Made by a program: the position numbers and the translations under genes
The notes under the pieces: generated by a model
What the model saw: the letters and a program-made list of their open reading frames with translations, nothing else
The model's database searches: none
Told to the model about the DNA's origin: nothing
Shown here: piece after piece, positions 1 to 64,000 of the stretch
Layout of the letters: each line of letters starts with the position of its first letter
Numbering within the stretch: the stretch's first letter is position 1
NCBI RefSeq assembly: GCF_003173615.1
Contig: NZ_QGNA01000002.1
Span: 682,001 to 746,000 of the forward strand
DNA: 64,000 bases
Direction: 5' to 3'
Source: Falsiroseomonas bella
Lineage (GTDB): Bacteria > Pseudomonadota > Alphaproteobacteria > Acetobacterales > Acetobacteraceae

Positions 1-164
1 TCGTAGTCGCGCCGCAGCCGCGTGCGGATCTCGCCCTCGATCAGCGTCGTGCAGGTCAGCAGGCGCAGCCAGAGCCGCAGCTCGTCCTTGTGGCCGGGCG
101 GGGCATGGGCGAGCGCCGTCTCGGCATCCACCGTCATCGGCGCAAGATCGTCGGGTGGCGTCAC
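1..164 (-). CDS. MarR-family transcriptional regulator, N-terminal part (cut by window edge)
   Basis: Reading leftwards from 164, a GTG start overlaps the stop of the SDR gene (GTGA overlap). An in-frame ATG at 137 is the alternative start. The visible protein includes GHKDELRLWLRLLTC, followed by TTLIEGEIRTRLRRDY. This is the first helix and dimerisation region typical of MarR repressors; the winged helix lies beyond the edge. The overlap with the SDR gene and divergence from the aromatic acyl-CoA monooxygenase suggest a ligand-responsive repressor of this locus, perhaps answering to an aryl-CoA thioester. That is inferred from family and position. Only about 54 residues are visible, so the family call is good but the ligand is unknown. 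Confidence 0.7.
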   Translation of the reverse strand, partial: MTPPDDLAPMTVDAETALAHAPPGHKDELRLWLRLLTCTTLIEGEIRTRLRRDY

Positions 165-895
165 GTCTCGCCCCCGTCCACGGCGACGGCCTGGCCGTTG
201 ATGGCGGAGGCCGCCGGCGCGCAGAGCAGCAGCACCGCCTGCGCCACCTCCTCGGGCCTCACCAGGCGACGCTGCGGGTTGTGCCGCGCGAGATCCGCGC
301 GCGCCTCCGCCTCGCTGCGGTGGGTCTTCGCGACGATCCGCGCGACGCTGTCGGCGACGATGCCGGTCTCGGTGAAGCCGGGGCAGACGGCGTTGACCGT
401 GACGCCCTTCGTCGCGACCTCCTGCGCCAGCGCGCGCGTCAGGCCGAGCATCGCATGCTTCGCGGCGACATAGGCGCTGACATAGGGATAGCCCTTCAGC
501 GCGGCGGTGGAGGCGATGTGCACCACCCGGCCGAAGCCGGCCTCGATCATCGCGGGCAGGACGGCGCGGGTGACCGCGACCGCGCCCATCACGTTCACGC
601 GCCACATGCGCTCGAACAGCGCGTCGTCGGATTTCAGGAAGGGGGCGCTTTCCGCCGCGCCGGCGGCGTTCACCAGCAGCGCGAAGCCGGGCAGGGCAGG
701 GGGCGCCGTCACGTCTCCGGGGAGCGCCGCCGCCGCATCGCCGCGCGCCACCATCGCGCGCAGCGGCGCCTCGCGCCGGCCCATCACGGTGACGCGCGCG
801 CCCGCCCCGGTCAGCGCCGCCGCGCAGGCCGCGCCGATGCCGGTGCCGCCGCCGGTCACCAGCGCCTCCAGACCGCTCAGCGCGCCTGTCCGCAT
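161..895 (-). CDS. SDR-family NAD(P)-dependent oxidoreductase
   Basis: A 244-residue classical short-chain dehydrogenase. The N-terminal cofactor loop reads TGGGTGIGAA (TGxxxGxG type). NAAG follows near residue 80, then the catalytic Ser in HIASTAA and the YxxxK pair in SAYVAAK. The C-terminal INGQAVAVDGG is the usual SDR substrate/cofactor tail. It shares its stop with the start of the MarR gene downstream, so the two are co-transcribed. It diverges from the fused monooxygenase/OYE gene. In related anthranilate or salicylate CoA-dependent loci an SDR of this kind acts as a 3-hydroxyacyl-CoA-type dehydrogenase. That role here is inferred from position only. Confidence 0.85.
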   Translation of the reverse strand: MRTGALSGLEALVTGGGTGIGAACAAALTGAGARVTVMGRREAPLRAMVARGDAAAALPGDVTAPPALPGFALLVNAAGAAESAPFLKSDDALFERMWRVNVMGAVAVTRAVLPAMIEAGFGRVVHIASTAALKGYPYVSAYVAAKHAMLGLTRALAQEVATKGVTVNAVCPGFTETGIVADSVARIVAKTHRSEAEARADLARHNPQRRLVRPEEVAQAVLLLCAPAASAINGQAVAVDGGET

Positions 896-909
896 CCGCC
901 CTCCGATCG

Positions 910-984
910 TTGAAACTTAAAGCATCGTCAGAGCGTGCTGCAAGCGCGCATTTCGCTGGACGCGCGGATTCTTGAAGCTTAAAG
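910..984. promoter_or_regulatory. Paired AT-rich repeats, candidate MarR operators
   Basis: In the 116-bp gap between divergent genes, TTGAAACTTAAAG (910-922) and TTGAAGCTTAAAG (972-984) differ at one base and start 62 bp apart. The second, taken with its preceding C, is an almost perfect inverted repeat around AAGCTT. Each copy lies close to one of the two divergent starts, and both stand out in GC-rich DNA. This fits a pair of operators for the MarR protein encoded in the same locus. That is inference from position and symmetry. Confidence 0.55.
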
Positions 985-1011
985 TAATCGGCTCCGGAGG
1001 AGGGGTGTGCC

Positions 1012-3348
1012 ATGCGCATCGCGGTGATCGGCGGCGGGCCCGCCGGGCTCTACTTCGCCATCCTGATGAAGCGCGACTTCCCCGCGTCCCGCATCACGGT
1101 GGTGGAGCGCAATCGCGCCGACGACACGTTCGGCTTCGGCGTGGTGTTCAGTGACGCGACGCTCGACATCTTCCAGTCCGCCGACGACGCCTCCTACCGC
1201 GCGATCACCGAGAACTTCGCCTATTGGGACGACATCGAGATCCATGCGAAGGGATCGGTGCATCGCATCGGCGGCAACGGCTTCTGCGGTTGCTCCCGCC
1301 GCACCCTGCTGCTGCTGCTGCAGGACCGCGCGCGCGCGCTCGGCGTCGATCTGGAGTTCCGCCGCGAAGCTCGGCCCGAGGATTTCCCCGACGCCGACCT
1401 GATCGTCGCCGCCGACGGCATCAACTCCCCGATCCGCGAACGCTGGCGCGAACACTTCAGGCCCGAAGTGGACCTGCGCCCCAACCGCTTCGCCTGGATG
1501 GGCTCCACACGGCCCTTCGACGCCTTCACCTTCTTCTTCCGCGAGCGTCCGGAAGGCATTTTCATCGCGCATTGCTACCAGTACGAGAAGGGCGCCAGCA
1601 CCTGGGTTCTGGAAACCGATCCCGAGACCTTCGCCCGCGCCGGCCTCGAGGCCATGAACGAGGAAGAGAGCGCGCGCTACCTCGAAGGCGTCTTCGCGGA
1701 GGATCTGCAGGGCCACCGCCTGCTGATCAACCGCAGCAACTGGCGCCGCTTCCCCGCGATCAAGTGCGGGTCATGGGTGAAGGACAACATCGTCCTGCTC
1801 GGCGATGCCAAGGCGAGCGCGCATTTCTCCATCGGCTCCGGCACCAAGCTGGCGATGGAGGACGCGATCGCGCTGCACCAGGCCTTCCGTGCCGGTGGCA
1901 ACGTCGCGACCTGCCTCGCGCGCTTCGAATCCGCGCGCCGCGAGGATGTCGAGAAGATCCAGCACGCCGCCGACGTGTCGCTGGTCTGGTTCGAGCATGT
2001 GAAGCGCTTCTGGCACTTCAACCCGACCCAATTCGCCTTCGGCGTGATGACGCGATCCAAGGCGATCACCTGGGACAACCTCGCGCTGCGCGCCCCGGAC
2101 TTCGTGCGCGAGACGCAGACGCTTTTCGCGCAGGAGGCGCGCGCCAAGGGCCTTGCCGCGGATGACGCGAAGCCGCCGATGTTCCAGCCCTTCGCGCTGC
2201 GCGGCATGCAGCTCGCCAACCGCGTGGTCGTCTCGCCGATGGACATGTATTCGGCCGAGGACGGGCTGCCGAACGATTTCCACCTGCAGCACTATGCCAG
2301 CCGCGCGCTCGGCGGCGCCGGGCTGGTCTTCACCGAGATGACCTGCCCTTCGCCGGAGGCCCGCATCACCCTCGGCTGCACGGGGATGTGGAACGATGCG
2401 CAGCAGGCCGCCTGGACGCGCATCGTGGATTTCGTGCATCGCCACAGCGCCGCCAGGATCTGCCTGCAGCTCGGCCATTCCGGCCGCAAGGGCGCGACGA
2501 AGCTGATGTGGGAGGGCATGGACCAGCCGCTCGACTCCGGCGGCTGGCCCGTCGTCTCGGCCAGCGCAATCCCGTACTATCCGCACAGCCCCGTCCCGCG
2601 CGCGATGACGCGTGCCGACATGGACCAGGTGCGGGAGGAGTTCGTCGCCGCCACGCAGCGCGCCATCGCGGCCGGCTTCGACATGGTCGAGCTCCATTGC
2701 GCGCATGGCTACCTGCTGGCGTCCTTTCTCTCGCCCCTCACCAACATCCGCACCGACGCGTATGGCGGCAGCGTCGAGAACCGCCTGCGCTTCCCGCTGG
2801 AGGTCTTCGCGGCGATGCGCGCCGCCTGGCCTGCCGAGAAGCCGATGTCGGTCCGAATCTCGGCGACCGACTGGAAGGATGGCGGCCTGTCGGACGCGGA
2901 CAGCCTCGCCATCGCGCGCGCCTTCGCAGCCGCCGGCGCGGACCTGATCGACGTCTCCACGGGCCAGACCGTGCACGACGCCGAGCCGGTCTATGGCCGC
3001 ATGTTCCAGGTGCCCTGGTCCGACATGATCCGCAACGAGGCGGGCATCGCCACCATGTGCGTCGGCAGCATCACCACCGCCGACCAGGTGAACACCATCC
3101 TCGGCGCCGGCCGCGCGGATCTCGTTGCACTCGGGCGGCCGCACCTCGCCAACCCGTTCTTCACGCTGCAGGCGGCGGCGCAGTATGGCGTGCGCGACAT
3201 CGCCTGCCCGCCGCAGTATCGGCCCGGCAAGGACGCCCTGCTGCGCAGCGAGGTGCGCAACCAGGCGGATCTGCGCGAATTGCGGATCAAGGCGCGGCCG
3301 AGGAGCCATGCGCCCGCCGAGCGGGACATCCCGCGCGCGGCGGAATAG
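1012..3348 (+). CDS. Bifunctional salicylyl-CoA 5-hydroxylase / 2-aminobenzoyl-CoA monooxygenase-reductase type fusion
   Basis: 778 residues, the normal length for this fused family. Residues 1-385 form an FAD-dependent aromatic hydroxylase: the dinucleotide motif GGGPAG is at 7-12 and the second FAD motif GDAKAS begins at 264. From about residue 390 the protein is an Old Yellow Enzyme flavoprotein: [21 protein letters not shown], and [11 protein letters not shown] with YGGSVENR are characteristic. The fusion hydroxylates an aryl-CoA and may reduce the ring (aminobenzoyl-CoA type) or work in salicylyl-CoA to gentisyl-CoA conversion. Sequence alone does not decide between the two. A strong ribosome site (GGAGGAGG, 995-1002) fixes the ATG. 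It diverges from the SDR/MarR pair, which supports inducible aromatic acid breakdown in the cytoplasm. Confidence 0.85.
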
Positions 3349-3355
3349 CGGCGCG

Positions 3356-4450
3356 TCAGCGGCCCTTAAGCCACTCCAGCACCGGCGCGGCCATGCGCTC
3401 GGCGTTGAACTGTCGCGCCTGTTCCACTGCCTTCGGCGCCAGTTCCGCGATGCGCGCGGGGTTCGAGATCTCCTCGAAGGCCGCGCCGAACTCGTCCACG
3501 GACAGCGGGTCGAAATAGACGCCGGCGTCTCCGATCACCTCCGGGAAGCTCGAGGTGAAGGCCGCCAGCACCGGCTTGCCCAGGTGCATCGCCTCCACCG
3601 CCGGGATGCCGAAGCCCTCGTAGATCGAGGGGAACACCAGGAACTCGGCGGCGCGCAGCAGCCGGTACTTGGCGAATTCCGAGACGAAGTCAGTGAACAG
3701 GATGCGCTTGTGCTGCGCCGGGTCGAGCCCGGCCAGCGCCGCATCCAGGTTCCAGCCCTTCTTCCCGATCACCACGAAGCGCAGGTCGCTGTCGCGCACC
3801 GCCGGATGCGACAGGGCGCGCAGCAGCAGGCCGAGATTCTTGCGCGGCTCGATCGTGCCGATCACCGCCGCATAGCGGCCGAGCGCGACGCGCGGCAGGT
3901 TGCGGTCGTCGAGCGCGAATTCCTCCGGCCAGTCGGCGTACTGATAAAGCACGCGCGCCCTCGCCGCGGCGGAGGGGAAGGCCGAGACCAGCGCCGCCCG
4001 CGTCGCCTCCGAGGCGCAGAACACCGCCTCGTCCGTCGCGAGCTGCTCGCGCAGCGGGTCCAGGTGGAAGCGCACATTCGCTTCCGCATGCGTCTCCGGC
4101 ATCACCAGCGTGCTGACATCGTGGATCACGCTGGCCTCGCTGCCGCAGATGCCGCAGGCGGACTTCACCGAGGGATAGAGCAGCGGGATTGATGGATCGA
4201 GCCGGTCCAGCCCCTCGATCAGCCCATGCTCGAAATCCGTGCGCAGGAAGGTCCCGAAGCCGGCGCGCACCGTGTCCCACAGACGGGTCGCGGGGATGCG
4301 CGTCAGGCGCACGGCGAAGGAGAGGTCCACCTGCCCGCTCTGCTGCAGGGCCTGTGCCAGGCGGCGGGTGAACACCGGGATGCCGGTCCACTGGTCTTCC
4401 AGCAGGGGCGCGACGTCGAGCGTCAGGCGAAGCTTGGGGGCGTCGATCAC
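3356..4450 (-). CDS. Glycosyltransferase family 4 (GT-B fold)
   Basis: 364 residues from a GTG that overlaps the stop of the preceding gene (GTGA). The protein begins VIDAPKLRLTLDVAPLLEDQ and then WTGIPVFTRRLAQAL, the usual donor-side glycine region of GT4 enzymes. The nucleotide-sugar half carries GTIEPRKNLGLLLRAL and SIYEGFGIPAVEAMHLGKPV, the GT4 E-x7-E signature. It should transfer a sugar from an NDP-sugar onto a glycan or lipid acceptor at the inner face of the membrane. It is the last gene of a three-gene operon with an unknown protein and a DUF4214 protein. The pairing suggests surface polysaccharide or secreted glycoprotein assembly. The sugar and acceptor cannot be told from sequence. 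Confidence 0.85.
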   Translation of the reverse strand: MIDAPKLRLTLDVAPLLEDQWTGIPVFTRRLAQALQQSGQVDLSFAVRLTRIPATRLWDTVRAGFGTFLRTDFEHGLIEGLDRLDPSIPLLYPSVKSACGICGSEASVIHDVSTLVMPETHAEANVRFHLDPLREQLATDEAVFCASEATRAALVSAFPSAAARARVLYQYADWPEEFALDDRNLPRVALGRYAAVIGTIEPRKNLGLLLRALSHPAVRDSDLRFVVIGKKGWNLDAALAGLDPAQHKRILFTDFVSEFAKYRLLRAAEFLVFPSIYEGFGIPAVEAMHLGKPVLAAFTSSFPEVIGDAGVYFDPLSVDEFGAAFEEISNPARIAELAPKAVEQARQFNAERMAAPVLEWLKGR

Positions 4451-5529
4451 AGCACGCTGCCCACCGTCACATGCTCGCGGCTGCGGCGCGGATGCAGCAG
4501 GCGCCGCGGCACCTCGGCCCCGATCCATTCGCCGAACAGCCGCAGGAAGCTCGCGCCTGCAGGCCCGTCCTGCACGATCTCGATCTCGCCGGCGGCATGC
4601 CAGATGTCGCGCCCGAGCCGCCAGAAATCGAGGCCGGGATGCACGAGGATGCTGGCGCCGCGCAGCAGGTCGAGCTCGAGCGGCGCCGTCGCCCAGCGCA
4701 CGGAGGCGCCGGCATGCCGCGGGAAGGTCACGCCGGTGCGGCCCAGCGCCCGCACCACCGCGGCGATCTGCTCGGCGATGTCGCCGCTGCCGGCCGCCAG
4801 AAGCGGCAGTTGCAGCACCAGCGGTGCCTCGTCGCGCATCATGGCGCCAAGGAGCCGCTCGGCGAGCACGCGGGTGAAGTCGGCGTCAGCGAGCATCGCC
4901 TCGGTCAGGGGCACGTAGCGCAGCGGGTCCGGCGGCAGTGGCGGTGCGTCTTCCGCGGCTTCCTCAGCCAACGCCCCGGCGGCGCTGCCCTCCGGGTCGC
5001 CCGGGTTGCAGAACACCGGCAGGATGGCGGCCGGCGTGATGCGCGGCGTCTCCTCGAAGGCCAGCAGCGTCACGGGCGGGCGGTGCCATGCGCCCTCGAA
5101 GCGGAAGGCGAGCGTGCCGTTGATCTGCGAGGCGACGCCGAGGAACAGCTCCGGCGCGACCTCCACCAGCCGGCGCATCTGCTGCCAGGCCTGCGGCACG
5201 CCGCGCCGGTAGAAGAACAGGTGGTTGCGCAGGCCGGGAAGGGGGCGGAACGCCGTGCCGTCGCAAAGCGCGACGTGGTCGGTCGCCCCTTCCAGCCTGG
5301 CGGCGAGCGTCTCGGCAAGGATGCCGTGCGTGAAGACCTCGGGCCGGGCGACGAAGCGCACCGGCAGCCCGCGGGACCGCGCGGCCTCGACGACCAGGTC
5401 GGCGGCGAGGCGGAGCTCCGGCGGCAGCACGGCGCCGCCCAGTTCTTCCGGCGCGAATACCGATCCTGACACCTGCAGGCCCGCCGCGTGGCGGCCGGGC
5501 AGCGAGATCGCGATGCCGCCTTCGAACAT
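4447..5529 (-). CDS. Conserved protein of unknown function, middle gene of glycan operon
   Basis: 360 residues starting MFEGGIAISLPGRHAAGLQV. The start is 4 bp after the DUF4214 gene and the stop overlaps the GT4 start, so the three form one transcript. I do not recognise a named family. There is no signal peptide or membrane segment. The protein is rich in Leu, Ala and Pro. It has an acidic stretch near residues 205-225 (AEEAAEDAPPLPP) and a C-terminal part with HPGLDFWRLGRDIWHA and FGEWIGAEVPRR. Its position between DUF4214 and GT4 genes suggests a role in the same glycan pathway, possibly as a divergent transferase. This is inference only. An upstream in-frame extension to 5715 is rejected because it overlaps the DUF4214 gene. 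Confidence 0.6.
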   Translation of the reverse strand: MFEGGIAISLPGRHAAGLQVSGSVFAPEELGGAVLPPELRLAADLVVEAARSRGLPVRFVARPEVFTHGILAETLAARLEGATDHVALCDGTAFRPLPGLRNHLFFYRRGVPQAWQQMRRLVEVAPELFLGVASQINGTLAFRFEGAWHRPPVTLLAFEETPRITPAAILPVFCNPGDPEGSAAGALAEEAAEDAPPLPPDPLRYVPLTEAMLADADFTRVLAERLLGAMMRDEAPLVLQLPLLAAGSGDIAEQIAAVVRALGRTGVTFPRHAGASVRWATAPLELDLLRGASILVHPGLDFWRLGRDIWHAAGEIEIVQDGPAGASFLRLFGEWIGAEVPRRLLHPRRSREHVTVGSVL

Positions 5530-5533
5530 CGCC

Positions 5534-6163
5534 TCAGACCCGGAACACGAAGCCGGTGGCATTCGGCGAGGCCAGCTGCCGCGGGCGCGACCGGAACTCG
5601 TCGCTGTCGGCCAGCACCGAAAGCAGGCCGAAGGGCGTGATCGCGCCGGTGCGCAGCATGCGCCCGTAGGAGGCCAGGCCCGGCGCATCCACCGGCCGCC
5701 CGAGCACATAGACATAGGCGGCGCGCACGAACTCGCCGACGCCGCGGCGCGTCACGAAATTCGCCAGCGCCGCCTGGCAGCCGCGCAACTGGTTCAGCGA
5801 GGTGATGACCGTGGGATCGCTCGCGACGGCAGCCTCGACGGTGTTGCAGGGCAGGTCCAGGTCGTCGCGGATCGGGCAGTTCTCGATCTCGTGCAGCACC
5901 GTGCCGGTTGCGGCATCGCGCAGGGTCAGGGTCTGCCGACGCAGCGCGTTGGCGTAGGGCTGCACCCGGAGCCGGAAAGCGCACCAGCCAAGGCCGAGCC
6001 GCGCATCGGCGAGGTCGGCGCGGAAAAGATGCGCGCGTCCTTCGGCGACCTTCCCGTCCTCCGATGCGATCACCTCGATGCGCAGCGCGGGGCGCTCGTC
6101 GTCGGCAGCCCAGCCTTCGACGAAATCGGCGGTCGTCAGCGAGTCGATATGGCCCTTCAGCAC
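5534..6163 (-). CDS. DUF4214-domain protein with N-terminal beta-rich domain
   Basis: About 209 residues from a GTG at 6163, preceded by GGAAGA at 5-nt spacing. The C-terminal 60 residues match DUF4214: FVRAAYVYVLGRPVDAPGL followed by SYGRMLRTGAITPFGLLSVL and ADSDEFRSR. The N-terminal half (GHIDSLTTADFVEGWA through the ADLADARLGLGWCAFRLRV region) looks like a beta-sandwich domain. In other proteobacterial proteins it sits beside glycosyltransferases. DUF4214 domains occur in secreted or S-layer-like proteins and in glycosyltransferase fusions; their biochemical role is unclear. It heads the operon with the unknown protein and the GT4 enzyme. The start is uncertain because other GTG codons lie upstream. 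Confidence 0.7.
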   Translation of the reverse strand: MLKGHIDSLTTADFVEGWAADDERPALRIEVIASEDGKVAEGRAHLFRADLADARLGLGWCAFRLRVQPYANALRRQTLTLRDAATGTVLHEIENCPIRDDLDLPCNTVEAAVASDPTVITSLNQLRGCQAALANFVTRRGVGEFVRAAYVYVLGRPVDAPGLASYGRMLRTGAITPFGLLSVLADSDEFRSRPRQLASPNATGFVFRV

Positions 6164-6340
6164 CCGGTCTTCCGTCCCGTCCCCTGGTCGCACATGCACC
6201 ACCCGGAGACGTCGCGCAATTGCGCCGCGAGCGCGGGCGTGGCCTGGCCGCGTCCTGTCGCATAATCGGAGACACCGTCGGAGCCGGTCTCCGGAAGGCC
6301 CCGAGGCCACGCAAAATCGGCGCGACCTGAGCCTGGTCCC

Positions 6341-6368
6341 TTGTCGCAAAGGTTACGTCCACTATAAG
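6341..6368 (+). promoter_or_regulatory. Candidate sigma70-type promoter of the GNAT gene
   Basis: TTGTCG (6341-6346) and TATAAG (6363-6368) are separated by 16 bp in an otherwise GC-rich gap. Transcription would begin near 6375. That places a GTG (6377) almost at the transcript 5' end and the better-supplied ATG (6398) about 23 nt downstream. Confidence 0.45.
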
Positions 6369-6397
6369 TTTCTCGCGTGGAGCGCGAGGGCGTCGGC

Positions 6398-6964
6398 ATG
6401 GAGGGCGAGTTGGACGGGTCGGCCTGTCCATTCGGCAAGCAGGGCGAGGCGCGCCCGCTCGACCTCGCCTCGCGCCCGATCCTGGAGGTGCGGCGGCCGG
6501 GAAGGCGGGACGTGCCCGGGCTGGCCGTGCTTCTGGCTGAGATGCAGCGTCACTACCGCGATCCGGTTTCGGATTCGGAGGCCGAGCGCGCAGCCGTCCT
6601 GGCCTGCCGGCCGGCACCGCCGCCCGAAAGCTTCGAACCGCGCACGCTGATCGCCGTCGAGCCACCAGGGCGCGTCTGCGGCTCGATCGTGCTGAACGTC
6701 ACCTTCCCGGCCACGCGGTTGAGCCGGTCGCTCTATGTGCGGGATCTGTATGTGGCGGCGGCAGTCCGCCGCAGGGGTGTCGCGCGCGCCTTGCTGCGCG
6801 CCGCGGCGCAACTGACGCTGGCGGAGGGCTTCTCGGCGCTCGACTGGACCGCCGACTCGGCCAACGCACCGGCCCGCAGCATGTATGACGCAAGCGGTGC
6901 CGCGACGCTGGGGCGCGTTTATTACCGCCTTGCCGGCGAGGCCCTGGCCAAGGCGGCGGCCTAG
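6398..6964 (+). CDS. GNAT-family N-acetyltransferase
   Basis: 188 residues from the ATG at 6398, which has GAGGG 7 nt upstream. An in-frame GTG at 6377 would add 7 residues. The core shows the GNAT acetyl-CoA motif A as LYVRDLYVAAAVRRRGVARA followed by LLRAAAQLTLAEG (R/Q-x-x-G-x-A type). A beta strand with DWTADSANAPARSMYD and the usual C-terminal GRVYYRL closure follow. It transfers an acetyl group from acetyl-CoA to an unknown amine. It stands alone between divergent and convergent neighbours, so context gives no substrate. Confidence 0.8.
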   Translation: MEGELDGSACPFGKQGEARPLDLASRPILEVRRPGRRDVPGLAVLLAEMQRHYRDPVSDSEAERAAVLACRPAPPPESFEPRTLIAVEPPGRVCGSIVLNVTFPATRLSRSLYVRDLYVAAAVRRRGVARALLRAAAQLTLAEGFSALDWTADSANAPARSMYDASGAATLGRVYYRLAGEALAKAAA

Positions 6965-6990
6965 CGGTCCGATCACCGCGCGGCGTCGGC

Positions 6991-7209
6991 TCAGCCTTGC
7001 GGGGCAAGCTCCCGGTGTGGCGCTGTCCGTCGCGTCCCGGGGATGCCGGGCTCGTTATCCTCCGACGCGTGGTCGAGCCGGATGCGGACCTCGTAGGCCG
7101 CATCAGGATCCAGGGCATCAACGACGTCGCAGGCCGGGTTCGGACAGAAGGCACCGGTGCCGGCGCTCCACGCGACAGGTGTGGCGCATTTCCAGCAGTG
7201 CTCTGCCAT
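6991..7209 (-). CDS. Small zinc-ribbon-like protein
   Basis: 72 residues from the ATG at 7209, with an AGGAG ribosome site about 9 nt upstream. An upstream in-frame extension to 7323 lacks such a site. Near the N-terminus MAEHCWKCATPVAW and FCPNPACDVVDALD give a C-x2-C ... C-x4-C arrangement that could bind one zinc. The rest is polar and acidic with no membrane segment. I do not recognise a family. It lies just downstream of the GNAT gene in convergent orientation. It could be a nucleic-acid or protein-binding adaptor; no function is assigned. Confidence 0.55.
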   Translation of the reverse strand: MAEHCWKCATPVAWSAGTGAFCPNPACDVVDALDPDAAYEVRIRLDHASEDNEPGIPGTRRTAPHRELAPQG

Positions 7210-7351
7210 GTCCGCTTGCTCCTTGCCGCGCGCCGCGCCGGGACCGTCCGGCATCCGTCCGCGGCGTCGCGTCAGCTTGGCACGATCTCGATTAACGATC
7301 CGCTTGCACGCGCCGCACGACAAGCGAAAAGCGATGCTGCGGCCGTGACGC

Positions 7352-7696
7352 TCAGGCTGGCGGCACCTTGCGCATCAGGTCGAGCCAGGCCGGCGTGATG
7401 CCCTTGCCGTCCACCGCGACAAACATCGGCTTTACCTCCACCTGGCCCCACACCCCGTCGCGGAGATAGGGCTCCTCCGCGAGCCAGGCATCGAGCGCAG
7501 CGCGGTCGGGGAAGTCCACGATCAGCACGGAGGTGGCCATGGCGCCGTCCTCGCCCAGCATGCTGCCGGCGAACAGCACGGCGCCGCGCTCGACGGCCGG
7601 CTTCATCCGCTCGAAATGCGGGCGGCGCGAGCCCTGCCGGCGCTCCGCGCGCCCCGGCTCCGGCCTGTCATGAGCGATGACGCAGAAATGCGGCAT
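7352..7696 (-). CDS. YCII-family protein (YciI-like)
   Basis: 114 residues, close to the family length. It begins MPHFCVIAHDRPEPGRAERR and continues RPHFERMKPAVERGAVLFAG. The typical SVLIVDFPDRAALDAWLAEEPY segment and a closing VEVKPMFVAVDG follow. YCII proteins adopt a ferredoxin-like alpha/beta fold with a conserved His/Asp pair thought to be catalytic. Their reactions are mostly unknown. It is cytosolic and appears to be monocistronic: its neighbours are a zinc-ribbon gene and the GGDEF/EAL gene, both on the same strand but separated by more than 100 bp. Confidence 0.8.
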   Translation of the reverse strand: MPHFCVIAHDRPEPGRAERRQGSRRPHFERMKPAVERGAVLFAGSMLGEDGAMATSVLIVDFPDRAALDAWLAEEPYLRDGVWGQVEVKPMFVAVDGKGITPAWLDLMRKVPPA

Positions 7697-7805
7697 GGAG
7701 TCCTCCCGGTTGGTGTCGGGTGCCGATACTCAACCAGGCGTCGGGGCCGCGGAAGGGGCATGCACGCGCCGGCCGCCTTCCGCCCCGCATCCAGGCTCTC
7801 TCCCG

Positions 7806-10800
7806 TCAGGCGGCGTCGGCGCGTTGGGCGCGGTCCTGCCGCAGCAGCGCAACGGCATCGCCGAGCGCGAGAGGCTTGCTGACGAAATAGCCCTGCGCCT
7901 CCGTGCAGCCGGCCGCCTGCACCAGCCGCAGCTGCTCCGCCGTCTCGACGCCCTCGGCCGTGGTGGCGAGGCCGAGCTGCCGGGCCAGGCTGGCGACCGA
8001 GCTCACCACGGCGCGGCAATCGGCGCGGCTGCCGACCTCGGAGACGAAGGACCGGTCGATCTTGATGCGGTCCACCGGCAGGCTCGTCAAATGGCGCAGC
8101 GAGGAGAAGCCCGTGCCGAAGTCGTCCAGCGCGATGGAGACACCCATCGCCTGGAGCTCGCGAAGCACGGCCAGCGCCTCCTCGGATTCCTGCAGCAGCG
8201 CCGTCTCGGTGATCTCCAGCTCGAGCCGCCTCGGATGCAGCCCCGCCGCGCGCAGCGCATCCCCGACGAGCGCGGCGAGCCCCGCGCTGCGGAGCTGCAC
8301 CGGGGAAAGGTTCACCGCCAGCCGCGTCGCGCCCGGCCAGTCCGCCGCCGCCGCACAGGCGTTGCGCAGGATGAGCTCGCCAAGCGGCAGGATGAGCCCG
8401 GTCTCCTCGGCCAGCGGTATGAACTCCGCCGGCGAGACCTGGCCGAGGCCGGGATGCGACCAGCGCACCAGCGCCTCGAAGCCCGCCACGCGCCCGGCGG
8501 CCAGGTCGCGCACCGGCTGGTAGACGAGGCGGATCTGCTCGCGCGCGAGCGCGTCTCGCAGCTCCGCCTCCAGGCCGAGCCGGCGCAGCGCGGCGGAGCC
8601 CATGGCCTGGTCGTAGCGGCAGAAGGTGCCGCGCCCGCGGGCCTTGGCGCGGTAGAGCGCGACATCGGCGTTCTTCAACAGCGCGTCGGCATCCGCCCCG
8701 CCCTCCGCCTCCGCCATGGCGATGCCGATGCTGACGCCGACGGCGGCGCGGCTGCCGGCGATGTCGTAGGGTGCGGCGAGCGTGTCGATGATCCGCCGCG
8801 CCAGCGCCTCGGCGCTTTCCGGCAGGCGCGAGGATCGGTGAAGGATGGCGAATTCGTCGCCGCCGAGCCGGGCGACAAGGTCGCTCTGCCGCACGCACCC
8901 CCGAAGGCGCTGCGCGGCGGAGACCAGCAGCTCGTCGCCCGCCGGATGCCCCAGCGTGTCGTTCACCTGCTTGAAGCGGTCGAGGTCGAGGCAGAGCAGC
9001 GCCACGGATTCGCCCTGCTCGGCCGTTCCCTCCGCCGCTTCCCGGATCGCCTGCTTCAGGCGGTCGCGGAACAGCACGCGGTTCGGCAGATGCGTGAGGG
9101 AATCGTGATGCGCCAGGAAGCGCACCTGCGCCTCCGCATGGGTGCGCTCGGTCGCATCCTCGTAGGTCGCCACCCAGCCGCCGCCGAACATCGGGCGATG
9201 CGCGACGGCGACGGCCCGGTCCGGCGCCTCCACCAGGAAGTCCCCGGCGTCGCCCGCCATGGCGAGCAGGCGCTGGCGCTCATGGATGCTGCGCACCAGC
9301 CGCGCGCGGCGGCCGGCGCGGCCGCGGATCTGCGCGAAGAGATCGTCGAAGCGCGTGCCGGGCGCCGCCGCATCGGGCTCCAGCCCGAAGATCTCGGCGA
9401 AGCGGCGGTTGCACACGATCACGCGGGCATCCGCGCCGACCATGCAGAGGCCCTGGGACATGTTGTCGAGCGCGGCGTGGAAACGCGCACCCTGGATCTG
9501 CGCCTCGGCCGAGGCCTCCTCGGCACGCATGGTCGCCGTGGCGAGGTCGGCCATGGCGCGCTTGATCGGGGTGATGTCGGTGCGGATGCCGACATGCCCG
9601 CCATCCGGCGTCGGGCGCTCGGAGACCAGCAGCCAGCGCCCGTCCGGCAGCAACCGCTCCAGCGCCGGCGAATCCGCGCGCCGCCAGGCCATGAGCTCGC
9701 GCACGAAGGCCTCCACGTCCGGCCCGCATTGCGGATATTGGCCGCGCAAGGCGCCGCCGCGCAGCACCTCCACGAAGGGCATGCCGGGCACGAGGAACTC
9801 CGCGCTGGCCGCGTAGAGTTCGCGATAGCGGCTGTTGCAGGTGACCAGCCGGTCCTCGGCATCCCACATCACGAAACCGTCCGGCATCGCCTCGATCGCG
9901 TTGTCCAGCACGGCGCGGGCGCGGGCGCGCTCCGCTTCCATCCGCTCGCGCTGGCGCAGCGCGATGTCCATCGCCACGGCCAGGCAGATCACCAGCGCCG
10001 CCGCGCCGGCCAGCACGATCGCCAGCCACCGGCGGTCGCGCTGCCAGTCGGCGAGCGCATCGCCCACGGTGCGCGTGAGCCGAAGCTGGATCCCGCGATA
10101 CAATGCGCTGCGCACCACCTCGATCGTCGCACCTCCGGCGCTTGCGGTCTGGAAGGCGACGCCGTCGCTGCGGAACCCCGCGGGCCGCGGCGAGACGCGG
10201 CCCACCCCGGCCTCGTCATGCGGCACGCTGGCAAGCAGGCTGCCATCGGTGCGCTCGACGAGGATGCGCACATTCGCCGCATCGCCCATCGGCGTCAGCA
10301 GCCCGGTGATCAGCTGCACCGGAACCTCCACCGCCGCGACGATCCGTCCCTGCCCCGGCAGGCGCAGCGGCCGCGTGAAGAACAGCGACCACTCGGAGGT
10401 CTGCGGGTTGCGCACCGGCCCGATCACGGTAAGCGTGCCGGCAACGGGTGGTGCCTCCAGCAGCCGGGCCTCCAGCGGCAGGCCGGCCTGCCGCGTGGAG
10501 GAGAGCGAGGATGCCCAGACCGCGCCGCCAGGCTTCACGAGCAGCACGTCGCGGAACACGAGGTTCTGCACGTTCAGGTCGCGCAGCACCGCATTCGCCA
10601 CCGATGCGTCAAGAGGCTGGATTCCCGCTGCGGTGCGCAGCAGCGCCGGCAGGCCAGCCAGCGTGCTGTCCACCTGCAGGATGTGCCGGTTGACCGCCGC
10701 CTCCGCTGCGCGGGCCGCCTGTTCCAGGCCCTCGGTGGCCGCCGTGGTGGCAGCGCTGCGCATGCGGTCCGTCAGCAGCGCCGCGCCCGCGGCCATCGCG

Positions 10801-10856
10801 AGCAGCAGCAGCCCGACGGAGAGGCGGAGCCCAACGCGCAGGCGTCGGGACGACAT
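7806..10856 (-). CDS. Membrane-anchored PAS-PAS-GGDEF-EAL cyclic-di-GMP protein
   Basis: 1016 residues. A membrane segment at about 12-28 is followed by a periplasmic sensor domain (about 30-275) and a second membrane segment at 277-300. Then come two PAS-like domains (about 315-435 and 455-575), a GGDEF domain and an EAL domain. The cyclase site is intact (GGDEF at 665-669) and an RxxD inhibitory site lies five residues before it (R656-D659). The phosphodiesterase domain keeps E794 (EAL), N849, E884, D911/D912, K932 and E968, so both activities may be present. The start lies 8 bp after the stop of a TRAP-type solute-binding protein gene. This suggests that a periplasmic ligand sensed by that receptor controls c-di-GMP levels; the link is inferred. 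Confidence 0.92.
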   Translation of the reverse strand: MSSRRLRVGLRLSVGLLLLAMAAGAALLTDRMRSAATTAATEGLEQAARAAEAAVNRHILQVDSTLAGLPALLRTAAGIQPLDASVANAVLRDLNVQNLVFRDVLLVKPGGAVWASSLSSTRQAGLPLEARLLEAPPVAGTLTVIGPVRNPQTSEWSLFFTRPLRLPGQGRIVAAVEVPVQLITGLLTPMGDAANVRILVERTDGSLLASVPHDEAGVGRVSPRPAGFRSDGVAFQTASAGGATIEVVRSALYRGIQLRLTRTVGDALADWQRDRRWLAIVLAGAAALVICLAVAMDIALRQRERMEAERARARAVLDNAIEAMPDGFVMWDAEDRLVTCNSRYRELYAASAEFLVPGMPFVEVLRGGALRGQYPQCGPDVEAFVRELMAWRRADSPALERLLPDGRWLLVSERPTPDGGHVGIRTDITPIKRAMADLATATMRAEEASAEAQIQGARFHAALDNMSQGLCMVGADARVIVCNRRFAEIFGLEPDAAAPGTRFDDLFAQIRGRAGRRARLVRSIHERQRLLAMAGDAGDFLVEAPDRAVAVAHRPMFGGGWVATYEDATERTHAEAQVRFLAHHDSLTHLPNRVLFRDRLKQAIREAAEGTAEQGESVALLCLDLDRFKQVNDTLGHPAGDELLVSAAQRLRGCVRQSDLVARLGGDEFAILHRSSRLPESAEALARRIIDTLAAPYDIAGSRAAVGVSIGIAMAEAEGGADADALLKNADVALYRAKARGRGTFCRYDQAMGSAALRRLGLEAELRDALAREQIRLVYQPVRDLAAGRVAGFEALVRWSHPGLGQVSPAEFIPLAEETGLILPLGELILRNACAAAADWPGATRLAVNLSPVQLRSAGLAALVGDALRAAGLHPRRLELEITETALLQESEEALAVLRELQAMGVSIALDDFGTGFSSLRHLTSLPVDRIKIDRSFVSEVGSRADCRAVVSSVASLARQLGLATTAEGVETAEQLRLVQAAGCTEAQGYFVSKPLALGDAVALLRQDRAQRADAA

Positions 10857-10864
10857 GGCCTGCG

Positions 10865-11971
10865 CTACTCGCTCCGCACGGCCGCGATGCCGGGGGCGCC
10901 GGCGCCGATCCGTCCCCAGGCCTCGGCGCAGGCCGGGCCGCACCGGCGGATCCAGGACGGCACGACGGTTCGCGCGAGCAGGTCGCGCCGCAGCGCCTCG
11001 TCCGCCGCGCTCGGCTCGACCACCGCCATCCGGCCGGGCCGGCCTTGCCGGCAGGATGGAAGCCCGGCGTTGCAGGCGAGACCGTCCTCTGTCTCCTCGC
11101 CGGCCGCCGTCCAGATCTCCCGCTCGAGTTCCACGATGCCGGCGCGCAGCGGTTCCCGCACCGCCTCGGGCAGCGCTTCCCAGGCGTCCAGGTTGGCGCC
11201 GAACACGGACAGGCCCCAGCTGATGGCCTGCCGCGAGACATGCGTCGCGACCTCGTGCAGGCCGATGGCGTTGCCCGAGAGCGTGCCGGTGATCGCGCAA
11301 TTGACCACGCCGCTGCGCACCGCCGCGACCACCTCCGCGAAGGGAATGACGACGGGCGTGCCGCCCAGCGCCGTGACCAGTTCCGACTGCCCGACGGAGG
11401 AGGTGCGCACGCGCCGGCCCGACAGCTCCGTCAGTCCCGAGAAGGCCTGCCGGCACCACACGACCTGCGCCGGATAGGTGAAGACGGCGAGCAGTTCCAC
11501 GCCGTAGCGCTCGCGCAGCAGCGCCTCCAGATGCGGTCGCCAGCGTGCGACAGTGGCGCGCAGCGTCTCGATGTCCGGGCTGGCGCCCGGCAGGTCCATG
11601 GCGTTCAGCTCCGGCTCCTCCGCGGCGGCGAGGCCGAGCAGCACGCTGCCGAAGGGGACGACGCCGAGGCGCATCAGCGGCAGCATCTCCTGCCCGCGGA
11701 TGCCGCGCCGGTCGAAGGGCGCGATGTCGGCCCGCAGCCGGCCGCCGGTGATCTCCGGCACGCGCCGGGTCCAGAAGGGCTCCTCGTAGCGCGTGTACTG
11801 CACGACGCTGGCCAGGCCGCCGACCACCTCGATCTGGATCGGTGTCTCCGCGGCGGCGGGGCCGGGGCCCAGCGCGAGCCAGCCGGCGGCAGCCATCGCC
11901 GCCAGGCCCCTCAGCCAGCCCGACGGCCCCGCCGGAATCCCTGCGCGATCTTCCTGTCCGCGACACGACAT
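10865..11971 (-). CDS. TRAP transporter DctP-type solute-binding protein
   Basis: 368 residues from the ATG at 11971, with GGGAG 10 nt upstream. The N-terminus has an arginine-bearing leader and a hydrophobic core (WLRGLAAMAAAGWLALGPG) ending AAA before ETPIQIEVVG, a signal peptide. The body is DctP-like: YPAQVVWCRQAFSGLTELSG, RRVRTSSVGQSELVTALGGT and VIPFAEVVAAVRSGVVN are the usual lobe-hinge motifs. It should bind an organic acid in the periplasm. No TRAP permease genes (DctQ/DctM) are near. Instead the next gene, 8 bp away, is the GGDEF/EAL protein. It may therefore work as a sensory receptor rather than for uptake. The C-terminus carries several unusual Cys residues (CNAGLPSC, RRCGPAC). 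Confidence 0.82.
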   Translation of the reverse strand: MSCRGQEDRAGIPAGPSGWLRGLAAMAAAGWLALGPGPAAAETPIQIEVVGGLASVVQYTRYEEPFWTRRVPEITGGRLRADIAPFDRRGIRGQEMLPLMRLGVVPFGSVLLGLAAAEEPELNAMDLPGASPDIETLRATVARWRPHLEALLRERYGVELLAVFTYPAQVVWCRQAFSGLTELSGRRVRTSSVGQSELVTALGGTPVVIPFAEVVAAVRSGVVNCAITGTLSGNAIGLHEVATHVSRQAISWGLSVFGANLDAWEALPEAVREPLRAGIVELEREIWTAAGEETEDGLACNAGLPSCRQGRPGRMAVVEPSAADEALRRDLLARTVVPSWIRRCGPACAEAWGRIGAGAPGIAAVRSE

Positions 11972-12120
11972 GCGACGGAATCTCCCTGTCACCGTCGCGC
12001 ATCGTCGCGCGCGAACCGCAAAGAATTCCTGAACGGCCGGCCCGCGCCGCGCCGGGCCTGGACAGGACATGATGTTGCGGCCGATGCTGCTGCTTCGCGG
12101 AACCAGAACGGGAGAGGCAC

Positions 12121-13062
12121 ATGCTGCGACGGCTCGGCGCGATCTGCGCGATGCTTGGTCTGATGAGCGGCGCCGCCATGGCGCAGGGCTGGCAGCCCAC
12201 GCGCCCCATCGAGATCGTGGTGCCCTTCACCGCCGGCTCGCTGGCCGACCGCAACATGCGCGCGGCCGCGCCGCTGCTCTCGCGCGAGCTCGGCGTGCCG
12301 GTCGCGGTGCAGAACGTGCCCGGCGCGACCGGCTACAACCGGATCTACCGCGCAGCGCCCGATGGCCACACGCTGGGCGCGGGCGATCCCGTGGCGCAGA
12401 TGGGCCTGCAGGTCGTGCAACCGCAGCCCTTCGACGTGCTGCGCCTGACCTGGCTCGGCCACTGGTCGGCCGGCACCCAGACCATGGTCGCCTCGGCGCG
12501 CGGCCGTGTGCAGGGGCTCGAGCAGCTGCGCGGGATGCGCCAGCCGGTACGCTGCGGGACCTTCGGCGGCATCTCCACCGGCGCGATGCAATGCGCGCTG
12601 CTCGGCCGCGTCTTCGGCTTCCCGGTGGCCTTCGTTTCGGTGCAGGGCCCGCCGGAGCTGGTGCTGGCCGCGGTGCGCGGCGACGTGGACCTCGCCTCGC
12701 TTGGTCCCTCGCTCTGGACGCAGCACATCAGCGCGGGCGCGGTGCGTCCGATCCTATCCTGGGACGCCGAGCGCGACGACCGCCTGCCGGACGTGCCGGC
12801 GCTGAAGGACATCAACCTGGCGAACCTGGCGGACGTCACGGTGATCCGCGGCGTCGCCGCGCCGCCCGAGCTGCCGGCGGCGATCCGGGACCGGCTGATC
12901 GCCGCGCTGAACACCGTGGTGAAACAGCCGGAATGGGAGGCCTTCGTCGCCCAGTCGCGGCTGGAGCGGAACTGGGTGTTCTCCGCCGACTATCCGGCTT
13001 CGCTCGGCCGTGCGCAGCAGCTTCTGCAGGAGAATGCGGCGACGCTGCGCGGCGCCTTCTGA
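12121..13062 (+). CDS. Bug/TctC-family tripartite tricarboxylate transporter receptor
   Basis: 313 residues. A signal peptide (MLRRLGAICAMLGLMSGAAMA) precedes QGWQPTRPIEIVVPFTAGS, the canonical opening of Bug receptors. VQNVPGATGYNRIYRAAPDGHTL, then FGGISTGAMQCALLG and VRGDVDLASLGPSLW are family motifs. It binds a carboxylated solute in the periplasm. Unlike the other Bug genes here it heads a complete transporter operon: its stop overlaps the next gene (TGATG) and a TctA-TctB fusion follows. A ribosome site (GGGAG) precedes the ATG. The ligand is unknown; the co-encoded AMDase-like enzyme hints at a malonate- or maleate-like substrate. Confidence 0.9.
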   Translation: MLRRLGAICAMLGLMSGAAMAQGWQPTRPIEIVVPFTAGSLADRNMRAAAPLLSRELGVPVAVQNVPGATGYNRIYRAAPDGHTLGAGDPVAQMGLQVVQPQPFDVLRLTWLGHWSAGTQTMVASARGRVQGLEQLRGMRQPVRCGTFGGISTGAMQCALLGRVFGFPVAFVSVQGPPELVLAAVRGDVDLASLGPSLWTQHISAGAVRPILSWDAERDDRLPDVPALKDINLANLADVTVIRGVAAPPELPAAIRDRLIAALNTVVKQPEWEAFVAQSRLERNWVFSADYPASLGRAQQLLQENAATLRGAF

Positions 13063-13808
13063 TGGCCGCGCCCACCCTGCTGCTGCCGGGCTGGCGCGCG
13101 CGCATCGGCGTGATCAGCCCGACGGTGCTGGAGCGCATCCCGCTCGACTTCCACCGCATCGCGCCGGAGGGCGCGATGCTTTGCGGCGTAACCTGCGGCA
13201 TGGGCGGCTGGGCGGCGAACCAGTACGGACAGGCGCTGGCCCAGGTGAAGGACGCGGCGCGTTACCTCGCCGCCCGCAAGGTGGATTTTTTGCTTCATGT
13301 CGCCTCGCCGATCGTGGTGGCGCAGGGGCCGGGGTATGATCGCGTGCTGCTGGCGGAACTTGCCGAGGCGACCGGCGGCATTCCCTGCACCACGACGATC
13401 CGCGCCGCGCTGGACGCCTTCGCGCTGCTCGGCGCGAAGCGCATCCTGGCCGTCACGCCTTTCCACGAGGTGCTGAACGGTCAGTTGCGGACCTTCGTGG
13501 AGGCCGAGGGCTACGCCTTCTCCCGCCTGGTGTCCGTGCCGGCCTCCTTCGACTTCCTGCAGGACGTCGCGCCCGACGCGCTGTTCCGCGCGGCGCTGGC
13601 CGCGGCCGCCGAGGAACCGGACTTCGACGTGGTGTGGATCCCGTCGGGCCAACTGCCGGCGGTCGAGGTCGTGCTGCCGCTGGAGGCGCGGCTGAACAAG
13701 CCCGTGGTCGCGCAGAACCACGCCGACTTCCTCGCCGCCTTCCGCGCGCTGGGTCTCACCGGCATTCCGCGCGGGCACGGCATGCTGCTCGACCGCGGCG
13801 CGGGCTGA
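13062..13808 (+). CDS. Asp/Glu racemase superfamily protein, arylmalonate decarboxylase/maleate isomerase-like
   Basis: 248 residues. The ATG overlaps the TctC stop by one base. The fold signature is clear: RIGVISPTVLERIPLDFHRI, CGVTCGMGG, DFLLHVASPIVVAQGPG, GGIPCTTTIRAALDAFALLG, and a C-terminal KPVVAQNHADFLAAFRALGL. These align by eye with arylmalonate decarboxylases and maleate isomerases. The late motif that carries the catalytic Cys in that family (SCGGL-like) reads IPSGQL here, so Ser195 stands where Cys is expected. C109 is retained. It may be a divergent decarboxylase/isomerase or a non-racemising relative. Its place between receptor and permease genes implies action on the imported acid. 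Confidence 0.75.
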   Translation: MAAPTLLLPGWRARIGVISPTVLERIPLDFHRIAPEGAMLCGVTCGMGGWAANQYGQALAQVKDAARYLAARKVDFLLHVASPIVVAQGPGYDRVLLAELAEATGGIPCTTTIRAALDAFALLGAKRILAVTPFHEVLNGQLRTFVEAEGYAFSRLVSVPASFDFLQDVAPDALFRAALAAAAEEPDFDVVWIPSGQLPAVEVVLPLEARLNKPVVAQNHADFLAAFRALGLTGIPRGHGMLLDRGAG

Positions 13809-13814
13809 GGCGGC

Positions 13815-15818
13815 GTGGAGGGACTCGCCGCGGCGCTGGCCGAGGGCTTCGCGCAGGCCACCACGCTGGACGCGCTGCTGTTCATGGCCTTCGGCACGCT
13901 GGTCGGCTACGGCTTCGGCATCCTGCCGGGGCTGCAATCGGTCACGGCCATGTCCGTGTTCCTGCCGCTGACCTATTGGTGGACGCCGGTGCAGGCGATG
14001 TATTTCTTCGCCGGCATCATCGGCGCGGCGGGCAATGGCGGCGCGGTCACGGCCATCGTGCTGAACATCCCCGGCACCGCGCAGAACGCCGCGACGATGC
14101 TGGAAGGCTACCCGCTGACGAAGCAGGGCAGGGCGGTCTTCGCCCTGAACCTCTCGGCCGCGGCAAGCTGGCTCGGCGCCGTCTTCGGCGTGGTGGTGCT
14201 GCTCGCGCTCGTGCCGGTCTTCCTGCCCTTCCTGATCTCCTTCGGCCCGGCCGAGACCTTCTGGGTCGCGGTGTTCGGGCTGGTGACGATGGTGCTGGCG
14301 GTCAGCGGATCGCCCGCCAAGGGGCTGGTCGCGATCGCCGTCGGCGTCGTGCTCGCCATCGTCGGCATGGGCGGGCCGCGCCTGCCGGTGCCGCGCTTCA
14401 CCTTCGACAGCACCTACCTGCTCGACGGCATCGAGATCGTCGTCGTCGTCATCGGCTTCCTCGTCGTCTCCGAATGCCTGCTGCAGGTCGCCGGCGTCTG
14501 GGCACGCGGGCGGGAGGCAGGGCAGGTGACGCGCGCCGCGCCCGCGGTGGGCGACGATTGGAAGCAGCAGGCGCTGGATGGCTGGCGCGCGCCCTTCCGG
14601 CACAAGGGGATCTTCCTGCGCTCCTCGGCGCTCGGCACCGCGGTCGGCGCGCTGCCGGGCGTGGGCGGCACCGTGGCGCAGTTCCTGTCCTACAACCTCG
14701 CCGTCGCCACCACGAAGGACGGCGAGAAGATCGGCAAGGGCGCCGAGGACGCGCTGGTCGCCACCGAGGCCGCGACCAATTCGAAGGAAGGCGGCGCGCT
14801 GTTCCCCACGCTGCTCTTCGGCATCCCCGGCAATGCCGAGATGGCGCTGGTTCTCGCGGCCTGGCAGATCCATGGGCTGGAGCCCGGCCCCGCCTTCCTG
14901 TCGCAGCATGGCGCGCTGGCCTGGGCGCTGGTGTTCGGGCTGCTGTTCTCCAATTTCATCGCCTCCATCGGCACGGCGCTGGCCAGCCCCTGGCTCGCCC
15001 GGCTGCCGGGCTTCGACATGGGCGTGCTCGCGCCGGTCGTGCTGGTCGCGTCGCTCATGTCGGCCTTCACCGTGCGCGGCAACGCCGTGGACCTCGCCGC
15101 GCTGGCCGCCATCGGGCTGCTGGGCGCGCTGTTCCGGCTCTACGGCTACTCGGTGATTGGCGTCGTGATCGGCTTTGTGCTGGGCGACGTGATCGAGCGC
15201 AATTTCTATACGGCGCTGCAGAGCTCGCTCGGGGACTATTCCGTGCTGGTCGGCTCGCCGGTGGCGGCGGTGTTGGCCGGCGCAACCTTGGTCGCGGCCA
15301 TCTTCTGCGGCGCGAAGGTGCTGCGCGCGAAGCGCGAAGCGGCCGAGGAGGCTGCGTTCTCGCCCGGCGCAGCCGTCTTCGCCGCGCTGCTGCTTGCCGG
15401 GCTCGCCGCGCTGCTCTGGCAGACCCTGGGGAGCGGCTGGCGCGGCGGGCCGGTCGCGACGGGCGTGCTGTCGCTCGCGGTCGCGCTGCAGCTCTTCGTG
15501 CTCGCCACCACCCTCGGCGGGCTGCGGCGCGTTTCCGTGCCGGATGCGGCGGCGCTGCTGAAGCTCGCCGCGCTGCTCGTCGCGGCGCTGGCGCTCGCCT
15601 TCTGGCTCGGCTTCGTCCTGGCCATGGCGGCCTTCCTGCTCGCCTTCTGGCTGGGCGTGCACCGCATGAAGGCCACGCGCGCGCTGCCACTGGCGCTGCT
15701 CTTCGCCGTCGCACTGCCCTGGGCCTTCTCCTGGCTGGTCGAGGCCCCGCTCTGGCGCGGCGTCGTGGCGCCGCTGGTGCCGGGCCTGGTCGGCGGGGAC
15801 GTCGCGCCGCCGCTGTAG
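13815..15818 (+). CDS. Tripartite tricarboxylate transporter permease, TctA-TctB fusion
   Basis: 667 residues from a GTG 6 bp after the AMDase-like gene. The first 500 residues are TctA: GYGFGILPGLQSVTAMSVFL, GIIGAAGNGGAVTAIVLNIP, GTAVGALPGVGGTVAQFLSY, TNSKEGGALFPTLLFGIPG and GFVLGDVIERNFYTALQSS are its hallmarks. They lie among about ten membrane helices. After a charged linker (residues 505-518, AKREAAEEAAF) four or five further helices (about 520-655) make a TctB-sized module. TctB is normally a separate small membrane subunit. The operon TctC, enzyme, TctAB should therefore form a complete sodium- or proton-driven importer in the inner membrane. Confidence 0.88.
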   Translation: MEGLAAALAEGFAQATTLDALLFMAFGTLVGYGFGILPGLQSVTAMSVFLPLTYWWTPVQAMYFFAGIIGAAGNGGAVTAIVLNIPGTAQNAATMLEGYPLTKQGRAVFALNLSAAASWLGAVFGVVVLLALVPVFLPFLISFGPAETFWVAVFGLVTMVLAVSGSPAKGLVAIAVGVVLAIVGMGGPRLPVPRFTFDSTYLLDGIEIVVVVIGFLVVSECLLQVAGVWARGREAGQVTRAAPAVGDDWKQQALDGWRAPFRHKGIFLRSSALGTAVGALPGVGGTVAQFLSYNLAVATTKDGEKIGKGAEDALVATEAATNSKEGGALFPTLLFGIPGNAEMALVLAAWQIHGLEPGPAFLSQHGALAWALVFGLLFSNFIASIGTALASPWLARLPGFDMGVLAPVVLVASLMSAFTVRGNAVDLAALAAIGLLGALFRLYGYSVIGVVIGFVLGDVIERNFYTALQSSLGDYSVLVGSPVAAVLAGATLVAAIFCGAKVLRAKREAAEEAAFSPGAAVFAALLLAGLAALLWQTLGSGWRGGPVATGVLSLAVALQLFVLATTLGGLRRVSVPDAAALLKLAALLVAALALAFWLGFVLAMAAFLLAFWLGVHRMKATRALPLALLFAVALPWAFSWLVEAPLWRGVVAPLVPGLVGGDVAPPL

Positions 15819-16733
15819 CTACACGCCCGCGTGGTCGCTCAGCGCCGGGTCCAGCCGGAACTCCGCTGCCAGATGCTCCACCACTGCGCGCACGCGCGGT
15901 GGCACCTGGCGGCGCGTGGGGAACACCGCCTGGATCGGCAGCAGGCTCGGCGTCCAGTCCGGCAGCACCGGCACCACGCGCCCCTCGCGCAGCTCCTCCG
16001 CGAAGAGCCAGACCGGCGCGAGATAGAGGCCCATGCCGGCCAGCACCGCGGCGCGCACGGCTTCGCTGGAATTGGCGCGGAAGCGGCCCTGCACCGGAAC
16101 CAGCACGCGGCCCTCGGCGCCCTCGAAGGGCCAGGCCTCGCCGGTGGCCAGCCCGGTGAAGAGCAGGCATTCGTGCCCTGCGAGGTCCTCCGGCCGCCCG
16201 GGCGTGCCGGCACGCGCCAGATAGTCGGGCGTCGCCACCACCGCGCGGCGCGTCATGCCGATGCGCCGCGCGACGATGCCGGGATCGGTCAGTGCGCCGA
16301 TGCGGATCGTCGCATCCAGCCCTTCCTCCACTAGGTCCGCTGCGCCATCGGCCAGCCGCAGCTCCACCGACAGGCCGGGATGCCGCGCGAGCAGCCCCGG
16401 CAGCCGCGGCACCACATGCAGCCGGCCGAAGGCGACGCCCGCGCCCAGCCGCACCCGCCCCGTCACCTCGCCACGCTGCGCGCCGAGCGTGCCGAGCGCT
16501 GCCTCCGCCGCGTCCAGCGCCGCCCGCGCGTGGTCCAGGAAGGCGGCGCCGTCCTCCGTCAGCGACACGCCGGAGGAGGAGCGGTGCAGCAGCCGCGCGC
16601 CCAGCCGCGCCTCAAGATCCGCCACCTGCCGCGACACCGCGGGCTGCGAGGTGTTCAGCGCGCGCGCCGCCGCCGAGAAGCCTCCGAGCTCGGCGACGCG
16701 GACGAAGGTGCGGAAATGCAGCAGCAGGTCCAT
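15819..16733 (-). CDS. LysR-family transcriptional regulator
   Basis: 304 residues. The N-terminal helix-turn-helix is textbook: FRTFVRVAELGGFSAAARAL, then NTSQPAVSRQVADLEARLGA. An effector domain follows (VRLGAGVAFGRLHVVPRLPG, DATIRIGALTDPGIVARRIG, AVLAGMGLYLAPVWL). It resembles the CrgA/YhjC-like group of LysR proteins. The stop directly abuts that of the TctAB gene, which is convergent. The start faces an AhpD-like/peroxiredoxin/EamA operon across a 132-bp gap, so it probably controls that operon and itself. Redox or electrophile sensing would fit the neighbours, but this effector domain has no cysteine pair as in OxyR. Confidence 0.9.
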   Translation of the reverse strand: MDLLLHFRTFVRVAELGGFSAAARALNTSQPAVSRQVADLEARLGARLLHRSSSGVSLTEDGAAFLDHARAALDAAEAALGTLGAQRGEVTGRVRLGAGVAFGRLHVVPRLPGLLARHPGLSVELRLADGAADLVEEGLDATIRIGALTDPGIVARRIGMTRRAVVATPDYLARAGTPGRPEDLAGHECLLFTGLATGEAWPFEGAEGRVLVPVQGRFRANSSEAVRAAVLAGMGLYLAPVWLFAEELREGRVVPVLPDWTPSLLPIQAVFPTRRQVPPRVRAVVEHLAAEFRLDPALSDHAGV

Positions 16734-16865
16734 CCGCCGATCCTGCCAGCCGCCACCCCCATACGGAAAGCGGATGGGGCCAAGCCGGTCGTTGCGCGAT
16801 CCGCCCGCCGGCGCCGGCCGGCACAAGGGCGTCACGGCGACACGCCGCGACCGAGGAGCAGAGCA

Positions 16866-17441
16866 GTGGCGACCTTCCCCACCCACACCCCCGAGACCGC
16901 GCCCGAGGCGGCGCGCCCGATCCTGGCCGGCGCCAAGGCCGGCTGGGGCTTCGTGCCCAACCTGCATGCCAAGCTGGCCGAGGCGCCGGTGACGCTGGAG
17001 GCCTATGGCCACCTCTTCGACGCCTTCGGCAAGACCAGCCTCACGCCCGCCGAGCAGCAGGTCGCCTACCTGACCGTCAGCGCGATCCATGAGTGCGAAT
17101 ACTGCGTCTCCGGGCATTCCGTGCTGGCGCAGGGCGCCGGGCTCGACGCCGCCACGATCGAGGCGCTGCGCGAGGGCGGGCGCCTTGCCGATGCGAAGCT
17201 CGAGGCGCTGCGAGCCTACACCGCCGCGCTGGTCAATCTGCGCGGCCGCGTCCCGCCCCGCGTGCTGCAGGACTTCCTGGACGCCGGCTATACCAGCCGC
17301 CAGGCGCTGGAGGTGCTGGTGGCCGTCGCCGCCAAGACCATCAGCAACTACGCCAACCACCTGACCGGCACGCCGCTGGACGGCTTCATGGCGAAGACCG
17401 CCTGGGTCGCCCCCTCCCGCCGCGCGCGGGCCGCCGCCTGA
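16866..17441 (+). CDS. Carboxymuconolactone decarboxylase (AhpD-like) family protein
   Basis: 191 residues from a GTG with GAGGAG 7 nt upstream. The redox motif is ECEYCVSGHS, giving Cys77 and Cys80 with the downstream His that AhpD enzymes use as a proton relay. The surrounding helices (LTPAEQQVAYLTVSAIHECE; RQALEVLVAVAAKTISNYAN) are typical of the family. The peroxiredoxin gene overlaps its stop (TGATG). The pair probably forms a reductase/peroxidase system against organic hydroperoxides, much as AhpD serves AhpC. It is divergent from a LysR gene and followed by an EamA exporter. Confidence 0.85.
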   Translation: MATFPTHTPETAPEAARPILAGAKAGWGFVPNLHAKLAEAPVTLEAYGHLFDAFGKTSLTPAEQQVAYLTVSAIHECEYCVSGHSVLAQGAGLDAATIEALREGGRLADAKLEALRAYTAALVNLRGRVPPRVLQDFLDAGYTSRQALEVLVAVAAKTISNYANHLTGTPLDGFMAKTAWVAPSRRARAAA

Positions 17442-18094
17442 TGGGCGCGCTCCAGGCCGAGCTCGATGCCTTCCGCGCCGAATGGGCGCGGAAGGCCCCC
17501 GCCGAGGCGCAGGCGCTCATTGCCGCGCAGATCGAGGCGCTGCGGGAAAGCGGCGCCGAGCAGCGTATCCTCGCCCCCGGCGCGGCGCTGCCCGACCTCG
17601 TGCTGCCGGACGCGAACGGCGCCGCGCGCAGGTTGCACGACCTCGCCCCGGCGGTGATCGTGTTCTACCGCGGCGGCTGGTGCCCCTATTGCAGCCTGAC
17701 GCTCCGCGCCTGGCAGAAGCGCCTGCCCGACCTTGCCGCGCAAGGCGCGACGCTGGTGGCGATCAGTCCGCAGGGACCGGACGCCTCGCTCTCCACCGCC
17801 GAGCGCAACGCGCTGGCCTTTCCCGTGCTGTCCGACAGCGAGGATGCCGCCGGGCGCGCTTTCGGCGTCAGCTTCGCGCTGCCGGAGCCGCTGGTCGCGC
17901 TCTACCGCCGCTTCGGCCACGACCTCGAGGTGGTGAACGGCCCGGCCGGCTGGCGCCTGCCGATGCCCGCCAGCTTCGTCGTCGGACGCGACCGCCAAGT
18001 CGTCTTCGCCCGCGTCGAGGCCGACTATCGCCGCCGCACCGCGCCGGAGGAGGCGATCGCGGCCCTCGATGCGGCGCTGGAGGGCGCGCGATGA
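17441..18094 (+). CDS. AhpC/TSA-type peroxiredoxin-like protein
   Basis: 217 residues. A helical N-terminal extension (residues 1-45) precedes a thioredoxin fold: IVFYRGGWCPYCSLTLRAWQ places the redox pair at Cys81 and Cys84. SPQGPDASLSTAERN and FPVLSDSEDAAGRAFGVSF follow, as in the AhpC/TSA family. CPYC rather than a single peroxidatic Cys suggests a thioredoxin-like or PrxQ-like mechanism. Starts and stops overlap the AhpD-like gene before it and the EamA gene after it, so all three are one transcript. It probably reduces peroxides or disulfides in the cytoplasm. Confidence 0.82.
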   Translation: MGALQAELDAFRAEWARKAPAEAQALIAAQIEALRESGAEQRILAPGAALPDLVLPDANGAARRLHDLAPAVIVFYRGGWCPYCSLTLRAWQKRLPDLAAQGATLVAISPQGPDASLSTAERNALAFPVLSDSEDAAGRAFGVSFALPEPLVALYRRFGHDLEVVNGPAGWRLPMPASFVVGRDRQVVFARVEADYRRRTAPEEAIAALDAALEGAR

Positions 18095-19008
18095 CGGCGA
18101 TCGCCATGCGTCTCGCCGGCGGCGCCGCCGCCATGCCGCTGCTAGAGGGGCTCGGCTGGGGCTTCTGTGCCGCGCTGATCTGGGGCGGCTATCTCGCCTT
18201 TGCTCGGGCCGGCGTGGTGGGCGGGATCGCCCCGCTCGACTTCGCGCTGCTGCGCTATGGCACCGCCGCGCTGCTGGTTCTGCCGGTGCTGCCGCGGCTC
18301 GGCCTGCGCGACCTGGGCGGCATCGGCTGGCGGCGCGGCGCGGTGCTGGCGCTGCTGGCCGGCCCAGCCTTCATCCTTCTGGCGACCTGGGGCTATCGCT
18401 TCGCCCCGCTCGCGCATGGCGCCGTGGTGCAGCCGGCCGTGGTCACCATCGCCACCATGGCGCTGGCCGTGCTGCTCCTTCGCGAGACCATCGCCGCGCG
18501 ACGCTGGCTCGGCGTCGGGGTCGTCATCGCCGGGCTTGCGCTGGTCTCGGGCGCCGGGATGGGCAACGCCGGGGCCTGGAAGGGCGACCTGCTCTTCGCC
18601 GCGGCCGGGCTGCTCTGGGCGCTGTTCACCATCGCCTGCCGCGCCTGGCGGGTGGATGCCTGGCATGCCACCGTCGCGGTCGCCGTGCTGGGCGGCGCCG
18701 CGATCATCCCAGTGTGGCTGTGGCTGGGCGACGCGCCGGCGCTCGCCGCGCAGGGCTGGTCGGTGATCGCGACCCAGGCGCTGGTGCAGGGCGCGCTCTC
18801 CGGTGTTCTGGCCGTCTTCGCCTTCGGCCGCGCGGTCGTGCTCCTCGGCCCGGCCCGTGCCGCGATGTTCCCGGCCATGGTGCCGGCGCTGGCGGTGCTG
18901 GCCGGCATCCCCGTGGCGGGCGAATGGCCGGAGCCGGTGCAGTGGCTGGGTCTCACCACTGTGCTCTGCGGCCTGCCGCTGGCGATGGGGCTGATGGCGC
19001 GGCGCTGA
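18091..19008 (+). CDS. EamA/DMT-family transporter
   Basis: 305 residues with ten predicted membrane helices in two EamA repeats (about 20-140 and 160-300). Typical signatures are LGWGFCAALIWGGYLAFARA in the first half, then AVVTIATMALAVLLLRETIA, and GPARAAMFPAMVPALAVLAG with GEWPEPVQWLGL in the second. The ATG overlaps the peroxiredoxin stop (ATGA). Members export amino acids or other metabolites out of the cytoplasm. In this operon it may remove a toxic or oxidised metabolite. The substrate is unknown. Confidence 0.85.
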   Translation: MTAIAMRLAGGAAAMPLLEGLGWGFCAALIWGGYLAFARAGVVGGIAPLDFALLRYGTAALLVLPVLPRLGLRDLGGIGWRRGAVLALLAGPAFILLATWGYRFAPLAHGAVVQPAVVTIATMALAVLLLRETIAARRWLGVGVVIAGLALVSGAGMGNAGAWKGDLLFAAAGLLWALFTIACRAWRVDAWHATVAVAVLGGAAIIPVWLWLGDAPALAAQGWSVIATQALVQGALSGVLAVFAFGRAVVLLGPARAAMFPAMVPALAVLAGIPVAGEWPEPVQWLGLTTVLCGLPLAMGLMARR

Positions 19009-19051
19009 GCCGGGCTATGGTCACCACTGCAACGACCGGGGCGGGAAGGGC

Positions 19052-20167
19052 ATGTCCGAGGTGCGGGTCCGCAAGGGCCAGGTGGTGGCGCTCAGGCTGT
19101 TCGACCTGGCCTATGAGATCGACCTGCCGCGCGCGCAGGCGCTCTGGTCCGAACGGGACCAGGGCGCCACCGCGCGTTCGCGCCTGTCCGCCACGCCGCC
19201 CAAGGCGGTCTCCTTCGGCGTGCCGCCGCTGGCGCTCGATCTCGGCGCCGTGGAGGTGGAGGTCGGCGGCGCAGCGCGCTCCGCTGCCGCCTCCGTCCGG
19301 CTCTACGACTTCGGCATTGCCGCGCTCTCGCTGCGCTTCCCGGCGCAGGACCTGGACTGGGCCACCTTCGCGCGCCTCGCCAACCAGGTGGACATGGCGA
19401 TCGGCCCGAACGCCGCGACCCCGGTCTGGACTGCGCTGCTTACCCGCCTGCGCGGCGTGATCGCGGAGGCGCTGGAACGGCCGAGCCGGGGCGCGACGCA
19501 GGAGGACTTCCTGATCGCGAGCGTTGAGACCCTCGACCGCCCGATGGACGCCGCCGCGCTGCTGAAGGAGGTGGACATGGTGCCGCTGCTCTCGGGCGAG
19601 GAGCGGCCGCTGTCCGAAGGTGCGCGGCGGGAGCTGCTGCGCCAATCCTTCTCCTACTACCCGGACGACCTCGCGGTGCTCACCTGGGACCGCGCCTTCA
19701 TCCTTGAGCCGCGCGGCGACACCGATGTCGCGGAGGTGCTGGAGATGGCGAACGCACAGCTTCTCGAGCTGCGCACCTATGACGAGATGCTGGACGAGGA
19801 GTTGCCGCGCATGCGGCGGATGGTGGACCAGACGCGGCGCGAGACGCGGCTGCTCGCCTCGCGCCGCCACGGCCGTCTTGCGCGCGACCTGCACGCGCTG
19901 GTCGCCGAGGTGACGGAACTGGCCGAGCGCGTGGACAACGCCCTTCAGGTGACGGAGGACGTGCATCTCGCCCGGATCTATGCAGCCGCGATCGAGATGC
20001 TGCGCGTGCCGGCCGTCAGCGCCGCGGTGGACCGCAAGCTCGCGATCATCCGCGACACCTACACCGCGCTGCATGCCGATGCCTCCGGCGCGCGGGCGGA
20101 GATCCTGGAGCTCGCGATCGTCGTGATGATCGCATTCGAGATCGTGATGTCCTTCGTGCGGCATTGA
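19052..20167 (+). CDS. RMD1/DUF155-like protein with C-terminal membrane anchor
   Basis: 371 residues. The N-terminal half is alpha/beta (residues 10-150). The middle has YYPDDLAVLTWDRAFILEP, DTDVAEVLEMANAQLLELRT, and long charged helices (ELPRMRRMVDQTRRETRLL; HGRLARDLHALVAEVTELAE). The C-terminus ends GARAEILELAIVVMIAFEIV, a single membrane segment followed by a short tail. This layout resembles DUF155 (RMD1/SIF2) proteins, a family with mitochondrial membrane members in eukaryotes. The assignment is from layout and C-terminal motif and is moderate. A ribosome site (GGGAAGGG) precedes the ATG. It appears monocistronic. Confidence 0.6.
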   Translation: MSEVRVRKGQVVALRLFDLAYEIDLPRAQALWSERDQGATARSRLSATPPKAVSFGVPPLALDLGAVEVEVGGAARSAAASVRLYDFGIAALSLRFPAQDLDWATFARLANQVDMAIGPNAATPVWTALLTRLRGVIAEALERPSRGATQEDFLIASVETLDRPMDAAALLKEVDMVPLLSGEERPLSEGARRELLRQSFSYYPDDLAVLTWDRAFILEPRGDTDVAEVLEMANAQLLELRTYDEMLDEELPRMRRMVDQTRRETRLLASRRHGRLARDLHALVAEVTELAERVDNALQVTEDVHLARIYAAAIEMLRVPAVSAAVDRKLAIIRDTYTALHADASGARAEILELAIVVMIAFEIVMSFVRH

Positions 20168-20208
20168 CGTCTGGAAAAGATCTCAACTCATGGTGAATGG
20201 AAGCGTGA

Positions 20209-20237
20209 TTGTTTACGCGCTCTGGTATTCGTATCCT
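20209..20237 (+). promoter_or_regulatory. Candidate promoter for the secreted CTERM-like protein
   Basis: TTGTTT (20209-20214) and TATCCT (20232-20237) are spaced by 17 bp within a locally AT-richer stretch between two genes. The expected start is near 20244, about 30 nt before the ATG at 20273, leaving room for its ribosome site (AAGGGG, 20259-20264). Confidence 0.4.
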
Positions 20238-20272
20238 TCCCGCATCCGTAAGGAATCGAAGGGGTGATGCCG

Positions 20273-20842
20273 ATGCGAGGGGTGCGGAGCGCCATCGGGG
20301 CACTGGCTGCCATCATGCTTGCCGCGGGAAGCGCGCAGGCTGCGACGTTCCTGCGCACCAACTACACGCTGACGGTGACACCGACCGGACCGACGGAGCT
20401 CGTGCTCGACCCGGGCGAGGCCTTTTCCATCACGGGAAGCTGGTCGGCCGCCTACAATGCCATCGGCTGCCCGGGCTGTCCGACCCAGCTCTACCTGGTC
20501 TTCTTCGCCCCGGTGGGCCAGCCCGGCGATCCCGCGAATTATGGCCAGATCAACCTGTTCGACAGCGTGATCGCGCCGGTGAACCTGCAGTCCGCCTCCG
20601 GCGCCTATGCCGGAACCTTCGCGGCACCCAACCGGCTCGGCACCTACTATGTCGGTGCGAACCATACCCTCAACTTCCCCTCGTTCTTCAGCGCCGATGT
20701 GTCGGGCAGCTTCAGTCAGCCGGACCCCTGGGCATATCGGGTCACGGTCGCCGAGCCTGTTGCCGTGGTGTCGGCGCCTGCGGCGCTCCTGGTTTTCGCG
20801 CCCGCGCTCCTCGCGCTCGGCCTGACGCGACGGCGGGCCTGA
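20273..20842 (+). CDS. Secreted protein with VPLPA/PEP-CTERM-like sorting tail
   Basis: 189 residues from the ATG at 20273, which has AAGGGG 8 nt upstream. A GTG (20264) and an ATG (20267) are alternatives. A signal peptide (RSAIGALAAIMLAAGSAQA) leads into a beta-rich body with CPGCPTQLYLVFF. The C-terminus reads VAVVSAPAALLVFAPALLAL, then GLTRRRA. This is a short Pro-Ala motif, one hydrophobic helix and a basic tail, as in the VPLPA/PEP-CTERM sorting signals recognised by exosortases. The motif is a variant (VSAPA rather than VPLPA). No exosortase gene is in this window. It is probably an exported surface or matrix protein. Confidence 0.72.
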   Translation: MRGVRSAIGALAAIMLAAGSAQAATFLRTNYTLTVTPTGPTELVLDPGEAFSITGSWSAAYNAIGCPGCPTQLYLVFFAPVGQPGDPANYGQINLFDSVIAPVNLQSASGAYAGTFAAPNRLGTYYVGANHTLNFPSFFSADVSGSFSQPDPWAYRVTVAEPVAVVSAPAALLVFAPALLALGLTRRRA

Positions 20843-20843
20843 G

Positions 20844-22037
20844 CTACGCCGCCTCGAGCGCCGCAACGCCCGGCAGCGTCTTGCCTTCCAGCCATTCCAG
20901 GAAGGCGCCGCCCGCTGTCGAGACATAGGTCATCCGCGTCAGCACCCCCGCATGGCGCAGCGCGGAGACGGTGTCGCCGCCGCCGGCGATGGACTTCAGG
21001 CCAGACGAAGCGGTCAGCGACGCGACGCTCTGCGCCACCGCCACCGTCGCCTGGTCGAAGGGCGGCGTCTCGAAGGCGCCGAGCGGGCCGTTCCAGACCA
21101 GCGTGGAGGCCTTGCGGAGCTTCGCCTCGATCGCGTCCACCGTGTCCGGCCCGACATCCAGCGCCATCATGTCCGGCGGCACGCGGTCCGCGGCGACGGT
21201 GCGCGTCATGGCGTTCGGCGCGAACTCACTCGCCACGACCAGGTCGAGCGGCAGCAGGATCTCGCAGCCGGTCGCCGCGGCGTCCGCCATGATCTGCCGG
21301 GCAGTATCGTGCATCTCGGCCTCCTGCAGGGACTTGCCCACGGCATGGCCCTGCGCGGCGAGGAAGGTATTCGCCATGGCGCCGCCGATCACCAGCACGT
21401 CCACCTTCTTCATCAGGTTGCCCAGCAGTTCGAGCTTGGTGGACACCTTGGCGCCGCCGACGATCGCGACGACGGGGCGGGACGGGTTGCCGAGCGCGGC
21501 ATCCAGCGCCTTCAGCTCGGCCTCCATGAGGCGCCCGGCATAGGAGGGCAGCAGATGCGCCACGCCCTCGGTGCTGGCATGGGCGCGGTGGGCGGCGGAG
21601 AAGGCGTCGTTGACATAGAGATCGGCGAGCTCCGCGAGGCCCTGCGCCACCGCGGGGTCGTTCTTTTCCTCGCCGGCGTGGAAGCGGGTGTTCTCCAGCA
21701 GCAGGACCTCGCCATCCTGCAGCTTCGCCGCGGCCGCATCCGCCGCCGGTCCGATGCAGTCATCGGCCCAGGCCACAGGGCGGTTCAGCGTGGCCGACAG
21801 CGCCTCCACCATCGGCTTCAGCGACATCTCCGGCACGCGCTTGCCCTTCGGCCGGTCGAAATGGCTGCACACGATCACCCGCGCGCCCTTGTCCGCCAGT
21901 TCGCGGATGGTCGGCAGCAGGCGCTCAATCCGGGTGCGGTCGGTGATCTTGCCATCGCGCACCGGCACGTTCAGGTCGGCCCGCAGCAGCACACGCTTGC
22001 CCGAGGCGTCGAGGTCGTCGAGGGTGCGGAACGGCAT
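20844..22037 (-). CDS. pgk: Phosphoglycerate kinase
   Basis: 397 residues, the normal bacterial length. It starts [20 protein letters not shown], followed by DLNVPV, the substrate-binding N-terminal signature. [47 protein letters not shown] and the nucleotide loop [12 protein letters not shown] are all present. It transfers phosphate from 1,3-bisphosphoglycerate to ADP. It is the third gene of a minus-strand block transketolase, GAPDH, phosphoglycerate kinase. It is separated from GAPDH by a plus-strand secreted-protein gene and a repeat region, so it may have its own promoter in the 26-bp gap shared with that divergent gene. Confidence 0.97.
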
Positions 22038-22063
22038 GGCTCTTGTCCTGGCGAGGGAACGGA

Positions 22064-22486
22064 ATGAAAGCGACCGCTGCGCTCGGTGCCCTGGCGGCCT
22101 TGTTGCTGATCCCGGTGGTAGCATCGGCCCAGCCGGCCTTCCAACCACCCCCGCCGTCCTTCCAGACACCTTCCGGGAATGTGCAATGCCGCTTCCGGCA
22201 GGACACGCTGCGCTGCGACGTGCTGGACCGCAGCTACCCGACGCCGGCCGAGGCCGCGGGTTGCAGCCCTGCCTGGGAAGGAAGGCTCGCGCTGCGGCCC
22301 GAGGGGGCCGTCGCGCTGCCATGCAGTGGCGCGGCCGTGCGCAACGACGAGGCCTTCGTGTTGGGCTACGGTGCCCGCTGGATCGTGCCCGGGATCAGCT
22401 GCGAGTCGGAGGAAGCCGGCCTGCGCTGCACCAACGCCGCCGGCCACGGCTTCCAGGCATCGCGCTCGAAGCTCGACCTGTTCTGA
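22064..22486 (+). CDS. Secreted cysteine-rich protein, DUF6636-like
   Basis: 140 residues from the ATG at 22064 (GGAACGGA just before it). A signal peptide ([20 protein letters not shown], then SAQ) precedes [20 protein letters not shown]. The protein has six Cys residues in a regular order. It ends [20 protein letters not shown] and [11 protein letters not shown], which matches the DUF6636 pattern of small exported proteins with three likely disulfides. The function is unknown. It starts 26 bp from the divergent pgk gene, within the pgk/gap interval. Confidence 0.72.
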
Positions 22487-22587
22487 CACCAAGAGCGCGC
22501 CAGACCAGGCGCCCGCCGCAGGCGGGCGAGGCCGCGATAGCGGCCCGCGCCCAGACCGTCAGCTATGTCCCGCGCGCCAGTGGCCGG

Positions 22588-22668
22588 CGCGAAGCGGAGC
22601 GCGCGCCCGGCGTCTGAGGGCATTGAGAAGCGCCGCCCGCCGGAGGCGGCGCCCGGCGTCTGAGGGCA
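22588..22668. repeat. Two adjacent copies of an intergenic hairpin repeat
   Basis: The 20-mer GCGCCCGGCGTCTGAGGGCA occurs at 22603-22622 and again, exactly, at 22649-22668. Each copy is preceded by a GC-rich hairpin with a purine loop: GCGCGAAGCGGAGCGCGC before the first, and CGCC GCCC GCCGGAGGCGGCG before the second. The region follows the stop of the secreted-protein gene and precedes the convergent GAPDH stop, so the hairpins may also help end transcription. Related units are at 25949-25980 and 37121-37153. Confidence 0.7.
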
Positions 22669-22674
22669 CCGATA

Positions 22675-23694
22675 TCAGAGACGCCCGAACAGGGCGGCCG
22701 TGTCGGACATACGATTGCTGAAGCCCCACTCGTTGTCGTACCAGCCCATCACGCGGATCAGCTTGCCGCCGTCCAGGCTCTGGGTCTGCGTCGCGTCGAA
22801 GGTGCAGCTCATCGGGTTGGTGTTGAAGTCCACCGACACCAGCTGCTCCGTCTCGTAGCCGAGGATACCCTTCAGCTCGCCCTCGGAAGCCGCCTTCATC
22901 GCCGCGTTCACGTCATCCTTCGTGACGCCGTCCGCCGCGAGGTTCACGTCGAGCGACACCAGCGAGACATTCGGCGTCGGCACGCGGATCGCTGTGCCGT
23001 CCAGCTTGCCCTTCAGTTCCGGCAGCACGAGGCCCACCGCCTTCGCCGCACCGGTGGAGGTAGGGATCATGGAAACCGCCGCCGCGCGCGCGCGCCGCAG
23101 GTCCTTGTGCAGCGTGTCCACCGTGTTCTGGTCGCCGGTATAGGCGTGGATCGTCACCATGTAGCCGCGCTGCACGCCCCACTTGCCGTGCAGCACATGC
23201 ACCATCGGCGCCAGGCAGTTGGTGGTGCAGGAGGCGTTGGAGACGACCGTCATCTCCTTCGTCAGGACCTTGTGGTTCACGCCGTAGACGATCGTCGCGT
23301 CCACCTCGTCCGCCGGCGCCGAGATCAGCACCTTGCGCGCGCCGGCGGCCATCAGCGGCTGCGCCTTCGCCTTGGAGGTGAAGATGCCGGTGCATTCCAG
23401 CGCGACATCCACACCCTGGAATGGCACCTGCGACGGCTCACGCTGCGCGCTGACCTTGATCGGGCCCCAGCTGCGGCCGCCCTTGGTGATGTGCAGCGCG
23501 CCGTCCACCACCTTCACCTCGCCGGCGAAGCGGCCATGCACGCTGTCATACTTGAACAGATGCGCGTTCGCCTCCGGGCTGCCGAGATCGTTGATCGCGA
23601 CGCATTCCACGTCGTCGCGCCCGCTCTCGATCATCGCGCGCAGCACCAGGCGCCCGATGCGCCCGAACCCGTTGATCGCAACCTTCACGGCCAT
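22675..23694 (-). CDS. gap: Glyceraldehyde-3-phosphate dehydrogenase, type I
   Basis: 339 residues. The NAD motif is [14 protein letters not shown] and the adenine-binding acid is Asp36 in AINDLG, which favours NAD. The catalytic Cys156 sits in [12 protein letters not shown] and the phosphate-binding [12 protein letters not shown] follows. [12 protein letters not shown] closes the protein. It oxidises glyceraldehyde 3-phosphate to 1,3-bisphosphoglycerate, or the reverse in gluconeogenesis. It lies 42 bp downstream of transketolase on the same strand and upstream of pgk, a classic tkt-gap-pgk cluster. Confidence 0.97.
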
Positions 23695-23736
23695 TTCTTC
23701 AGTTCCTTCCCCGGGGAAACCAGACCAAACGTCTCG

Positions 23737-25785
23737 TCAGGCCAACCGCTTCTTCACGGTGGCGACCAGCGCCTCGGCGGTGATGCCGAAATGGCGGAAC
23801 AGCGCCTCGGCCGGCGCGCTGGCGCCGAAGCCCTGCATGCCGATGAACACGCCATCCTGGCCGAGCCACCGCTCCCAGCCCATCCGGATCGCCGCCTCGA
23901 TGCCGACGCGCAACGCGCTGCCCAGAACCTCGGCGCGGTATCCTTCGTCCTGCAGGGCGAAAAGTTCCCAGCAGGGCAGCGAGACGACGGCGGTCGGGAT
24001 GCCCTCCGCCTCCAGCGCCTCGCGCGCGGCTACCGCCAGGTGCACCTCGGACCCCGTGGCGATCAGCGTCGCGCGGCGCGGGCCGGACGCCTCGGCCAGC
24101 ACGTAGCCGCCGCGCGCCGCGCGGTTCTCCCCGGCCTCGAAGCGCAGCGCCGGCAGGTTCTGGCGCGACAGCGCGAGCACGCTCGGCCCGTCCGCGCGCT
24201 TCACGGCCAGCTCCCAGCACTCCGCCGTCTCCAGCGCATCGGCGGGGCGGAACACGAACAGGTTGGGGATGGCCCGCAGCGAGGCCAGCGTCTCCACCGG
24301 CTGGTGCGTCGGCCCGTCCTCGCCGAGGCCGATGCTGTCATGCGTCAGCACATGGATCACCCGCTGGCGCATCAGCGCCGCCAGGCGGATCGCCGGGCGC
24401 ATGTAGTCGGCGAAGACCAGGAAGGTGCCGGAATAGGGGATGATGCCGCCATGCAGCGCCATGCCGTTCATGGCCGCCGCCATGCCGTGCTCGCGCACGC
24501 CGTAATGGACGTAGCGGCCGGCATAGTTGCCGGGGCTGATCGCCGGCACGCCCTTCACATTGGTGTTGTTCGAGCCGGTGAGGTCGGCCGAGCCGCCCAC
24601 CATCTCCGCCACCGCCGGCACAAGCGCCTCCAGCGCCTTCTGGCTGGCGACGCGCGTCGCGAGCTTCGGCTTCTCGGCCGCCTGCGCGGCGCGGAGCTCG
24701 GCCAGCTTCTCCTGCCAGCCTTCCGGCAGGCGGCCGGTGCAGGCGCGCTCGAACTCCTCTCGCTGCGGATGCTTCGCGAGGCGCTTCAGCCAGGAGCGCC
24801 GCGTGCCGGCGCCACGGCGGCCGGCCTCCTCCCAGCGCGTCTTCAGCCCCTCCGGCACCTCGAAGGGCGGGTGGTTCCAGCCGAGCAGGGACTTCGCCGC
24901 CGCCGCCTCCGCCGCGCCGAGCGGGGAGCCGTGGCTCGCCGCCGTGCCGGCTTTCGCCGGCGAGCCGAAGCCGATGATCGTCTTGCAGGCGATGATCGTC
25001 GGCTTGCGGTTGCGCATCGCCCAGGAGAGCGCGGCCGCCACCTGCTCATGGTCGTGCCCGTCCACCCGGCGCGTGGCCCAGCCATAGGCCGCGAAACGCT
25101 TCAGCGTGTCGTCGGTGAAGGACAGCGCCGTGTCGCCGTCGATCGAGATGGAGTTGTCGTCCCACAGCACGCAGAGCCGGTCCAGCCGGAGATGTCCGGC
25201 CAGCGAGGCGGCCTCGTGGCTGACGCCCTCCTGCAGGTCGCCGTCGGAGGCGATGACCCAGGTCCGGTGGTCCACCAGCGACTTGCCGAAGCGCGCCGCC
25301 AGATGCCGCTCCGCCAGCGCCATGCCGACGGCCGTCGCGATGCCCTGGCCGAGCGGGCCCGTCGTGGTCTCGATGCCCGGATGCTCGCCGAATTCCGGAT
25401 GCCCCGCGGCCGGCGAGTGCAACTGCCGGAAATTGCGGAGCTCCTCGATGCCCATGCCGGCCTGCCCGGTCAGGTGCAGCAGCGAATAGAGCAGCATGGA
25501 GCCATGCCCGGCGCTCAACACGAAGCGGTCGCGGTCGGGCCAGCGCGGGTCGGCGGCGTCGTATTTCAGGAAGCGCGTGAACAGGACCGTAGCGGCATCG
25601 GCCATGCCCATCGGCATGCCGGGATGGCCGGACTTCGCCTGCTCCACGGCGTCGATGGCGAGCGCGCGGATGGCATCCGCCATGCGCCGCGCCTCGCTGG
25701 CCGGGCGGGCGAGGAGGGCGGCCTGCAGCGCCTGGGCCGCGTTGGGCTCTGCCCGCGGCTTGGTGTCGGGTTCCGTGCTGGCCAA
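23737..25785 (-). CDS. tkt: Transketolase
   Basis: 682 residues from a TTG start with AAAGGA about 8 nt upstream; no ATG lies at the right place. The thiamine-diphosphate site shows [29 protein letters not shown] and [31 protein letters not shown] binds the diphosphate with a divalent metal. The pyrimidine domain includes [20 protein letters not shown], and [19 protein letters not shown] is the transketolase signature. It moves two-carbon units between sugar phosphates in the pentose phosphate (or Calvin) pathway. It is the first gene of the tkt-gap-pgk block. Confidence 0.96.
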
Positions 25786-25948
25786 TGGGCGATCCTTTCG
25801 GCGCCGCCGCTATAGAGGCGGGCAGGGGTCCGGGCAACCCGCGGGCCGGCGGGGCGGTGCGCCGGCCCTCGCCGGAAAGCGCCGCAAAGCGGCGCCGCGC
25901 GGCTCGCCACAGCGCCATCGGGCACAGCATGTCCGAGGCGCGCAAGCC

Positions 25949-25980
25949 AAGCGCCCGGAAGGCGCGCCCGCGCCTGAGGC
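25949..25980. repeat. Intergenic hairpin repeat, third copy
   Basis: The unit AAGCGCCCGGAAGGCGCG is followed by CCCGCGCCTGAGGC. It has the same layout as the copies near 22.6 kb and 37.1 kb: AAGCG, short GC stem with a GGA loop, then a CGCC-type block ending TGAGG. It lies in the 212-bp gap between the transketolase start and the antiporter stop. A second GC palindrome (GCCGCAAAGCGGC) lies about 65 bp to its left. Confidence 0.55.
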
Positions 25981-25997
25981 AGCGAAAAGCTTCCCCA

Positions 25998-27074
25998 TCA
26001 GGGCTCGATGATCACCAGCACCAGCCACATCGCGAACAGGATCAGGTGCACGAAGCCCGACAGCAGGCTGGCCCGCCCGCTGCCATAGGTGATCAGCGCC
26101 ATCATGAAGGACAGCGCCAGCAGCACAGCCCCGCCGGGCGAGACGCCGAGCTCCAGCTGCAGGCCGTTCCACCAGGCAATGGCCGCGACGATCGGGATGG
26201 TGAGCCCGATGCTCGCCACGGCCGAGCCGAGCGCCAGGTTGATCGAGGTCTGCAGCCGGTCCTGCACGGCGGCCGTCAGCGCGGTCGCCGATTCCGGCAT
26301 CAGCACGATCGCCGCCACGATCACGCCGACCAGCGCCTCCGGCGCGCCGATCGCCGTGACGGCCGCCTGGATGTAGGGCGAGAAGGACTTTGCCAGCAGC
26401 ACCACCGCCGTCAGAGCCACCACCAGCATCCCGAGCGACAGCAGCGCCAGCCGCCCCTCCGGCCGCGCGACCACCTTCTCGAGCGGCTTGACCGGCATGA
26501 AGTGGTCCCGGTGCCGGACCGTCTGGACGAAGGTGAAGGCGGCATAGAGCAGCAGGCAGACGACGCTGACGAAACCCAGCTGCGCCGGGCTGTAGAACGC
26601 GCCGGGCGCGCTGATGGTGAAGTTCGGCAGCACCAGCGCCGCGGCCACCATGGGCAGCAGCACGATCAGGTAGGCCTGCGCGCCCTGGGTGCGATACTCG
26701 CCCTCCGTGTGCCGCACCGCCGCCACCAGGATGCAGGCGCCGGCCAGGCCGTGCAGCACCAGCACCACCACCGCGTGGATCGTGTCGCGCATCAACGTCG
26801 GCTGCGGGTTCTCGCCAAGCATGATGGAGACGATCAGCCCGAGCTCGATCACCGTGACCGCCAACGCCAGGATCACCGCGCCGAACGGGTCGCCCACGCG
26901 CACGGCCACGAGCTCCGCATGGTGGACGGCCGCCTTCACCACTGCCAGCAGCGTCACCGCCAGCACGGCGCCGACAAGCGGCGAGACGACGCCATGGAGC
27001 GCGAAATCCACGCCGAGCGCGACCACCGGCACGCCGATGGTCCAGGGCGGAAGTCGGTCGGTCGGGACGGCCAT
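25998..27074 (-). CDS. chaA: ChaA-type calcium/sodium:proton antiporter
   Basis: 358 residues with about eleven membrane helices. The two CaCA repeats are recognisable. The first contains HHAELVAVRVGDPFGAVILA followed by LAVTVIELGLIV. The second contains GAPEALVGVIVAAIVLMPES followed by ATALTAAVQDRLQTSINLAL, with the acidic residues (E in VIEL and PES) that form the cation site. The length and motif order match the ChaA/y4hA group rather than eukaryotic-type exchangers. It exports Ca2+ or Na+ in exchange for protons at the inner membrane. It appears monocistronic, on the same strand as tkt but separated by a repeat-bearing gap. Confidence 0.88.
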   Translation of the reverse strand: MAVPTDRLPPWTIGVPVVALGVDFALHGVVSPLVGAVLAVTLLAVVKAAVHHAELVAVRVGDPFGAVILALAVTVIELGLIVSIMLGENPQPTLMRDTIHAVVVLVLHGLAGACILVAAVRHTEGEYRTQGAQAYLIVLLPMVAAALVLPNFTISAPGAFYSPAQLGFVSVVCLLLYAAFTFVQTVRHRDHFMPVKPLEKVVARPEGRLALLSLGMLVVALTAVVLLAKSFSPYIQAAVTAIGAPEALVGVIVAAIVLMPESATALTAAVQDRLQTSINLALGSAVASIGLTIPIVAAIAWWNGLQLELGVSPGGAVLLALSFMMALITYGSGRASLLSGFVHLILFAMWLVLVIIEP

Positions 27075-27402
27075 TCCGGCAGGGTAGGGCAGGTCTGCCC
27101 GAGCCGGAACCTTCTCCCCGCCGACCGACCCTCAGCGCATCAGGCCGCGGCGATCCATCCAGGCCTGGATCCGCCCGGCCACGTCGTCGCTGCTGGTGTC
27201 CATCATGATCGCTGATCTCGGCGATCCGCCCGCCGACATTCAGGCTGCCGATCTCGCGGATCTGCAGCGGCTGCGCTTCGGCAGTGCCGAGGAGGAAGGC
27301 CCGCCGCGGCTGGCGGCGAGAATGCTTCGCATCTGCGTTTCCGCCGCCGCGTCGCGGGAAGTGCGGTGGCGCGTCCGTTGCGCGCCGGCTAGTCTCCGCG
27401 CC
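27075..27402. other. 328-bp intergenic region with a possible 24-residue ORF
   Basis: This gap separates the divergent antiporter and VIT1-like genes. On the minus strand a tiny frame at 27132-27206 starts ATGATG and encodes MMDTSSDDVAGRIQAWMDRR ending GLMR. It has no clear ribosome site. It may be a gene remnant or chance. The right end holds TAGTCT seven bases before the VIT1-like ATG, which would fit a -10 box for a leaderless transcript. Nothing else is recognisable. Confidence 0.4.
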
Positions 27403-28152
27403 ATGCACGACGTACCGATGCCGGAGGCGACGCGCGACGGCCTGCCGCCCATGCCCCCGGGCCCGCCGCATGAGGAAAAGCACTTCACCCAGAACGCCAC
27501 GGTGCGCGACCTGGTGATCGGCACCGCGGACGGGCTGACCGTGCCTTTCGCGTTGGCCGCCGCCCTGTCCGGCGCCGTCGCCGCGAACCCGCTGATCGTC
27601 ACGGCGGGCCTTGCGGAGATCGCCGCAGGCTGCGTCGCCATGGGCCTCGGCGGCTACCTCGCCGCGCGCACCGACGCGGAGCACTACGCCGCCGAGCGCC
27701 GGCGGGAGGAAGAGGAAAGTCGGATCTACCCCGACCGCGAGAAGTGGGAGGTGGCGGCGATCCTGCACCGCTACGGCGTGCGCGGGGAGGTGCTGCGCCA
27801 GGCGGTGGAGGCCATCGCCTCCGACCGCAAGAAGTGGGTGGACTTCATGATGCGATTCGAACTCGAGCTCACCGAGCCCGACCCGAATCGCGCGGCGAAG
27901 TCGGCGGCCACGATCGGCGGCGCCTATGTGGTCGGCGGCCTCATCCCGCTTGCGCCCTACATGATCTTCAGCACGACGGGGCCTGCGCTGGTCGTCTCCT
28001 CGCTGATGACGGGCGCGGCGCTGCTCGGCTTCGGTTGGCTCAAGGCGCGCGCCACCGGCCTGCCGCCTGTGCGCGGCGCGCTGCAGACGCTGGCGATCGG
28101 CGGCACCGCCGCGCTCGTCGCCTATCTCGTCGCCTCCCTTTTCGGGCACTGA
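27403..28152 (+). CDS. VIT1/CCC1-family iron/manganese transporter
   Basis: 249 residues. The N-terminal signature TVRDLVIGTADGLTVPFALA, with AAALSGA following, is diagnostic of the family. GLAEIAAGCVAMGLGGYLAA continues helix 2. A charged cytoplasmic metal-binding helix region (AERRREEEESRIYPDREKWE; FELELTEPDPNRA) comes next. Then three more helices (SAATIGGAYVVGGLIPLAPY, STTGPALVVSSLMTGAALL, LQTLAIGGTAALVAYLVASL) give five in total. Members move Fe2+/Mn2+ out of the cytoplasm. The ATG at 27403 has no ribosome site but a -10-like TAGTCT at 7-nt distance, suggesting leaderless translation. The neighbouring antiporter makes this a small cation-homeostasis locus. Confidence 0.88.
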   Translation: MHDVPMPEATRDGLPPMPPGPPHEEKHFTQNATVRDLVIGTADGLTVPFALAAALSGAVAANPLIVTAGLAEIAAGCVAMGLGGYLAARTDAEHYAAERRREEEESRIYPDREKWEVAAILHRYGVRGEVLRQAVEAIASDRKKWVDFMMRFELELTEPDPNRAAKSAATIGGAYVVGGLIPLAPYMIFSTTGPALVVSSLMTGAALLGFGWLKARATGLPPVRGALQTLAIGGTAALVAYLVASLFGH

Positions 28153-28282
28153 CGGCGGAAACCTCGGGCGGCCCGCGCCATTCATCGGGACGGCCGCGCG
28201 CCCGGTGCGGGCGGGCGCGGAGGGCCGCGCGTGACCGGGCAGGAGCTCATTCCGCTCGCGCTCGCTGAGGGCGCCGTGCCGC

Positions 28283-29170
28283 TCAATTCGGCGTCGGCGT
28301 CGGCGCCTGGGTCGGCCGGGGCTGCTGCGGCGTCGCCGCCTGTCGCCGCTGTTCCTCCTCCCCGAGCGCCTGGCGCATCTGCGCGAGCCGCGCCTCGATT
28401 TCGGCGACCGCGCTGCGCCGCGCCGCAAGGTCGGCCTCGGCGAGCGACTTGCGGTCGTTCAGCCCGCTCAGTTCCTGCTGCGCCGCGGCGATCGCGGCCT
28501 CTCGGGCCGTCAGCGTTTCCTGCGCACGGCCGGACTGCGCGACCAGCTCCTCGACCCGGGCCTGCGCCCCCTGGACCGCCGCTGCGGCTTGTGCGGACTG
28601 CGCCTGCAGGGCGCGCAGCGCCTCCGCCGTGGAATCGCGCGAGGCCGCGAGGCGCTGTTGCTCCGCCTCGGCCTGGCGCAACGCGTCCTGACGCGTGGCA
28701 AGCTGTTCCTGCGCCTGCTGCAAGGCCTGGTTCAGGGAAGCCAGGCGCTGCTCCGCCTCCGACGCCCGCTGCTGCAACGCGGCATCCTGCGTCGCCAGGT
28801 CCGACAGGCGCCCTTCGGCGCTGGCGAGCGCTTCGCGCGCCTGCGCCGCCTGGGGCTGCAGGGTGCCGAGCTGCCGTTCGGCCTGCGCCACCTGCGGAAG
28901 GAGAACCCGAAGACGCTGCTCGGCCTCCGCCGCCTGCTGTCGCGCAGCTTGCAGGCGCTGCTGGATGGCTGCGAGATCGCCTGCTGCCGCCCGTTCCCGC
29001 GCCAGCGCGCCCTCAAGCTCGGCGATGCGCAGGTCAGCTGCCTCGAGCCGCGCCTGTATCTCCCGCACATCGGCCCCGCGGCTGAGCGCAAGCCCCCAGC
29101 CGACCAGCAGCAGCAGGAACAGGAGGGCCAGGGCGAGCTGTGCCTGGCGTGGCCAGGAAAGCGGGTTCAT
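28283..29170 (-). CDS. Single-pass membrane protein with a long coiled coil
   Basis: 295 residues. A short basic N-terminus and one membrane helix (LALALLFLLLLVGWGLAL) are followed by about 230 residues of Ala/Gln/Glu/Arg-rich coiled coil (REIQARLEAADLRIAELEGA through LSGLNDRKSLAEADLAARRS). A Pro/Thr/Gln tail follows (PQQPRPTQAPTPTPN). The topology predicts a periplasmic or cytoplasmic rod fixed to the inner membrane. Such layouts occur in envelope-spanning adaptors, tethers and uncharacterised proteins, and the family is not recognised. It stands alone between a convergent VIT1-like gene and the amidohydrolase gene. Confidence 0.65.
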   Translation of the reverse strand: MNPLSWPRQAQLALALLFLLLLVGWGLALSRGADVREIQARLEAADLRIAELEGALARERAAAGDLAAIQQRLQAARQQAAEAEQRLRVLLPQVAQAERQLGTLQPQAAQAREALASAEGRLSDLATQDAALQQRASEAEQRLASLNQALQQAQEQLATRQDALRQAEAEQQRLAASRDSTAEALRALQAQSAQAAAAVQGAQARVEELVAQSGRAQETLTAREAAIAAAQQELSGLNDRKSLAEADLAARRSAVAEIEARLAQMRQALGEEEQRRQAATPQQPRPTQAPTPTPN

Positions 29171-29294
29171 GCGGGCATCCCGGGATGTTCCGTTGTGGAA
29201 CAGCCGGGGACGCCGGTCGGTTGCAGCGGGGCGTCTCGGTCGAGTGGGCCGATTCAGGTTTCGAGCCTGACGGCCCTCCGGTCATCGGGCCGCC

Positions 29295-30539
29295 TTACGC
29301 GCTGCGGTTCGCCCGCGCCACCACCGCTTCGAACAGCACCTGGCAGCCGGCCTCGGCTTCCTCCGGCAGGATGCTTTCGGCCTCGTTGTGGCTGAGCCCG
29401 TCCTTGCAGGGGGTGAAGATCATCGCCGTCGGAAGCTTCCGCGCGACATAGACCGCGTCATGCCCGGCGCCCGAGATGATGCGGCGCGAGGCGAAGCCGA
29501 GGCGGTCGGCCGCCTGCTGCACCAACGCGACGCACTCCGCATCGAAGGGCTGCGCAGGGAAGCGGAACAGTTCCGTCAGTTCCAGCCGGCAGCCGGTGCC
29601 TTCCACCAGCGCCATCGCCTCCGGCGGGAAGCTCGCGGCCAGGTGCTCGATCTGCGCGGTGTCGGGGTGGCGGAATTCGACGCTGAAGAGCACCTCGCCC
29701 GGCACGACGTTGCGGCTGTTCGGCACGACCTTCACGTATCCCACCGTGCCGCGCCCGTCATCGCCGCGTTCGCGCATGCGGCGGTCCACCAGCTCGATCA
29801 CCTTCGCCGCCGCCACCAGCGCGTCCTTGCGCGCATAGGGCGGCGTGGTGCCGGCGTGGCTGTCCTGGCCGACGATGCGCGCATCCCACCACACCTGCGC
29901 CTGCGCGCCGGTGACCACGCCGATGGTCTTGCCCTCCTTCTCCAGGATCGGGCCCTGCTCGATATGCAACTCGAAATAGGCGTCGGCCGGGAAGGGCTCG
30001 GCCTTGTGCTCGCCCTTGTAGCCGATGGCGGTCAGCGCCTGCTCCACCGTCACGCCATCGACGTCCTGCAGGCCATAGACCTTGGGCAGCGGATAGACGC
30101 CGGCCCAGGCGCCGCTGCCCATCAGCGAATGGCCGAAGCGGCTGCCTTCCTCGTCGGTCCAGTTGACCAGCTCCAGCGGCGCCTCGGTCGTGATGTTGAG
30201 GTCGTTCAGCGTGCGCATCACCTCGAGCCCGGCGATCACGCCAAGCGCGCCGTCGAATTTCCCGCCCGAGGGCTGGCTGTCGAGGTGGCTGCCGAACAGC
30301 ACCGGCAACCGCTTCGGATCACGGCCCTCGCGACGCGCGAACATGTTGCCGATGGCGTCCACGCGCACCGTCAGGCCGAGCGCCTCGCACCATTGCGTGA
30401 AGCGCTCGCGGCCGGCCTTGTCCACCTCGGTCAGCGTCAGCCGCTTCACGCCGCCCTTCGGCGTGGCGCCGATCTCGGCCATCGCCATCAGGCTGTCCCA
30501 CAGCCGCTTGCCGTCGATGCGCTGGTTGGTGCCGCCCAT
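29295..30539 (-). CDS. M20-family Zn-dependent amidohydrolase (hydantoinase/carbamoylase, allantoate amidohydrolase type)
   Basis: 414 residues, the usual family length. The binuclear metal site shows in GSHLDSQPSGGKFDGALGV (His, Asp), NWTDEEGSRFGHSLMGSGAW (Glu), LHIEQGP (His) and SGAGHDAVYVA (His). RNVVPGEVLFSVEFRHP is the dimerisation-lid region. Members cleave N-carbamoyl amino acids, ureidopropionate or allantoate, releasing ammonia or CO2. The specificity cannot be read here. Its start is 5 bp after an AhpD-like gene's stop, so the two share a transcript. A class II aldolase is divergent from them. Confidence 0.88.
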   Translation of the reverse strand: MGGTNQRIDGKRLWDSLMAMAEIGATPKGGVKRLTLTEVDKAGRERFTQWCEALGLTVRVDAIGNMFARREGRDPKRLPVLFGSHLDSQPSGGKFDGALGVIAGLEVMRTLNDLNITTEAPLELVNWTDEEGSRFGHSLMGSGAWAGVYPLPKVYGLQDVDGVTVEQALTAIGYKGEHKAEPFPADAYFELHIEQGPILEKEGKTIGVVTGAQAQVWWDARIVGQDSHAGTTPPYARKDALVAAAKVIELVDRRMRERGDDGRGTVGYVKVVPNSRNVVPGEVLFSVEFRHPDTAQIEHLAASFPPEAMALVEGTGCRLELTELFRFPAQPFDAECVALVQQAADRLGFASRRIISGAGHDAVYVARKLPTAMIFTPCKDGLSHNEAESILPEEAEAGCQVLFEAVVARANRSA

Positions 30540-30544
30540 GGCGC

Positions 30545-31114
30545 TCAGCCCCGTCCGATCTTCTGGAAGTCCTGGTTTGGCTGCAGGTCCATCGCATTGG
30601 CAAGCCGGTTCGACATGGAGAAGAAGGCCGCGATGGCGCCGATGTCCCACAGCTCGTCCGGCGTGAAGCCGGCATCCAGCACTGCCCGGCGATCGGCGGT
30701 GGAGACCAGGTGCGACGCCTGCGCCACCTTCGTCGCATAGTCCAGCATAGCGCGCTGCCGCGCCGGCAGCCGCGCCTTGCGCCAGTTGGCCGCGACCAGC
30801 TCGCTGATCGCCGGATCCTTTGCCCGCACGCGCAGGATCGCGCCATGCGCCACCACGCAATACTGGCACTGGTTGGCGATGGAGACGGCGACGACGATCA
30901 TCTCGCGCTCCGCCGGCGTCAGGCCTTCGCGCTTGTTCATCAGCGCGTCGTGGTAGGCCATGAAGGCGCGGAACTCCTCGGGCCGCCAGGCCAGCGCCAG
31001 GAAGATGTTCGGCACGAAGCCGGATTTCTCCTGCACTGCCGCGATGCGTGCGCGGATGTCCTCCGGCAGGGTGGCGAGGTCGGGGACGGGAAAGGCGCTG
31101 ATCGCGTCCGACAC
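30545..31114 (-). CDS. Peroxidase-related AhpD/CMD-family protein
   Basis: 189 residues from a GTG with AGGAG 8 nt upstream. The redox helix is ANQCQYCVVAHGAILR, giving Cys83, Cys86 and His90. The C-terminal part reads FTPDELWDIGAIAAFFSMSN followed by RLANAMDL, typical of the peroxidase-related subgroup of carboxymuconolactone-decarboxylase-like proteins. It probably acts as a small alkylhydroperoxide reductase partner. It precedes the M20 amidohydrolase by 5 bp in one operon; why an amidohydrolase should need it is not evident. Confidence 0.85.
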   Translation of the reverse strand: MSDAISAFPVPDLATLPEDIRARIAAVQEKSGFVPNIFLALAWRPEEFRAFMAYHDALMNKREGLTPAEREMIVVAVSIANQCQYCVVAHGAILRVRAKDPAISELVAANWRKARLPARQRAMLDYATKVAQASHLVSTADRRAVLDAGFTPDELWDIGAIAAFFSMSNRLANAMDLQPNQDFQKIGRG

Positions 31115-31178
31115 GTGGCAACACTCCTTGCCGGCGGCGCGCCGGCCTGCGATTCATCGGGGCGAGGAGAACGACACC

Positions 31179-31967
31179 ATGGCCCATGCCCTTGGCACGC
31201 CCGCCGCCCCGGCCCTGCTTCGCAATTCCGAGCTCGATGCGGAAGCCGTGCGCCAGGCCCGCATCGATCTGGCCGCTTGCTTCCGCATGGCAGCCCGGCT
31301 TGGAATGCATGAAGGCATCTGCAACCATTTCTCGCTCGTCGTGCCGGGCCGCGACGACCTGTTCCTGGTGAACCCCTATGGCTGGGCCTTCGCGGAGGTC
31401 ACCGCCTCCCGCCTGCTGGTCTGCGACTTCGCGGGCAACGTGATCGCCGGCGAGGGCGTGCCGGAGGCGACGGCCTTCTTCATCCATGCCCGGGTCCACA
31501 AGAACGTCCCGCGCGCCAAGGCCTGCTTCCACACGCACATGCCGAACGCGACCAGCCTGGCCATGCTGGAAGGCCCGCCGCTGCTCTGGGCGGGCCAGAG
31601 CGCGCTGAAATTCTACGGCCGCACCGTGGTGGACGAGGACTACAACGGTCTCGCGCTGGACACCGAGGAAGGCGACCGCATCGCTGCGAGCATCGGTGAT
31701 GCCGACATCGTCTTCATGAAGAACCACGGCGTGATGGTGGTGGGCCCGAACGCCGCCGAAGCCTGGGACGACCTCTACTACCTGGAACGCGCCGCGGAGG
31801 CGCAGCGCCTGGCGCTCTCCACCGGCCGCACGCTGAAGTCGGTGCCGCCGGCGATGGCGGCCAAGACCTATGCCCAGATGCGCGAAGGCGACCGCGAGAG
31901 CGCGCGCCTGCACCTGGAAAGCGTGAAGCGCATCCTGGCGAAGGAAGAGCCTGATTTCGCGGATTGA
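31179..31967 (+). CDS. Class II aldolase/adducin-family protein
   Basis: 262 residues from the ATG at 31179 with GAGGAG 9 nt upstream. The fold signature starts with RMAARLGMHEGICNHFSLVV. The zinc site uses His residues in CFHTHMPNATSLAM and FMKNHGVMVVG. Asp/Glu residues in DEDYNGLALDTEEG lie where the adducin-like active site usually sits. Class II aldolases cleave sugar phosphates or fuculose-like substrates; this length also occurs in proteins of unknown substrate. It is divergent from the AhpD-like/M20 pair, with which it may be co-regulated. Confidence 0.85.
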   Translation: MAHALGTPAAPALLRNSELDAEAVRQARIDLAACFRMAARLGMHEGICNHFSLVVPGRDDLFLVNPYGWAFAEVTASRLLVCDFAGNVIAGEGVPEATAFFIHARVHKNVPRAKACFHTHMPNATSLAMLEGPPLLWAGQSALKFYGRTVVDEDYNGLALDTEEGDRIAASIGDADIVFMKNHGVMVVGPNAAEAWDDLYYLERAAEAQRLALSTGRTLKSVPPAMAAKTYAQMREGDRESARLHLESVKRILAKEEPDFAD

Positions 31968-31990
31968 GCCATCTTCCTCGCTGATCCTTG

Positions 31991-32036
31991 CCCTCTCCCC
32001 CCTCAGGGGCGAGAGGGTTGGGTGAGGGGGGCGCAG
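31991..32036. repeat. C/G-rich dyad repeat before an EamA gene
   Basis: CCCTCTCCCCCCTCAGGGGC followed by GAGAGGGTTGGGTGAGGGGG forms a hairpin of CCCTCTC(c) with GAGAGGG. It is followed by the G-rich tail seen in the repeats at 35.5 and 42.4 kb. It occupies nearly the whole gap between the aldolase stop and the EamA start, and could either end transcription of the aldolase or be a degenerate member of that repeat family. Confidence 0.5.
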
Positions 32037-32041
32037 CGCTG

Positions 32042-32929
32042 ATGCGACCCGAGCGCAGGCAATCCCCCGACACCACCGGCCTGCTCCTGCTCCTCACCAC
32101 CGTCATCGGCTGGGGGGTGAACTGGCCGGCGATGAAGCTGCTGCTGGAGCAGGTCCCGCCCTTCTCCATCCGCGCCATCACCGCGGTGGCCGGTGTCGCG
32201 CTGCTCGCGCTGATTGCCGTGTGGCGCGGCGAATCGCTGGCCGTCCCACGCGCGCTGGTCCCGCGCCTGGTGCTCGCCTCCCTGCTGAACGTCACTGCCT
32301 GGATGGGACTGGCGACCTTCTCGCTGCTCTGGCTCGCGGCCGGCGAGGCGACGATCGTCTGCTACACCATGCCGGTCTGGGCCTCGATCTTCGCCTGGCT
32401 GGTGCTGGGGGAAGCGATCACCGCACGCCGCATGGTGGCTCTGGCGATCGGGTTCACCGGGCTAGCCGTGCTGGTGCTGGGCAACGGGATCGAGGCGGGG
32501 CTGCAAAAGCTGCCGGGCGCGGCCTTCGCGCTCTCCGCGGCCGTACTGTTCTCGCTCGGCACCGTCATCACCAAGCGCTGGCCTGTGGCATTGCCGCCGG
32601 CGGCGCAGGTGGCCTGGCAGACCGGCATCGGCTGCGCGCCGCTGCTGGCCTGCGCGCTGCTCTTCGAGCGCGTAGACTTCGCCGATCTCTCCGGGCGCTC
32701 CTGGCTGCTGCTGTTCTATGGCGGCATCGGTCCGCTCGGCCTCTGCTACCTCGCCTGGTTCGCGGCGCTGCGGCGCCTTCCGGCCTCCGCCGCCGCGGCG
32801 GGCACGCTGCTGACGCCGGTGGTCGGCGTCGCGACCGCCGCGGTCTTCCTGGGCGAGCCGCTCGGCGCGCGAGAGCTGATCGCGCTGTCGCTGACCATCT
32901 CCGGCGTGGTGCTGGCCATCCGGGGGTGA
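32042..32929 (+). CDS. EamA/DMT-family transporter
   Basis: 295 residues, ten predicted membrane helices in two EamA repeats. The first has TTVIGWGVNWPAMKLLLEQV and GEATIVCYTMPVWASIFAWL. The second has GGIGPLGLCYLAWFAALRRL and GTLLTPVVGVATAAVFLGEP. It is probably an exporter of amino acids or other small metabolites. The ATG follows the G-rich repeat tail directly, and no clear ribosome site is seen other than GGGGGG about 10 bases upstream. It is close to the aldolase but separated by the hairpin repeat. Confidence 0.85.
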   Translation: MRPERRQSPDTTGLLLLLTTVIGWGVNWPAMKLLLEQVPPFSIRAITAVAGVALLALIAVWRGESLAVPRALVPRLVLASLLNVTAWMGLATFSLLWLAAGEATIVCYTMPVWASIFAWLVLGEAITARRMVALAIGFTGLAVLVLGNGIEAGLQKLPGAAFALSAAVLFSLGTVITKRWPVALPPAAQVAWQTGIGCAPLLACALLFERVDFADLSGRSWLLLFYGGIGPLGLCYLAWFAALRRLPASAAAAGTLLTPVVGVATAAVFLGEPLGARELIALSLTISGVVLAIRG

Positions 32930-32948
32930 TCGCCGCATAAGCCGGTGC

Positions 32949-34130
32949 ATGGACAGACCGCTGCTGCGCCTGAACCCCGGCGCCGACCGCCGTGTGAAGG
33001 CGGGCCATCCCTGGGCTTTCTCCAACGAGATCGTCATGACGCAGGCCGCGCGCGCGCTGCCGGCCGGGTGCGTCGTGCGCCTCGAAGGCGATGACGGCGT
33101 GAAGCACGGCGCCTGGCACTTCAACCCGCACAGCCTGATTGCCGCGCGCTTCCTCGATCCCGACCCCGCCGTGCCCTGCGATGCCGGCTGGTTCCGCACG
33201 AGACTCGCCGCCTGCCTGGCGCTGCGCCAGCGTCTGTTCGACGCGCCCTTCTACCGCCTGGTGCATGCCGAGGCCGACGGCCTGCCCGGCCTGGTGGTGG
33301 ACCGCTACGGCGATGCGCTGGCGGTGCAGGCCAACACCGCCGGCATGGACCGCGCGCTGCCCGACATTCTTGCGGCACTGCGCGAGCTGCTCGATCCGCG
33401 CGTCGTCGTCGCCCGCAACGACTCCGCCGTCCGCAAGTTGGAGGGGCTGGAGGAAGGCGTCGCGCTGCTGCACGGCACGGACGGCACCGCGACGGTCGAG
33501 GAAGCGGGCCTCGCCTTTCCCGTGGACCTGCTCGGTGGCCAGAAGACCGGCTGGTTCTTCGACCAGCGCCCGAACCGCCTGATGGTCGCGCGGCTGGCCA
33601 AGGGCTGCACGGTGCTGGACGCCTTCTGCCATCTCGGCGGCTTCGGCCTGGCCGCGGCGCAGGCCGGCGCGGCGGCCGTCACGCTGCTCGACCGCAGCGA
33701 GCATGCGCTCGACCTCGCCATGCAGGCCGCCACCCGGGCCGGCTTCGCCGACCGCGTCACGCCGCTGAAGGCCGAGGCGTTGGAGCATCTGGAACGCATG
33801 GCTGCCAGCGGCCGCCGATTCGATGTGGTGATCGCCGACCCGCCCGCCTTCGCCAAGACGCGGAAGGACATCCCGGCCGCGCTGCGCGGCTACGCCAAGC
33901 TCGCGCGCCTCGCGGCGACGGTCACGTCGCCGGGCGGCATCCTCTTCATCGCCTCCTGCAGCCACCATGTCGGCCCCGCCGACTTCGCGGAAGCGGTCGC
34001 CTGGGGCGTGCATCGTGCGCATCGCCGGGGACGAATCCTCGCCAGCGTCGGCGCCGGGCCGGACCATCCCGTGCATCCGGCGCTGCCCGAGAGCGCCTAT
34101 CTCAAGGGCCAGCTTTTCGCCCTCGACTGA
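32949..34130 (+). CDS. rlmI: Class I SAM-dependent rRNA methyltransferase, RlmI-like
   Basis: 393 residues. The N-terminal PUA domain starts LRLNPGADRRVKAGHPWAFS. A linker with FYRLVHAEADGLPGLVVDRY is characteristic of RlmI. The Rossmann methyltransferase follows: LDAFCHLGGFGLAAAQAGAA (SAM loop), LLDRSEHALDLAMQAA, and DVVIADPPAFAKTRKD, where ADPPAF binds the target base. SCSHHV lies at the usual motif VIII place. By homology it makes 5-methylcytosine in 23S rRNA. CATAAG lies 8 nt before the ATG, perhaps a -10 box for a leaderless message. The next gene overlaps its stop by one base. Confidence 0.88.
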   Translation: MDRPLLRLNPGADRRVKAGHPWAFSNEIVMTQAARALPAGCVVRLEGDDGVKHGAWHFNPHSLIAARFLDPDPAVPCDAGWFRTRLAACLALRQRLFDAPFYRLVHAEADGLPGLVVDRYGDALAVQANTAGMDRALPDILAALRELLDPRVVVARNDSAVRKLEGLEEGVALLHGTDGTATVEEAGLAFPVDLLGGQKTGWFFDQRPNRLMVARLAKGCTVLDAFCHLGGFGLAAAQAGAAAVTLLDRSEHALDLAMQAATRAGFADRVTPLKAEALEHLERMAASGRRFDVVIADPPAFAKTRKDIPAALRGYAKLARLAATVTSPGGILFIASCSHHVGPADFAEAVAWGVHRAHRRGRILASVGAGPDHPVHPALPESAYLKGQLFALD

Positions 34131-34522
34131 TGCGCGCCGCCTATCTCCGCAGCGACTACGAGGCGGGCGGCGTCAGCGTGCGCATCGGCGCGCGCAGCCC
34201 GGCCTTCGATGCGCTGCTGCGACGCCGCGGCGCATCCTCGGCCGCCTTCGTCACCGCCTGGAATCCCTTCAGCCGCCGTATGCCGGAAGGCTGGAACGAC
34301 CGCATGCTCGTGCGGCTGCGACAGGCCGCGCGCGGCAGGGTGCTCGCCGAAGGGATCGGCCAGGCCGGCGCCTGGTGGGAGCGGCACCTGCTTGTGGCCG
34401 GCGATCCGCGCCGCATCGCGCGGCTCGCGCGACGCTTCCGGCAGAACGCCATCGTCGTGATCGCGCCGGGCCGCCCGGCCCGGCTGGTGATGTTGCGACG
34501 GGACGGCGCGCCTACGGCTTGA
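34130..34522 (+). CDS. DUF3293-domain protein
   Basis: 130 residues starting in the stop codon of the RlmI gene (TGATG). The family motif is [13 protein letters not shown], followed by [20 protein letters not shown] and [20 protein letters not shown]3293 proteins are small cytosolic proteins of unknown function. Co-transcription with an rRNA methyltransferase gives a weak hint to translation. The last 11 bases overlap the 3' end of argB on the other strand, a convergent overlap. Confidence 0.78.
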
Positions 34523-35396
34523 TCAGAGTCCCCGCGCCGCCATCGGTGAACAGCTCCAGCAGCACCGCATGCGGCACGCGGCCGTCCAGGATCACCGCGC
34601 CCTTCACGCCGCGCTCCACGGCATAGATGCAGGTCTCGACCTTCGGAATCATGCCGCCCGAGATCCAACCCTCCTCGATGCCGCGGCGCACCTCGGCCAC
34701 GGTCATCTCGGGGATCAGCTTCCCCTCGCGGTCCAGCACGCCGCGCACATCGGTCAGCATCAGCAGCCGCTCGGCGCGCAGCTTGCCAGCGATCGCGCCC
34801 GCCACCGTGTCGGCATTGATGTTGTAGGTCTGGCCGTCCGCGCCGACGCCCACGGGCGCGACCACCGGCACGATGTCCGCGCCGATCATCAGTTCCAGCA
34901 CGCGCGGGTTCACCTCCTCCGGCTCGCCCACGAAGCCCAGGTCCAGCACCTGCTCGATGTTGCTGCCGGGGTCGCGCACCGTGCGCGTCAGCTTGCGCGC
35001 GCGGATCAGCCCGCCATCCTTGCCCGAGATGCCGACGGCCATCGCGCCCGCGCGGGTGATGGCCTCCGCCACCTGCTTGTTGACCGGACCGGCAAGGACC
35101 ATCTCGACCACGTCCAGCATCTCGGCATCCGTGACGCGAAGCCCCTGCACGAAGGTGGACTTCACGTTCAGCCGCTTGAGCATGGCGTTGATCTGCGGCC
35201 CGCCGCCATGCACCACCACCGGGTTCACGCCCACCTGCTCCAGCAGCGCGATGTCGCGGCCGAAGCGCAGCGCCGTCTCCTCCTCGCCCATGGCGTGGCC
35301 GCCGTATTTCACCACGACGATCTGGTCGTCGTAGCGCTTGAGGAAGGGCAGCGCGCCGGCGAGGATCGCCATCTGGTCGAGCGCGTCGTCGGTCAT
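34512..35396 (-). CDS. argB: Acetylglutamate kinase
   Basis: 294 residues. The phosphate-binding loops [10 protein letters not shown] and [11 protein letters not shown] are clear. [20 protein letters not shown], then VNKQVAEAI, bind N-acetylglutamate, and [20 protein letters not shown] carries the nucleotide-site lysine region. [10 protein letters not shown] is the family C-terminal motif. It phosphorylates N-acetyl-L-glutamate in arginine synthesis. It is the last gene of the rpmH-to-argB series common in alphaproteobacteria, though a DUF72 gene and a repeat now separate it from engB. An extended N-terminus ([11 protein letters not shown]) suggests the arginine-sensitive hexameric form. Confidence 0.96.
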
Positions 35397-35463
35397 GTCG
35401 TGGGCGTCCCCTGGATCGCCGCGCGGATAGGAGGCAGCGGCCCGGGGGTCAAGGGAGCGCGCC

Positions 35464-35518
35464 CTCTGCTCCCTCCCCCGCTGTGCGGGGGAGGGTCGGG
35501 GTGGGGGCCGCGCAACCG
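35464..35518. repeat. 55-bp hairpin repeat, copy 1
   Basis: The unit contains CTCCCTCCCCCGCTGTGCGG followed by GGGAGGGTCGGGGTGGGGG and GCCGCGCAACCG-type ends. The inner dyad CTCCCCCGC/GCGGGGGAG makes a strong stem with a 2-4 base loop. An almost identical copy lies at 42431-42485 (2 differences in 55 bases, same orientation). It ends one base before the DUF72 stop codon, in the gap between argB and DUF72. Repeats of this composition are widespread between genes of alphaproteobacteria. Confidence 0.8.
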
Positions 35519-35519
35519 T

Positions 35520-36362
35520 TCAACCCGCTGCGGCCAAGGCCTGCAGCATCGCCGACGCATTGGCCGGGGTATGCACCTTCACCGTCTCGTCCCCCGCCGC
35601 GTCGAACAGGATGAACACGTCCTGCCCGGCCTTGGCACAGGCCTTCGCCTGCTTCGCCCAGGCCGCGATGGCGGCCGCGTCGTAGCCCGCCACCTGCGTG
35701 TCCGAGAGGTGCAGGCGCAGATAGGCGAAATCGGCCGTCAGCTCCCGGAACTGCGGCCAGTCCGGGATGCCGTCGGTGATCGCCAGCGCCACGCCATGCT
35801 TGCGGCAGAGCGCGACGCAGGCGGGGTCGGCGAAGCTCGGGTGCCGCGGCTCGATCGCGTGACGCAGCGGCGCCTTCGGACCGGGATCGAGCCAGGCACG
35901 GCCCTGCATCCGGGGCTCGTGCTGTGCCGCGAGCTTCGCCGCCGCCGCCCGGTCATGCGGCAGCAGCGCCAGGAAGCCCTCCAGCCGCTCGGCCTCGAAG
36001 GCCATGTTGGGCGGGAGCTGCCACAGGATCGGCCCGAGCTTCTTGCCGAGGCGCAGCACGCCGCTGGCCAGGAAGTTCGCCAGAGGAAGCTCGCAATCCT
36101 TCAGGCGCTTCATATGGGTGATGTAGCGCGGGCCCTTCAGCGTGAAGACGAAGTCTTCCGGCGTCTCCGCATCCCAGGCCGCGAAGGTCTCGGGCCGCTG
36201 CATGGAATAGAAGGTGCCGTTCACCTCCAGCGTGGTGAAGGCGCGGGCGGCGAAGCCGAGCTCGTCCTTCTGCTTCAGCCCCTTCGGGTAGAAGCTGCCG
36301 CGCCAGGGCGGGAAGACCCAGCCGGCGATGCCCGCGCGGATGCGTCCGGCGCGCTTCGCCAT
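35520..36362 (-). CDS. DUF72-family protein
   Basis: 280 residues. The N-terminal RIRAGIAGWVFPPWRGSFYP matches the GtsGW.Y..W...FYP opening of the family. EVNGTFYSMQRPETFAAWDA, FVFTLKGPRYITHMKRL, GPILWQLPPN and FAYLRLHLSDTQ follow in the normal order of this TIM-barrel fold. The reaction is not established. It lies 4 bp after engB and upstream of argB on the minus strand, so it belongs to the same transcript as engB. It interrupts the usual engB-argB neighbourhood. Confidence 0.88.
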   Translation of the reverse strand: MAKRAGRIRAGIAGWVFPPWRGSFYPKGLKQKDELGFAARAFTTLEVNGTFYSMQRPETFAAWDAETPEDFVFTLKGPRYITHMKRLKDCELPLANFLASGVLRLGKKLGPILWQLPPNMAFEAERLEGFLALLPHDRAAAAKLAAQHEPRMQGRAWLDPGPKAPLRHAIEPRHPSFADPACVALCRKHGVALAITDGIPDWPQFRELTADFAYLRLHLSDTQVAGYDAAAIAAWAKQAKACAKAGQDVFILFDAAGDETVKVHTPANASAMLQALAAAG

Positions 36363-36366
36363 CGCG

Positions 36367-37038
36367 CTATGCGGCCGCCATCGCGGCGATCTCGGCGCGC
36401 AGCTCGGGGATGCCCTCGCCGGTCTCGCTGCTGGTGACGATCACCAGCGGATGCGCGGCGGTCTGCTTGCGCGCCAGCGCCTGGACCTCCTCGATCCGCT
36501 TTTCGCGCTGAGCGGGCTTCACTGAATCCGCCTTGGTCAGCACGAACTGGTAGGCGACCGCGGCTTCGCCCAGCAGCTGCATCGCGGCGCGGTCCGCGGG
36601 CTTCGTCTCCACCCGGCAATCCATCAGCAGCAGCACGCGCCGCAGCGAAGGGCGCCCGCGCAGGAAGTCGAACATCAGCCCCTGCCAGTCCGCCTTCACC
36701 GCCTTGGACGCCTGCGCGTAGCCGTAGCCCGGCATGTCCACGAGGGTGAGCTTGCCCTCCGCCAGGTCGAAGAAGTTGAGCTGCCGCGTGCGACCCGGCG
36801 TGTGGCTGACGCGCGCGAGCGCCTTCTGTCCGGTGAGCGCGTTCATCAGCGAAGACTTGCCCACATTGGACCGCCCGCACAGCGCCACTTCCGGCACCTC
36901 CGTCACCGGCGGCAGCTGGTCGATGCTCTGCGCCGCGTAGAAGAAGCGGCAAGGCCCGGCGAAGAGTTTCCGCCCGGCCTCGATCAGCGCCTCGCGCTCC
37001 GCCTCGGTCCGGGCTTCGAGAAGCCCGCCCGCGGTCAT
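36367..37038 (-). CDS. engB: Ribosome biogenesis GTPase EngB (YihA/YsxC)
   Basis: 223 residues from the ATG at 37038. GTPase motifs are complete: G1 GRSNVGKSS, the switch region VSHTPGRTRQLNFF, G3 VDMPGYGYA, G4 TKADSVKP and G5 TSSETGEG. It helps assemble the 50S ribosomal subunit. It follows yidC in the conserved rpmH-yidC-engB order but is separated from it by 145 bp with a hairpin repeat. Longer in-frame starts (to 37122) run into that repeat region and are not preferred. Confidence 0.95.
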   Translation of the reverse strand: MTAGGLLEARTEAEREALIEAGRKLFAGPCRFFYAAQSIDQLPPVTEVPEVALCGRSNVGKSSLMNALTGQKALARVSHTPGRTRQLNFFDLAEGKLTLVDMPGYGYAQASKAVKADWQGLMFDFLRGRPSLRRVLLLMDCRVETKPADRAAMQLLGEAAVAYQFVLTKADSVKPAQREKRIEEVQALARKQTAAHPLVIVTSSETGEGIPELRAEIAAMAAA

Positions 37039-37120
37039 GCCAGATCCCACTGAGCGGGACCTGCGGCCCGTGCAGCGGGCCGAGGCGCCGAACGGCGCCC
37101 GCCGCTTATGCGGCGTAGCC

Positions 37121-37153
37121 AAGCGCGCGGAGGCGCGCGCCGGCGATTGAGGG
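37121..37153. repeat. Intergenic hairpin repeat, fourth copy
   Basis: AAGCGCGCGGAGGCGCGC, then GCCGGCGATTGAGGG, repeats the layout of units at 22.6 and 25.9 kb: AAGCG, a GC stem with GGAG in the loop, then a CGCCGGCG-like block ending TGAGGG. It lies in the 145-bp gap between yidC and engB. Just left of it, CCGCTTATGCGG is another short dyad. The stems could stop part of the transcription from the rpmH promoter. Confidence 0.55.
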
Positions 37154-37183
37154 CGGATCGGACACGATCCGCACGCATGGTTC

Positions 37184-39007
37184 TCACTTCTTGGCCTTCG
37201 CCGGCTTCGGCGGCGGCGGGATGGCCGCCCCTGCCTTGACCTGCCGCTGCTGGTCGAGCCGCAGGATGTACCACTGCTGCGCGATGGAGAGCAGGTTGTT
37301 CCAGGTCCAGTAGATCACCAGGCCTGCCGGGAAGCTGGCCAGCATGAAGGTGAAGATCAGCGGCATCCAGGCGAAGATCTTGGCCTGGATGGGATCCGGC
37401 GGCGTCGGGTTCAGCTTGAACTGCAGGAACATCGTGATGCCCATCAGGATGGCCCAGACAGGCATGTGGAACAGCGCCGACCACTGCATCGGGTCGAAGG
37501 GCAGCAGGCCGAACAGGTTGAACAGGTTGGTCGGGTCGGGCGCCGAGAGGTCGCGGATCCAGCCGAAGAAGGGCGCGTGCCGCATCTCGATGGTGACGAA
37601 CAGCACCTTGTAGAGCGAGAAGAAGACCGGGATCTGGATCAGGATCGGCAGGCAGCCCGAGGCCGGGTTCACCTTCTCGCTGCGATACAGCGCCATCATC
37701 TCGGCCTGGGCCTTGGCCGGGTCGTCCTTGTACCGCTCGCGGATCTCGGTCATCTTCGGCGCGAGGACCTTCATCCGCGCCATCGACTTGTACGCCTTGT
37801 TCTGCAGCGGGAAGAACAGCAGCTTCAGCAGGAAGGTGAAGGCCAGGATGGCCACGCCGAAATTCCCGAACAGCACGCCCAGGAAGTGCAGCACGTGGAA
37901 GAAGGGCTTCGTCAGGAACCAGAACCAGCCGAAGTCGATCGCCTTCCAGAAATCGACGATGCCGTAGCGCTCCTCATAGGCGTCGAGGAGGCTGACCTCC
38001 TTGGCGCCGGAGAAGGCACGGGTCGCGAAGCTCGCCTCGGCGCCGGGCGCGACCGTCAGCGCCGCGGGCGGCGCCATGTCCACCTGCCAGCGGTCCTGGC
38101 CGAGTTCCGAGACATGGCGATAGGCGGTGCGGATCGGCGTCGACTGGTCGGCCGGCGTCAGCGCCGTCAGCCAGTACTTGTCGGAGAAGCCGGCCCAGCC
38201 GCCGGTGCTCTCCTGCTCGAAGGCGGCGCCGTTGCGGCGCTGCGCCTCCTCGCGCGCGTCCTTGTAGGTCCATTCGTGCAGCCGGCCGTCGAGGACGCCG
38301 GTGAAGCCCTCATGCAGGATGAAGAAGCCGGCGGTCTGCGGCGTGCGCTCCCGCCGCACCCGGGTCCAGGGCAGCAGTTGCACCGGCTCGGCGCCGCGGT
38401 TCACCACCGACTGGGTGGCGGTGACCATGTAGTCCTGGTCCACCTCCAGCCGGATGCGGAATTCCTGGCCCGTCTCGTTGTCCCAGCGCAGCGTGATCGG
38501 GTTGCCGGGCGAGAGCGTGCCGCCCTCCACGCGCCAATCCGTCTCCTGGTCCGGGACCGCGGTGCGACCATCCGCGGCGGTCCAGCCCCACTGCGTGAAA
38601 TACGGGTGCGCATCGCCGCGCGGCGCCAGCAGGCGCACCAGCGGCGAGTTGCGGTCCACCGTCTCGTGGTAGCCCTTCAGCACCAGGTCGTCGAAACGGG
38701 CGCCGCGCAGGTTGACGGTGCCGAGCATCCGCGTCGCGTTCTCGAGCGCCACGCGCTGCTCCGGCGCGCGCCCCTGGCTGGCGACGGCCGTAGCGGTGCC
38801 GGGTGCCGCGGCCGGCGCGGCGCCGGGCGCTGCCGGCGCGGGGACGGGCGCGGTTGCGGCGGGCGCAGCCTGGGTGGCCTGCTGCGCCGCGCGCTGCTGC
38901 TCCAGCCGCGCCTGCTCGGCTTCCCGCGCGGGACGATTCCAGAGGTCGAACAGGAGCAGGATGGCGATCGAGGCGGCGATCGCGACGAAAAGGCGCTTCT
39001 GGTCCAT
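37184..39007 (-). CDS. yidC: Membrane protein insertase YidC (Oxa1 type)
   Basis: 607 residues. The first membrane helix is RLFVAIAASIAILLLFDLW, followed by a Gln/Ala/Pro-rich linker (residues 30-80) and a periplasmic beta domain (about 85-330). The insertase core starts at FLGVLFGNFGVAILAFTFLL and contains FPLQNKAYKSMARMKVLAPK, ASGCLPILIQIPVFFSLYKV, WAILMGITMFLQFKLNP and PLIFTFMLASFPAGLVIYWT. The positively charged groove Arg appears as YRSEKVNP. It inserts inner membrane proteins. Its ATG overlaps the yidD stop (TGATG), placing it in the rpmH operon. Confidence 0.97.
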   Translation of the reverse strand: MDQKRLFVAIAASIAILLLFDLWNRPAREAEQARLEQQRAAQQATQAAPAATAPVPAPAAPGAAPAAAPGTATAVASQGRAPEQRVALENATRMLGTVNLRGARFDDLVLKGYHETVDRNSPLVRLLAPRGDAHPYFTQWGWTAADGRTAVPDQETDWRVEGGTLSPGNPITLRWDNETGQEFRIRLEVDQDYMVTATQSVVNRGAEPVQLLPWTRVRRERTPQTAGFFILHEGFTGVLDGRLHEWTYKDAREEAQRRNGAAFEQESTGGWAGFSDKYWLTALTPADQSTPIRTAYRHVSELGQDRWQVDMAPPAALTVAPGAEASFATRAFSGAKEVSLLDAYEERYGIVDFWKAIDFGWFWFLTKPFFHVLHFLGVLFGNFGVAILAFTFLLKLLFFPLQNKAYKSMARMKVLAPKMTEIRERYKDDPAKAQAEMMALYRSEKVNPASGCLPILIQIPVFFSLYKVLFVTIEMRHAPFFGWIRDLSAPDPTNLFNLFGLLPFDPMQWSALFHMPVWAILMGITMFLQFKLNPTPPDPIQAKIFAWMPLIFTFMLASFPAGLVIYWTWNNLLSIAQQWYILRLDQQRQVKAGAAIPPPPKPAKAKK

Positions 39008-39300
39008 CACGGAAGGGGAGAACCTTTCGTTCCGGCCGGCAGGCCGGAGGAGGGTCCGGCCATCGGGCCGGAGGGAAGAGGGGTCGGGACCGGGTCGTAG
39101 CCGCCCGGATGCCAGGGGTTGCAGCGCAGGATGCGACGGCCGGTCATCCAGGCGCCCTTCAGCGCGCCATGCACCGCCACCGCTTCCAGCCCGTATTCGC
39201 TGCAATGCGGGTAGAAGCGGCAATTGCAGCCGATGATCGGCCGCAGGGTGAGCTGGTAGGTGCGGATCGCGCCGCGCAGCAGGTGCTGCTGCGGTGTCAT
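39007..39300 (-). CDS. yidD: Membrane protein insertion efficiency factor YidD
   Basis: 97 residues. [20 protein letters not shown], then [11 protein letters not shown], is the cysteine-rich YidD signature. [17 protein letters not shown] ends the conserved part. A Gly/Pro-rich tail of about 25 residues follows that is not part of the domain. It is a small membrane-associated helper of YidC. It overlaps rnpA by 4 bases (ATGA) and yidC by 1 base. Confidence 0.94.
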
Positions 39301-39665
39301 CGCACGGGCTCCGCCACCCGCTGCGCCGGGCTGACGCCCGCCTGGCGCAGCGCGCCGCGCAGGTCACCGAGCAGGGTCTCGAAATCCCGCGTCGCCGTCG
39401 CGTCCCGCCCGATCAGCACCAGGTTGAAGCCTGCGGTGCGGCCATCGCCCAGCAGCAGCCGCGCGGCCTCACGCAGCCGCCGTCGCGCGCGGTTTCGCGT
39501 CACCGCGTTGCCGAGCTTCTTCGTCGTGGTGAAGCCGACGCGCAAAGGCTGTCCCGGCGCCGGAAGCGCCTGGAGAACCAGTCCCGGCCGCGCCGCGCGC
39601 TGACCCTTTGCGGCCACGCGCTGGAACTCACGACGCTGCTTCAGGCGCGGCGGTCGCGCCGGCAT
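39297..39665 (-). CDS. rnpA: Ribonuclease P protein component
   Basis: 122 residues. The conserved RNA-binding stretch is [20 protein letters not shown], then LREAARLLL. An N-terminal [20 protein letters not shown] matches the family start. The protein binds the catalytic RNase P RNA and aids cleavage of tRNA precursors. It lies 21 bp downstream of rpmH and overlaps yidD, in the typical order. Confidence 0.95.
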
Positions 39666-39686
39666 GGCACGCCCCGCACCCGGCCG

Positions 39687-39821
39687 TCAGGCGGAGAGAC
39701 GCTTGCGCCCCTTGGCGCGACGATTGGCCAGCACCTTGCGGCCGCCCACCGTCTCGCTGCGGGTGCGGAAGCCATGCCGGCGCTTCCGGACGAGCTTCGA
39801 AGGCTGGTAGGTACGCTTCAC
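39687..39821 (-). CDS. rpmH: 50S ribosomal protein L34
   Basis: 44 residues, the usual size. The sequence runs (V/M)[37 protein letters not shown] and RKRLSA, which matches L34 throughout. The start is GTG at 39821, with GGGAG 7 bases upstream. It heads the rpmH-rnpA-yidD-yidC operon and is expressed from the promoter at 39959-39988, leaving an untranslated leader of about 130 bases. Confidence 0.97.
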
Positions 39822-39958
39822 GATCGGACTCCCGCAGGTCTGGGCTTGGCCGCCGGCCTTGGCCAGGGCGGCCGTGCGACCCGGCTGCACATGCTGCAAA
39901 TAAGGCTCCGCCGGCGGCAGGCGCGGGATGATCGCGCAGGCCCCGGCGGAGGCGCGGA

Positions 39959-39988
39959 GGTATAGGGAGCGCGGCCACCCCGCGTCAA
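39959..39988 (-). promoter_or_regulatory. Candidate rpmH operon promoter
   Basis: On the minus strand TTGACG (39988-39983) and TATACC (39964-39959) are 18 bp apart, close to the sigma70 consensus in an otherwise GC-rich region. Transcription would begin near 39952 and run through rpmH. It lies 78 bp upstream of the divergent oxidoreductase gene. Confidence 0.6.
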
Positions 39989-40065
39989 CCGACCTCGTCG
40001 GCGAGGTCCCGCCCTGGGCCGGACCGCCGGCCTGCGCTAATCCCACCGGCCGCAAGGACCGCAGC

Positions 40066-41490
40066 ATGCCCGATTTCGACCTGGTGGTGATCGGGGCCGG
40101 CGCCGCCGGCCTCTCGACCACGGCGCTTTCCGCCGCCCTCGGCCTGCGCATCGCGCTGATCGAGCGCGCGGAGATGGGGGGCGATTGCCTGAACTGGGGC
40201 TGCGTCCCCTCCAAGGCGCTGCTCGCCGCGGCCCATGCCGCGGCCGCGGCCCGCCATGCCGGTCGCTTCGGGGTCCGCGTCAGCGAGCCCGAGATCGACT
40301 GGCCCGCCGTCCGCGCCCATGTCCGGGGCGCCATCGCCCGAATCGCGCCGACCGACTCGGAGGCGCGCTTCCGGGGCATGGGCGTGGAGGTGATCCGCGC
40401 CTCCGCCCATTTCACCGCGCCGGACGAGATCGAGGCCAGGGGGCGGCGCCTGACCTTCCGCCGCTGCGTGATCGCCGCCGGGTCGAGCGCCGTGGTGCCG
40501 GACATCCCCGGACTCGGCCCGGTGCCTTGGCTCACCAACGAGACGATCTTCGACCTGGAGGAGAAGCCGGAGCACCTGCTGATCCTCGGCGGCGGCCCGA
40601 TCGGGCTCGAAATGGCGCAGGCCCATGCGCGCCTGGGTTGCCGTGTCACGGTGATCGAGGCCGGCCGGATCGCCGGCCGCGACGACCCGGAACTGGCCGA
40701 GGGGCTCCGCCGGGTCCTCGTCCGAGAGGGCGTGACCCTGCTGGAAGGGGCCAGGCTTGCGTCTGTGGAGCCCGACCGCCCGGGCCTGACGGCGGTGCTG
40801 GAGGACGGCACGCGCATCGCCGGCAGCCATCTGTTGCTGGCCGTCGGCCGCGCGCCGCGGCTGAAGGGCCTCGACCTCCAGGCCGGTAACATCGAGGCGA
40901 CTCCGCGCGGCATTGCGACGGATGAAGGCCTCCGCTCCCTCTCCAACCGCCGCGTCTGGGCGGTGGGCGACATCGCAGATCCGCGCGGCATCGGGCCGCG
41001 CGCCTTCACCCATGTGGCGTCCCAGCATGCCGGGGTGCTGGCGCGGCGGATGCTGTTCCGCCTGCCGGCCAGGGTGGACTACGCCGCCCTGCCGCGCGTG
41101 ACCTACACCGGCCCCGAGCTCGCCCAGGTGGGGATGACGGAGGCCGAGGCGCTCGAGGCCGGCCTCGACCCGCGTCCCTACCGCTTCCCGCTGCCCGAGA
41201 CCGACCGCGCGGTCGCCGAGGGGATCGAGGACGGTCTGGTGAAGCTGGTGGTCAACCCGAAGGGCCGGCTGCTCGGGGCGGGCGTGCTGGGGCCGCATGC
41301 GGGCGAGATGGCCGGCGTCTTCGGCCTGATGATCGGCCGCAAGCTGCCCCTCTCGGCGCTTGCCGGCCTTGTGCTGCCCTATCCGACGCTCGCCGAGGCG
41401 GCGAAGCGCGCGGCCGGCGATTTCTACGCCCCCAAATTTCTTTCAACCTTCTCGAAACGTCTCGTCGGCTTGCTCTGGCGCCTGCCCTGA
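40066..41490 (+). CDS. Pyridine nucleotide-disulfide oxidoreductase (dihydrolipoamide dehydrogenase/MerA-like)
   Basis: 474 residues. FAD motif [14 protein letters not shown], the redox disulfide [19 protein letters not shown] motif [14 protein letters not shown], and the second FAD motif [12 protein letters not shown] are all intact. The C-terminal active site reads [16 protein letters not shown]. Where lipoamide dehydrogenases and glutathione reductases have the catalytic HPT, this protein has YPT, as MerA-type enzymes do. There is no C-terminal Cys pair, so it is not a mercuric reductase. It is probably a flavoprotein disulfide reductase or NAD(P)H oxidase-like enzyme of unknown partner. 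It stands alone, divergent from the rpmH operon. Confidence 0.85.
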
Positions 41491-41557
41491 GCAACCCTCC
41501 GGCACCGGCGCGGTTGCTGCAGCGCGGCAGAAGAATTCGGACGAGGAAAGCACGGAC

Positions 41558-42352
41558 ATGGCCAGGCTGCTGGAAGGGCACATCGCCCTCATTACCGGCT
41601 CCACCTCCGGCATCGGCCTGGCCATCGCGCGGCGCTTCGCGCGCGAGGGCGCCAAGGTGATGCTCAACGGCTTCGGCAAGCCCGAGGACATCGCCCGCGT
41701 CCGTGCCGAGATCGGCGCCGAGATGGGCCTGGCGGAGGCGCCCTATTCGCCCGCCGACATGTCGAAGCCGCCCGAGATCCGCGCCATGGTGGCCTCCTGC
41801 GTCGCGAGCCTCGGCGCCTGCGACATCCTGGTGAACAATGCCGGCGTGCAGCATGTCTCGCCGGTGGAGGACTTCCCCGACGACCAGTGGGAGCGGGTGA
41901 TCGCGATCAACCTCGTGTCCAACTTCCACGCCATCAAGGCGGCGCTGCCGGCGATGAAGGCGAAGGGCTGGGGCAGGATCATCAACGTCTCCTCCGCGCA
42001 CGGCCTGGTCGCGAGCCCCTTCAAGACCGCCTATGTCGCCGCCAAGCACGGCGTGATGGGGCTGACCAAGTCGGTCGCGCTCGAGGTCGCGCGCACCGGC
42101 GTCACCTGCAACGCGATCTGCCCGGGCTTCGTCCGCACCCCGCTGGCCGAGGCGCAGGTGAAGCCGCTGGCCGAGAAGCACGGCGTCAGCGAGGAGGCCG
42201 CGCTGACCGACTACCTGCTCGAACGCCAGCCGACGAAGAAATGGGTGGAGGTCGAAGAGATCGCGGAGGCCGCGGCCTATCTCGCCGGGCCGAACAGCGG
42301 CTCCGTCAACGGCACGGCGCTGTCCGTGGATGGCGGCTGGATCGCGCAGTGA
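41558..42352 (+). CDS. bdhA: 3-hydroxybutyrate dehydrogenase (SDR)
   Basis: 264 residues. The cofactor loop is ITGSTSGIGLAIAR, with LVNNAGVQHVSPVEDFP and the catalytic SSAHGLVASPFKTAYVAAKH. The HGLVASPFKTAYVAAKHGV run and the C-terminal ERQPTKKWVEVEEIAEAAAY are hallmarks of D-3-hydroxybutyrate dehydrogenase. The enzyme interconverts 3-hydroxybutyrate and acetoacetate with NAD in polyhydroxybutyrate breakdown. A patatin-like phospholipase follows on the same strand 136 bp away, beyond a repeat-filled gap, and may be related to polymer mobilisation. Confidence 0.92.
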   Translation: MARLLEGHIALITGSTSGIGLAIARRFAREGAKVMLNGFGKPEDIARVRAEIGAEMGLAEAPYSPADMSKPPEIRAMVASCVASLGACDILVNNAGVQHVSPVEDFPDDQWERVIAINLVSNFHAIKAALPAMKAKGWGRIINVSSAHGLVASPFKTAYVAAKHGVMGLTKSVALEVARTGVTCNAICPGFVRTPLAEAQVKPLAEKHGVSEEAALTDYLLERQPTKKWVEVEEIAEAAAYLAGPNSGSVNGTALSVDGGWIAQ

Positions 42353-42385
42353 GGGGCGGCCCCGGCGCGGTCATCCTGGCCCCCT

Positions 42386-42485
42386 CCCAACCCTCCCCCG
42401 CGAAGCGGGGGAAGGCGCCGAAGGGTCGCACTCTTCTCCCTCCCCCGCTGTGCGGGGGAGCGTCGGGGTGGGGGCCGCGCAACCG
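42386..42485. repeat. Hairpin plus 55-bp repeat, copy 2
   Basis: Two elements lie side by side. At 42395-42411 CCCCCGCGAAGCGGGGG is a perfect 7-bp stem with a GAA loop. At 42431-42485 is a near-copy of the repeat at 35464-35518 (2 mismatches in 55, both on the plus strand). The second ends 3 bases before the patatin ATG, so the gene's upstream DNA is almost entirely repeat. A hairpin here could attenuate readthrough from bdhA. Confidence 0.75.
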
Positions 42486-42488
42486 CCG

Positions 42489-43598
42489 ATGATCGAGGAC
42501 GAATTCCTCCGCGAGGCTGCCGACACCCGTGCCGGCACGGGCGCGACCCCACTCTCCCGCCCAGCCGTCAGCAGGCCCGCCGCACTGAAGCGCCTGAACC
42601 TCGCGCTGCAGGGCGGTGGCACCCATGGCGCCTTCACCTGGGGCGTCCTTGAACGCCTGCTGGAGGATGACCGGCTGGAGTTCGACGCCGTCTCCGGCAC
42701 CTCCGCCGGCGCGGTGAACGCCGCCGTCTTCGTGCAGGGCCTTTGCGAAGGCGGGCGGGAGGGCGCGCGCGCCGCGCTCGATCGCCTCTGGCACGACGCG
42801 GCGTCGCGCATGTCCGTCTCGCCGCTGCAGAACACGCCGCTCGAGAAGGCGATCTGGGGGCACGACCTGACCTGGTCCTTCGCCTACCAGACCTTCGAGA
42901 CGCTGACGCGCATGCTCTCGCCCTACCAGATCAACCCGACGCCTTATGACTGGAACCCGCTGCGCGCCGTGCTGGAGCAGGCGGTGGACCCGGAGGTGCT
43001 GCGCACGGGGAAGGGGCCCAAGCTCTTCATCTCCGCCACCTCCGTCCGCACCGGCAAGCCGCGCGTCTTCACGCGGGAGGAGGTGACGGTGGACGTCATC
43101 ATGGCCTCCGCCTGCCTGCCGCAGTTCTTCAAGGCCGTGGAGATCGACGGCGAGCCCTACTGGGATGGCGGCTATCTGGGCAACCCGGCGCTCTGGCCGC
43201 TCTACGAGCAGGGCGGCGCGCCCGACCTCGTGCTGGTGCAGCTGAATCCGACGGTGCGCGAGGAACTGCCGACGCATCCGACCGACATCACCAACCGGCT
43301 CAACGAGATCAGCTTCAACGCCTCGCTGATGGCGGAGATGCGCGCGATCGACTTCGTGCAGCGCCTGCTGGATGCCGGCCGGCTGGAGCAGCCGCGCTAC
43401 CGGCGCCTGTTCCTGCATGTGATCGAGGACGAGGAGCGCATGCGCGAGTTCAAGCTGTCCACAAAGCTGAATGGCGACTGGCGCTTCCTGCAGACGCTGA
43501 AGGGCTATGGGCGCGACGCCGCAGCGAAGTGGCTGACCGAGCATTTCGACAAGCTCGGGCGCGAGAGCAGCGTGGATATCAGGGCGCGCTTCCTGTAG
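42489..43598 (+). CDS. Patatin-like phospholipase
   Basis: 369 residues. LNLALQGGGTHGAFTWGVL gives the oxyanion GGGxxG motif at 42-47. FDAVSGTSAGAVNAAVF holds the nucleophile Ser72 in GTSAG, and YWDGGYLGNPAL holds the Asp226 of the catalytic dyad. The rest (LFISATSVRTGKPRVFTREE; LVQLNPTVREELPT) is typical of bacterial patatins next to bdhA. It should hydrolyse acyl ester bonds in phospholipids or, possibly, polyhydroxybutyrate granule esters. The latter is inferred only from the neighbour bdhA. The ATG has no normal ribosome site because the 55-bp repeat ends just before it. Conserved residues begin about 35 residues in, so the exact start is uncertain. Confidence 0.88.
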   Translation: MIEDEFLREAADTRAGTGATPLSRPAVSRPAALKRLNLALQGGGTHGAFTWGVLERLLEDDRLEFDAVSGTSAGAVNAAVFVQGLCEGGREGARAALDRLWHDAASRMSVSPLQNTPLEKAIWGHDLTWSFAYQTFETLTRMLSPYQINPTPYDWNPLRAVLEQAVDPEVLRTGKGPKLFISATSVRTGKPRVFTREEVTVDVIMASACLPQFFKAVEIDGEPYWDGGYLGNPALWPLYEQGGAPDLVLVQLNPTVREELPTHPTDITNRLNEISFNASLMAEMRAIDFVQRLLDAGRLEQPRYRRLFLHVIEDEERMREFKLSTKLNGDWRFLQTLKGYGRDAAAKWLTEHFDKLGRESSVDIRARFL

Positions 43599-43634
43599 CA
43601 GAAGAGCGAAGGAGCGCGCCGCAACGCCGGGCGT

Positions 43635-44219
43635 CTACCGGCCTTCCAGCTTCGTCAGCAGCCGCTCCACATTCCGCCGTGCGCGCTTTTCGAAGGGCAG
43701 GTAGTAGCGGTCCGTCAGGAAGATGCGCTCGCGCCACATCAGCATCTGCAGCGCCGCCACGCGGCCGAGGCGGTAGTTGTCCTCGCGCAGATGCGCGAAT
43801 TCCTCGCGGTAGCCGACCTCATAGGCGTCGAAATCAGCCGAAGGCGACCCCAGCACCGCATTGTCCATGTCGAGCAGGAGAGCCGCGTCGCCGCGCAGCG
43901 ACGCATCCCTCGTCTCGGGCACCTTCTGCGCGTCGAGCGCCAGGATCAGCCGCTCCGCCCGCGCCAGCGTCCAGTCGGGCGCGCCGGTGCCGACCATCTC
44001 CCGCATCAGCGCCGCGCTGCGCCTTGCGCCATCTGCCTCGCGCCGGTCGAACACCGCCTTGTGGAACAGCACGGCCAGGATGAAGGCGCTGCGGTCGGCG
44101 ATCGCCGCCGCCACGTCCTCGGCCTGCGCGAGCAGCTCCGCCACGCGTGGCCAGCGGTGGAAGGCGCGGTGCGGCTCCGCATAGCGGCGCTGCAGCTCGG
44201 CCAGGATGCTTGCATCCAT
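43635..44219 (-). CDS. HD-superfamily-like protein with degenerate metal site
   Basis: 194 residues. The helical layout follows predicted metal-dependent HD phosphohydrolases: RRYAEPHRAFHRWPRVAELL, AFILAVLFHKAVFDRREADG, ALLLDMDNAVLGS, YREEFAHLREDNYRLGRVAA, and a C-terminal IFLTDRYYLPFEKRARRNVE. In active relatives the second motif is typically HD (as in FHDVVY). Here it is His53-Lys54, so the central metal-binding Asp is missing and phosphohydrolase activity is doubtful. It starts 22 bp after malate synthase G on the same strand and may be co-transcribed. Two possible roles are a non-catalytic regulator or an enzyme with an altered site. Confidence 0.7.
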   Translation of the reverse strand: MDASILAELQRRYAEPHRAFHRWPRVAELLAQAEDVAAAIADRSAFILAVLFHKAVFDRREADGARRSAALMREMVGTGAPDWTLARAERLILALDAQKVPETRDASLRGDAALLLDMDNAVLGSPSADFDAYEVGYREEFAHLREDNYRLGRVAALQMLMWRERIFLTDRYYLPFEKRARRNVERLLTKLEGR

Positions 44220-44241
44220 CGCTGCGGCGCCGCCCCGCGGG

Positions 44242-46413
44242 TCAGGCCGCCTTGGCCTCGCGCCGGCGGCGGTGCAGCACGAACTCGGTGTAGCCGTTCG
44301 GCTGCGCCGTGCCCTCGAACACGAGGTCGCAGGCGGCCTTGAAGGCCGGCCCGCCGAAGCCCGGCGCCATCGGGACATAGGCCGGATCGCCGGCGTTCTG
44401 CCGGTCCACGACCGCCGCCATGCGGCGCATCGTCTCCATCACCTGCTCCTTCGAGCAGATGCCGTGGCGCAGCCAGTTGGCGATGTGCTGGGAGGAGATG
44501 CGCAGCGTCGCGCGGTCCTCCATCAGACCGACATCGTTGATGTCGGGCACCTTGGAGCAGCCGACGCCCTGGTCCACCCAGCGCACGACATAGCCCAGGA
44601 TGCCCTGCGCGTTGTTGTCGAGCTCCGCCTGCACGTCGGCCGGCGCCCAGTTCGTCTCGCGCGCCAGCGGCACCGTCAGGATGTCGTCGAGCTTCGCGCG
44701 GCGGCCGCCGGAGGCGATCTCTGCCTGGCGCGCGGCGACGTCCACCTCGTGGTAGTGCAGCGCATGCAGCGTCGCGGCGGTGGGGGAGGGGACCCAGGCG
44801 GTGTTCGCGCCGGCCTTCGGATGCCCGACCTTCTGCTCCAGCATCGCCGCCATCATGTCGGGCATCGCCCACATGCCCTTGCCGATCTGGGCGCGGCCGC
44901 GCAGGCCGCAGGCGAGCCCGACATCCACGTTCCAGTCCTCATAGGCCTTGATCCAGGAAAGGCCCTTCATGTCGTTCTTGCGCACCACGGCGCCGGCTTC
45001 CATCGAGGTGTGGATCTCGTCGCCGGTGCGGTCGAGGAAGCCGGTGTTGATGAAGACCACGCGGTCCTTCGCGGCCTTGATGCAGGCCTTGAGGTTCACC
45101 GTCGTGCGGCGCTCCTCGTCCATGATGCCCATCTTGAGCGTTGCGCGCTTGAGGCCGAGCGCATCCTCGACCTTCGCGAAGAGCGCGTCGGCGGCCGCCA
45201 CTTCCTCCGGCCCGTGCATCTTGGGCTTCACGATGTAGACGCTGCCGGCGCGGGAGTTCAGGCGCTTGCCGCGGATGTCGTGCAGGGCGATCGCCACCGT
45301 CACCATCGCGTCCAGCACCGTCTCCGGCACCTCCTTGCCCTCGAGCGTCACCGCGTCGGTCATCATGTGATGGCCGACATTGCGCACCAGCATCACGGAG
45401 CGACCCGGCAGCGTCACCGCGCCGCCGCCCGGCGTCTTGTAGCTGCGGTCGGGGTTGAGGCGGCGGGTGATCGTCTTCCCGCCCTTCTCCAGATCAGCCG
45501 AGAGGTCGCCCTTCATCAGGCCGAGCCAGTTGCGGTAGACAGCCACCTTGTCGGCGGCATCCACCGCGGCGACGGAATCCTCGCAATCCTGGATCGTCGT
45601 CAGCGCCGATTCCAGCACGACATCGGCGATGCCCGCCGGGTCGTCCTTCCCGATGGCGCTGGTGCGGTCCACCCGGATCTCCAGGTGCAGGCCGTGGTTC
45701 ACCAGCAGGATCGCGGCCGGCGCCCAGGCGTCGCCCTGGTAGCCCACGCACTGGCCGGGCCGCGCGAGACCCACCTTGCGCCCGTCCTTGAGCGTCGCGG
45801 TCAGCGCGCCGTTCTCTATCGCGTAGCCCGTCGCATCGGCGTGGGAGATGCCGCCGGCCAGCGGCGCGGCGCGATCCAGCACCTTGCGGGCGAAGGCGAT
45901 GACCTTCGCGCCGCGCGCCGGGTTGTAGCCCTTGCCCTTCCCGGCGCCGTCCGTCTCCGGGATGGCATCGGTGCCGTAGAGCGCATCATACAGGCTACCC
46001 CAGCGGGCATTGGCCGCGTTCAGCGCGTAGCGGGCATTGGAGACGGGCACCACAAGCTGCGGCCCGGCGATCTGCGCGATCTCGGGATCCACGTCCGTGG
46101 TGCCGATGCTGAAGTCGCCCGGCTCCGGCAGCAGGTAGCCGATCTCGGTCAGAAACGCCTTGTAGGCGCCGAGGTCCACCGGACGCGCCGGGTTGGCGCG
46201 GTGCCAGGCATCGAGCTTCGCCTGGAGCGCATCCCGCTTCGCCAGAAGCTCGGCGTTGCGCGGTGCCCAGTCCCGCAGGATCGCCTCGAGCGAGTTCCAG
46301 AAGCGCGCAGGTTCCACGCCCGTACCGGGCAACGCCTCGTTGTCGATGAAATCCCGCAGCGCCTGGGCCACGCCGAGCCCGCCGATATGGACCGTTCCTG
46401 ACACGTCTTTCAC
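44242..46413 (-). CDS. glcB: Malate synthase G
   Basis: 723 residues, the G isoform length, from a GTG start. Motifs include [29 protein letters not shown]-type acid-rich segment (here [20 protein letters not shown]), [16 protein letters not shown] and [36 protein letters not shown] and [20 protein letters not shown] follow, then the C-terminal [20 protein letters not shown] and [17 protein letters not shown]. It condenses glyoxylate with acetyl-CoA to malate. A GntR-family gene lies divergently 286 bp away and may control it. No isocitrate lyase is near. Confidence 0.96.
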
Positions 46414-46699
46414 CCCGTCCCTGGCCGCTCATCCGGATAGCGGCCGGCGGCGGCGCGGCGGGGGTTTGCGGGCATTCGCAGGCAGAGGCAAGGGGGGAGG
46501 CGGGACAATCGGCGCGCTGCGGGCCACGACCGCGACGCCGCGGCGGCCTGCAACCTTTGCGGGTGGTTCGAGAAAGTAACTCACCGTATGTGGCGATCGG
46601 GTGACACAAGGAGAAACAAGTCCACACCCGGCATGACTGGACTTCGTGGACGGAGAGATAGAAAGTAGACTAATCAAATTCTCGGGAACCCTCGCGATC

Positions 46700-47434
46700 G
46701 TGAGTCCTCTGACCCTCACCGCGCGCGATGCGCCGCCAGCAGATGACGGGCCGACCCGCCGTCTGGCGCCGGTGCAGCCGCGCACCATGGTCGAGCAGGC
46801 GGCCGAAGCCGTCGTGGCCGCCGCGGCCCGCGGCGCCTTCCTGCCGGGCGACCGTCTCGTCGAGGCCGAGATCGCCCGCGACCTCGGCATCAGCCGCGTC
46901 CCGGTGCGGGAGGCGCTGCGCCTGCTCGAGAGCCAGGGCATCGTCGCCAGCACGCCCTACAAGGGCATGCGCCTGATGCAGGTCACGAGCCGCGGCGTCG
47001 CGGAGCTCTCTCGGGTGCGCGCCGCGCTGGAAGCCCTGGCGCTGCGGGAGATCATCGCAGCGGAGCTCGGCCGCGACGGCCTCGACCTCGCGCGCCGCGC
47101 CGCCGACATGCATGAACGGGCCCTGTCGCACGCCGACCCGGCCGCCGTCGTCGCCGCCGACGTCGCCTTCCATGGCGAGCTCTGCCGCCTTTCCGGCAAT
47201 GCCGCGCTGCATGCGCTGTGGATGGGTCTCGCCCGGCAGCTCTGCGTCGTCTGGGGGCTCGGCCAGGGCGTCCGCGAGTCCGCGACCATCGTGGCGGAGC
47301 ATCATGCCCTGCTCGACCGCCTGGTCGAGGGCGATGCGGTGGGCGCGGTGGCTTCGCTCGAAAGCCACATAGCCTGGCACGAATCCTTCGACTTCGAGGC
47401 CGCGATCGAGGCGCGGCGGCGCAAGCGGCGCTGA
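46700..47434 (+). CDS. GntR-family (FCD-type) transcriptional regulator
   Basis: 244 residues from a GTG at 46700; a GTG at 46646 would add 18 residues. The winged helix is GDRLVEAEIARDLGISRVPV, then REALRLLESQGIV. The helical FCD ligand domain follows (ELSRVRAALEALALREIIAA; AFHGELCRLSGNAALHALWM; EHHALLDRLVEGDAVGAVAS; SHIAWHESFDFEAA), with the His residues that bind a metal and a carboxylate ligand. It is divergent from malate synthase G and 67 bp before gamma-glutamyltransferase. A GlcC/FadR-like role in sensing glycolate or a related acid is inferred. An AGT-AG-ACT dyad at about 46665-46672 could be an autoregulatory site. Confidence 0.85.
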   Translation: MSPLTLTARDAPPADDGPTRRLAPVQPRTMVEQAAEAVVAAAARGAFLPGDRLVEAEIARDLGISRVPVREALRLLESQGIVASTPYKGMRLMQVTSRGVAELSRVRAALEALALREIIAAELGRDGLDLARRAADMHERALSHADPAAVVAADVAFHGELCRLSGNAALHALWMGLARQLCVVWGLGQGVRESATIVAEHHALLDRLVEGDAVGAVASLESHIAWHESFDFEAAIEARRRKRR

Positions 47435-47501
47435 AGCCGGCGGAGCCGGCTTGCAGGGCCGCCGGGCGGGGGCGATCCTCCCGCGCCGAAAGGAACCCCG
47501 C

Positions 47502-49085
47502 ATGTCGCTCCGCTACGATCCGCCGCCCCACCTGACCCAGCACTGGCAGGTCACCAAGCCTGCCGCCCGCGGCCGTCGCGGCATGGTGGTCAGCCAGTCG
47601 CGCGACGCGGCGCTGGCCGGCATTGCGGTGCTCGAGGCCGGCGGCAACGCCGCCGACGCGGCCACGGCCACGGCCTTCGCGCTCGCGGCGATGGAGCCCT
47701 GGAACTCCGGCCTCGGCGGCATCGGCTTCGCGCAGGTCGCCGCGCCGGAGCAGCCGGCCCGCACCCTGGATTTCGGCCCCGTCGCACCGGCCGGGCTCGA
47801 CCCCTCGGCCTTCCCGCTGACGGGTCGGACGAAGGCCGACCTGTTCACCTGGCCGGAGGTGGAGGGCGACCGCAACATCCACGGGCCGCTCTCCTTCGTG
47901 ATCCCCTCCGCGGTCGCGGGCTACGCCGCGCTGCATGCCGAGCATGGGCGGCTGCCTGTCGCGGATGTGCTGGCGCCCGCCATCGCGCTCGCCCGGCGCG
48001 GCCTTGCGCAGGACTGGTTCACCACGCTGAAGGTCGCGAACGCCGCCGCGGTGCTGCGGCTCTATCCGGAGTCGGCGCGCATCTACCTGCCGAACGGTCT
48101 GCCGCCCGTGCCGCCCTATCAGGGCGCGCCGGGCTTCTTCCGCCTCGGCGCGCTGGCCGACACGCTGGAGCAATTGTCCCGCGGCGGCTTCCGTGACTTC
48201 TACGAAGGCGAGGTCGCGCAGGCGATCGTGGCCGATTGCCGGGAGGCGGGCGCGCTGCTGACGGCGCAGGACCTGGCCGGCTGCCGGGCGCGCTTCCTGC
48301 CTGCCGTCTCGGCGCCCTGGCGCGGCCGCACGCTGCATCTTTCGAACGGGTTGACGGCCGCGCCGACCTTCCGGCGAGTCATGGCGTTGATGGAGGGGGC
48401 CGACTGGTCGGGCTCCGCGCCCTCCGCCGCCTGGCACCTCGCCTTCGCGCGCGCCATGCAGGCCGCCTATGCCGAGCGCCTTGCCGGCCTCGGCGATGCG
48501 GAGCCGAAGGGGGCCGACAGCTGCACCACGCATCTGACGGTCTGCGACGCGGACGGGATGATGGTGTCCATGACCACGACGCTGCTCTCCTCCATGGGCA
48601 GCCGCGTGGTGCTGCCGCGCTCGGGCGTGCTGATGAACAACGGCGTCATGTGGTTCGACCCGCGCCCGGGCACGCCGAACGCAATGGCGCCCGGCAAGCG
48701 GCCGCTGACGAACATGTCGCCGGTGATCGCGACGGATGCAGCGGGGCGGCCGGCGATCGCGCTCGGCGCCTCGGGTGGGCGGCGCATCCTGGCCTCGGTG
48801 TTCCAGATGCTCTCCTTCGTCGCCGGCTTCGGCATGGACCCGGAGGCGGCGGCGCATCAGCCACGCATCGATGTCTCGGGCCCGGAGGGCGTGACGGCCG
48901 ATCCCCGCCTGCCCGCGGAGACGCTGGCCGCGCTGGGCGATGCGGCCGGGCCGGTCGGCGCGGTGGAGCATGCGGTGCTGCCGGTGAACTATGCCTGCCC
49001 GAACCTGATCGCCATCGGGCCGGACGGTCAGCGCACCGGCATCAGCGACGCGATGTCGCCCTGGTCCGCCGCGCTCGCGCAGTAG
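47502..49085 (+). CDS. Gamma-glutamyltransferase family protein
   Basis: 527 residues, an Ntn-hydrolase precursor of normal size. The N-terminal subunit starts with GMVVSQSRDAALAGIAVLEA, then GGNAADAATATAFALAAMEP and WNSGLGGIGF. The processing site and nucleophile Thr lie in SCTTHLTVCDADG, followed by TTTLLSSMGSRVVLPRSGVL and ALGASGGRRI. No signal peptide is seen, so it is probably cytosolic. It hydrolyses or transfers gamma-glutamyl groups from glutathione or related amides. A ribosome site (AAAGGA) fixes the ATG. It follows the GntR gene and may be part of the same transcript. Confidence 0.9.
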   Translation: MSLRYDPPPHLTQHWQVTKPAARGRRGMVVSQSRDAALAGIAVLEAGGNAADAATATAFALAAMEPWNSGLGGIGFAQVAAPEQPARTLDFGPVAPAGLDPSAFPLTGRTKADLFTWPEVEGDRNIHGPLSFVIPSAVAGYAALHAEHGRLPVADVLAPAIALARRGLAQDWFTTLKVANAAAVLRLYPESARIYLPNGLPPVPPYQGAPGFFRLGALADTLEQLSRGGFRDFYEGEVAQAIVADCREAGALLTAQDLAGCRARFLPAVSAPWRGRTLHLSNGLTAAPTFRRVMALMEGADWSGSAPSAAWHLAFARAMQAAYAERLAGLGDAEPKGADSCTTHLTVCDADGMMVSMTTTLLSSMGSRVVLPRSGVLMNNGVMWFDPRPGTPNAMAPGKRPLTNMSPVIATDAAGRPAIALGASGGRRILASVFQMLSFVAGFGMDPEAAAHQPRIDVSGPEGVTADPRLPAETLAALGDAAGPVGAVEHAVLPVNYACPNLIAIGPDGQRTGISDAMSPWSAALAQ

Positions 49086-49092
49086 GGCGCCG

Positions 49093-49743
49093 GTGCGCGC
49101 CGCCGCCTCCCTGGCCGAGGAGATCGTCCTGCTCTCGCTGGACGACGACACCGGCCGGCCGGTGGGGCGCAGCGGGATGGCGCCGGACCTCGCGCTGGCC
49201 GGCGCGCTGCTGATGGATCTTGCGCTGGCCGGGCGCGTGGACACCGATCGCGACAGGATCTGGGTGGCGGACAACACCCCCACCTGGGACGCGGTGGCCG
49301 ACCGCGTGCTGGCCGAGCTCGACACGCCGGACGCGCCCGGCGATGCGCGCGGCGCCATCATGCTGCTGGCGCGCGGCGCGCCGGCGGCGCGCGAGGCGCT
49401 GCTCGCCCGGCTGGTCGAGGCCGGCGTGCTGCACCGGCAGGAGGGGCGGGTGCTCTGGGTCTTCCCGGACCGGCGCTATCCCAAGGCCGCGGGCCGAGAG
49501 GCGGCGGAGGATGCCCGCGCCCGGCTCCGCCGCCTGCTGCTGGCCGAGGAGATCCCGGAGCCGCGCGACGCGCTGCTGCTCGGCCTGGCGCGCGCGGCCG
49601 GGCTGCTGCCGCTGCTGTTCTCGGCCGAGGAACTGCCGCGCATCCAGGACTGGCTGAACGTCGTCACCCGGATCGAGAGCCTGAACCGCTCGCTCGGCAC
49701 CGCGGTGGCGGAGGTGCGGGCGGCGCGCAGCCCGTCCGGCTGA
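49093..49743 (+). CDS. GPP34 (GOLPH3-like) domain protein
   Basis: 216 residues from a GTG 7 bp after the gamma-glutamyltransferase stop. The family N-terminus is LAEEIVLLSLDDDTGRPVGR, then MAPDLALAGALLMDLALAGR. A helical body with EALLARLVEAGVLHRQEGR follows, and the C-terminal IQDWLNVVTRIESLNRSLGT. GPP34 proteins bind phosphatidylinositol-4-phosphate in eukaryotes; bacterial members have unknown roles, possibly at the membrane. It may be co-transcribed with the preceding gene. Confidence 0.8.
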   Translation: MRAAASLAEEIVLLSLDDDTGRPVGRSGMAPDLALAGALLMDLALAGRVDTDRDRIWVADNTPTWDAVADRVLAELDTPDAPGDARGAIMLLARGAPAAREALLARLVEAGVLHRQEGRVLWVFPDRRYPKAAGREAAEDARARLRRLLLAEEIPEPRDALLLGLARAAGLLPLLFSAEELPRIQDWLNVVTRIESLNRSLGTAVAEVRAARSPSG

Positions 49744-49857
49744 CGCGGCACGGCAATTGCTGAAAGCGTGGATGCGGCCGTCGGCCTGCCCGTGACCCGG
49801 CTGTCATGCCCGGGAAATGTGCAGCGCAGGGTCCGCCTGACCTCCCGGAGTGCATCC

Positions 49858-50835
49858 ATGCTGAACCGCCGCCACATCTTCGGCCTCGCCGCCGGCGCCC
49901 TCGCCGCGCCGTCGCTGGCCAATGCCCAGGCCGCCTGGCCGAACCGGACGATCCGGCTGATCGCCCAGTTCCCGCCCGGCGGGCTGGTGGACACCGTCGC
50001 GCGGCTCATGGCGCCGCACATGTCCCAGGCGCTTGGCGTCACCGTCGTGGTCGAGAACCGGGCTGGCGCCGGCGGCGTCATCGGTACGGACTTCGCGGCC
50101 AAGCAGGCCCCGGACGGCTATTCGCTGCTGGTCAGCCATGCGTCGGTGCATGTCTTCGCCACCGCCACGCGGCCGACGCTGCCCTTCGACCCGATCAACG
50201 ACTTCACCCACATGACCCATCTGGTCGAGGCGCCGAACATCATCCTGGTGCGCGCCAACTCGCCCTTCCAGACGCTCGAGCAGTATGTCGCCGCTGCGCG
50301 CACGCGCCCGGTGCGCTTCGGCTCCTCCGGCATCGGCTCCGCGCCGCATCTTCTGGGCGCGATGCTCTCCTCCGAGGCGCGGGCGCCCAATCTCGACCAC
50401 GTGCCCTATGCCGGCAGCGCGCCGGCCATGCAGGACCTGCTGGCGAACAACATCGAGTCGATGATCGACCCGATCACCACCAACGTGCAGCAACTGCGCG
50501 ACGGCAGCCTGCGCGCGCTCGCGGTCTCCACGCCGCAGCGCCTGCCGGCCTTCCCGAACATCCCGACCTTCGCGGAACTGGGCTACGGCAAGCTGACCTC
50601 GGCGCAATGGCTCGGCCTCTCGGCGCCCAAGGGCCTGCCCGCGCCGATCGCGGAGCGGCTGACGGCGCTGATGCCGACCATCATCGCGCGGCCCGACATC
50701 ATGGCGCGGCTGACCGACCTGCAGACCCTGCCGCGCAACCCGTCCCCGACCGGAGCGGATTTCGTCAAGCTGATGCGCGACGAGATCGGCGAATGGACCG
50801 CGGTGGCGCGGCAGTTCAACATCGTCGTCGGCTGA
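49858..50835 (+). CDS. Bug/TctC-family solute receptor (orphan)
   Basis: 325 residues from the ATG at 49858 with GGAG 8 nt upstream. A twin-Arg-like leader (MLNRRHIFGLAAGALAAPSL, then ANAQ) precedes AAWPNRTIRLIAQFPPGGLV. VENRAGAGGVIGTDFAAKQA, FGSSGIGSAPHLLGAML, VPYAGSAPAMQDLLANNIES and LGLSAPKGLPAPI are Bug hallmarks. No tctA/tctB genes are nearby, so it may act with a remote permease or as a sensor. It faces the deacetylase convergently and precedes the amidase operon. Confidence 0.9.
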   Translation: MLNRRHIFGLAAGALAAPSLANAQAAWPNRTIRLIAQFPPGGLVDTVARLMAPHMSQALGVTVVVENRAGAGGVIGTDFAAKQAPDGYSLLVSHASVHVFATATRPTLPFDPINDFTHMTHLVEAPNIILVRANSPFQTLEQYVAAARTRPVRFGSSGIGSAPHLLGAMLSSEARAPNLDHVPYAGSAPAMQDLLANNIESMIDPITTNVQQLRDGSLRALAVSTPQRLPAFPNIPTFAELGYGKLTSAQWLGLSAPKGLPAPIAERLTALMPTIIARPDIMARLTDLQTLPRNPSPTGADFVKLMRDEIGEWTAVARQFNIVVG

Positions 50836-50886
50836 GACCCAGCCCGGTCGCGGTGGCGCAAGCCACCGCGACTGCTCGCGGCGGCG

Positions 50887-51783
50887 CTACCCCGCCTGTT
50901 CCTTGCACCAGCGCGCCACCTCCTCATGGGTGCCGAACCACACGCCGGGCTGCGCCTTCATGTATTCCACCAGACGATCCAGCATCGAGATGCGGCTGCG
51001 ATGGCCGATGACATGCGGGTGCATGGTCAGCAGGAACAGCCCGCCTTCCGCCAGCGCGCCGTCGAACTCCGCGCGGAAGATCTCTTCCACGCCGGAGGGC
51101 GGCGTGTAGGGCCGCAGCGCGGAGAAGCGGACGAAGTTGAAATAGGGCGCGTCGTCGCGGATCCATTCCGGCGGCAACTCCACGATGCCGGTCGGCTCGC
51201 CCTGCTCCTCCAGCTCATAAGGGTCGTCGTCGCCCATCAGCGATGAATCGTAGAGCAGACCCAGCTCGCGGATGATCGGCAGGGTGTCCACCGAGAAATC
51301 CCAGCTCGCCGTGCGCATGCCGACGGGGCGACGGCCGCTGACCTTCTCCAGCACATCGGCGGCGCGCAGCGTCAGGTCGCGCTCGACGCCGGGCGGCAGC
51401 TTCGTGTTCGCCTCGTGGATCCAGGAATGGATGCCGATCTCATGGCCCTCATCGGCCACTTCCTTCACCTCGCGCGGGTGCAGCAGGGCGGAGACGGCGG
51501 GGTAGAAGAAGCTCGCCTTCACGCCGTGCTTGCGCAGCAGCGCGCGGATGCGCGGCACGCCCTGGCGGTTGCCATACTGCCCCTGGCTGATGCGCATCGG
51601 GCTCTGATCCGAATCGCGCAGCGGGATCGTCTCATGGTCCGCGTCGAAGGAGAGGCTGACGGCGCAGCGCGCCCCGCCCGGCCAGGATTTCGGCGCCAGC
51701 GAGCGGCCCGCCCGCGCGCGGCCGACGATCTCGCGCCATTGCGGCTCGGACCATTCCCAAGGGTTTTCCGGGAGTTGGGTCAT
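50887..51783 (-). CDS. Polysaccharide deacetylase-fold hydrolase (PuuE-like)
   Basis: 298 residues, NodB fold. The metal site uses Asp47/Asp49 in SLSFDADHETI and His119/His123 in GHEIGIHSWIHEANTKLPP. YDSSLMGDDDPYELEEQGEP and LLTMHPHVIGHRSRISMLDR are typical of the cytosolic PuuE-like branch that includes allantoinase and other C-N hydrolases, rather than secreted chitin deacetylases. No signal peptide is present. Its start is 65 bp from the divergent amidase gene, so the two may share a regulatory region and a pathway. Confidence 0.87.
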   Translation of the reverse strand: MTQLPENPWEWSEPQWREIVGRARAGRSLAPKSWPGGARCAVSLSFDADHETIPLRDSDQSPMRISQGQYGNRQGVPRIRALLRKHGVKASFFYPAVSALLHPREVKEVADEGHEIGIHSWIHEANTKLPPGVERDLTLRAADVLEKVSGRRPVGMRTASWDFSVDTLPIIRELGLLYDSSLMGDDDPYELEEQGEPTGIVELPPEWIRDDAPYFNFVRFSALRPYTPPSGVEEIFRAEFDGALAEGGLFLLTMHPHVIGHRSRISMLDRLVEYMKAQPGVWFGTHEEVARWCKEQAG

Positions 51784-51848
51784 CGGGGTTTTCCTGCCGT
51801 GGAGGGGACGCCATGCTGCCGCCCCGTGGCCGAAGCCGGAAGCCCCCG

Positions 51849-53282
51849 ATGACCAAGCCGACCGATCCGGCGCTGATGAGCGCCGAGCAGCTTCTGGACC
51901 TCTACGCCCGCCGCGCCCTTTCGCCGGTGGAAGCGTTGCGCGCCGTCACCGAACGGATCGCGCGCTACAACCCCTGGGTGAACGCCTTCGCCGCCATGAA
52001 CCCGCATGCGCTGCGCGCGGCGGGCGAGAGCGAGGCGCGCTGGATGGCAGGGCGGCCGCTCGGCCTGCTGGACGGCGTGCCCTGCACGGTGAAGGACCTG
52101 CTGAACCTGGCGGGCTTCCCGACGCGCCGCGGCAGCCGCACCACTGATGCGACGCCGGCGGCCGAGGACGCGCCGGCCGTCGTAGGCCTGAAGGCCGAGG
52201 GCGCCGTCATCATCGGCAAGACCACCACCACCGAGTTTGGCTGGAAGTCGCCGGGCGACTGCCCGCTGCACGGCATCACCCGCAACCCCTGGGACCCGCA
52301 GCGCACGCCCGGTGGCAGTTCCAGCGGGGCGGGGGCCGCCGGCGCCGCGTGCTTCGGGCCGCTGCATATCGGCACCGATGCCGGCGGCTCCATCCGGATC
52401 CCGGCCGCCTATTGCGGCCTGGTCGGCATGAAGCCGAGCTATGGCCGCATTCCGCAATGGCCGCATGGCGCCTTCTCGGCCGTCGCGGTCGCGGGTCCGA
52501 TGACGCGCGGCGTGCGCGATGCGGCGCTGATGTTCTCGGCGATGGCGCGCCACGATTTGCGCGATCCGGTCAGCCTGCCCGACGATCGGCGCGACTGGCG
52601 CGACGGCATCGAGCAGGGCGTCGCCGGGCTGCGCGTCGCCCTCGTCCGCCGCCTCGGCTTCGAGCCGCCGCTCGACGCAGAGGGTGCGGCCGCGCTGCAG
52701 GTCGCGGCGAAGCTGCTGGAGGAAGCCGGCGCCATCGTGGAGGAGGCCGATCCCGACCTGCCCGACACCCGCGCCATCTTCTCCCGCGTCTGGGGCGTGG
52801 CGCTGGCGCGCATCTGGGACCAGACGCCCGAGGACAAGCGCCACCTGCTGGATGCCGGCCTCGCCGAGGTGCGCGAGAAGAACGAGACGATGCACGCGCC
52901 GGACTTCCTGGCCGCCGACATGCTGCGCATCGAATGCGCCCACCGGATGGCGCGATTCCATCAGCGCTACGACCTGGTGCTGACCGCAGCGACCCCGACC
53001 GCCGCCTTCGACGCCGATGCGCCGACCGTGAAGCCCATGGAGGCGCTGTGGCGCGACTGGGCGCCCTGGACCTTCGCCTTCAATCTCACCCGCCAGCCGG
53101 CGATCAGCGTGCCGATCGGCCTGGACGAGGCCGGCATGCCGCGCGCGGTGCAGGTGGCGGCCGCGCTCTATCGGGACGACCTGGCGCTGCGTGCCGCCCG
53201 GGCGATCGAGCGCGCGGCCAGCCTGCCCCTGGCGGAGCCGGCGGAAACCGTGCAGATGCGCGGCAGGACGGACATCCATTGA
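51849..53282 (+). CDS. Amidase-signature family hydrolase
   Basis: 477 residues from the ATG at 51849 with GGAAG 8 nt upstream. The Ser-cisSer-Lys triad is Lys82 (GVPCTVKDLLN), the Ser run at 157-159 (TPGGSSSGAGAA) and Ser181 (GTDAGGSIRIPAAYCG). LALMSAEQLLDLYARRALSP-like N-terminus and GLVGMKPSYGRIPQWP are family features. It hydrolyses an amide to an acid and ammonia in the cytoplasm. It is the first gene of a plus-strand series with FAH hydrolase, Bug receptor, M20 peptidase and two thioesterases. No GatB/GatC neighbours, so it is not the tRNA amidotransferase. Confidence 0.9.
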   Translation: MTKPTDPALMSAEQLLDLYARRALSPVEALRAVTERIARYNPWVNAFAAMNPHALRAAGESEARWMAGRPLGLLDGVPCTVKDLLNLAGFPTRRGSRTTDATPAAEDAPAVVGLKAEGAVIIGKTTTTEFGWKSPGDCPLHGITRNPWDPQRTPGGSSSGAGAAGAACFGPLHIGTDAGGSIRIPAAYCGLVGMKPSYGRIPQWPHGAFSAVAVAGPMTRGVRDAALMFSAMARHDLRDPVSLPDDRRDWRDGIEQGVAGLRVALVRRLGFEPPLDAEGAAALQVAAKLLEEAGAIVEEADPDLPDTRAIFSRVWGVALARIWDQTPEDKRHLLDAGLAEVREKNETMHAPDFLAADMLRIECAHRMARFHQRYDLVLTAATPTAAFDADAPTVKPMEALWRDWAPWTFAFNLTRQPAISVPIGLDEAGMPRAVQVAAALYRDDLALRAARAIERAASLPLAEPAETVQMRGRTDIH

Positions 53283-53292
53283 GGAACGAAGC

Positions 53293-54177
53293 ATGCGGCT
53301 GGTGACGTTCAAGCGGGCGGGACGGGTTCAGTACGAGATCGGTGCGCTCGATGCGGCGGGCGCGGTGCTCGACCTCGGCGCGGTGGAGCCGGCGCTGCGC
53401 GGCGAGACGATGCTCGACATCGCCGGCGCAGAGCCCGCGATGCTCGAGAAGCTGCGCGCCGCGATGGCCAAGGCGCCGAAGGTGGAGGGTGCGAAGCTCT
53501 GCGCCCCCATCCCGCGCACGCCGAAGAACGTGTTCTGCGTCGGCAAGAACTATCACGAGCATGCGAAGGAATTCGCCGGCTCCGGCTTCGACGGCGGCGC
53601 CAAGGACGTGGTGCCGCCCTATCCGGTGGTTTTCTCGAAGCCGCACACCGCGATTATCGCGACGGGCGAGCCGATCAACGGTGACCTCGATCCGACCGGC
53701 GGCCTCGACTACGAGGGCGAACTCGGCGTGGTCATCGGCCACGGAGGCCGCGGCATCGCGAAGGCGGACGCGCTGAAGCACGTGTTCGGCTACACCATCG
53801 TCAACGACGTGACGGCGCGGCACCTGCAGAAGCGCCACAGCCAGTGGATCCTCGGCAAGGGCCTCGACACCTTCTGCCCGATGGGCCCCGCGATCCTCAC
53901 CGCCGACGAGGTGCCGGACCCGACGAAGCTCGTGCTCACCACCTGGGTGAATGGCGAGCAGCGCCAGAAGGCGCCGGTCGCCGACCTGATCTTCGACATC
54001 CCGACCCTGATCGAGGCGATCAGCGCCGCCATCACGCTGGAGCCCGGCGACGTGATCGCCACGGGCACGCCCGCCGGCGTCGGCATCGGCTACAACCCGC
54101 CGGTGTTCCTGAAGAAGGGCGACGTCATCCGGATCGAGGTGACCGGCATCGGCGTGCTCGAGAACGCCGTCGCCTGA
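53293..54177 (+). CDS. Fumarylacetoacetate hydrolase (FAH) family protein
   Basis: 294 residues, 10 bp after the amidase. KNVFCVGKNYHEHAKEFAGS and VVFSKPHTAI open the catalytic domain. The divalent metal site uses Glu141 and Glu143 in GLDYEGELGVVIG and Asp172 in IVNDVTARHLQKRHSQWI. Then come ILGKGLDTFCPMGPAIL and GDVIATGTPAGVGIG. Members cleave C-C bonds of acylpyruvates or decarboxylate oxo-acids. In this operon it may process the acid released by the amidase; the substrate is not known. Confidence 0.9.
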   Translation: MRLVTFKRAGRVQYEIGALDAAGAVLDLGAVEPALRGETMLDIAGAEPAMLEKLRAAMAKAPKVEGAKLCAPIPRTPKNVFCVGKNYHEHAKEFAGSGFDGGAKDVVPPYPVVFSKPHTAIIATGEPINGDLDPTGGLDYEGELGVVIGHGGRGIAKADALKHVFGYTIVNDVTARHLQKRHSQWILGKGLDTFCPMGPAILTADEVPDPTKLVLTTWVNGEQRQKAPVADLIFDIPTLIEAISAAITLEPGDVIATGTPAGVGIGYNPPVFLKKGDVIRIEVTGIGVLENAVA

Positions 54178-54205
54178 CGATCATCCAACAGGGAGAAGAA
54201 ACGCC

Positions 54206-55180
54206 ATGCATCGCCGCACCCTGCTCACCGCCACGGCCGCGCTGCCCTTCGCCGGTGCCGCCGCGCAGGCGCAGACCGACTACCCCACGCGCGCCGTGAC
54301 GATGGTCGTGGCCTTCCCGCCCGGCGGCCAGGCCGACCTCGCCGCGCGCCCGACCGCCGCGGCGCTCGAGCGCATCCTGCGTCAGCCCGTGGTGGTGCAG
54401 AACCGCGGCGGCGCCGCGGGCGCGATCGGCAACACCCATGTCGCGCGCAGCGCCCCGGATGGCTACACGCTGCTGATGGCGCTGTCCTCGCTCGCGGTGA
54501 TCCCGGAGGCCGAGAAGCTGTTCGGCCGCACGCCGCCCTACACGGTAGACCAGTTCGCGCCCATCGCGCTGGTCAACGCCGACCCCACGATGCTCGCCGT
54601 GCCCGCCTCCGCGCCGTGGCGCACGCTGGAGGAGTTCATCGCGGCGGCAAAGGCCGATCCGGGCGGCATTCCGTACGGCTCCTCCGGCAATTACGGCACG
54701 CTGCATGTCGCGATGGAGATGTTCGCCAATGCCGCCGGCATCCGCCTGTTGCACGTGCCGTTCGGCGGCGCGGGCCCGGCGATCACGGCGCTCCTGTCCG
54801 GGCAGACCAAGGCGATGGCCTCGGCGCCCGGCACTCTGACGCAGCATGCGCGCGACGGCCGCATCCGTGTGCTCGCCTGCTGGGGGAAGGAGCGCGTGCC
54901 GGCCTTCCCGGATGTGCCGACCTTCATGGAGAAGGGATTCTCCAACGTCGAGTTCTACATCTGGGCCGGCCTCTTCGCCCCGGCCGCCACGCCCGCGCCG
55001 GTGATCCAGACGCTGCGCACGGCGATGGGCCAGGCGGTGCGCGACCCGCAGCTGGTGCAGGCCTTCACCGCCGCCGGCGCGCCGGTGGCTTATCTCGACG
55101 CGCCGGAATTCCAGCGCTTCTTCGAGGAGGATAGCGCGCGTCTGCTGCGCGCGGTGCAGCGCATCGGCAAGGTGGAGTAG
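54206..55180 (+). CDS. Bug/TctC-family solute receptor
   Basis: 324 residues. Signal peptide MHRRTLLTATAALPFAGAAA with AQAQ is followed by TDYPTRAVTMVVAFPPGGQA. VVVQNRGGAAGAIGNTHVAR, APDGYTLLMALSSLA, YGSSGNYGTLHVAMEMFANA, LLHVPFGGAGPAITALLSGQ and LFAPAATPAPVIQTLRTAM match Bug receptors. It sits inside the amidase/FAH/M20 operon, 28 bp after the FAH gene and 6 bp before the peptidase, so its ligand is probably the amide or acid used by those enzymes. No TctA/TctB partners are encoded here. Confidence 0.92.
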   Translation: MHRRTLLTATAALPFAGAAAQAQTDYPTRAVTMVVAFPPGGQADLAARPTAAALERILRQPVVVQNRGGAAGAIGNTHVARSAPDGYTLLMALSSLAVIPEAEKLFGRTPPYTVDQFAPIALVNADPTMLAVPASAPWRTLEEFIAAAKADPGGIPYGSSGNYGTLHVAMEMFANAAGIRLLHVPFGGAGPAITALLSGQTKAMASAPGTLTQHARDGRIRVLACWGKERVPAFPDVPTFMEKGFSNVEFYIWAGLFAPAATPAPVIQTLRTAMGQAVRDPQLVQAFTAAGAPVAYLDAPEFQRFFEEDSARLLRAVQRIGKVE

Positions 55181-55186
55181 GGCAGG

Positions 55187-56359
55187 GTGGAACGGCAGAT
55201 CCTGGAGTGGCTCGCAGCGCAGCGCGGCGCAATGATCGAGGCGCTGCGCGAGATGGTGGACACCGACGGCGGCAGCTACGACAAGGCGGGCGTTGATGCC
55301 GTCGGCGCGCAGGTCGCGCGCTTCATGGCGGCGCACGGCATCCCGGTGCAGACCGTCCGGCAGGAACGCTACGGCGACTGCCTGCGGGCGACGGTGGACG
55401 CCGAAGGTGGCGGCGCGGCGGGGAACCAGCGCCGCAACATCGTCCTCATGGGCCATCGCGACACCGTCTTCCCCAAGGGCGAGCCGACGCGCCGCCCCTT
55501 CACCATCGAAGGCGACCGCGCCTATGGCCCGGGCGTCGCCGACATGAAGGCGGGCCTCGTGATGAACATGTTCGTCATGGCCGCTTTCAAGAAATTCGGC
55601 GGCGCGCCGGGCCCGGTGGTGGGTCTCTTCACCGGCGACGAGGAGATTGGCTCCCCCGAAGGCCGCCCGGTGATCGAGGCTGAGGCGCGCGGGGCGCGCG
55701 TGGTGTTCAACTCCGAGCCCGGCCGGCCGGACAAGGGCGTCGTCACCGGCCGCAAGGGCGGCGTCTTCATGATCTTCGACATCGAAGGCAAGGCGGCGCA
55801 CTCGGGGGGCAATTTCGAGCAGGGCATCAGCGCGATCGGCGAGCTCGCCGCGAAGATCACCGCGATCCATGCGCTAACCGACCTCGCGCGCGGCATCACG
55901 CTGAATGTCGGCCTGGTGCAGGGCGGGCAGAGCGTGAACACCGTCGCCCCCTGGGCGCAGGGCCAGATCGACCTGCGCTATGTCGAGCCTGCGGACCGCG
56001 ACGAGGTGATGGCGAAGATCGAGGCGATCATCGCGAAATCCTACGTGCCCGGAACGCGCGCGAAGCTAACCATTCGCGGCGAATTCCTGCCGCTGAAGCA
56101 GGATGCCGCCTCGGCGCGCGTCTTTGACCTTTATCGCGGCGCCGCGCAGGAAGCCGGCTTCGATCCGCCGCCCAACTTCTCCGGCGGCTGCGCCGATTCC
56201 GGCTTCACCGCGGCGATGGGCGCGCCGACGCTCTGCGCCGTCGGGCCGGTCGGCGGCAAGGCGCACAGCCCGGAGGAATACCTGGAGCTCGACAGCCTGG
56301 TGCCGCGCGCGCAGGCGCTGGCCCGCGCGATCCTGCGGCTGGACGCGGCGGGGGTCTGA
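55187..56359 (+). CDS. M20-family metallopeptidase (glutamate carboxypeptidase-like)
   Basis: 390 residues from a GTG 6 bp after the Bug gene. The first zinc ligands are His90 in LMGHRDTVFPKGE and Asp119 in YGPGVADMKAGLV; Glu152/Glu153 in TGDEEIGSPEGR include the catalytic base. FDIEGKAAHSGGNFEQGISA is the dimerisation-domain His motif. A C-terminal FSGGCADSGFTAAMG and GGKAHSPEEYLELDSLVPRA follow. No signal peptide, so it works in the cytoplasm. It likely releases an amino acid from a peptide or N-acyl compound as part of the amidase operon. Confidence 0.92.
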   Translation: MERQILEWLAAQRGAMIEALREMVDTDGGSYDKAGVDAVGAQVARFMAAHGIPVQTVRQERYGDCLRATVDAEGGGAAGNQRRNIVLMGHRDTVFPKGEPTRRPFTIEGDRAYGPGVADMKAGLVMNMFVMAAFKKFGGAPGPVVGLFTGDEEIGSPEGRPVIEAEARGARVVFNSEPGRPDKGVVTGRKGGVFMIFDIEGKAAHSGGNFEQGISAIGELAAKITAIHALTDLARGITLNVGLVQGGQSVNTVAPWAQGQIDLRYVEPADRDEVMAKIEAIIAKSYVPGTRAKLTIRGEFLPLKQDAASARVFDLYRGAAQEAGFDPPPNFSGGCADSGFTAAMGAPTLCAVGPVGGKAHSPEEYLELDSLVPRAQALARAILRLDAAGV

Positions 56360-56363
56360 GCGG

Positions 56364-56780
56364 ATGACGGAGCGCAAGCCCCGCCCCGCGGCCCCGCCCG
56401 ACGAGGCGCCGCTGCTGCGCACCATCGCCATGCCCGCCGACGCCAATCCGAATGGCGACATCTTCGGCGGCTGGCTGATGGGGCTGATGGACCTCGCCGC
56501 CGGCAACGCCGCGGGCCGGCGTGCGCGCGGGCGCGTGGCGACCGTCGCGGTGGACGCCATCGTGTTCCACTCGCCCGTGCTGGTGGGCGACGAGGTCTCG
56601 ATCTATGGCCGCATCGTCGCGGTGGGGCGCAGTTCCATGAAGATCGAGATCGAGGCCTGGCGGCGGGAACGCGCGGACGATTCCGCCAACCTGGTGACGG
56701 AGGCGGTCTTCACCTTCGTCGCCATCGACGCCGCGCGCCGCCCGCGCCCGGTGCCCTCCGGCAAGGTTTCCGGCCCATGA
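56364..56780 (+). CDS. Acyl-CoA thioesterase, hotdog fold (YciA-like)
   Basis: 138 residues, 4 bp after the M20 gene. ADANPNGDIFGGWLMGLMDL is the hotdog signature with the catalytic Asp/Asn region. VATVAVDAIVFHSPVLVGDE and SIYGRIVAVGRSSMKIEIEA follow as in YciA/BFIT-type enzymes. It hydrolyses acyl-CoA to free acid and CoA. It overlaps the next gene, a different kind of hotdog enzyme, by 4 bases (ATGA), which is an unusual pairing. Confidence 0.88.
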   Translation: MTERKPRPAAPPDEAPLLRTIAMPADANPNGDIFGGWLMGLMDLAAGNAAGRRARGRVATVAVDAIVFHSPVLVGDEVSIYGRIVAVGRSSMKIEIEAWRRERADDSANLVTEAVFTFVAIDAARRPRPVPSGKVSGP

Positions 56781-57208
56781 GCCCCGAGGCGTCCGCCCAG
56801 CCCTGGACCATCCTGCGCCCGCATCGCATCCGCTGGGCGGAATGCGACCTCTACGGCCACGTCAACCACGCCGCCTACCTCACGCTGTTCGAGGATCTGC
56901 GCGTGGACCACTGGCAGGCGCTGAGCGGCCGCCCGGTCTCGCCCGAATTCGCGGGGCCGGTCGTGGCGCAGATCGAGGCGCGCTACCTGCGCGCCGTCGG
57001 CTTCAACGACGAGGTCATGCTGGCGTGCCGCGTCGCCGGCTTCCGCCGCACCTCCTTCGTGCACGAATACGCGCTGCTGAAGGACGGCGAGGCGTGCTGC
57101 ACGGCCCGCGCGGTCTGCGTCATCACGCGCCAGGACACGGGCGAGAAGGTGCCGATCTGGGCGGAATTGCGGGACAAGCTGCTGGGCGAGGGCGCGGCGG
57201 AGGGCTAG
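56777..57208 (+). CDS. Acyl-CoA thioesterase, 4-hydroxybenzoyl-CoA thioesterase type
   Basis: 143 residues. HRIRWAECDLYGHVNHAAYL holds the catalytic Asp region of the 4HBT/FadM branch (D-x-x-G-H-V-N). TLFEDLRVDHWQALSGRPVS, VVAQIEARYLRAVGFNDEVM and RTSFVHEYALLKDGEACCTA complete the hotdog. It is the last gene of the six-gene run and is followed by a convergent PEP-CTERM gene. Two thioesterases of different subfamilies next to each other suggest two different CoA-bound intermediates or one broad-range pair. Confidence 0.88.
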   Translation: MSPEASAQPWTILRPHRIRWAECDLYGHVNHAAYLTLFEDLRVDHWQALSGRPVSPEFAGPVVAQIEARYLRAVGFNDEVMLACRVAGFRRTSFVHEYALLKDGEACCTARAVCVITRQDTGEKVPIWAELRDKLLGEGAAEG

Positions 57209-57228
57209 GGCCCCCGCCGCGCGCCCGG

Positions 57229-57771
57229 TCAGGCGCGGCGCCGCGCCGCGACGAGGCCTGCCAGGCCGAGCCCGAACAGGGCGAGGCTCATCGGCTCCGG
57301 CACGGTGGTATCGGTGCGCTCCAAGCCTTCAAAGGTTCCGAAGGATGATGTTCCGCTGAAATAGAGCGAGCCGAAGCTGGGTTGGAACGACAACGCGCTC
57401 GGGTTCGTGAAGTCCACCGATCCGCCGAAGGGCCCGCCGCCGGAGCCGCCGAAGGTGACGGACAGGCCGCCTGTGACGGTAGTGAACAGAACCTGTATGT
57501 TGGCGGCCGGCGTGGCGAGATTGGCGTTCCCGAAGCTGTTGCCGCCGACATTGAAGCTGAAGCTGTAGTTGGTCAGGCTCGTCAGCGCGACGGTGCCGGC
57601 GCTGGCGGCGCCATCGAAGCTGAAGGTGCCCGTGCCGATAATCGGAGCGGTGACGGTGCCGTCAGGGGTGTTGTCGAAGCGGAAGTTGAAGACCGCGGCC
57701 TGGGCCGGGCCGTGGCTCGCCAAGGCCAGCACCGCAGCGGTGGCGCAGCCTGCCAGCAATCGCGTCATCAT
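57229..57771 (-). CDS. PEP-CTERM sorting-domain protein
   Basis: 180 residues; starts ATGATG. Signal peptide LLAGCATAAVLALASHGPAQ, then A, leads into a low-complexity beta-rich body with many Gly, Ser, Thr and Phe residues (TYPE: NYSFSFNVGGNSFG, GGSGGGPFGGSVDF). The C-terminus TTVPEPMSLALFGLGLAGLV, then AARRRA, is a full PEP-CTERM signal: VPEP motif, hydrophobic helix and Arg cluster. It is exported and probably anchored or released by an exosortase elsewhere in the genome. It has its own promoter at 57804-57832. Its base composition is less GC-rich than its neighbours. Confidence 0.88.
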   Translation of the reverse strand: MMTRLLAGCATAAVLALASHGPAQAAVFNFRFDNTPDGTVTAPIIGTGTFSFDGAASAGTVALTSLTNYSFSFNVGGNSFGNANLATPAANIQVLFTTVTGGLSVTFGGSGGGPFGGSVDFTNPSALSFQPSFGSLYFSGTSSFGTFEGLERTDTTVPEPMSLALFGLGLAGLVAARRRA

Positions 57772-57803
57772 CAGATCATTGCCTTTTCCGTATCTTTGGT
57801 GAT

Positions 57804-57832
57804 ATTTTCGTGCTCGGCCAAGCTTATGTCAA
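57804..57832 (-). promoter_or_regulatory. Candidate promoter of the PEP-CTERM gene
   Basis: On the minus strand TTGACA (57832-57827) is a perfect -35 box and GAAAAT (57809-57804) a fair -10 at 17-bp spacing. The whole stretch is AT-rich for this genome. Transcription would begin about 25-30 bases before the ATG. Confidence 0.6.
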
Positions 57833-57966
57833 CTACGGGTTGCGGTGCTCCCGGCCGTCTCTGCCGCAGCCTGCGACCCGCCTCGACTTGCGACGGTCGT
57901 TCCGTCCTGCGCCAGGCGTGGCCGCCGCGCTTCCCGTCGCGCGCGGCCCGCGCCACTCTCCGCGCC

Positions 57967-59142
57967 ATGATCCCCGACCGTCCCTATCGCCTCATCCTCA
58001 ATCGCCGCCACGGCACGCCCGGCGTGGTCGTTCTGCCGGACGGCCAGTTCCGTCGCGCGCGCGCCGAGATCGAATCCTGGCCCGGCTACGCCCCCACGCC
58101 ACTCGTCCCCCTGGAGGAGGTGGCGAAGGCCGCGCGCGTCGCCGCCGTCCACTACAAGGACGAGGGCGGGCGCTTCGGCCTCGGCTCCTTCAAGGCGCTC
58201 GGCGGCGCCTATGCCGTCGCGCGCCTGCTGATCGCCGAGCTCGCGCGCCGCGGCGTCGCCAACAATGCGACGACCGCAGAGCTGGAACAGGGCGCGCATC
58301 GCGACGCCGCGCGGGACATCACCGTGACCTGCGCGACCGACGGCAACCATGGCCGCTCCGTCGCCTGGGGCGCGCAGCGCTTCGGCTGCCGCTGCGTGAT
58401 CTTCGTCCATGAGGGCGTCAGCCAGGGCCGCCGCGACGCCATCGCGAAATACGGCGCCGAGATCCGCGTGGTGCCCGGCAACTACGACCACGCCGTGCGC
58501 GCCTGCGCCCACGAGGCCGAGCGCGAGGCCTGGTTCGTCGTCTCCGACACCTCCTGGCCCGGCTACACCGAGGTGCCGCGCGACGTGATGCAGGGTTATC
58601 GCCTGATGGCCGATGAGGCCGCGGACCAGCTCGCGGCGCCGCCCACCCACGCCTTCGTCCCGGGCGGCGTCGGCGGCGTCGCGGCGGCGGTCTCGGTGCA
58701 GATGCGCGCGCGCTATGGCGGCGACGTGAAGGTGGTGGCGGTGGAGCCGGAGAAGGCCGCCTGCCTGCTCGCCTCGGCCGAGGCCGGCGAGCCGACCAGC
58801 GTGGAGGGCGAGCTCGATACGCTGATGGCCGGCCTCGCCTGCGGCGAGCCCAGCCTGCTCGCCTGGCAGGAGCTGGAGCGCGGCGCCTTCGCCTTCATGG
58901 CGGTGCCGGACGAAAGCGCGGTGGACTGCATGCGGCTGCTGGCGCGCCGCCGACCGAAGGTGGTTGCGGGCGAAAGCGCGGTCGCCGGCCTGGCGGCGCT
59001 GCTGCTGGCGGCACGGGACCCGCTCTCCCGCGCCATGCTGGGCCTCGATGCCGGAAGCCGCGTGCTGCTCTTCGGCACCGAGGGTGCGACAGATCCGGAA
59101 ACCTATGACCGCCTTGTCGGCAACAAAGCCGGCGAAGGTTGA
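57967..59142 (+). CDS. dpaL: Diaminopropionate ammonia-lyase (PLP-dependent)
   Basis: 391 residues. The PLP lysine is Lys76 in HYKDEGGRFGLGSFKALGGA, a DpaL hallmark. TCATDGNHGRSVAWGAQRFG binds the cofactor phosphate/ring, VVSDTSWPGYTEVPRDVMQG is the family's second signature, and FVPGGVGGVAAAVSVQMRAR is the Gly-rich phosphate loop. It converts 2,3-diaminopropionate to pyruvate and two ammonia. The ATG has no ribosome site; CTCCGCGCCATG is shared with the VIT1-like gene start, which may also be leaderless. A Bug receptor follows on the same strand 79 bp away. Confidence 0.9.
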   Translation: MIPDRPYRLILNRRHGTPGVVVLPDGQFRRARAEIESWPGYAPTPLVPLEEVAKAARVAAVHYKDEGGRFGLGSFKALGGAYAVARLLIAELARRGVANNATTAELEQGAHRDAARDITVTCATDGNHGRSVAWGAQRFGCRCVIFVHEGVSQGRRDAIAKYGAEIRVVPGNYDHAVRACAHEAEREAWFVVSDTSWPGYTEVPRDVMQGYRLMADEAADQLAAPPTHAFVPGGVGGVAAAVSVQMRARYGGDVKVVAVEPEKAACLLASAEAGEPTSVEGELDTLMAGLACGEPSLLAWQELERGAFAFMAVPDESAVDCMRLLARRRPKVVAGESAVAGLAALLLAARDPLSRAMLGLDAGSRVLLFGTEGATDPETYDRLVGNKAGEG

Positions 59143-59221
59143 CAGGCCGCCCCGGCTTCCCCAATCGGTGCCGCCTTTGCAGCGAACGGCCCGCAGAGGG
59201 CCGGACCAGGGAGCCTCGTCA

Positions 59222-60223
59222 ATGACAAAGCTGTTCGTTTCCCGCCGCCATGCGCTGGCGCTCGGCGCCGGCAGCCTCGCGCTGCCCGCCCTCGGGCTCC
59301 GTCCCGCCGCCGCGCAGGGCACCTGGCCGAGCCAGCCCGTCCGCATGGTCGTGCCCTTCGCCGCCGGCGGCCCCACCGACGTGCCCGCCCGCATGATCGC
59401 GGAGGAGATGTCGAAGGCGCTGCCGCAGCGCATCGTGGTGGAGAACCGCACCGGCTCCGGCGTGGTGATCGGGACCGACATGGTCTCGAAGGGGCCGCAG
59501 GACGGCTCCATGATGCTCTACACCACGGTCGCGCATGCCGTGCTGCGCCCGATGTTCGCGCGCCTGCCCTTCGATCCGGTCGCCGACTTCACCCCGGTCT
59601 CGCTGGTCGGCCAGGTGCCGGTGATCCTGCTGGTGAACAAGGACTTCCCGGCGCGCAACGTGCAGGAGCTGGTGAAGCTGCTGCGCGACAATCCGGGCAA
59701 ATACGACTACGCCTCCTCGGGCAATGGCGGCGCGGTGCATCTCGCGACCGAGCTTTTCCTGCACAAGGCGGGCGGGCTGAAGGCCAACCACATCCCGTTC
59801 CGCGGCTCCTCCGCCGCGATCCCGGAGATCCTGGCCGGGCGCATCCCGATGATCTTCGACATCGCCGCCTCTGCGCTGCCCTATGCGCGCTCGGGCGAGC
59901 TGCGCGCGCTGGCGATCAGCACGAAGGAGCGTTCCTCGTTGGCGCCGGAGATCCCGACCTTCATCGAGCAGGGCGTCCCCGGCTACGAGGCCTATACCTG
60001 GCACATGGTGATGGTCCGCGCCGGCACGCCGCAGCCGGTGGTCGAGGCGATCAACCGCTCGGTGAACGCCGCCGTGCAGCTGCCGAACGTGCAGGAACGC
60101 CTGAAGGGGCTGGCGATGCAGGTGGTGGGCAATGGCAGCCCGGCCGATGCCGCGGCCTATCTGAAGAGCGAGATGGACACGCTCGAGCCCGTGGTCCGCG
60201 CCGCCGGCATCCGCGCGAACTGA
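59222..60223 (+). CDS. Bug/TctC-family solute receptor (orphan)
   Basis: 333 residues. An Arg-Arg leader (MTKLFVSRRHALALGAGSLA) ends AAAQ before GTWPSQPVRMVVPFAAGGPT. VVENRTGSGVVIGTDMVSKG, YASSGNGGAVHLATELFLHK, IPFRGSSAAIPEILAGRIPM and VMVRAGTPQPVVEAINRSVN are family motifs. It lies 79 bp after the diaminopropionate ammonia-lyase, so it may deliver a diaminopropionate-type or other amino acid. No TctA/TctB genes are encoded nearby. Confidence 0.92.
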   Translation: MTKLFVSRRHALALGAGSLALPALGLRPAAAQGTWPSQPVRMVVPFAAGGPTDVPARMIAEEMSKALPQRIVVENRTGSGVVIGTDMVSKGPQDGSMMLYTTVAHAVLRPMFARLPFDPVADFTPVSLVGQVPVILLVNKDFPARNVQELVKLLRDNPGKYDYASSGNGGAVHLATELFLHKAGGLKANHIPFRGSSAAIPEILAGRIPMIFDIAASALPYARSGELRALAISTKERSSLAPEIPTFIEQGVPGYEAYTWHMVMVRAGTPQPVVEAINRSVNAAVQLPNVQERLKGLAMQVVGNGSPADAAAYLKSEMDTLEPVVRAAGIRAN

Positions 60224-60272
60224 CGACCTCGGCCGGGCGAGGGGCGGCGCAGGCGCGTCGTTCCTCGCCCGT

Positions 60273-61556
60273 TTATGCGCCGAGCTTTGGCACCACGGTG
60301 GCGACGGCGGCCGGCGCCGGTCCGATCGCTACCTGCACCATCGCCTGCGGCCCGGCCTGCCACTGGCAGAGCACCGGCTTGGCGCGCAGGTTCTGTCCGC
60401 GCTCGTCGAAGCGCGCGCCCCAGCCCGTCGCGGTCGTGCCCTCGGCGATGTCGAGCGCCTGGACCGCCGCGCGCACGCGGTCGCGATCCGCCCCGCCGGC
60501 ATTGTGCAGCGCTTCGAGGAAGATGCGCGCGCCGACGAAGCAGGCCAGGCTGTGGCCCGAGCGCGGCTCGGCACCGTAGCGACGCAGATAGGCCTCCGCG
60601 AAGGCGCGGGCGCCAGGGGCGAAGCGCTCGTTCACCGCGAAGGGCGTCCAGTCGGCGCTCATCGCGCCGAGAAGCGCATCGCCGACGCTGCGCGCGGTCT
60701 CCGCCAGGCCGTAGCCGCCTGCCGTGCCGATCACCATGCGCGGCCGCCAGCCCGCATCGCGCAGCGCGCGGAACAGCAGCAGCTCGTCGCCGGGCGCGCC
60801 GGTATGCAGCACGACATCCGCTTCCTGCCCGCGCAGGCGCTGCACGAGCGCGCCGAGGTCCGCGGCGCGCGGCGCATAGGTCGCACGCTCCACCAGCGTC
60901 AGGCCGCGAATGCGTGCCAGCGCTTCCTGCGCCGCCGCGACGGATTGTCCGCCCACGGCGTCCTCATGCGCGATCGCGAGGCGGAGCGCATCGGGCGCCA
61001 CGCCGATTGCCGGCGCGAGCACCTCGATCACGCCCTCGATCGCCGTCGCGGCGAAAGCCGTGGCGCCCGGAGAGGCGCGAAACACCGAGCGGAAGCCGCG
61101 TTCGATCACCGCGTCGCCGATGGCGCCGAGCTCGAACCAGGGGATCCCCGCCGCCTCCGCGATCTGGGAGCCGGGCAGGGCGATGGACGACGCGAAGCTG
61201 CCGAAGGCGGCCGCCACCCTCTCCGGCCCGGAGGTCAGCCTGCGGGCCTCTGCCGCCGCCGCCGCCTCGTCCGGCGCATCGGCGCGCACCAGGCGGACCT
61301 GTCGCCCGAGCACGCCGCCGGCGCCGTTCCGCTCCTCCACCGCGAGTTCGAGGCCGCGGAAACTCTCGTCGCCGAGCAGCGCGAGCGGGCCGGAGAGAGG
61401 GAACAAGGCGCCGAGCCGCAACTCGGCGGCCGGTGCGGCCGGCTGCTGCGCCGAGGCCGGGCGGACGAGCGCGGCAAGGGCCGTCGTGCCGGCGAAGGCC
61501 AGCGTCCTGCGGCCGAAGCGAGCCCGGCGCCCCTGTTCCCGGACGCGCTCGCTCAT
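60273..61556 (-). CDS. Branched-chain amino acid-type ABC transporter substrate-binding protein
   Basis: 427 residues from the ATG at 61556 (GGGGAG 10 nt upstream); a TTG 18 bases earlier is also in frame. An Arg-rich leader with a hydrophobic core ([20 protein letters not shown]) ends AQQ. The body is LivJ-like: [80 protein letters not shown] and [20 protein letters not shown]. It binds amino acids or related compounds in the periplasm. No ABC permease or ATPase genes are adjacent. It is convergent with the Bug gene and divergent from the quinone oxidoreductase. Confidence 0.88.
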
Positions 61557-61683
61557 CCCGCTGCGTCTCCCCAATCCAGCACGCTACCTCACATCGGCGG
61601 AGCGCAGCGCGCAAGCCTTCGCACCCGTCTTGACCGCGCCGGCTCCGGCGTGGTCCCTCGGCGTGAAGAAGAGGATGCACGGC

Positions 61684-62688
61684 ATGGTTGCGGTTCCGCA
61701 GGAGATGACGCTCATCGGCCATGGCGCGGGCGGCGGGCCGGAGGTGCTGGCGCCGCAGCGCGGCCCGGTGCCGACGCCGCAGGCCGACGACGTGCTGATC
61801 CGCTGCATGGCCATCGGCGTGAACCGACCCGATGTGGCGCAGCGCAGCGGCAGCTATCCGCCGCCGCCCGGCGCGAGCCAGGTGATCGGCCTGGAATGCG
61901 CCGGCGAGGTGGTGGCGGTCGGCGCCGAGGTGCGGCGCTGGAAGGTCGGTGACAGGGTCACGGCGCTGACCAATGGCGGCGCCTATGCCGAATACTGCAC
62001 GGCGCCGGAGACGCAGGCGCTGCCCTGGCCCAAGGGCTACGACGCGATCCAGGCGGCGGCGCTGCCCGAGACCTATTTCACCGTCTACGCCAACCTCTTC
62101 GGCCATGGCCGGCTCGCCGCCGGCGAGACCGTGTTGATCCATGGCGGCACCTCCGGCATCGGCGTCACCGCCATCCAACTCGCCAAGGCCTTCGGCGCGA
62201 GCGTGATCGCGACGGCCGGCAGCGACGACAAGGTGGCGGCGTGCCGGGAGCTGGGCGCGGACATCGGCGTGAACTACCGCGACCAGGACTTCGTCGAGGC
62301 GGTGAAGCAGGCCACCGGCGGCAAGGGCGTCGACGTGGTGCTCGACATGGTCGGCGCGCCCTATTTCGCGCGCAACCTTCGCTGCCTGCGGCTCGACGGC
62401 CGGCTGGTCATGATCGCCTTCCTGAACGGCCACGTCGCCGAAAGCGTGGATCTCCGCCCGATCATGGTGAAGCGCCTGACCGTGACCGGCAGCACGATGC
62501 GGCCGCGCACGACCAAGGAGAAGGCCGCGATCGCCGCCGCGCTGGAAGCCAAGGTCTGGCCGCTGCTGGAGGGCGGCAAGTGCGGCCCGCGCATCTTCCG
62601 CACCTTCCCGCTGGCCGAGGCCGCCGAGGCGCACCGGCTGATGGAGAGCAGCGCGCATATCGGCAAGATCATGCTGACGGTGGGATGA
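61684..62688 (+). CDS. NAD(P)H quinone oxidoreductase, zeta-crystallin type
   Basis: 334 residues from the ATG at 61684, with GAGG 9 nt upstream; an ATG at 61675 is an alternative. The medium-chain dehydrogenase fold shows [40 protein letters not shown], and the nucleotide loop [20 protein letters not shown], with FDVVLDMVG-type [20 protein letters not shown]. No structural zinc Cys cluster is present, as expected for the quinone reductase branch. It reduces quinones or enones with NADPH. Two genes (a small membrane protein and a dehydrogenase) follow closely on the same strand. Confidence 0.9.
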
Positions 62689-62691
62689 GAC

Positions 62692-62889
62692 ATGGCCGGC
62701 GTCGCGCTGCTGCTCGCGGGGCTCGCGACGCTGGTGTTCGCCGCGCGCATCGGCGGCCGCGCCGCGCGCGGCGCGACGCAGGGCGTCGCCGTGCTCGTCG
62801 TGGTCATCGGCGTGCTGCTGCTGCTCCGCCGGCCCGGTTCGGGCCTGCACCTGCCCGGACACGGGCCGCGCCGCTGGCACCAGCCCTGA
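62692..62889 (+). CDS. Small two-helix membrane protein
   Basis: 65 residues starting 3 bp after the quinone oxidoreductase stop. Two hydrophobic segments (VALLLAGLATLVFAARI and GVAVLVVVIGVLLLL) are joined by a short basic loop (GGRAARGATQG). The polar tail ends HGPRRWHQP. No family is recognised. The tight spacing to its neighbours on both sides supports it being real and translated with them. It could be a small helper in the inner membrane. Confidence 0.55.
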   Translation: MAGVALLLAGLATLVFAARIGGRAARGATQGVAVLVVVIGVLLLLRRPGSGLHLPGHGPRRWHQP

Positions 62890-62902
62890 AGAACGGAATG
62901 CC

Positions 62903-64000
62903 GTGAACCTCCATCGCCTGCTGCTCAAGCGCCAGTCCGAAGGCAAGCCGATCCGCGTGGCCGTCATCGGCGCCGGCAAGTTCGGCTCGATGTATCTGCA
63001 CCAGGCCCCGCGCACGCCGGGGATGGTCATCCACGGCATCGCCGACCTTTCGCCGCCGCGCGCGCGGGAAGCGCTGGCCCGCATCGGCTGGGACGCGGCG
63101 CTGATCGCGGCAACGCCGGTGACCGAGGATGCTCTCTCCCTGATCGCCGATCCGCAGGTGGAGGTCGTGGTGGAGGCCACCGGCGATCCCGCCGCCGGGC
63201 TGTACCATGCGCGCCACGCCATCCGCCACGGCAAGCATGTGGTGATGGTGAATGTCGAGGCCGATGTCCTCGCCGGCCCCGTGCTGGCGCGGGAGGCCGA
63301 GGCGGCGGGCGTGGTCTATTCCATGGCCTATGGCGATCAGCCGGCCCTGGTGGCGGAGATGGTGGACACCATCCGCGCCGCCGGCTTCTCCGTGATCGCG
63401 GCGGGGAAGGGCACGAAATACCTGCCGCGCTATCACGCCTCCACGCCGGAGACGGTGTGGGATTTCTACGGCCTGACCGCGGAGCAGGCGCGGGCCGGCG
63501 GGATGAACCCGCGCATGTTCAACTCCTTCCTGGACGGCACGAAGTCCGGCATCGAGATGGCGGCGATCGCCAATGCCTGCGCGCTGGCGCCGCCCGAGGA
63601 CGGGCTGCTCTTCCCGCCCTGCGGCACGGCGCAACTGCCCAACCTGCTGCGCCCGCACAACGAAGGGGGCGTTCTGCCGCGCAAGGGCATGGTGGAGGTT
63701 GTCTCATCCCTCACGCGCGATGGCGCGGACATCCCGGACAATCTGCGCTGGGGCGTCTATGTCGTCTTCGAGGGCGAGACGGAATACGCACGCCGCTGCT
63801 TTTCCGAGTATGGCGTCGCCACGGACAACACCGGGCGTTACGCCGCGCTGTGGCGGCCCTATCACTTCATTGGCCTCGAGCTCGGCGTGTCCGTGGCCTC
63901 CGCCGCGCTGCGGCGCGAGCCGACCGGCTGCTCCACCAGCTGGACCGCGGACTGCGTCGCCGTCGCCAAGCGGCCGCTGCGCGCGGGCGAGGTGCTGGAC
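62903..64000 (+). CDS. Homoserine-dehydrogenase-like NAD(P) oxidoreductase with SAF domain (3' end cut)
   Basis: 366 codons from a GTG at 62903 to the window edge with no stop. A Rossmann motif appears as IRVAVIGAGKFGSMYLHQAP, followed by VVVEATGDPAAGLYHARHAI and RHGKHVVMVNVEADVLAGPV, typical of the homoserine dehydrogenase-like NAD-binding fold. A middle domain has AAGKGTKYLPRYHASTPETV, NSFLDGTKSGIEMAAIANAC and PHNEGGVLPRKGMVEVVSSL. The visible end, VAVAKRPLRAGEVLD, starts an SAF domain. These SAF-type dehydrogenases act in sugar-acid catabolism in several bacteria; the substrate here is unknown. Confidence 0.82.
   Translation, partial: MNLHRLLLKRQSEGKPIRVAVIGAGKFGSMYLHQAPRTPGMVIHGIADLSPPRAREALARIGWDAALIAATPVTEDALSLIADPQVEVVVEATGDPAAGLYHARHAIRHGKHVVMVNVEADVLAGPVLAREAEAAGVVYSMAYGDQPALVAEMVDTIRAAGFSVIAAGKGTKYLPRYHASTPETVWDFYGLTAEQARAGGMNPRMFNSFLDGTKSGIEMAAIANACALAPPEDGLLFPPCGTAQLPNLLRPHNEGGVLPRKGMVEVVSSLTRDGADIPDNLRWGVYVVFEGETEYARRCFSEYGVATDNTGRYAALWRPYHFIGLELGVSVASAALRREPTGCSTSWTADCVAVAKRPLRAGEVLD

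Follow-up and report, generated by a model that had tools for sequence, protein, structure and literature searches.

Binding proteins that act through membrane sensors

Binding proteins activate several receptor types (PMC9602780). In the NspS-MbaA system of Vibrio cholerae and Sinorhizobium meliloti, whether c-di-GMP is made or degraded depends on the binding protein and its ligand state (PMC8967002, PMC9993111). In the ArtI-STM1987 system of Salmonella, the binding protein and a dCACHE_1 domain are both needed to control a c-di-GMP enzyme (PMC8846402). In Bacillus subtilis, a C4-dicarboxylate co-receptor acts together with a sensor kinase in the DctB-DctS-DctA system (PMC6978683). According to a 2022 census of c-di-GMP sensing, periplasmic-binding-protein domains are common among c-di-GMP proteins, but only one such family had been studied (PMC8846402). 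In a search of the literature that mostly covered journals other than subscription ones, we found no report of a DctP receptor paired with a GGDEF/EAL protein.

The window, i.e. the whole stretch of 64,000 nucleotides analyzed here, contains such a pair on its minus strand: the gene at 10865-11971 encodes a DctP-family receptor and is followed by the gene of a membrane dCache-PAS_7-PAS-GGDEF-EAL protein of 1016 residues (7806-10856; Pfam and motifs). As in NspS-MbaA, a periplasmic binding protein and a membrane GGDEF-EAL protein are encoded side by side. However, the genes overlap in NspS-MbaA and are 8 bp apart in the window, and NspS is a PotD-type polyamine-binding protein whereas the window receptor belongs to the TRAP DctP family. 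Furthermore, the window-type module, unlike NspS-MbaA, is also found coupled to a kinase. ArtI-STM1987 differs in receptor family and in output, which in the window is a GGDEF-EAL part placed after two PAS domains. ArtI is the arginine-binding protein of an ABC importer. DctB-DctS-DctA, which is likened to the window pair by role and not by the family of DctB, also requires the transporter DctA and has no c-di-GMP output. Systems of this kind are already known; what is new is that the receptor comes from another family and that different outputs have been exchanged on a common input.

A sequence-only reading of this DNA had proposed a pathway from ligand to c-di-GMP, which is probably correct as far as function is concerned. 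It had missed the precedents NspS-MbaA and ArtI-STM1987, as well as the mostly histidine kinase outputs among the partner proteins. On the basis of sequence and of analogy, we consider, with a probability of roughly 0.75, that the receptor signals through the co-encoded dCache protein and that both constitute a portable input, coupled here to a c-di-GMP output. In the proposed mechanism, the DctP protein would be a dedicated periplasmic signal receptor and no longer a transport subunit. The ligand-bound, lobe-closed receptor would dock on the periplasmic dCache domain and thereby alter the geometry of the linker between TM2 and PAS_7. This change would shift, in a direction that we infer, the balance between c-di-GMP synthesis by the GGDEF domain and breakdown by the EAL domain. 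Both the docking and the shift are expected because of the analogy with NspS-MbaA and with ArtI and the dCACHE_1 domain of STM1987. In most relatives, and at a second locus of the source genome, the same input module would drive a HisKA-HATPase-REC-Hpt hybrid kinase.

If this is true, a TRAP-type receptor driving c-di-GMP adds a large receptor family to c-di-GMP signalling, and the presence in one genome of two pairs that share an input but differ in output offers a direct test of how the signal of a docked receptor passes the membrane. The paired modules would also be ready-made parts for sensor engineering. As the source genome encodes only seven GGDEF proteins, an effect on c-di-GMP should be measurable.

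The receptor belongs to the DctP family

The claim that the first gene encodes a TRAP-type receptor was confirmed by Pfam (DctP, PF03480, E 3.3e-15, 56.6 bits for a cut-off of 23.4), even though this score is the weakest among the 23 DctP matches of the source genome. DctP was the only family found by Pfam on this protein, which is not of the PotD polyamine type. The TAG stop codon lies at 10867-10865, the longest open reading frame extends to 12070, and a signal-peptide-like N-terminal stretch was noted by inspection at about 11971-11849. The AlphaFold2 model (pLDDT 94.4) matched DctP structures, the best being 4n4u, with 2zzv (lactate) and 2pfy (pyroglutamate) also found. Thus, by sequence and by fold, the receptor is a member of solute-binding protein family 7.

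The solved receptors nearest to it are DctP6 and DctP7 of Bordetella pertussis (2pfz, 2pfy) and BB0719 (4n4u); the receptor profile matched 2pfy at E 1.2e-31. These proteins are only about 20% identical to the window receptor, whose subfamily differs from them by six conserved cysteines (C206, C258, C333, C340, C377 and C381 in P0002). The cysteines, which probably form three disulfides, mark a DctP subfamily that includes transport-linked members.

The ligand arginine of the DctP family is kept as R222 (numbering of P0002, counted from 12070) and does not vary among 19 aligned sequences. The other family arginine is replaced throughout the receptor subfamily by an invariant glutamine, Q202, as it is in the pyroglutamate receptor 2pfy; 2pfy and 4n4u both have glutamine where the first family arginine would be. 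Since R222 is kept, the ligand is likely to be a carboxylate, but the pocket differs through Q202. A pyroglutamate specificity carried over from 2pfy was dropped because an identity of only about 20% is too low for such a transfer. Genes for a nucleoside hydrolase, a phosphoribosyltransferase, a dioxygenase and a GDPD protein lie near kinase pairs but seem to reflect local synteny between related genomes, and no ligand was deduced from them.

The sensor protein and its periplasmic domain

The sensor gene starts with an ATG at 10856, beyond a spacer of 8 bp (10857-10864) that follows the receptor stop at 10865 on the same strand, as the sequence-only reading had stated. The encoded protein is arranged in the order TM1, periplasmic domain, TM2, PAS_7, PAS, GGDEF and EAL. 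Pfam detected PAS_7 twice, GGDEF (E 1.7e-47) and EAL (E 6e-74). The PAS_7 domain (residues 321-434; 9555-9896, minus strand, as for all the domains given here) was delimited by Pfam and segment comparison. It is followed by a second PAS domain (about residues 457-565; 9162-9488), which is not common to the kinase partners, by the GGDEF domain (residues 582-743; 8628-9113) and by the EAL domain (residues 764-995; 7872-8567).

The catalytic motifs of both c-di-GMP domains are intact, in agreement with the earlier claim: the I-site RQSD at 656 and GGDEF at 665 in the first, and EAL at 794, N849, EITE at 881, DDFGTG at 911, KID at 932, EGVE at 968 and QGY at 988 in the second. In a variant of the proposed mechanism, the receptor would signal through the sensor in the same way, the GGDEF domain being only a GTP-binding regulator of a pure phosphodiesterase. 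Such behaviour is common among GGDEF-EAL proteins, but the active-site and I-site residues of the GGDEF domain are intact, and we regard this variant as possible, if somewhat unlikely.

The periplasmic domain, which had been estimated at about 245 residues, spans about residues 30-275 by inspection, between hydrophobic helices placed by inspection and by the model at about residues 10-28 and 276-298. The part assigned to the fold by AlphaFold2, Foldseek and profile comparison covers about residues 31-268 (10053-10766). In its model (pLDDT 94, pTM 0.85), a long N-terminal helix leads into a double PAS-like fold. With this model, Foldseek returned 3lif, the extracellular domain of rpHK1S-Z16, as best match and then many dCache domains of chemoreceptors; the profile of the sensor family also matched 3lif (E 3.4e-10), at 16% identity. 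Pfam matched no family, dCache_1 included, on the N-terminal part of the window sensor, and dCache_1 was matched by 10 of 40 members of the sensor family (best E 5.9e-7). The periplasmic part is thus predicted to fold as a double-Cache (dCache) domain.

Kinase and c-di-GMP outputs are exchanged on one input

Most partner proteins are hybrid histidine kinases and not c-di-GMP enzymes. Their usual architecture, according to Pfam, is dCache-PAS_7-HisKA-HATPase-REC, mostly with an additional Hpt domain. At 61 sensor loci (counted with L099 reclassified), 52 outputs were kinases, seven were GGDEF/EAL and two were cut by contig ends. Among 80 genome loci found via the receptor, a set that overlaps the first, 74 sensors could be classified, 72 as kinases and two as GGDEF/EAL. 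Both forms occur in the source genome, one as the window pair and the other as a kinase pair (L056, G000:C11:281000-297000) made of a DctP gene and a dCache-PAS_7-HisKA-HATPase-REC-Hpt hybrid kinase gene. A TRAP permease gene lies about 4 kb from this kinase pair.

When the window protein was compared segment by segment with kinase partners, identities reached 42-47% in the sensor domain, 51-80% in the linker and 59-71% in PAS_7, while no homology was found beyond PAS_7 (about residue 440). Within the source genome, the PAS_7 domain is 60% identical to that of the kinase paralogue, the next match being at most 33%. Since homology runs from the N-terminus through PAS_7 and then ends, the swap point is placed near residue 440. 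As residues 1 to about 440 are homologous in both versions, the receptor with dCache-TM-PAS_7 is, as judged from the protein comparisons, a portable input module on which outputs have been exchanged.

Separate GGDEF/EAL genes were seen beside a kinase pair (L100:1009-3195) and upstream of a pair cut by a contig end (L099:1235-3553), so that kinase versions may also reach c-di-GMP. In Variovorax paradoxus (L052:4013-9989), a 7TMR-DISM GGDEF gene stands immediately before a DctP gene and a GGDEF/EAL gene, and the three, with touching ends, make up a c-di-GMP operon.

The receptor-sensor pair is conserved

In 15 congeneric genomes, 16 sensor matches and 16 close receptors (at least 57% identity) were found, and all 16 were paired, which is more than chance would give. 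Neither a sensor nor a close receptor was found in one congener, G002, so some DctP-sensor pair is kept in 14 of the 15. The survey of gene pairs proposed earlier gave a divided answer: the DctP-sensor pair is strongly conserved, but its c-di-GMP form is rarer, being present in two of the 15 genus genomes and in scattered others.

More widely, a sensor match at E 1e-5 was obtained in 60 of 250 Acetobacteraceae genomes. According to the locus maps, the receptor lies upstream on the same strand in 52 of the 61 sensor loci, with a median gap of 2 bp; 47 of 51 measured gaps are within 30 bp, and values of 0, -1 and -4 are common. In two loci, both of the GGDEF/EAL type (L089, L090), the receptor is nearby in divergent orientation, outside the operon. 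No nearby DctP gene was found in the remaining seven, some of which are at contig ends; these loci, like the two with a divergent receptor, count against the proposed mechanism. Sensors lacking DctP showed no consistent substitute receptor candidate upstream. At L101 (3433-8180), a sensor-kinase gene without DctP has a TctC receptor gene two genes upstream, possibly an exchange of receptor type. No other genes are as widely shared among the mapped loci as those of the receptor and the sensor.

Outside the Acetobacteraceae, a further three families of Alphaproteobacteria have such pairs (L228, L229, L230), and so do Variovorax and another member of the Comamonadaceae, in which the two genes overlap by 4 bp or are separated by 32 bp; Azospirillum canadense carries a kinase pair (L218). 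Over 50 pairs, the distances between receptors are correlated with those between sensors (r 0.88), partly through species phylogeny, and this mirror-tree correlation was given little weight because of that confounding.

The conservation of the pair bears on a different role of the receptor, in which the dCache domain binds a small ligand of its own and the DctP protein is merely co-expressed, for example to buffer or deliver that compound. Most solved dCache domains resembling the window sensor do bind small molecules directly. However, receptor and sensor have remained together in several families, whichever of the two kinds of output is attached, and mean column identity is lower for the sensor (48%, alignment A2) than for the receptor (54%, alignment A3). 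Amino-acid dCache domains carry an RxWY-type signature, and none was seen by eye in the sensor alignment. We thus hold it improbable that the sensor works from its own ligand.

The receptor lineage is separate from transport-linked DctP proteins

The receptor tree unites sensor-linked receptors with orphan ones in a single clade (support 99) and keeps the permease-linked DctP proteins outside it, which fits the earlier idea of a captured transport receptor. The window receptor groups (support 96) with receptors from other genera, both kinase-linked and orphan, and not beside the kinase pair of its own genus. In the sensor tree, the window sensor is also nearest to those genera, with weaker support. 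A single origin of the GGDEF/EAL form within Acetobacteraceae was not rejected by the AU test (p 0.71 for the sensor, 0.14 for the receptor). When the Comamonadaceae were included, a single origin was rejected by the receptor only (p 0.028), the sensor giving p 0.425.

At L076-L088 and L091-L097, there are orphan DctP genes that have no sensor or permease nearby and belong to this clade or to neighbouring ones. Belnapia-type genomes contain up to seven DctP proteins of the receptor's group, which suggests that several receptors feed one sensor. A GNAT gene near the window pair is met again at L090 and L134, a hint that these loci share an old block.

On the locus map, no DctQ or DctM homologue was found near the window pair, as had been claimed, so the receptor is not encoded alongside the subunits of a working TRAP transporter. 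It could nevertheless feed a TRAP permease encoded elsewhere, its operon position being a matter of regulation. The source genome has 23 DctP and 26 DctM matches, and comparison of their coordinates, including those of TAXI-receptor (PF16868) matches, left two permeases with no receptor beside them: one is a DctQM (C1:608819), the other is of a fused type (C9:30626). The existence of this DctQM, together with that of other orphan DctP genes in these genomes, speaks for a remote permease. Against it, the receptorless DctQM is present in 15 of 15 congeners at 88-100% identity, among them 13 without a window-type pair and G002, which has no pair at all; being kept where the pair is absent, it is independent of the window receptor. 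The separation of the receptor clade from permease-linked DctP proteins points in the same direction. A remote permease served by this receptor, which the earlier reading had named as a refuting find, is accordingly very improbable. In the source genome, the receptorless DctQM adjoins genes that resemble Hyf genes by eye (L138, G000:C1:603000-616000).

Beyond the function of the window pair, a wider history can be proposed, to which we give even odds. A DctP lineage would have left transport to become the sensing half of a modular system, in which one input is exchanged between phosphorelay kinases and c-di-GMP enzymes, both in the same cell; the sensorless DctP proteins of the same clade would possibly report other ligands to the same sensors.

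Neighbouring genes

A scan for promoters and terminators found nothing. Divergently from the receptor gene, a TTT operon (12121-15818, plus strand), which is not part of the pair, starts with a TctC-type receptor gene (12121-13062) and continues with a gene resembling Asp/Glu racemases by eye and a long TctA-type permease gene (13815-15818, 667 residues), which may include a fused TctB as its C-terminal part. This operon also adjoins the pair in G008, with synteny over the whole region, and it is possibly a co-regulated neighbour of the pair.
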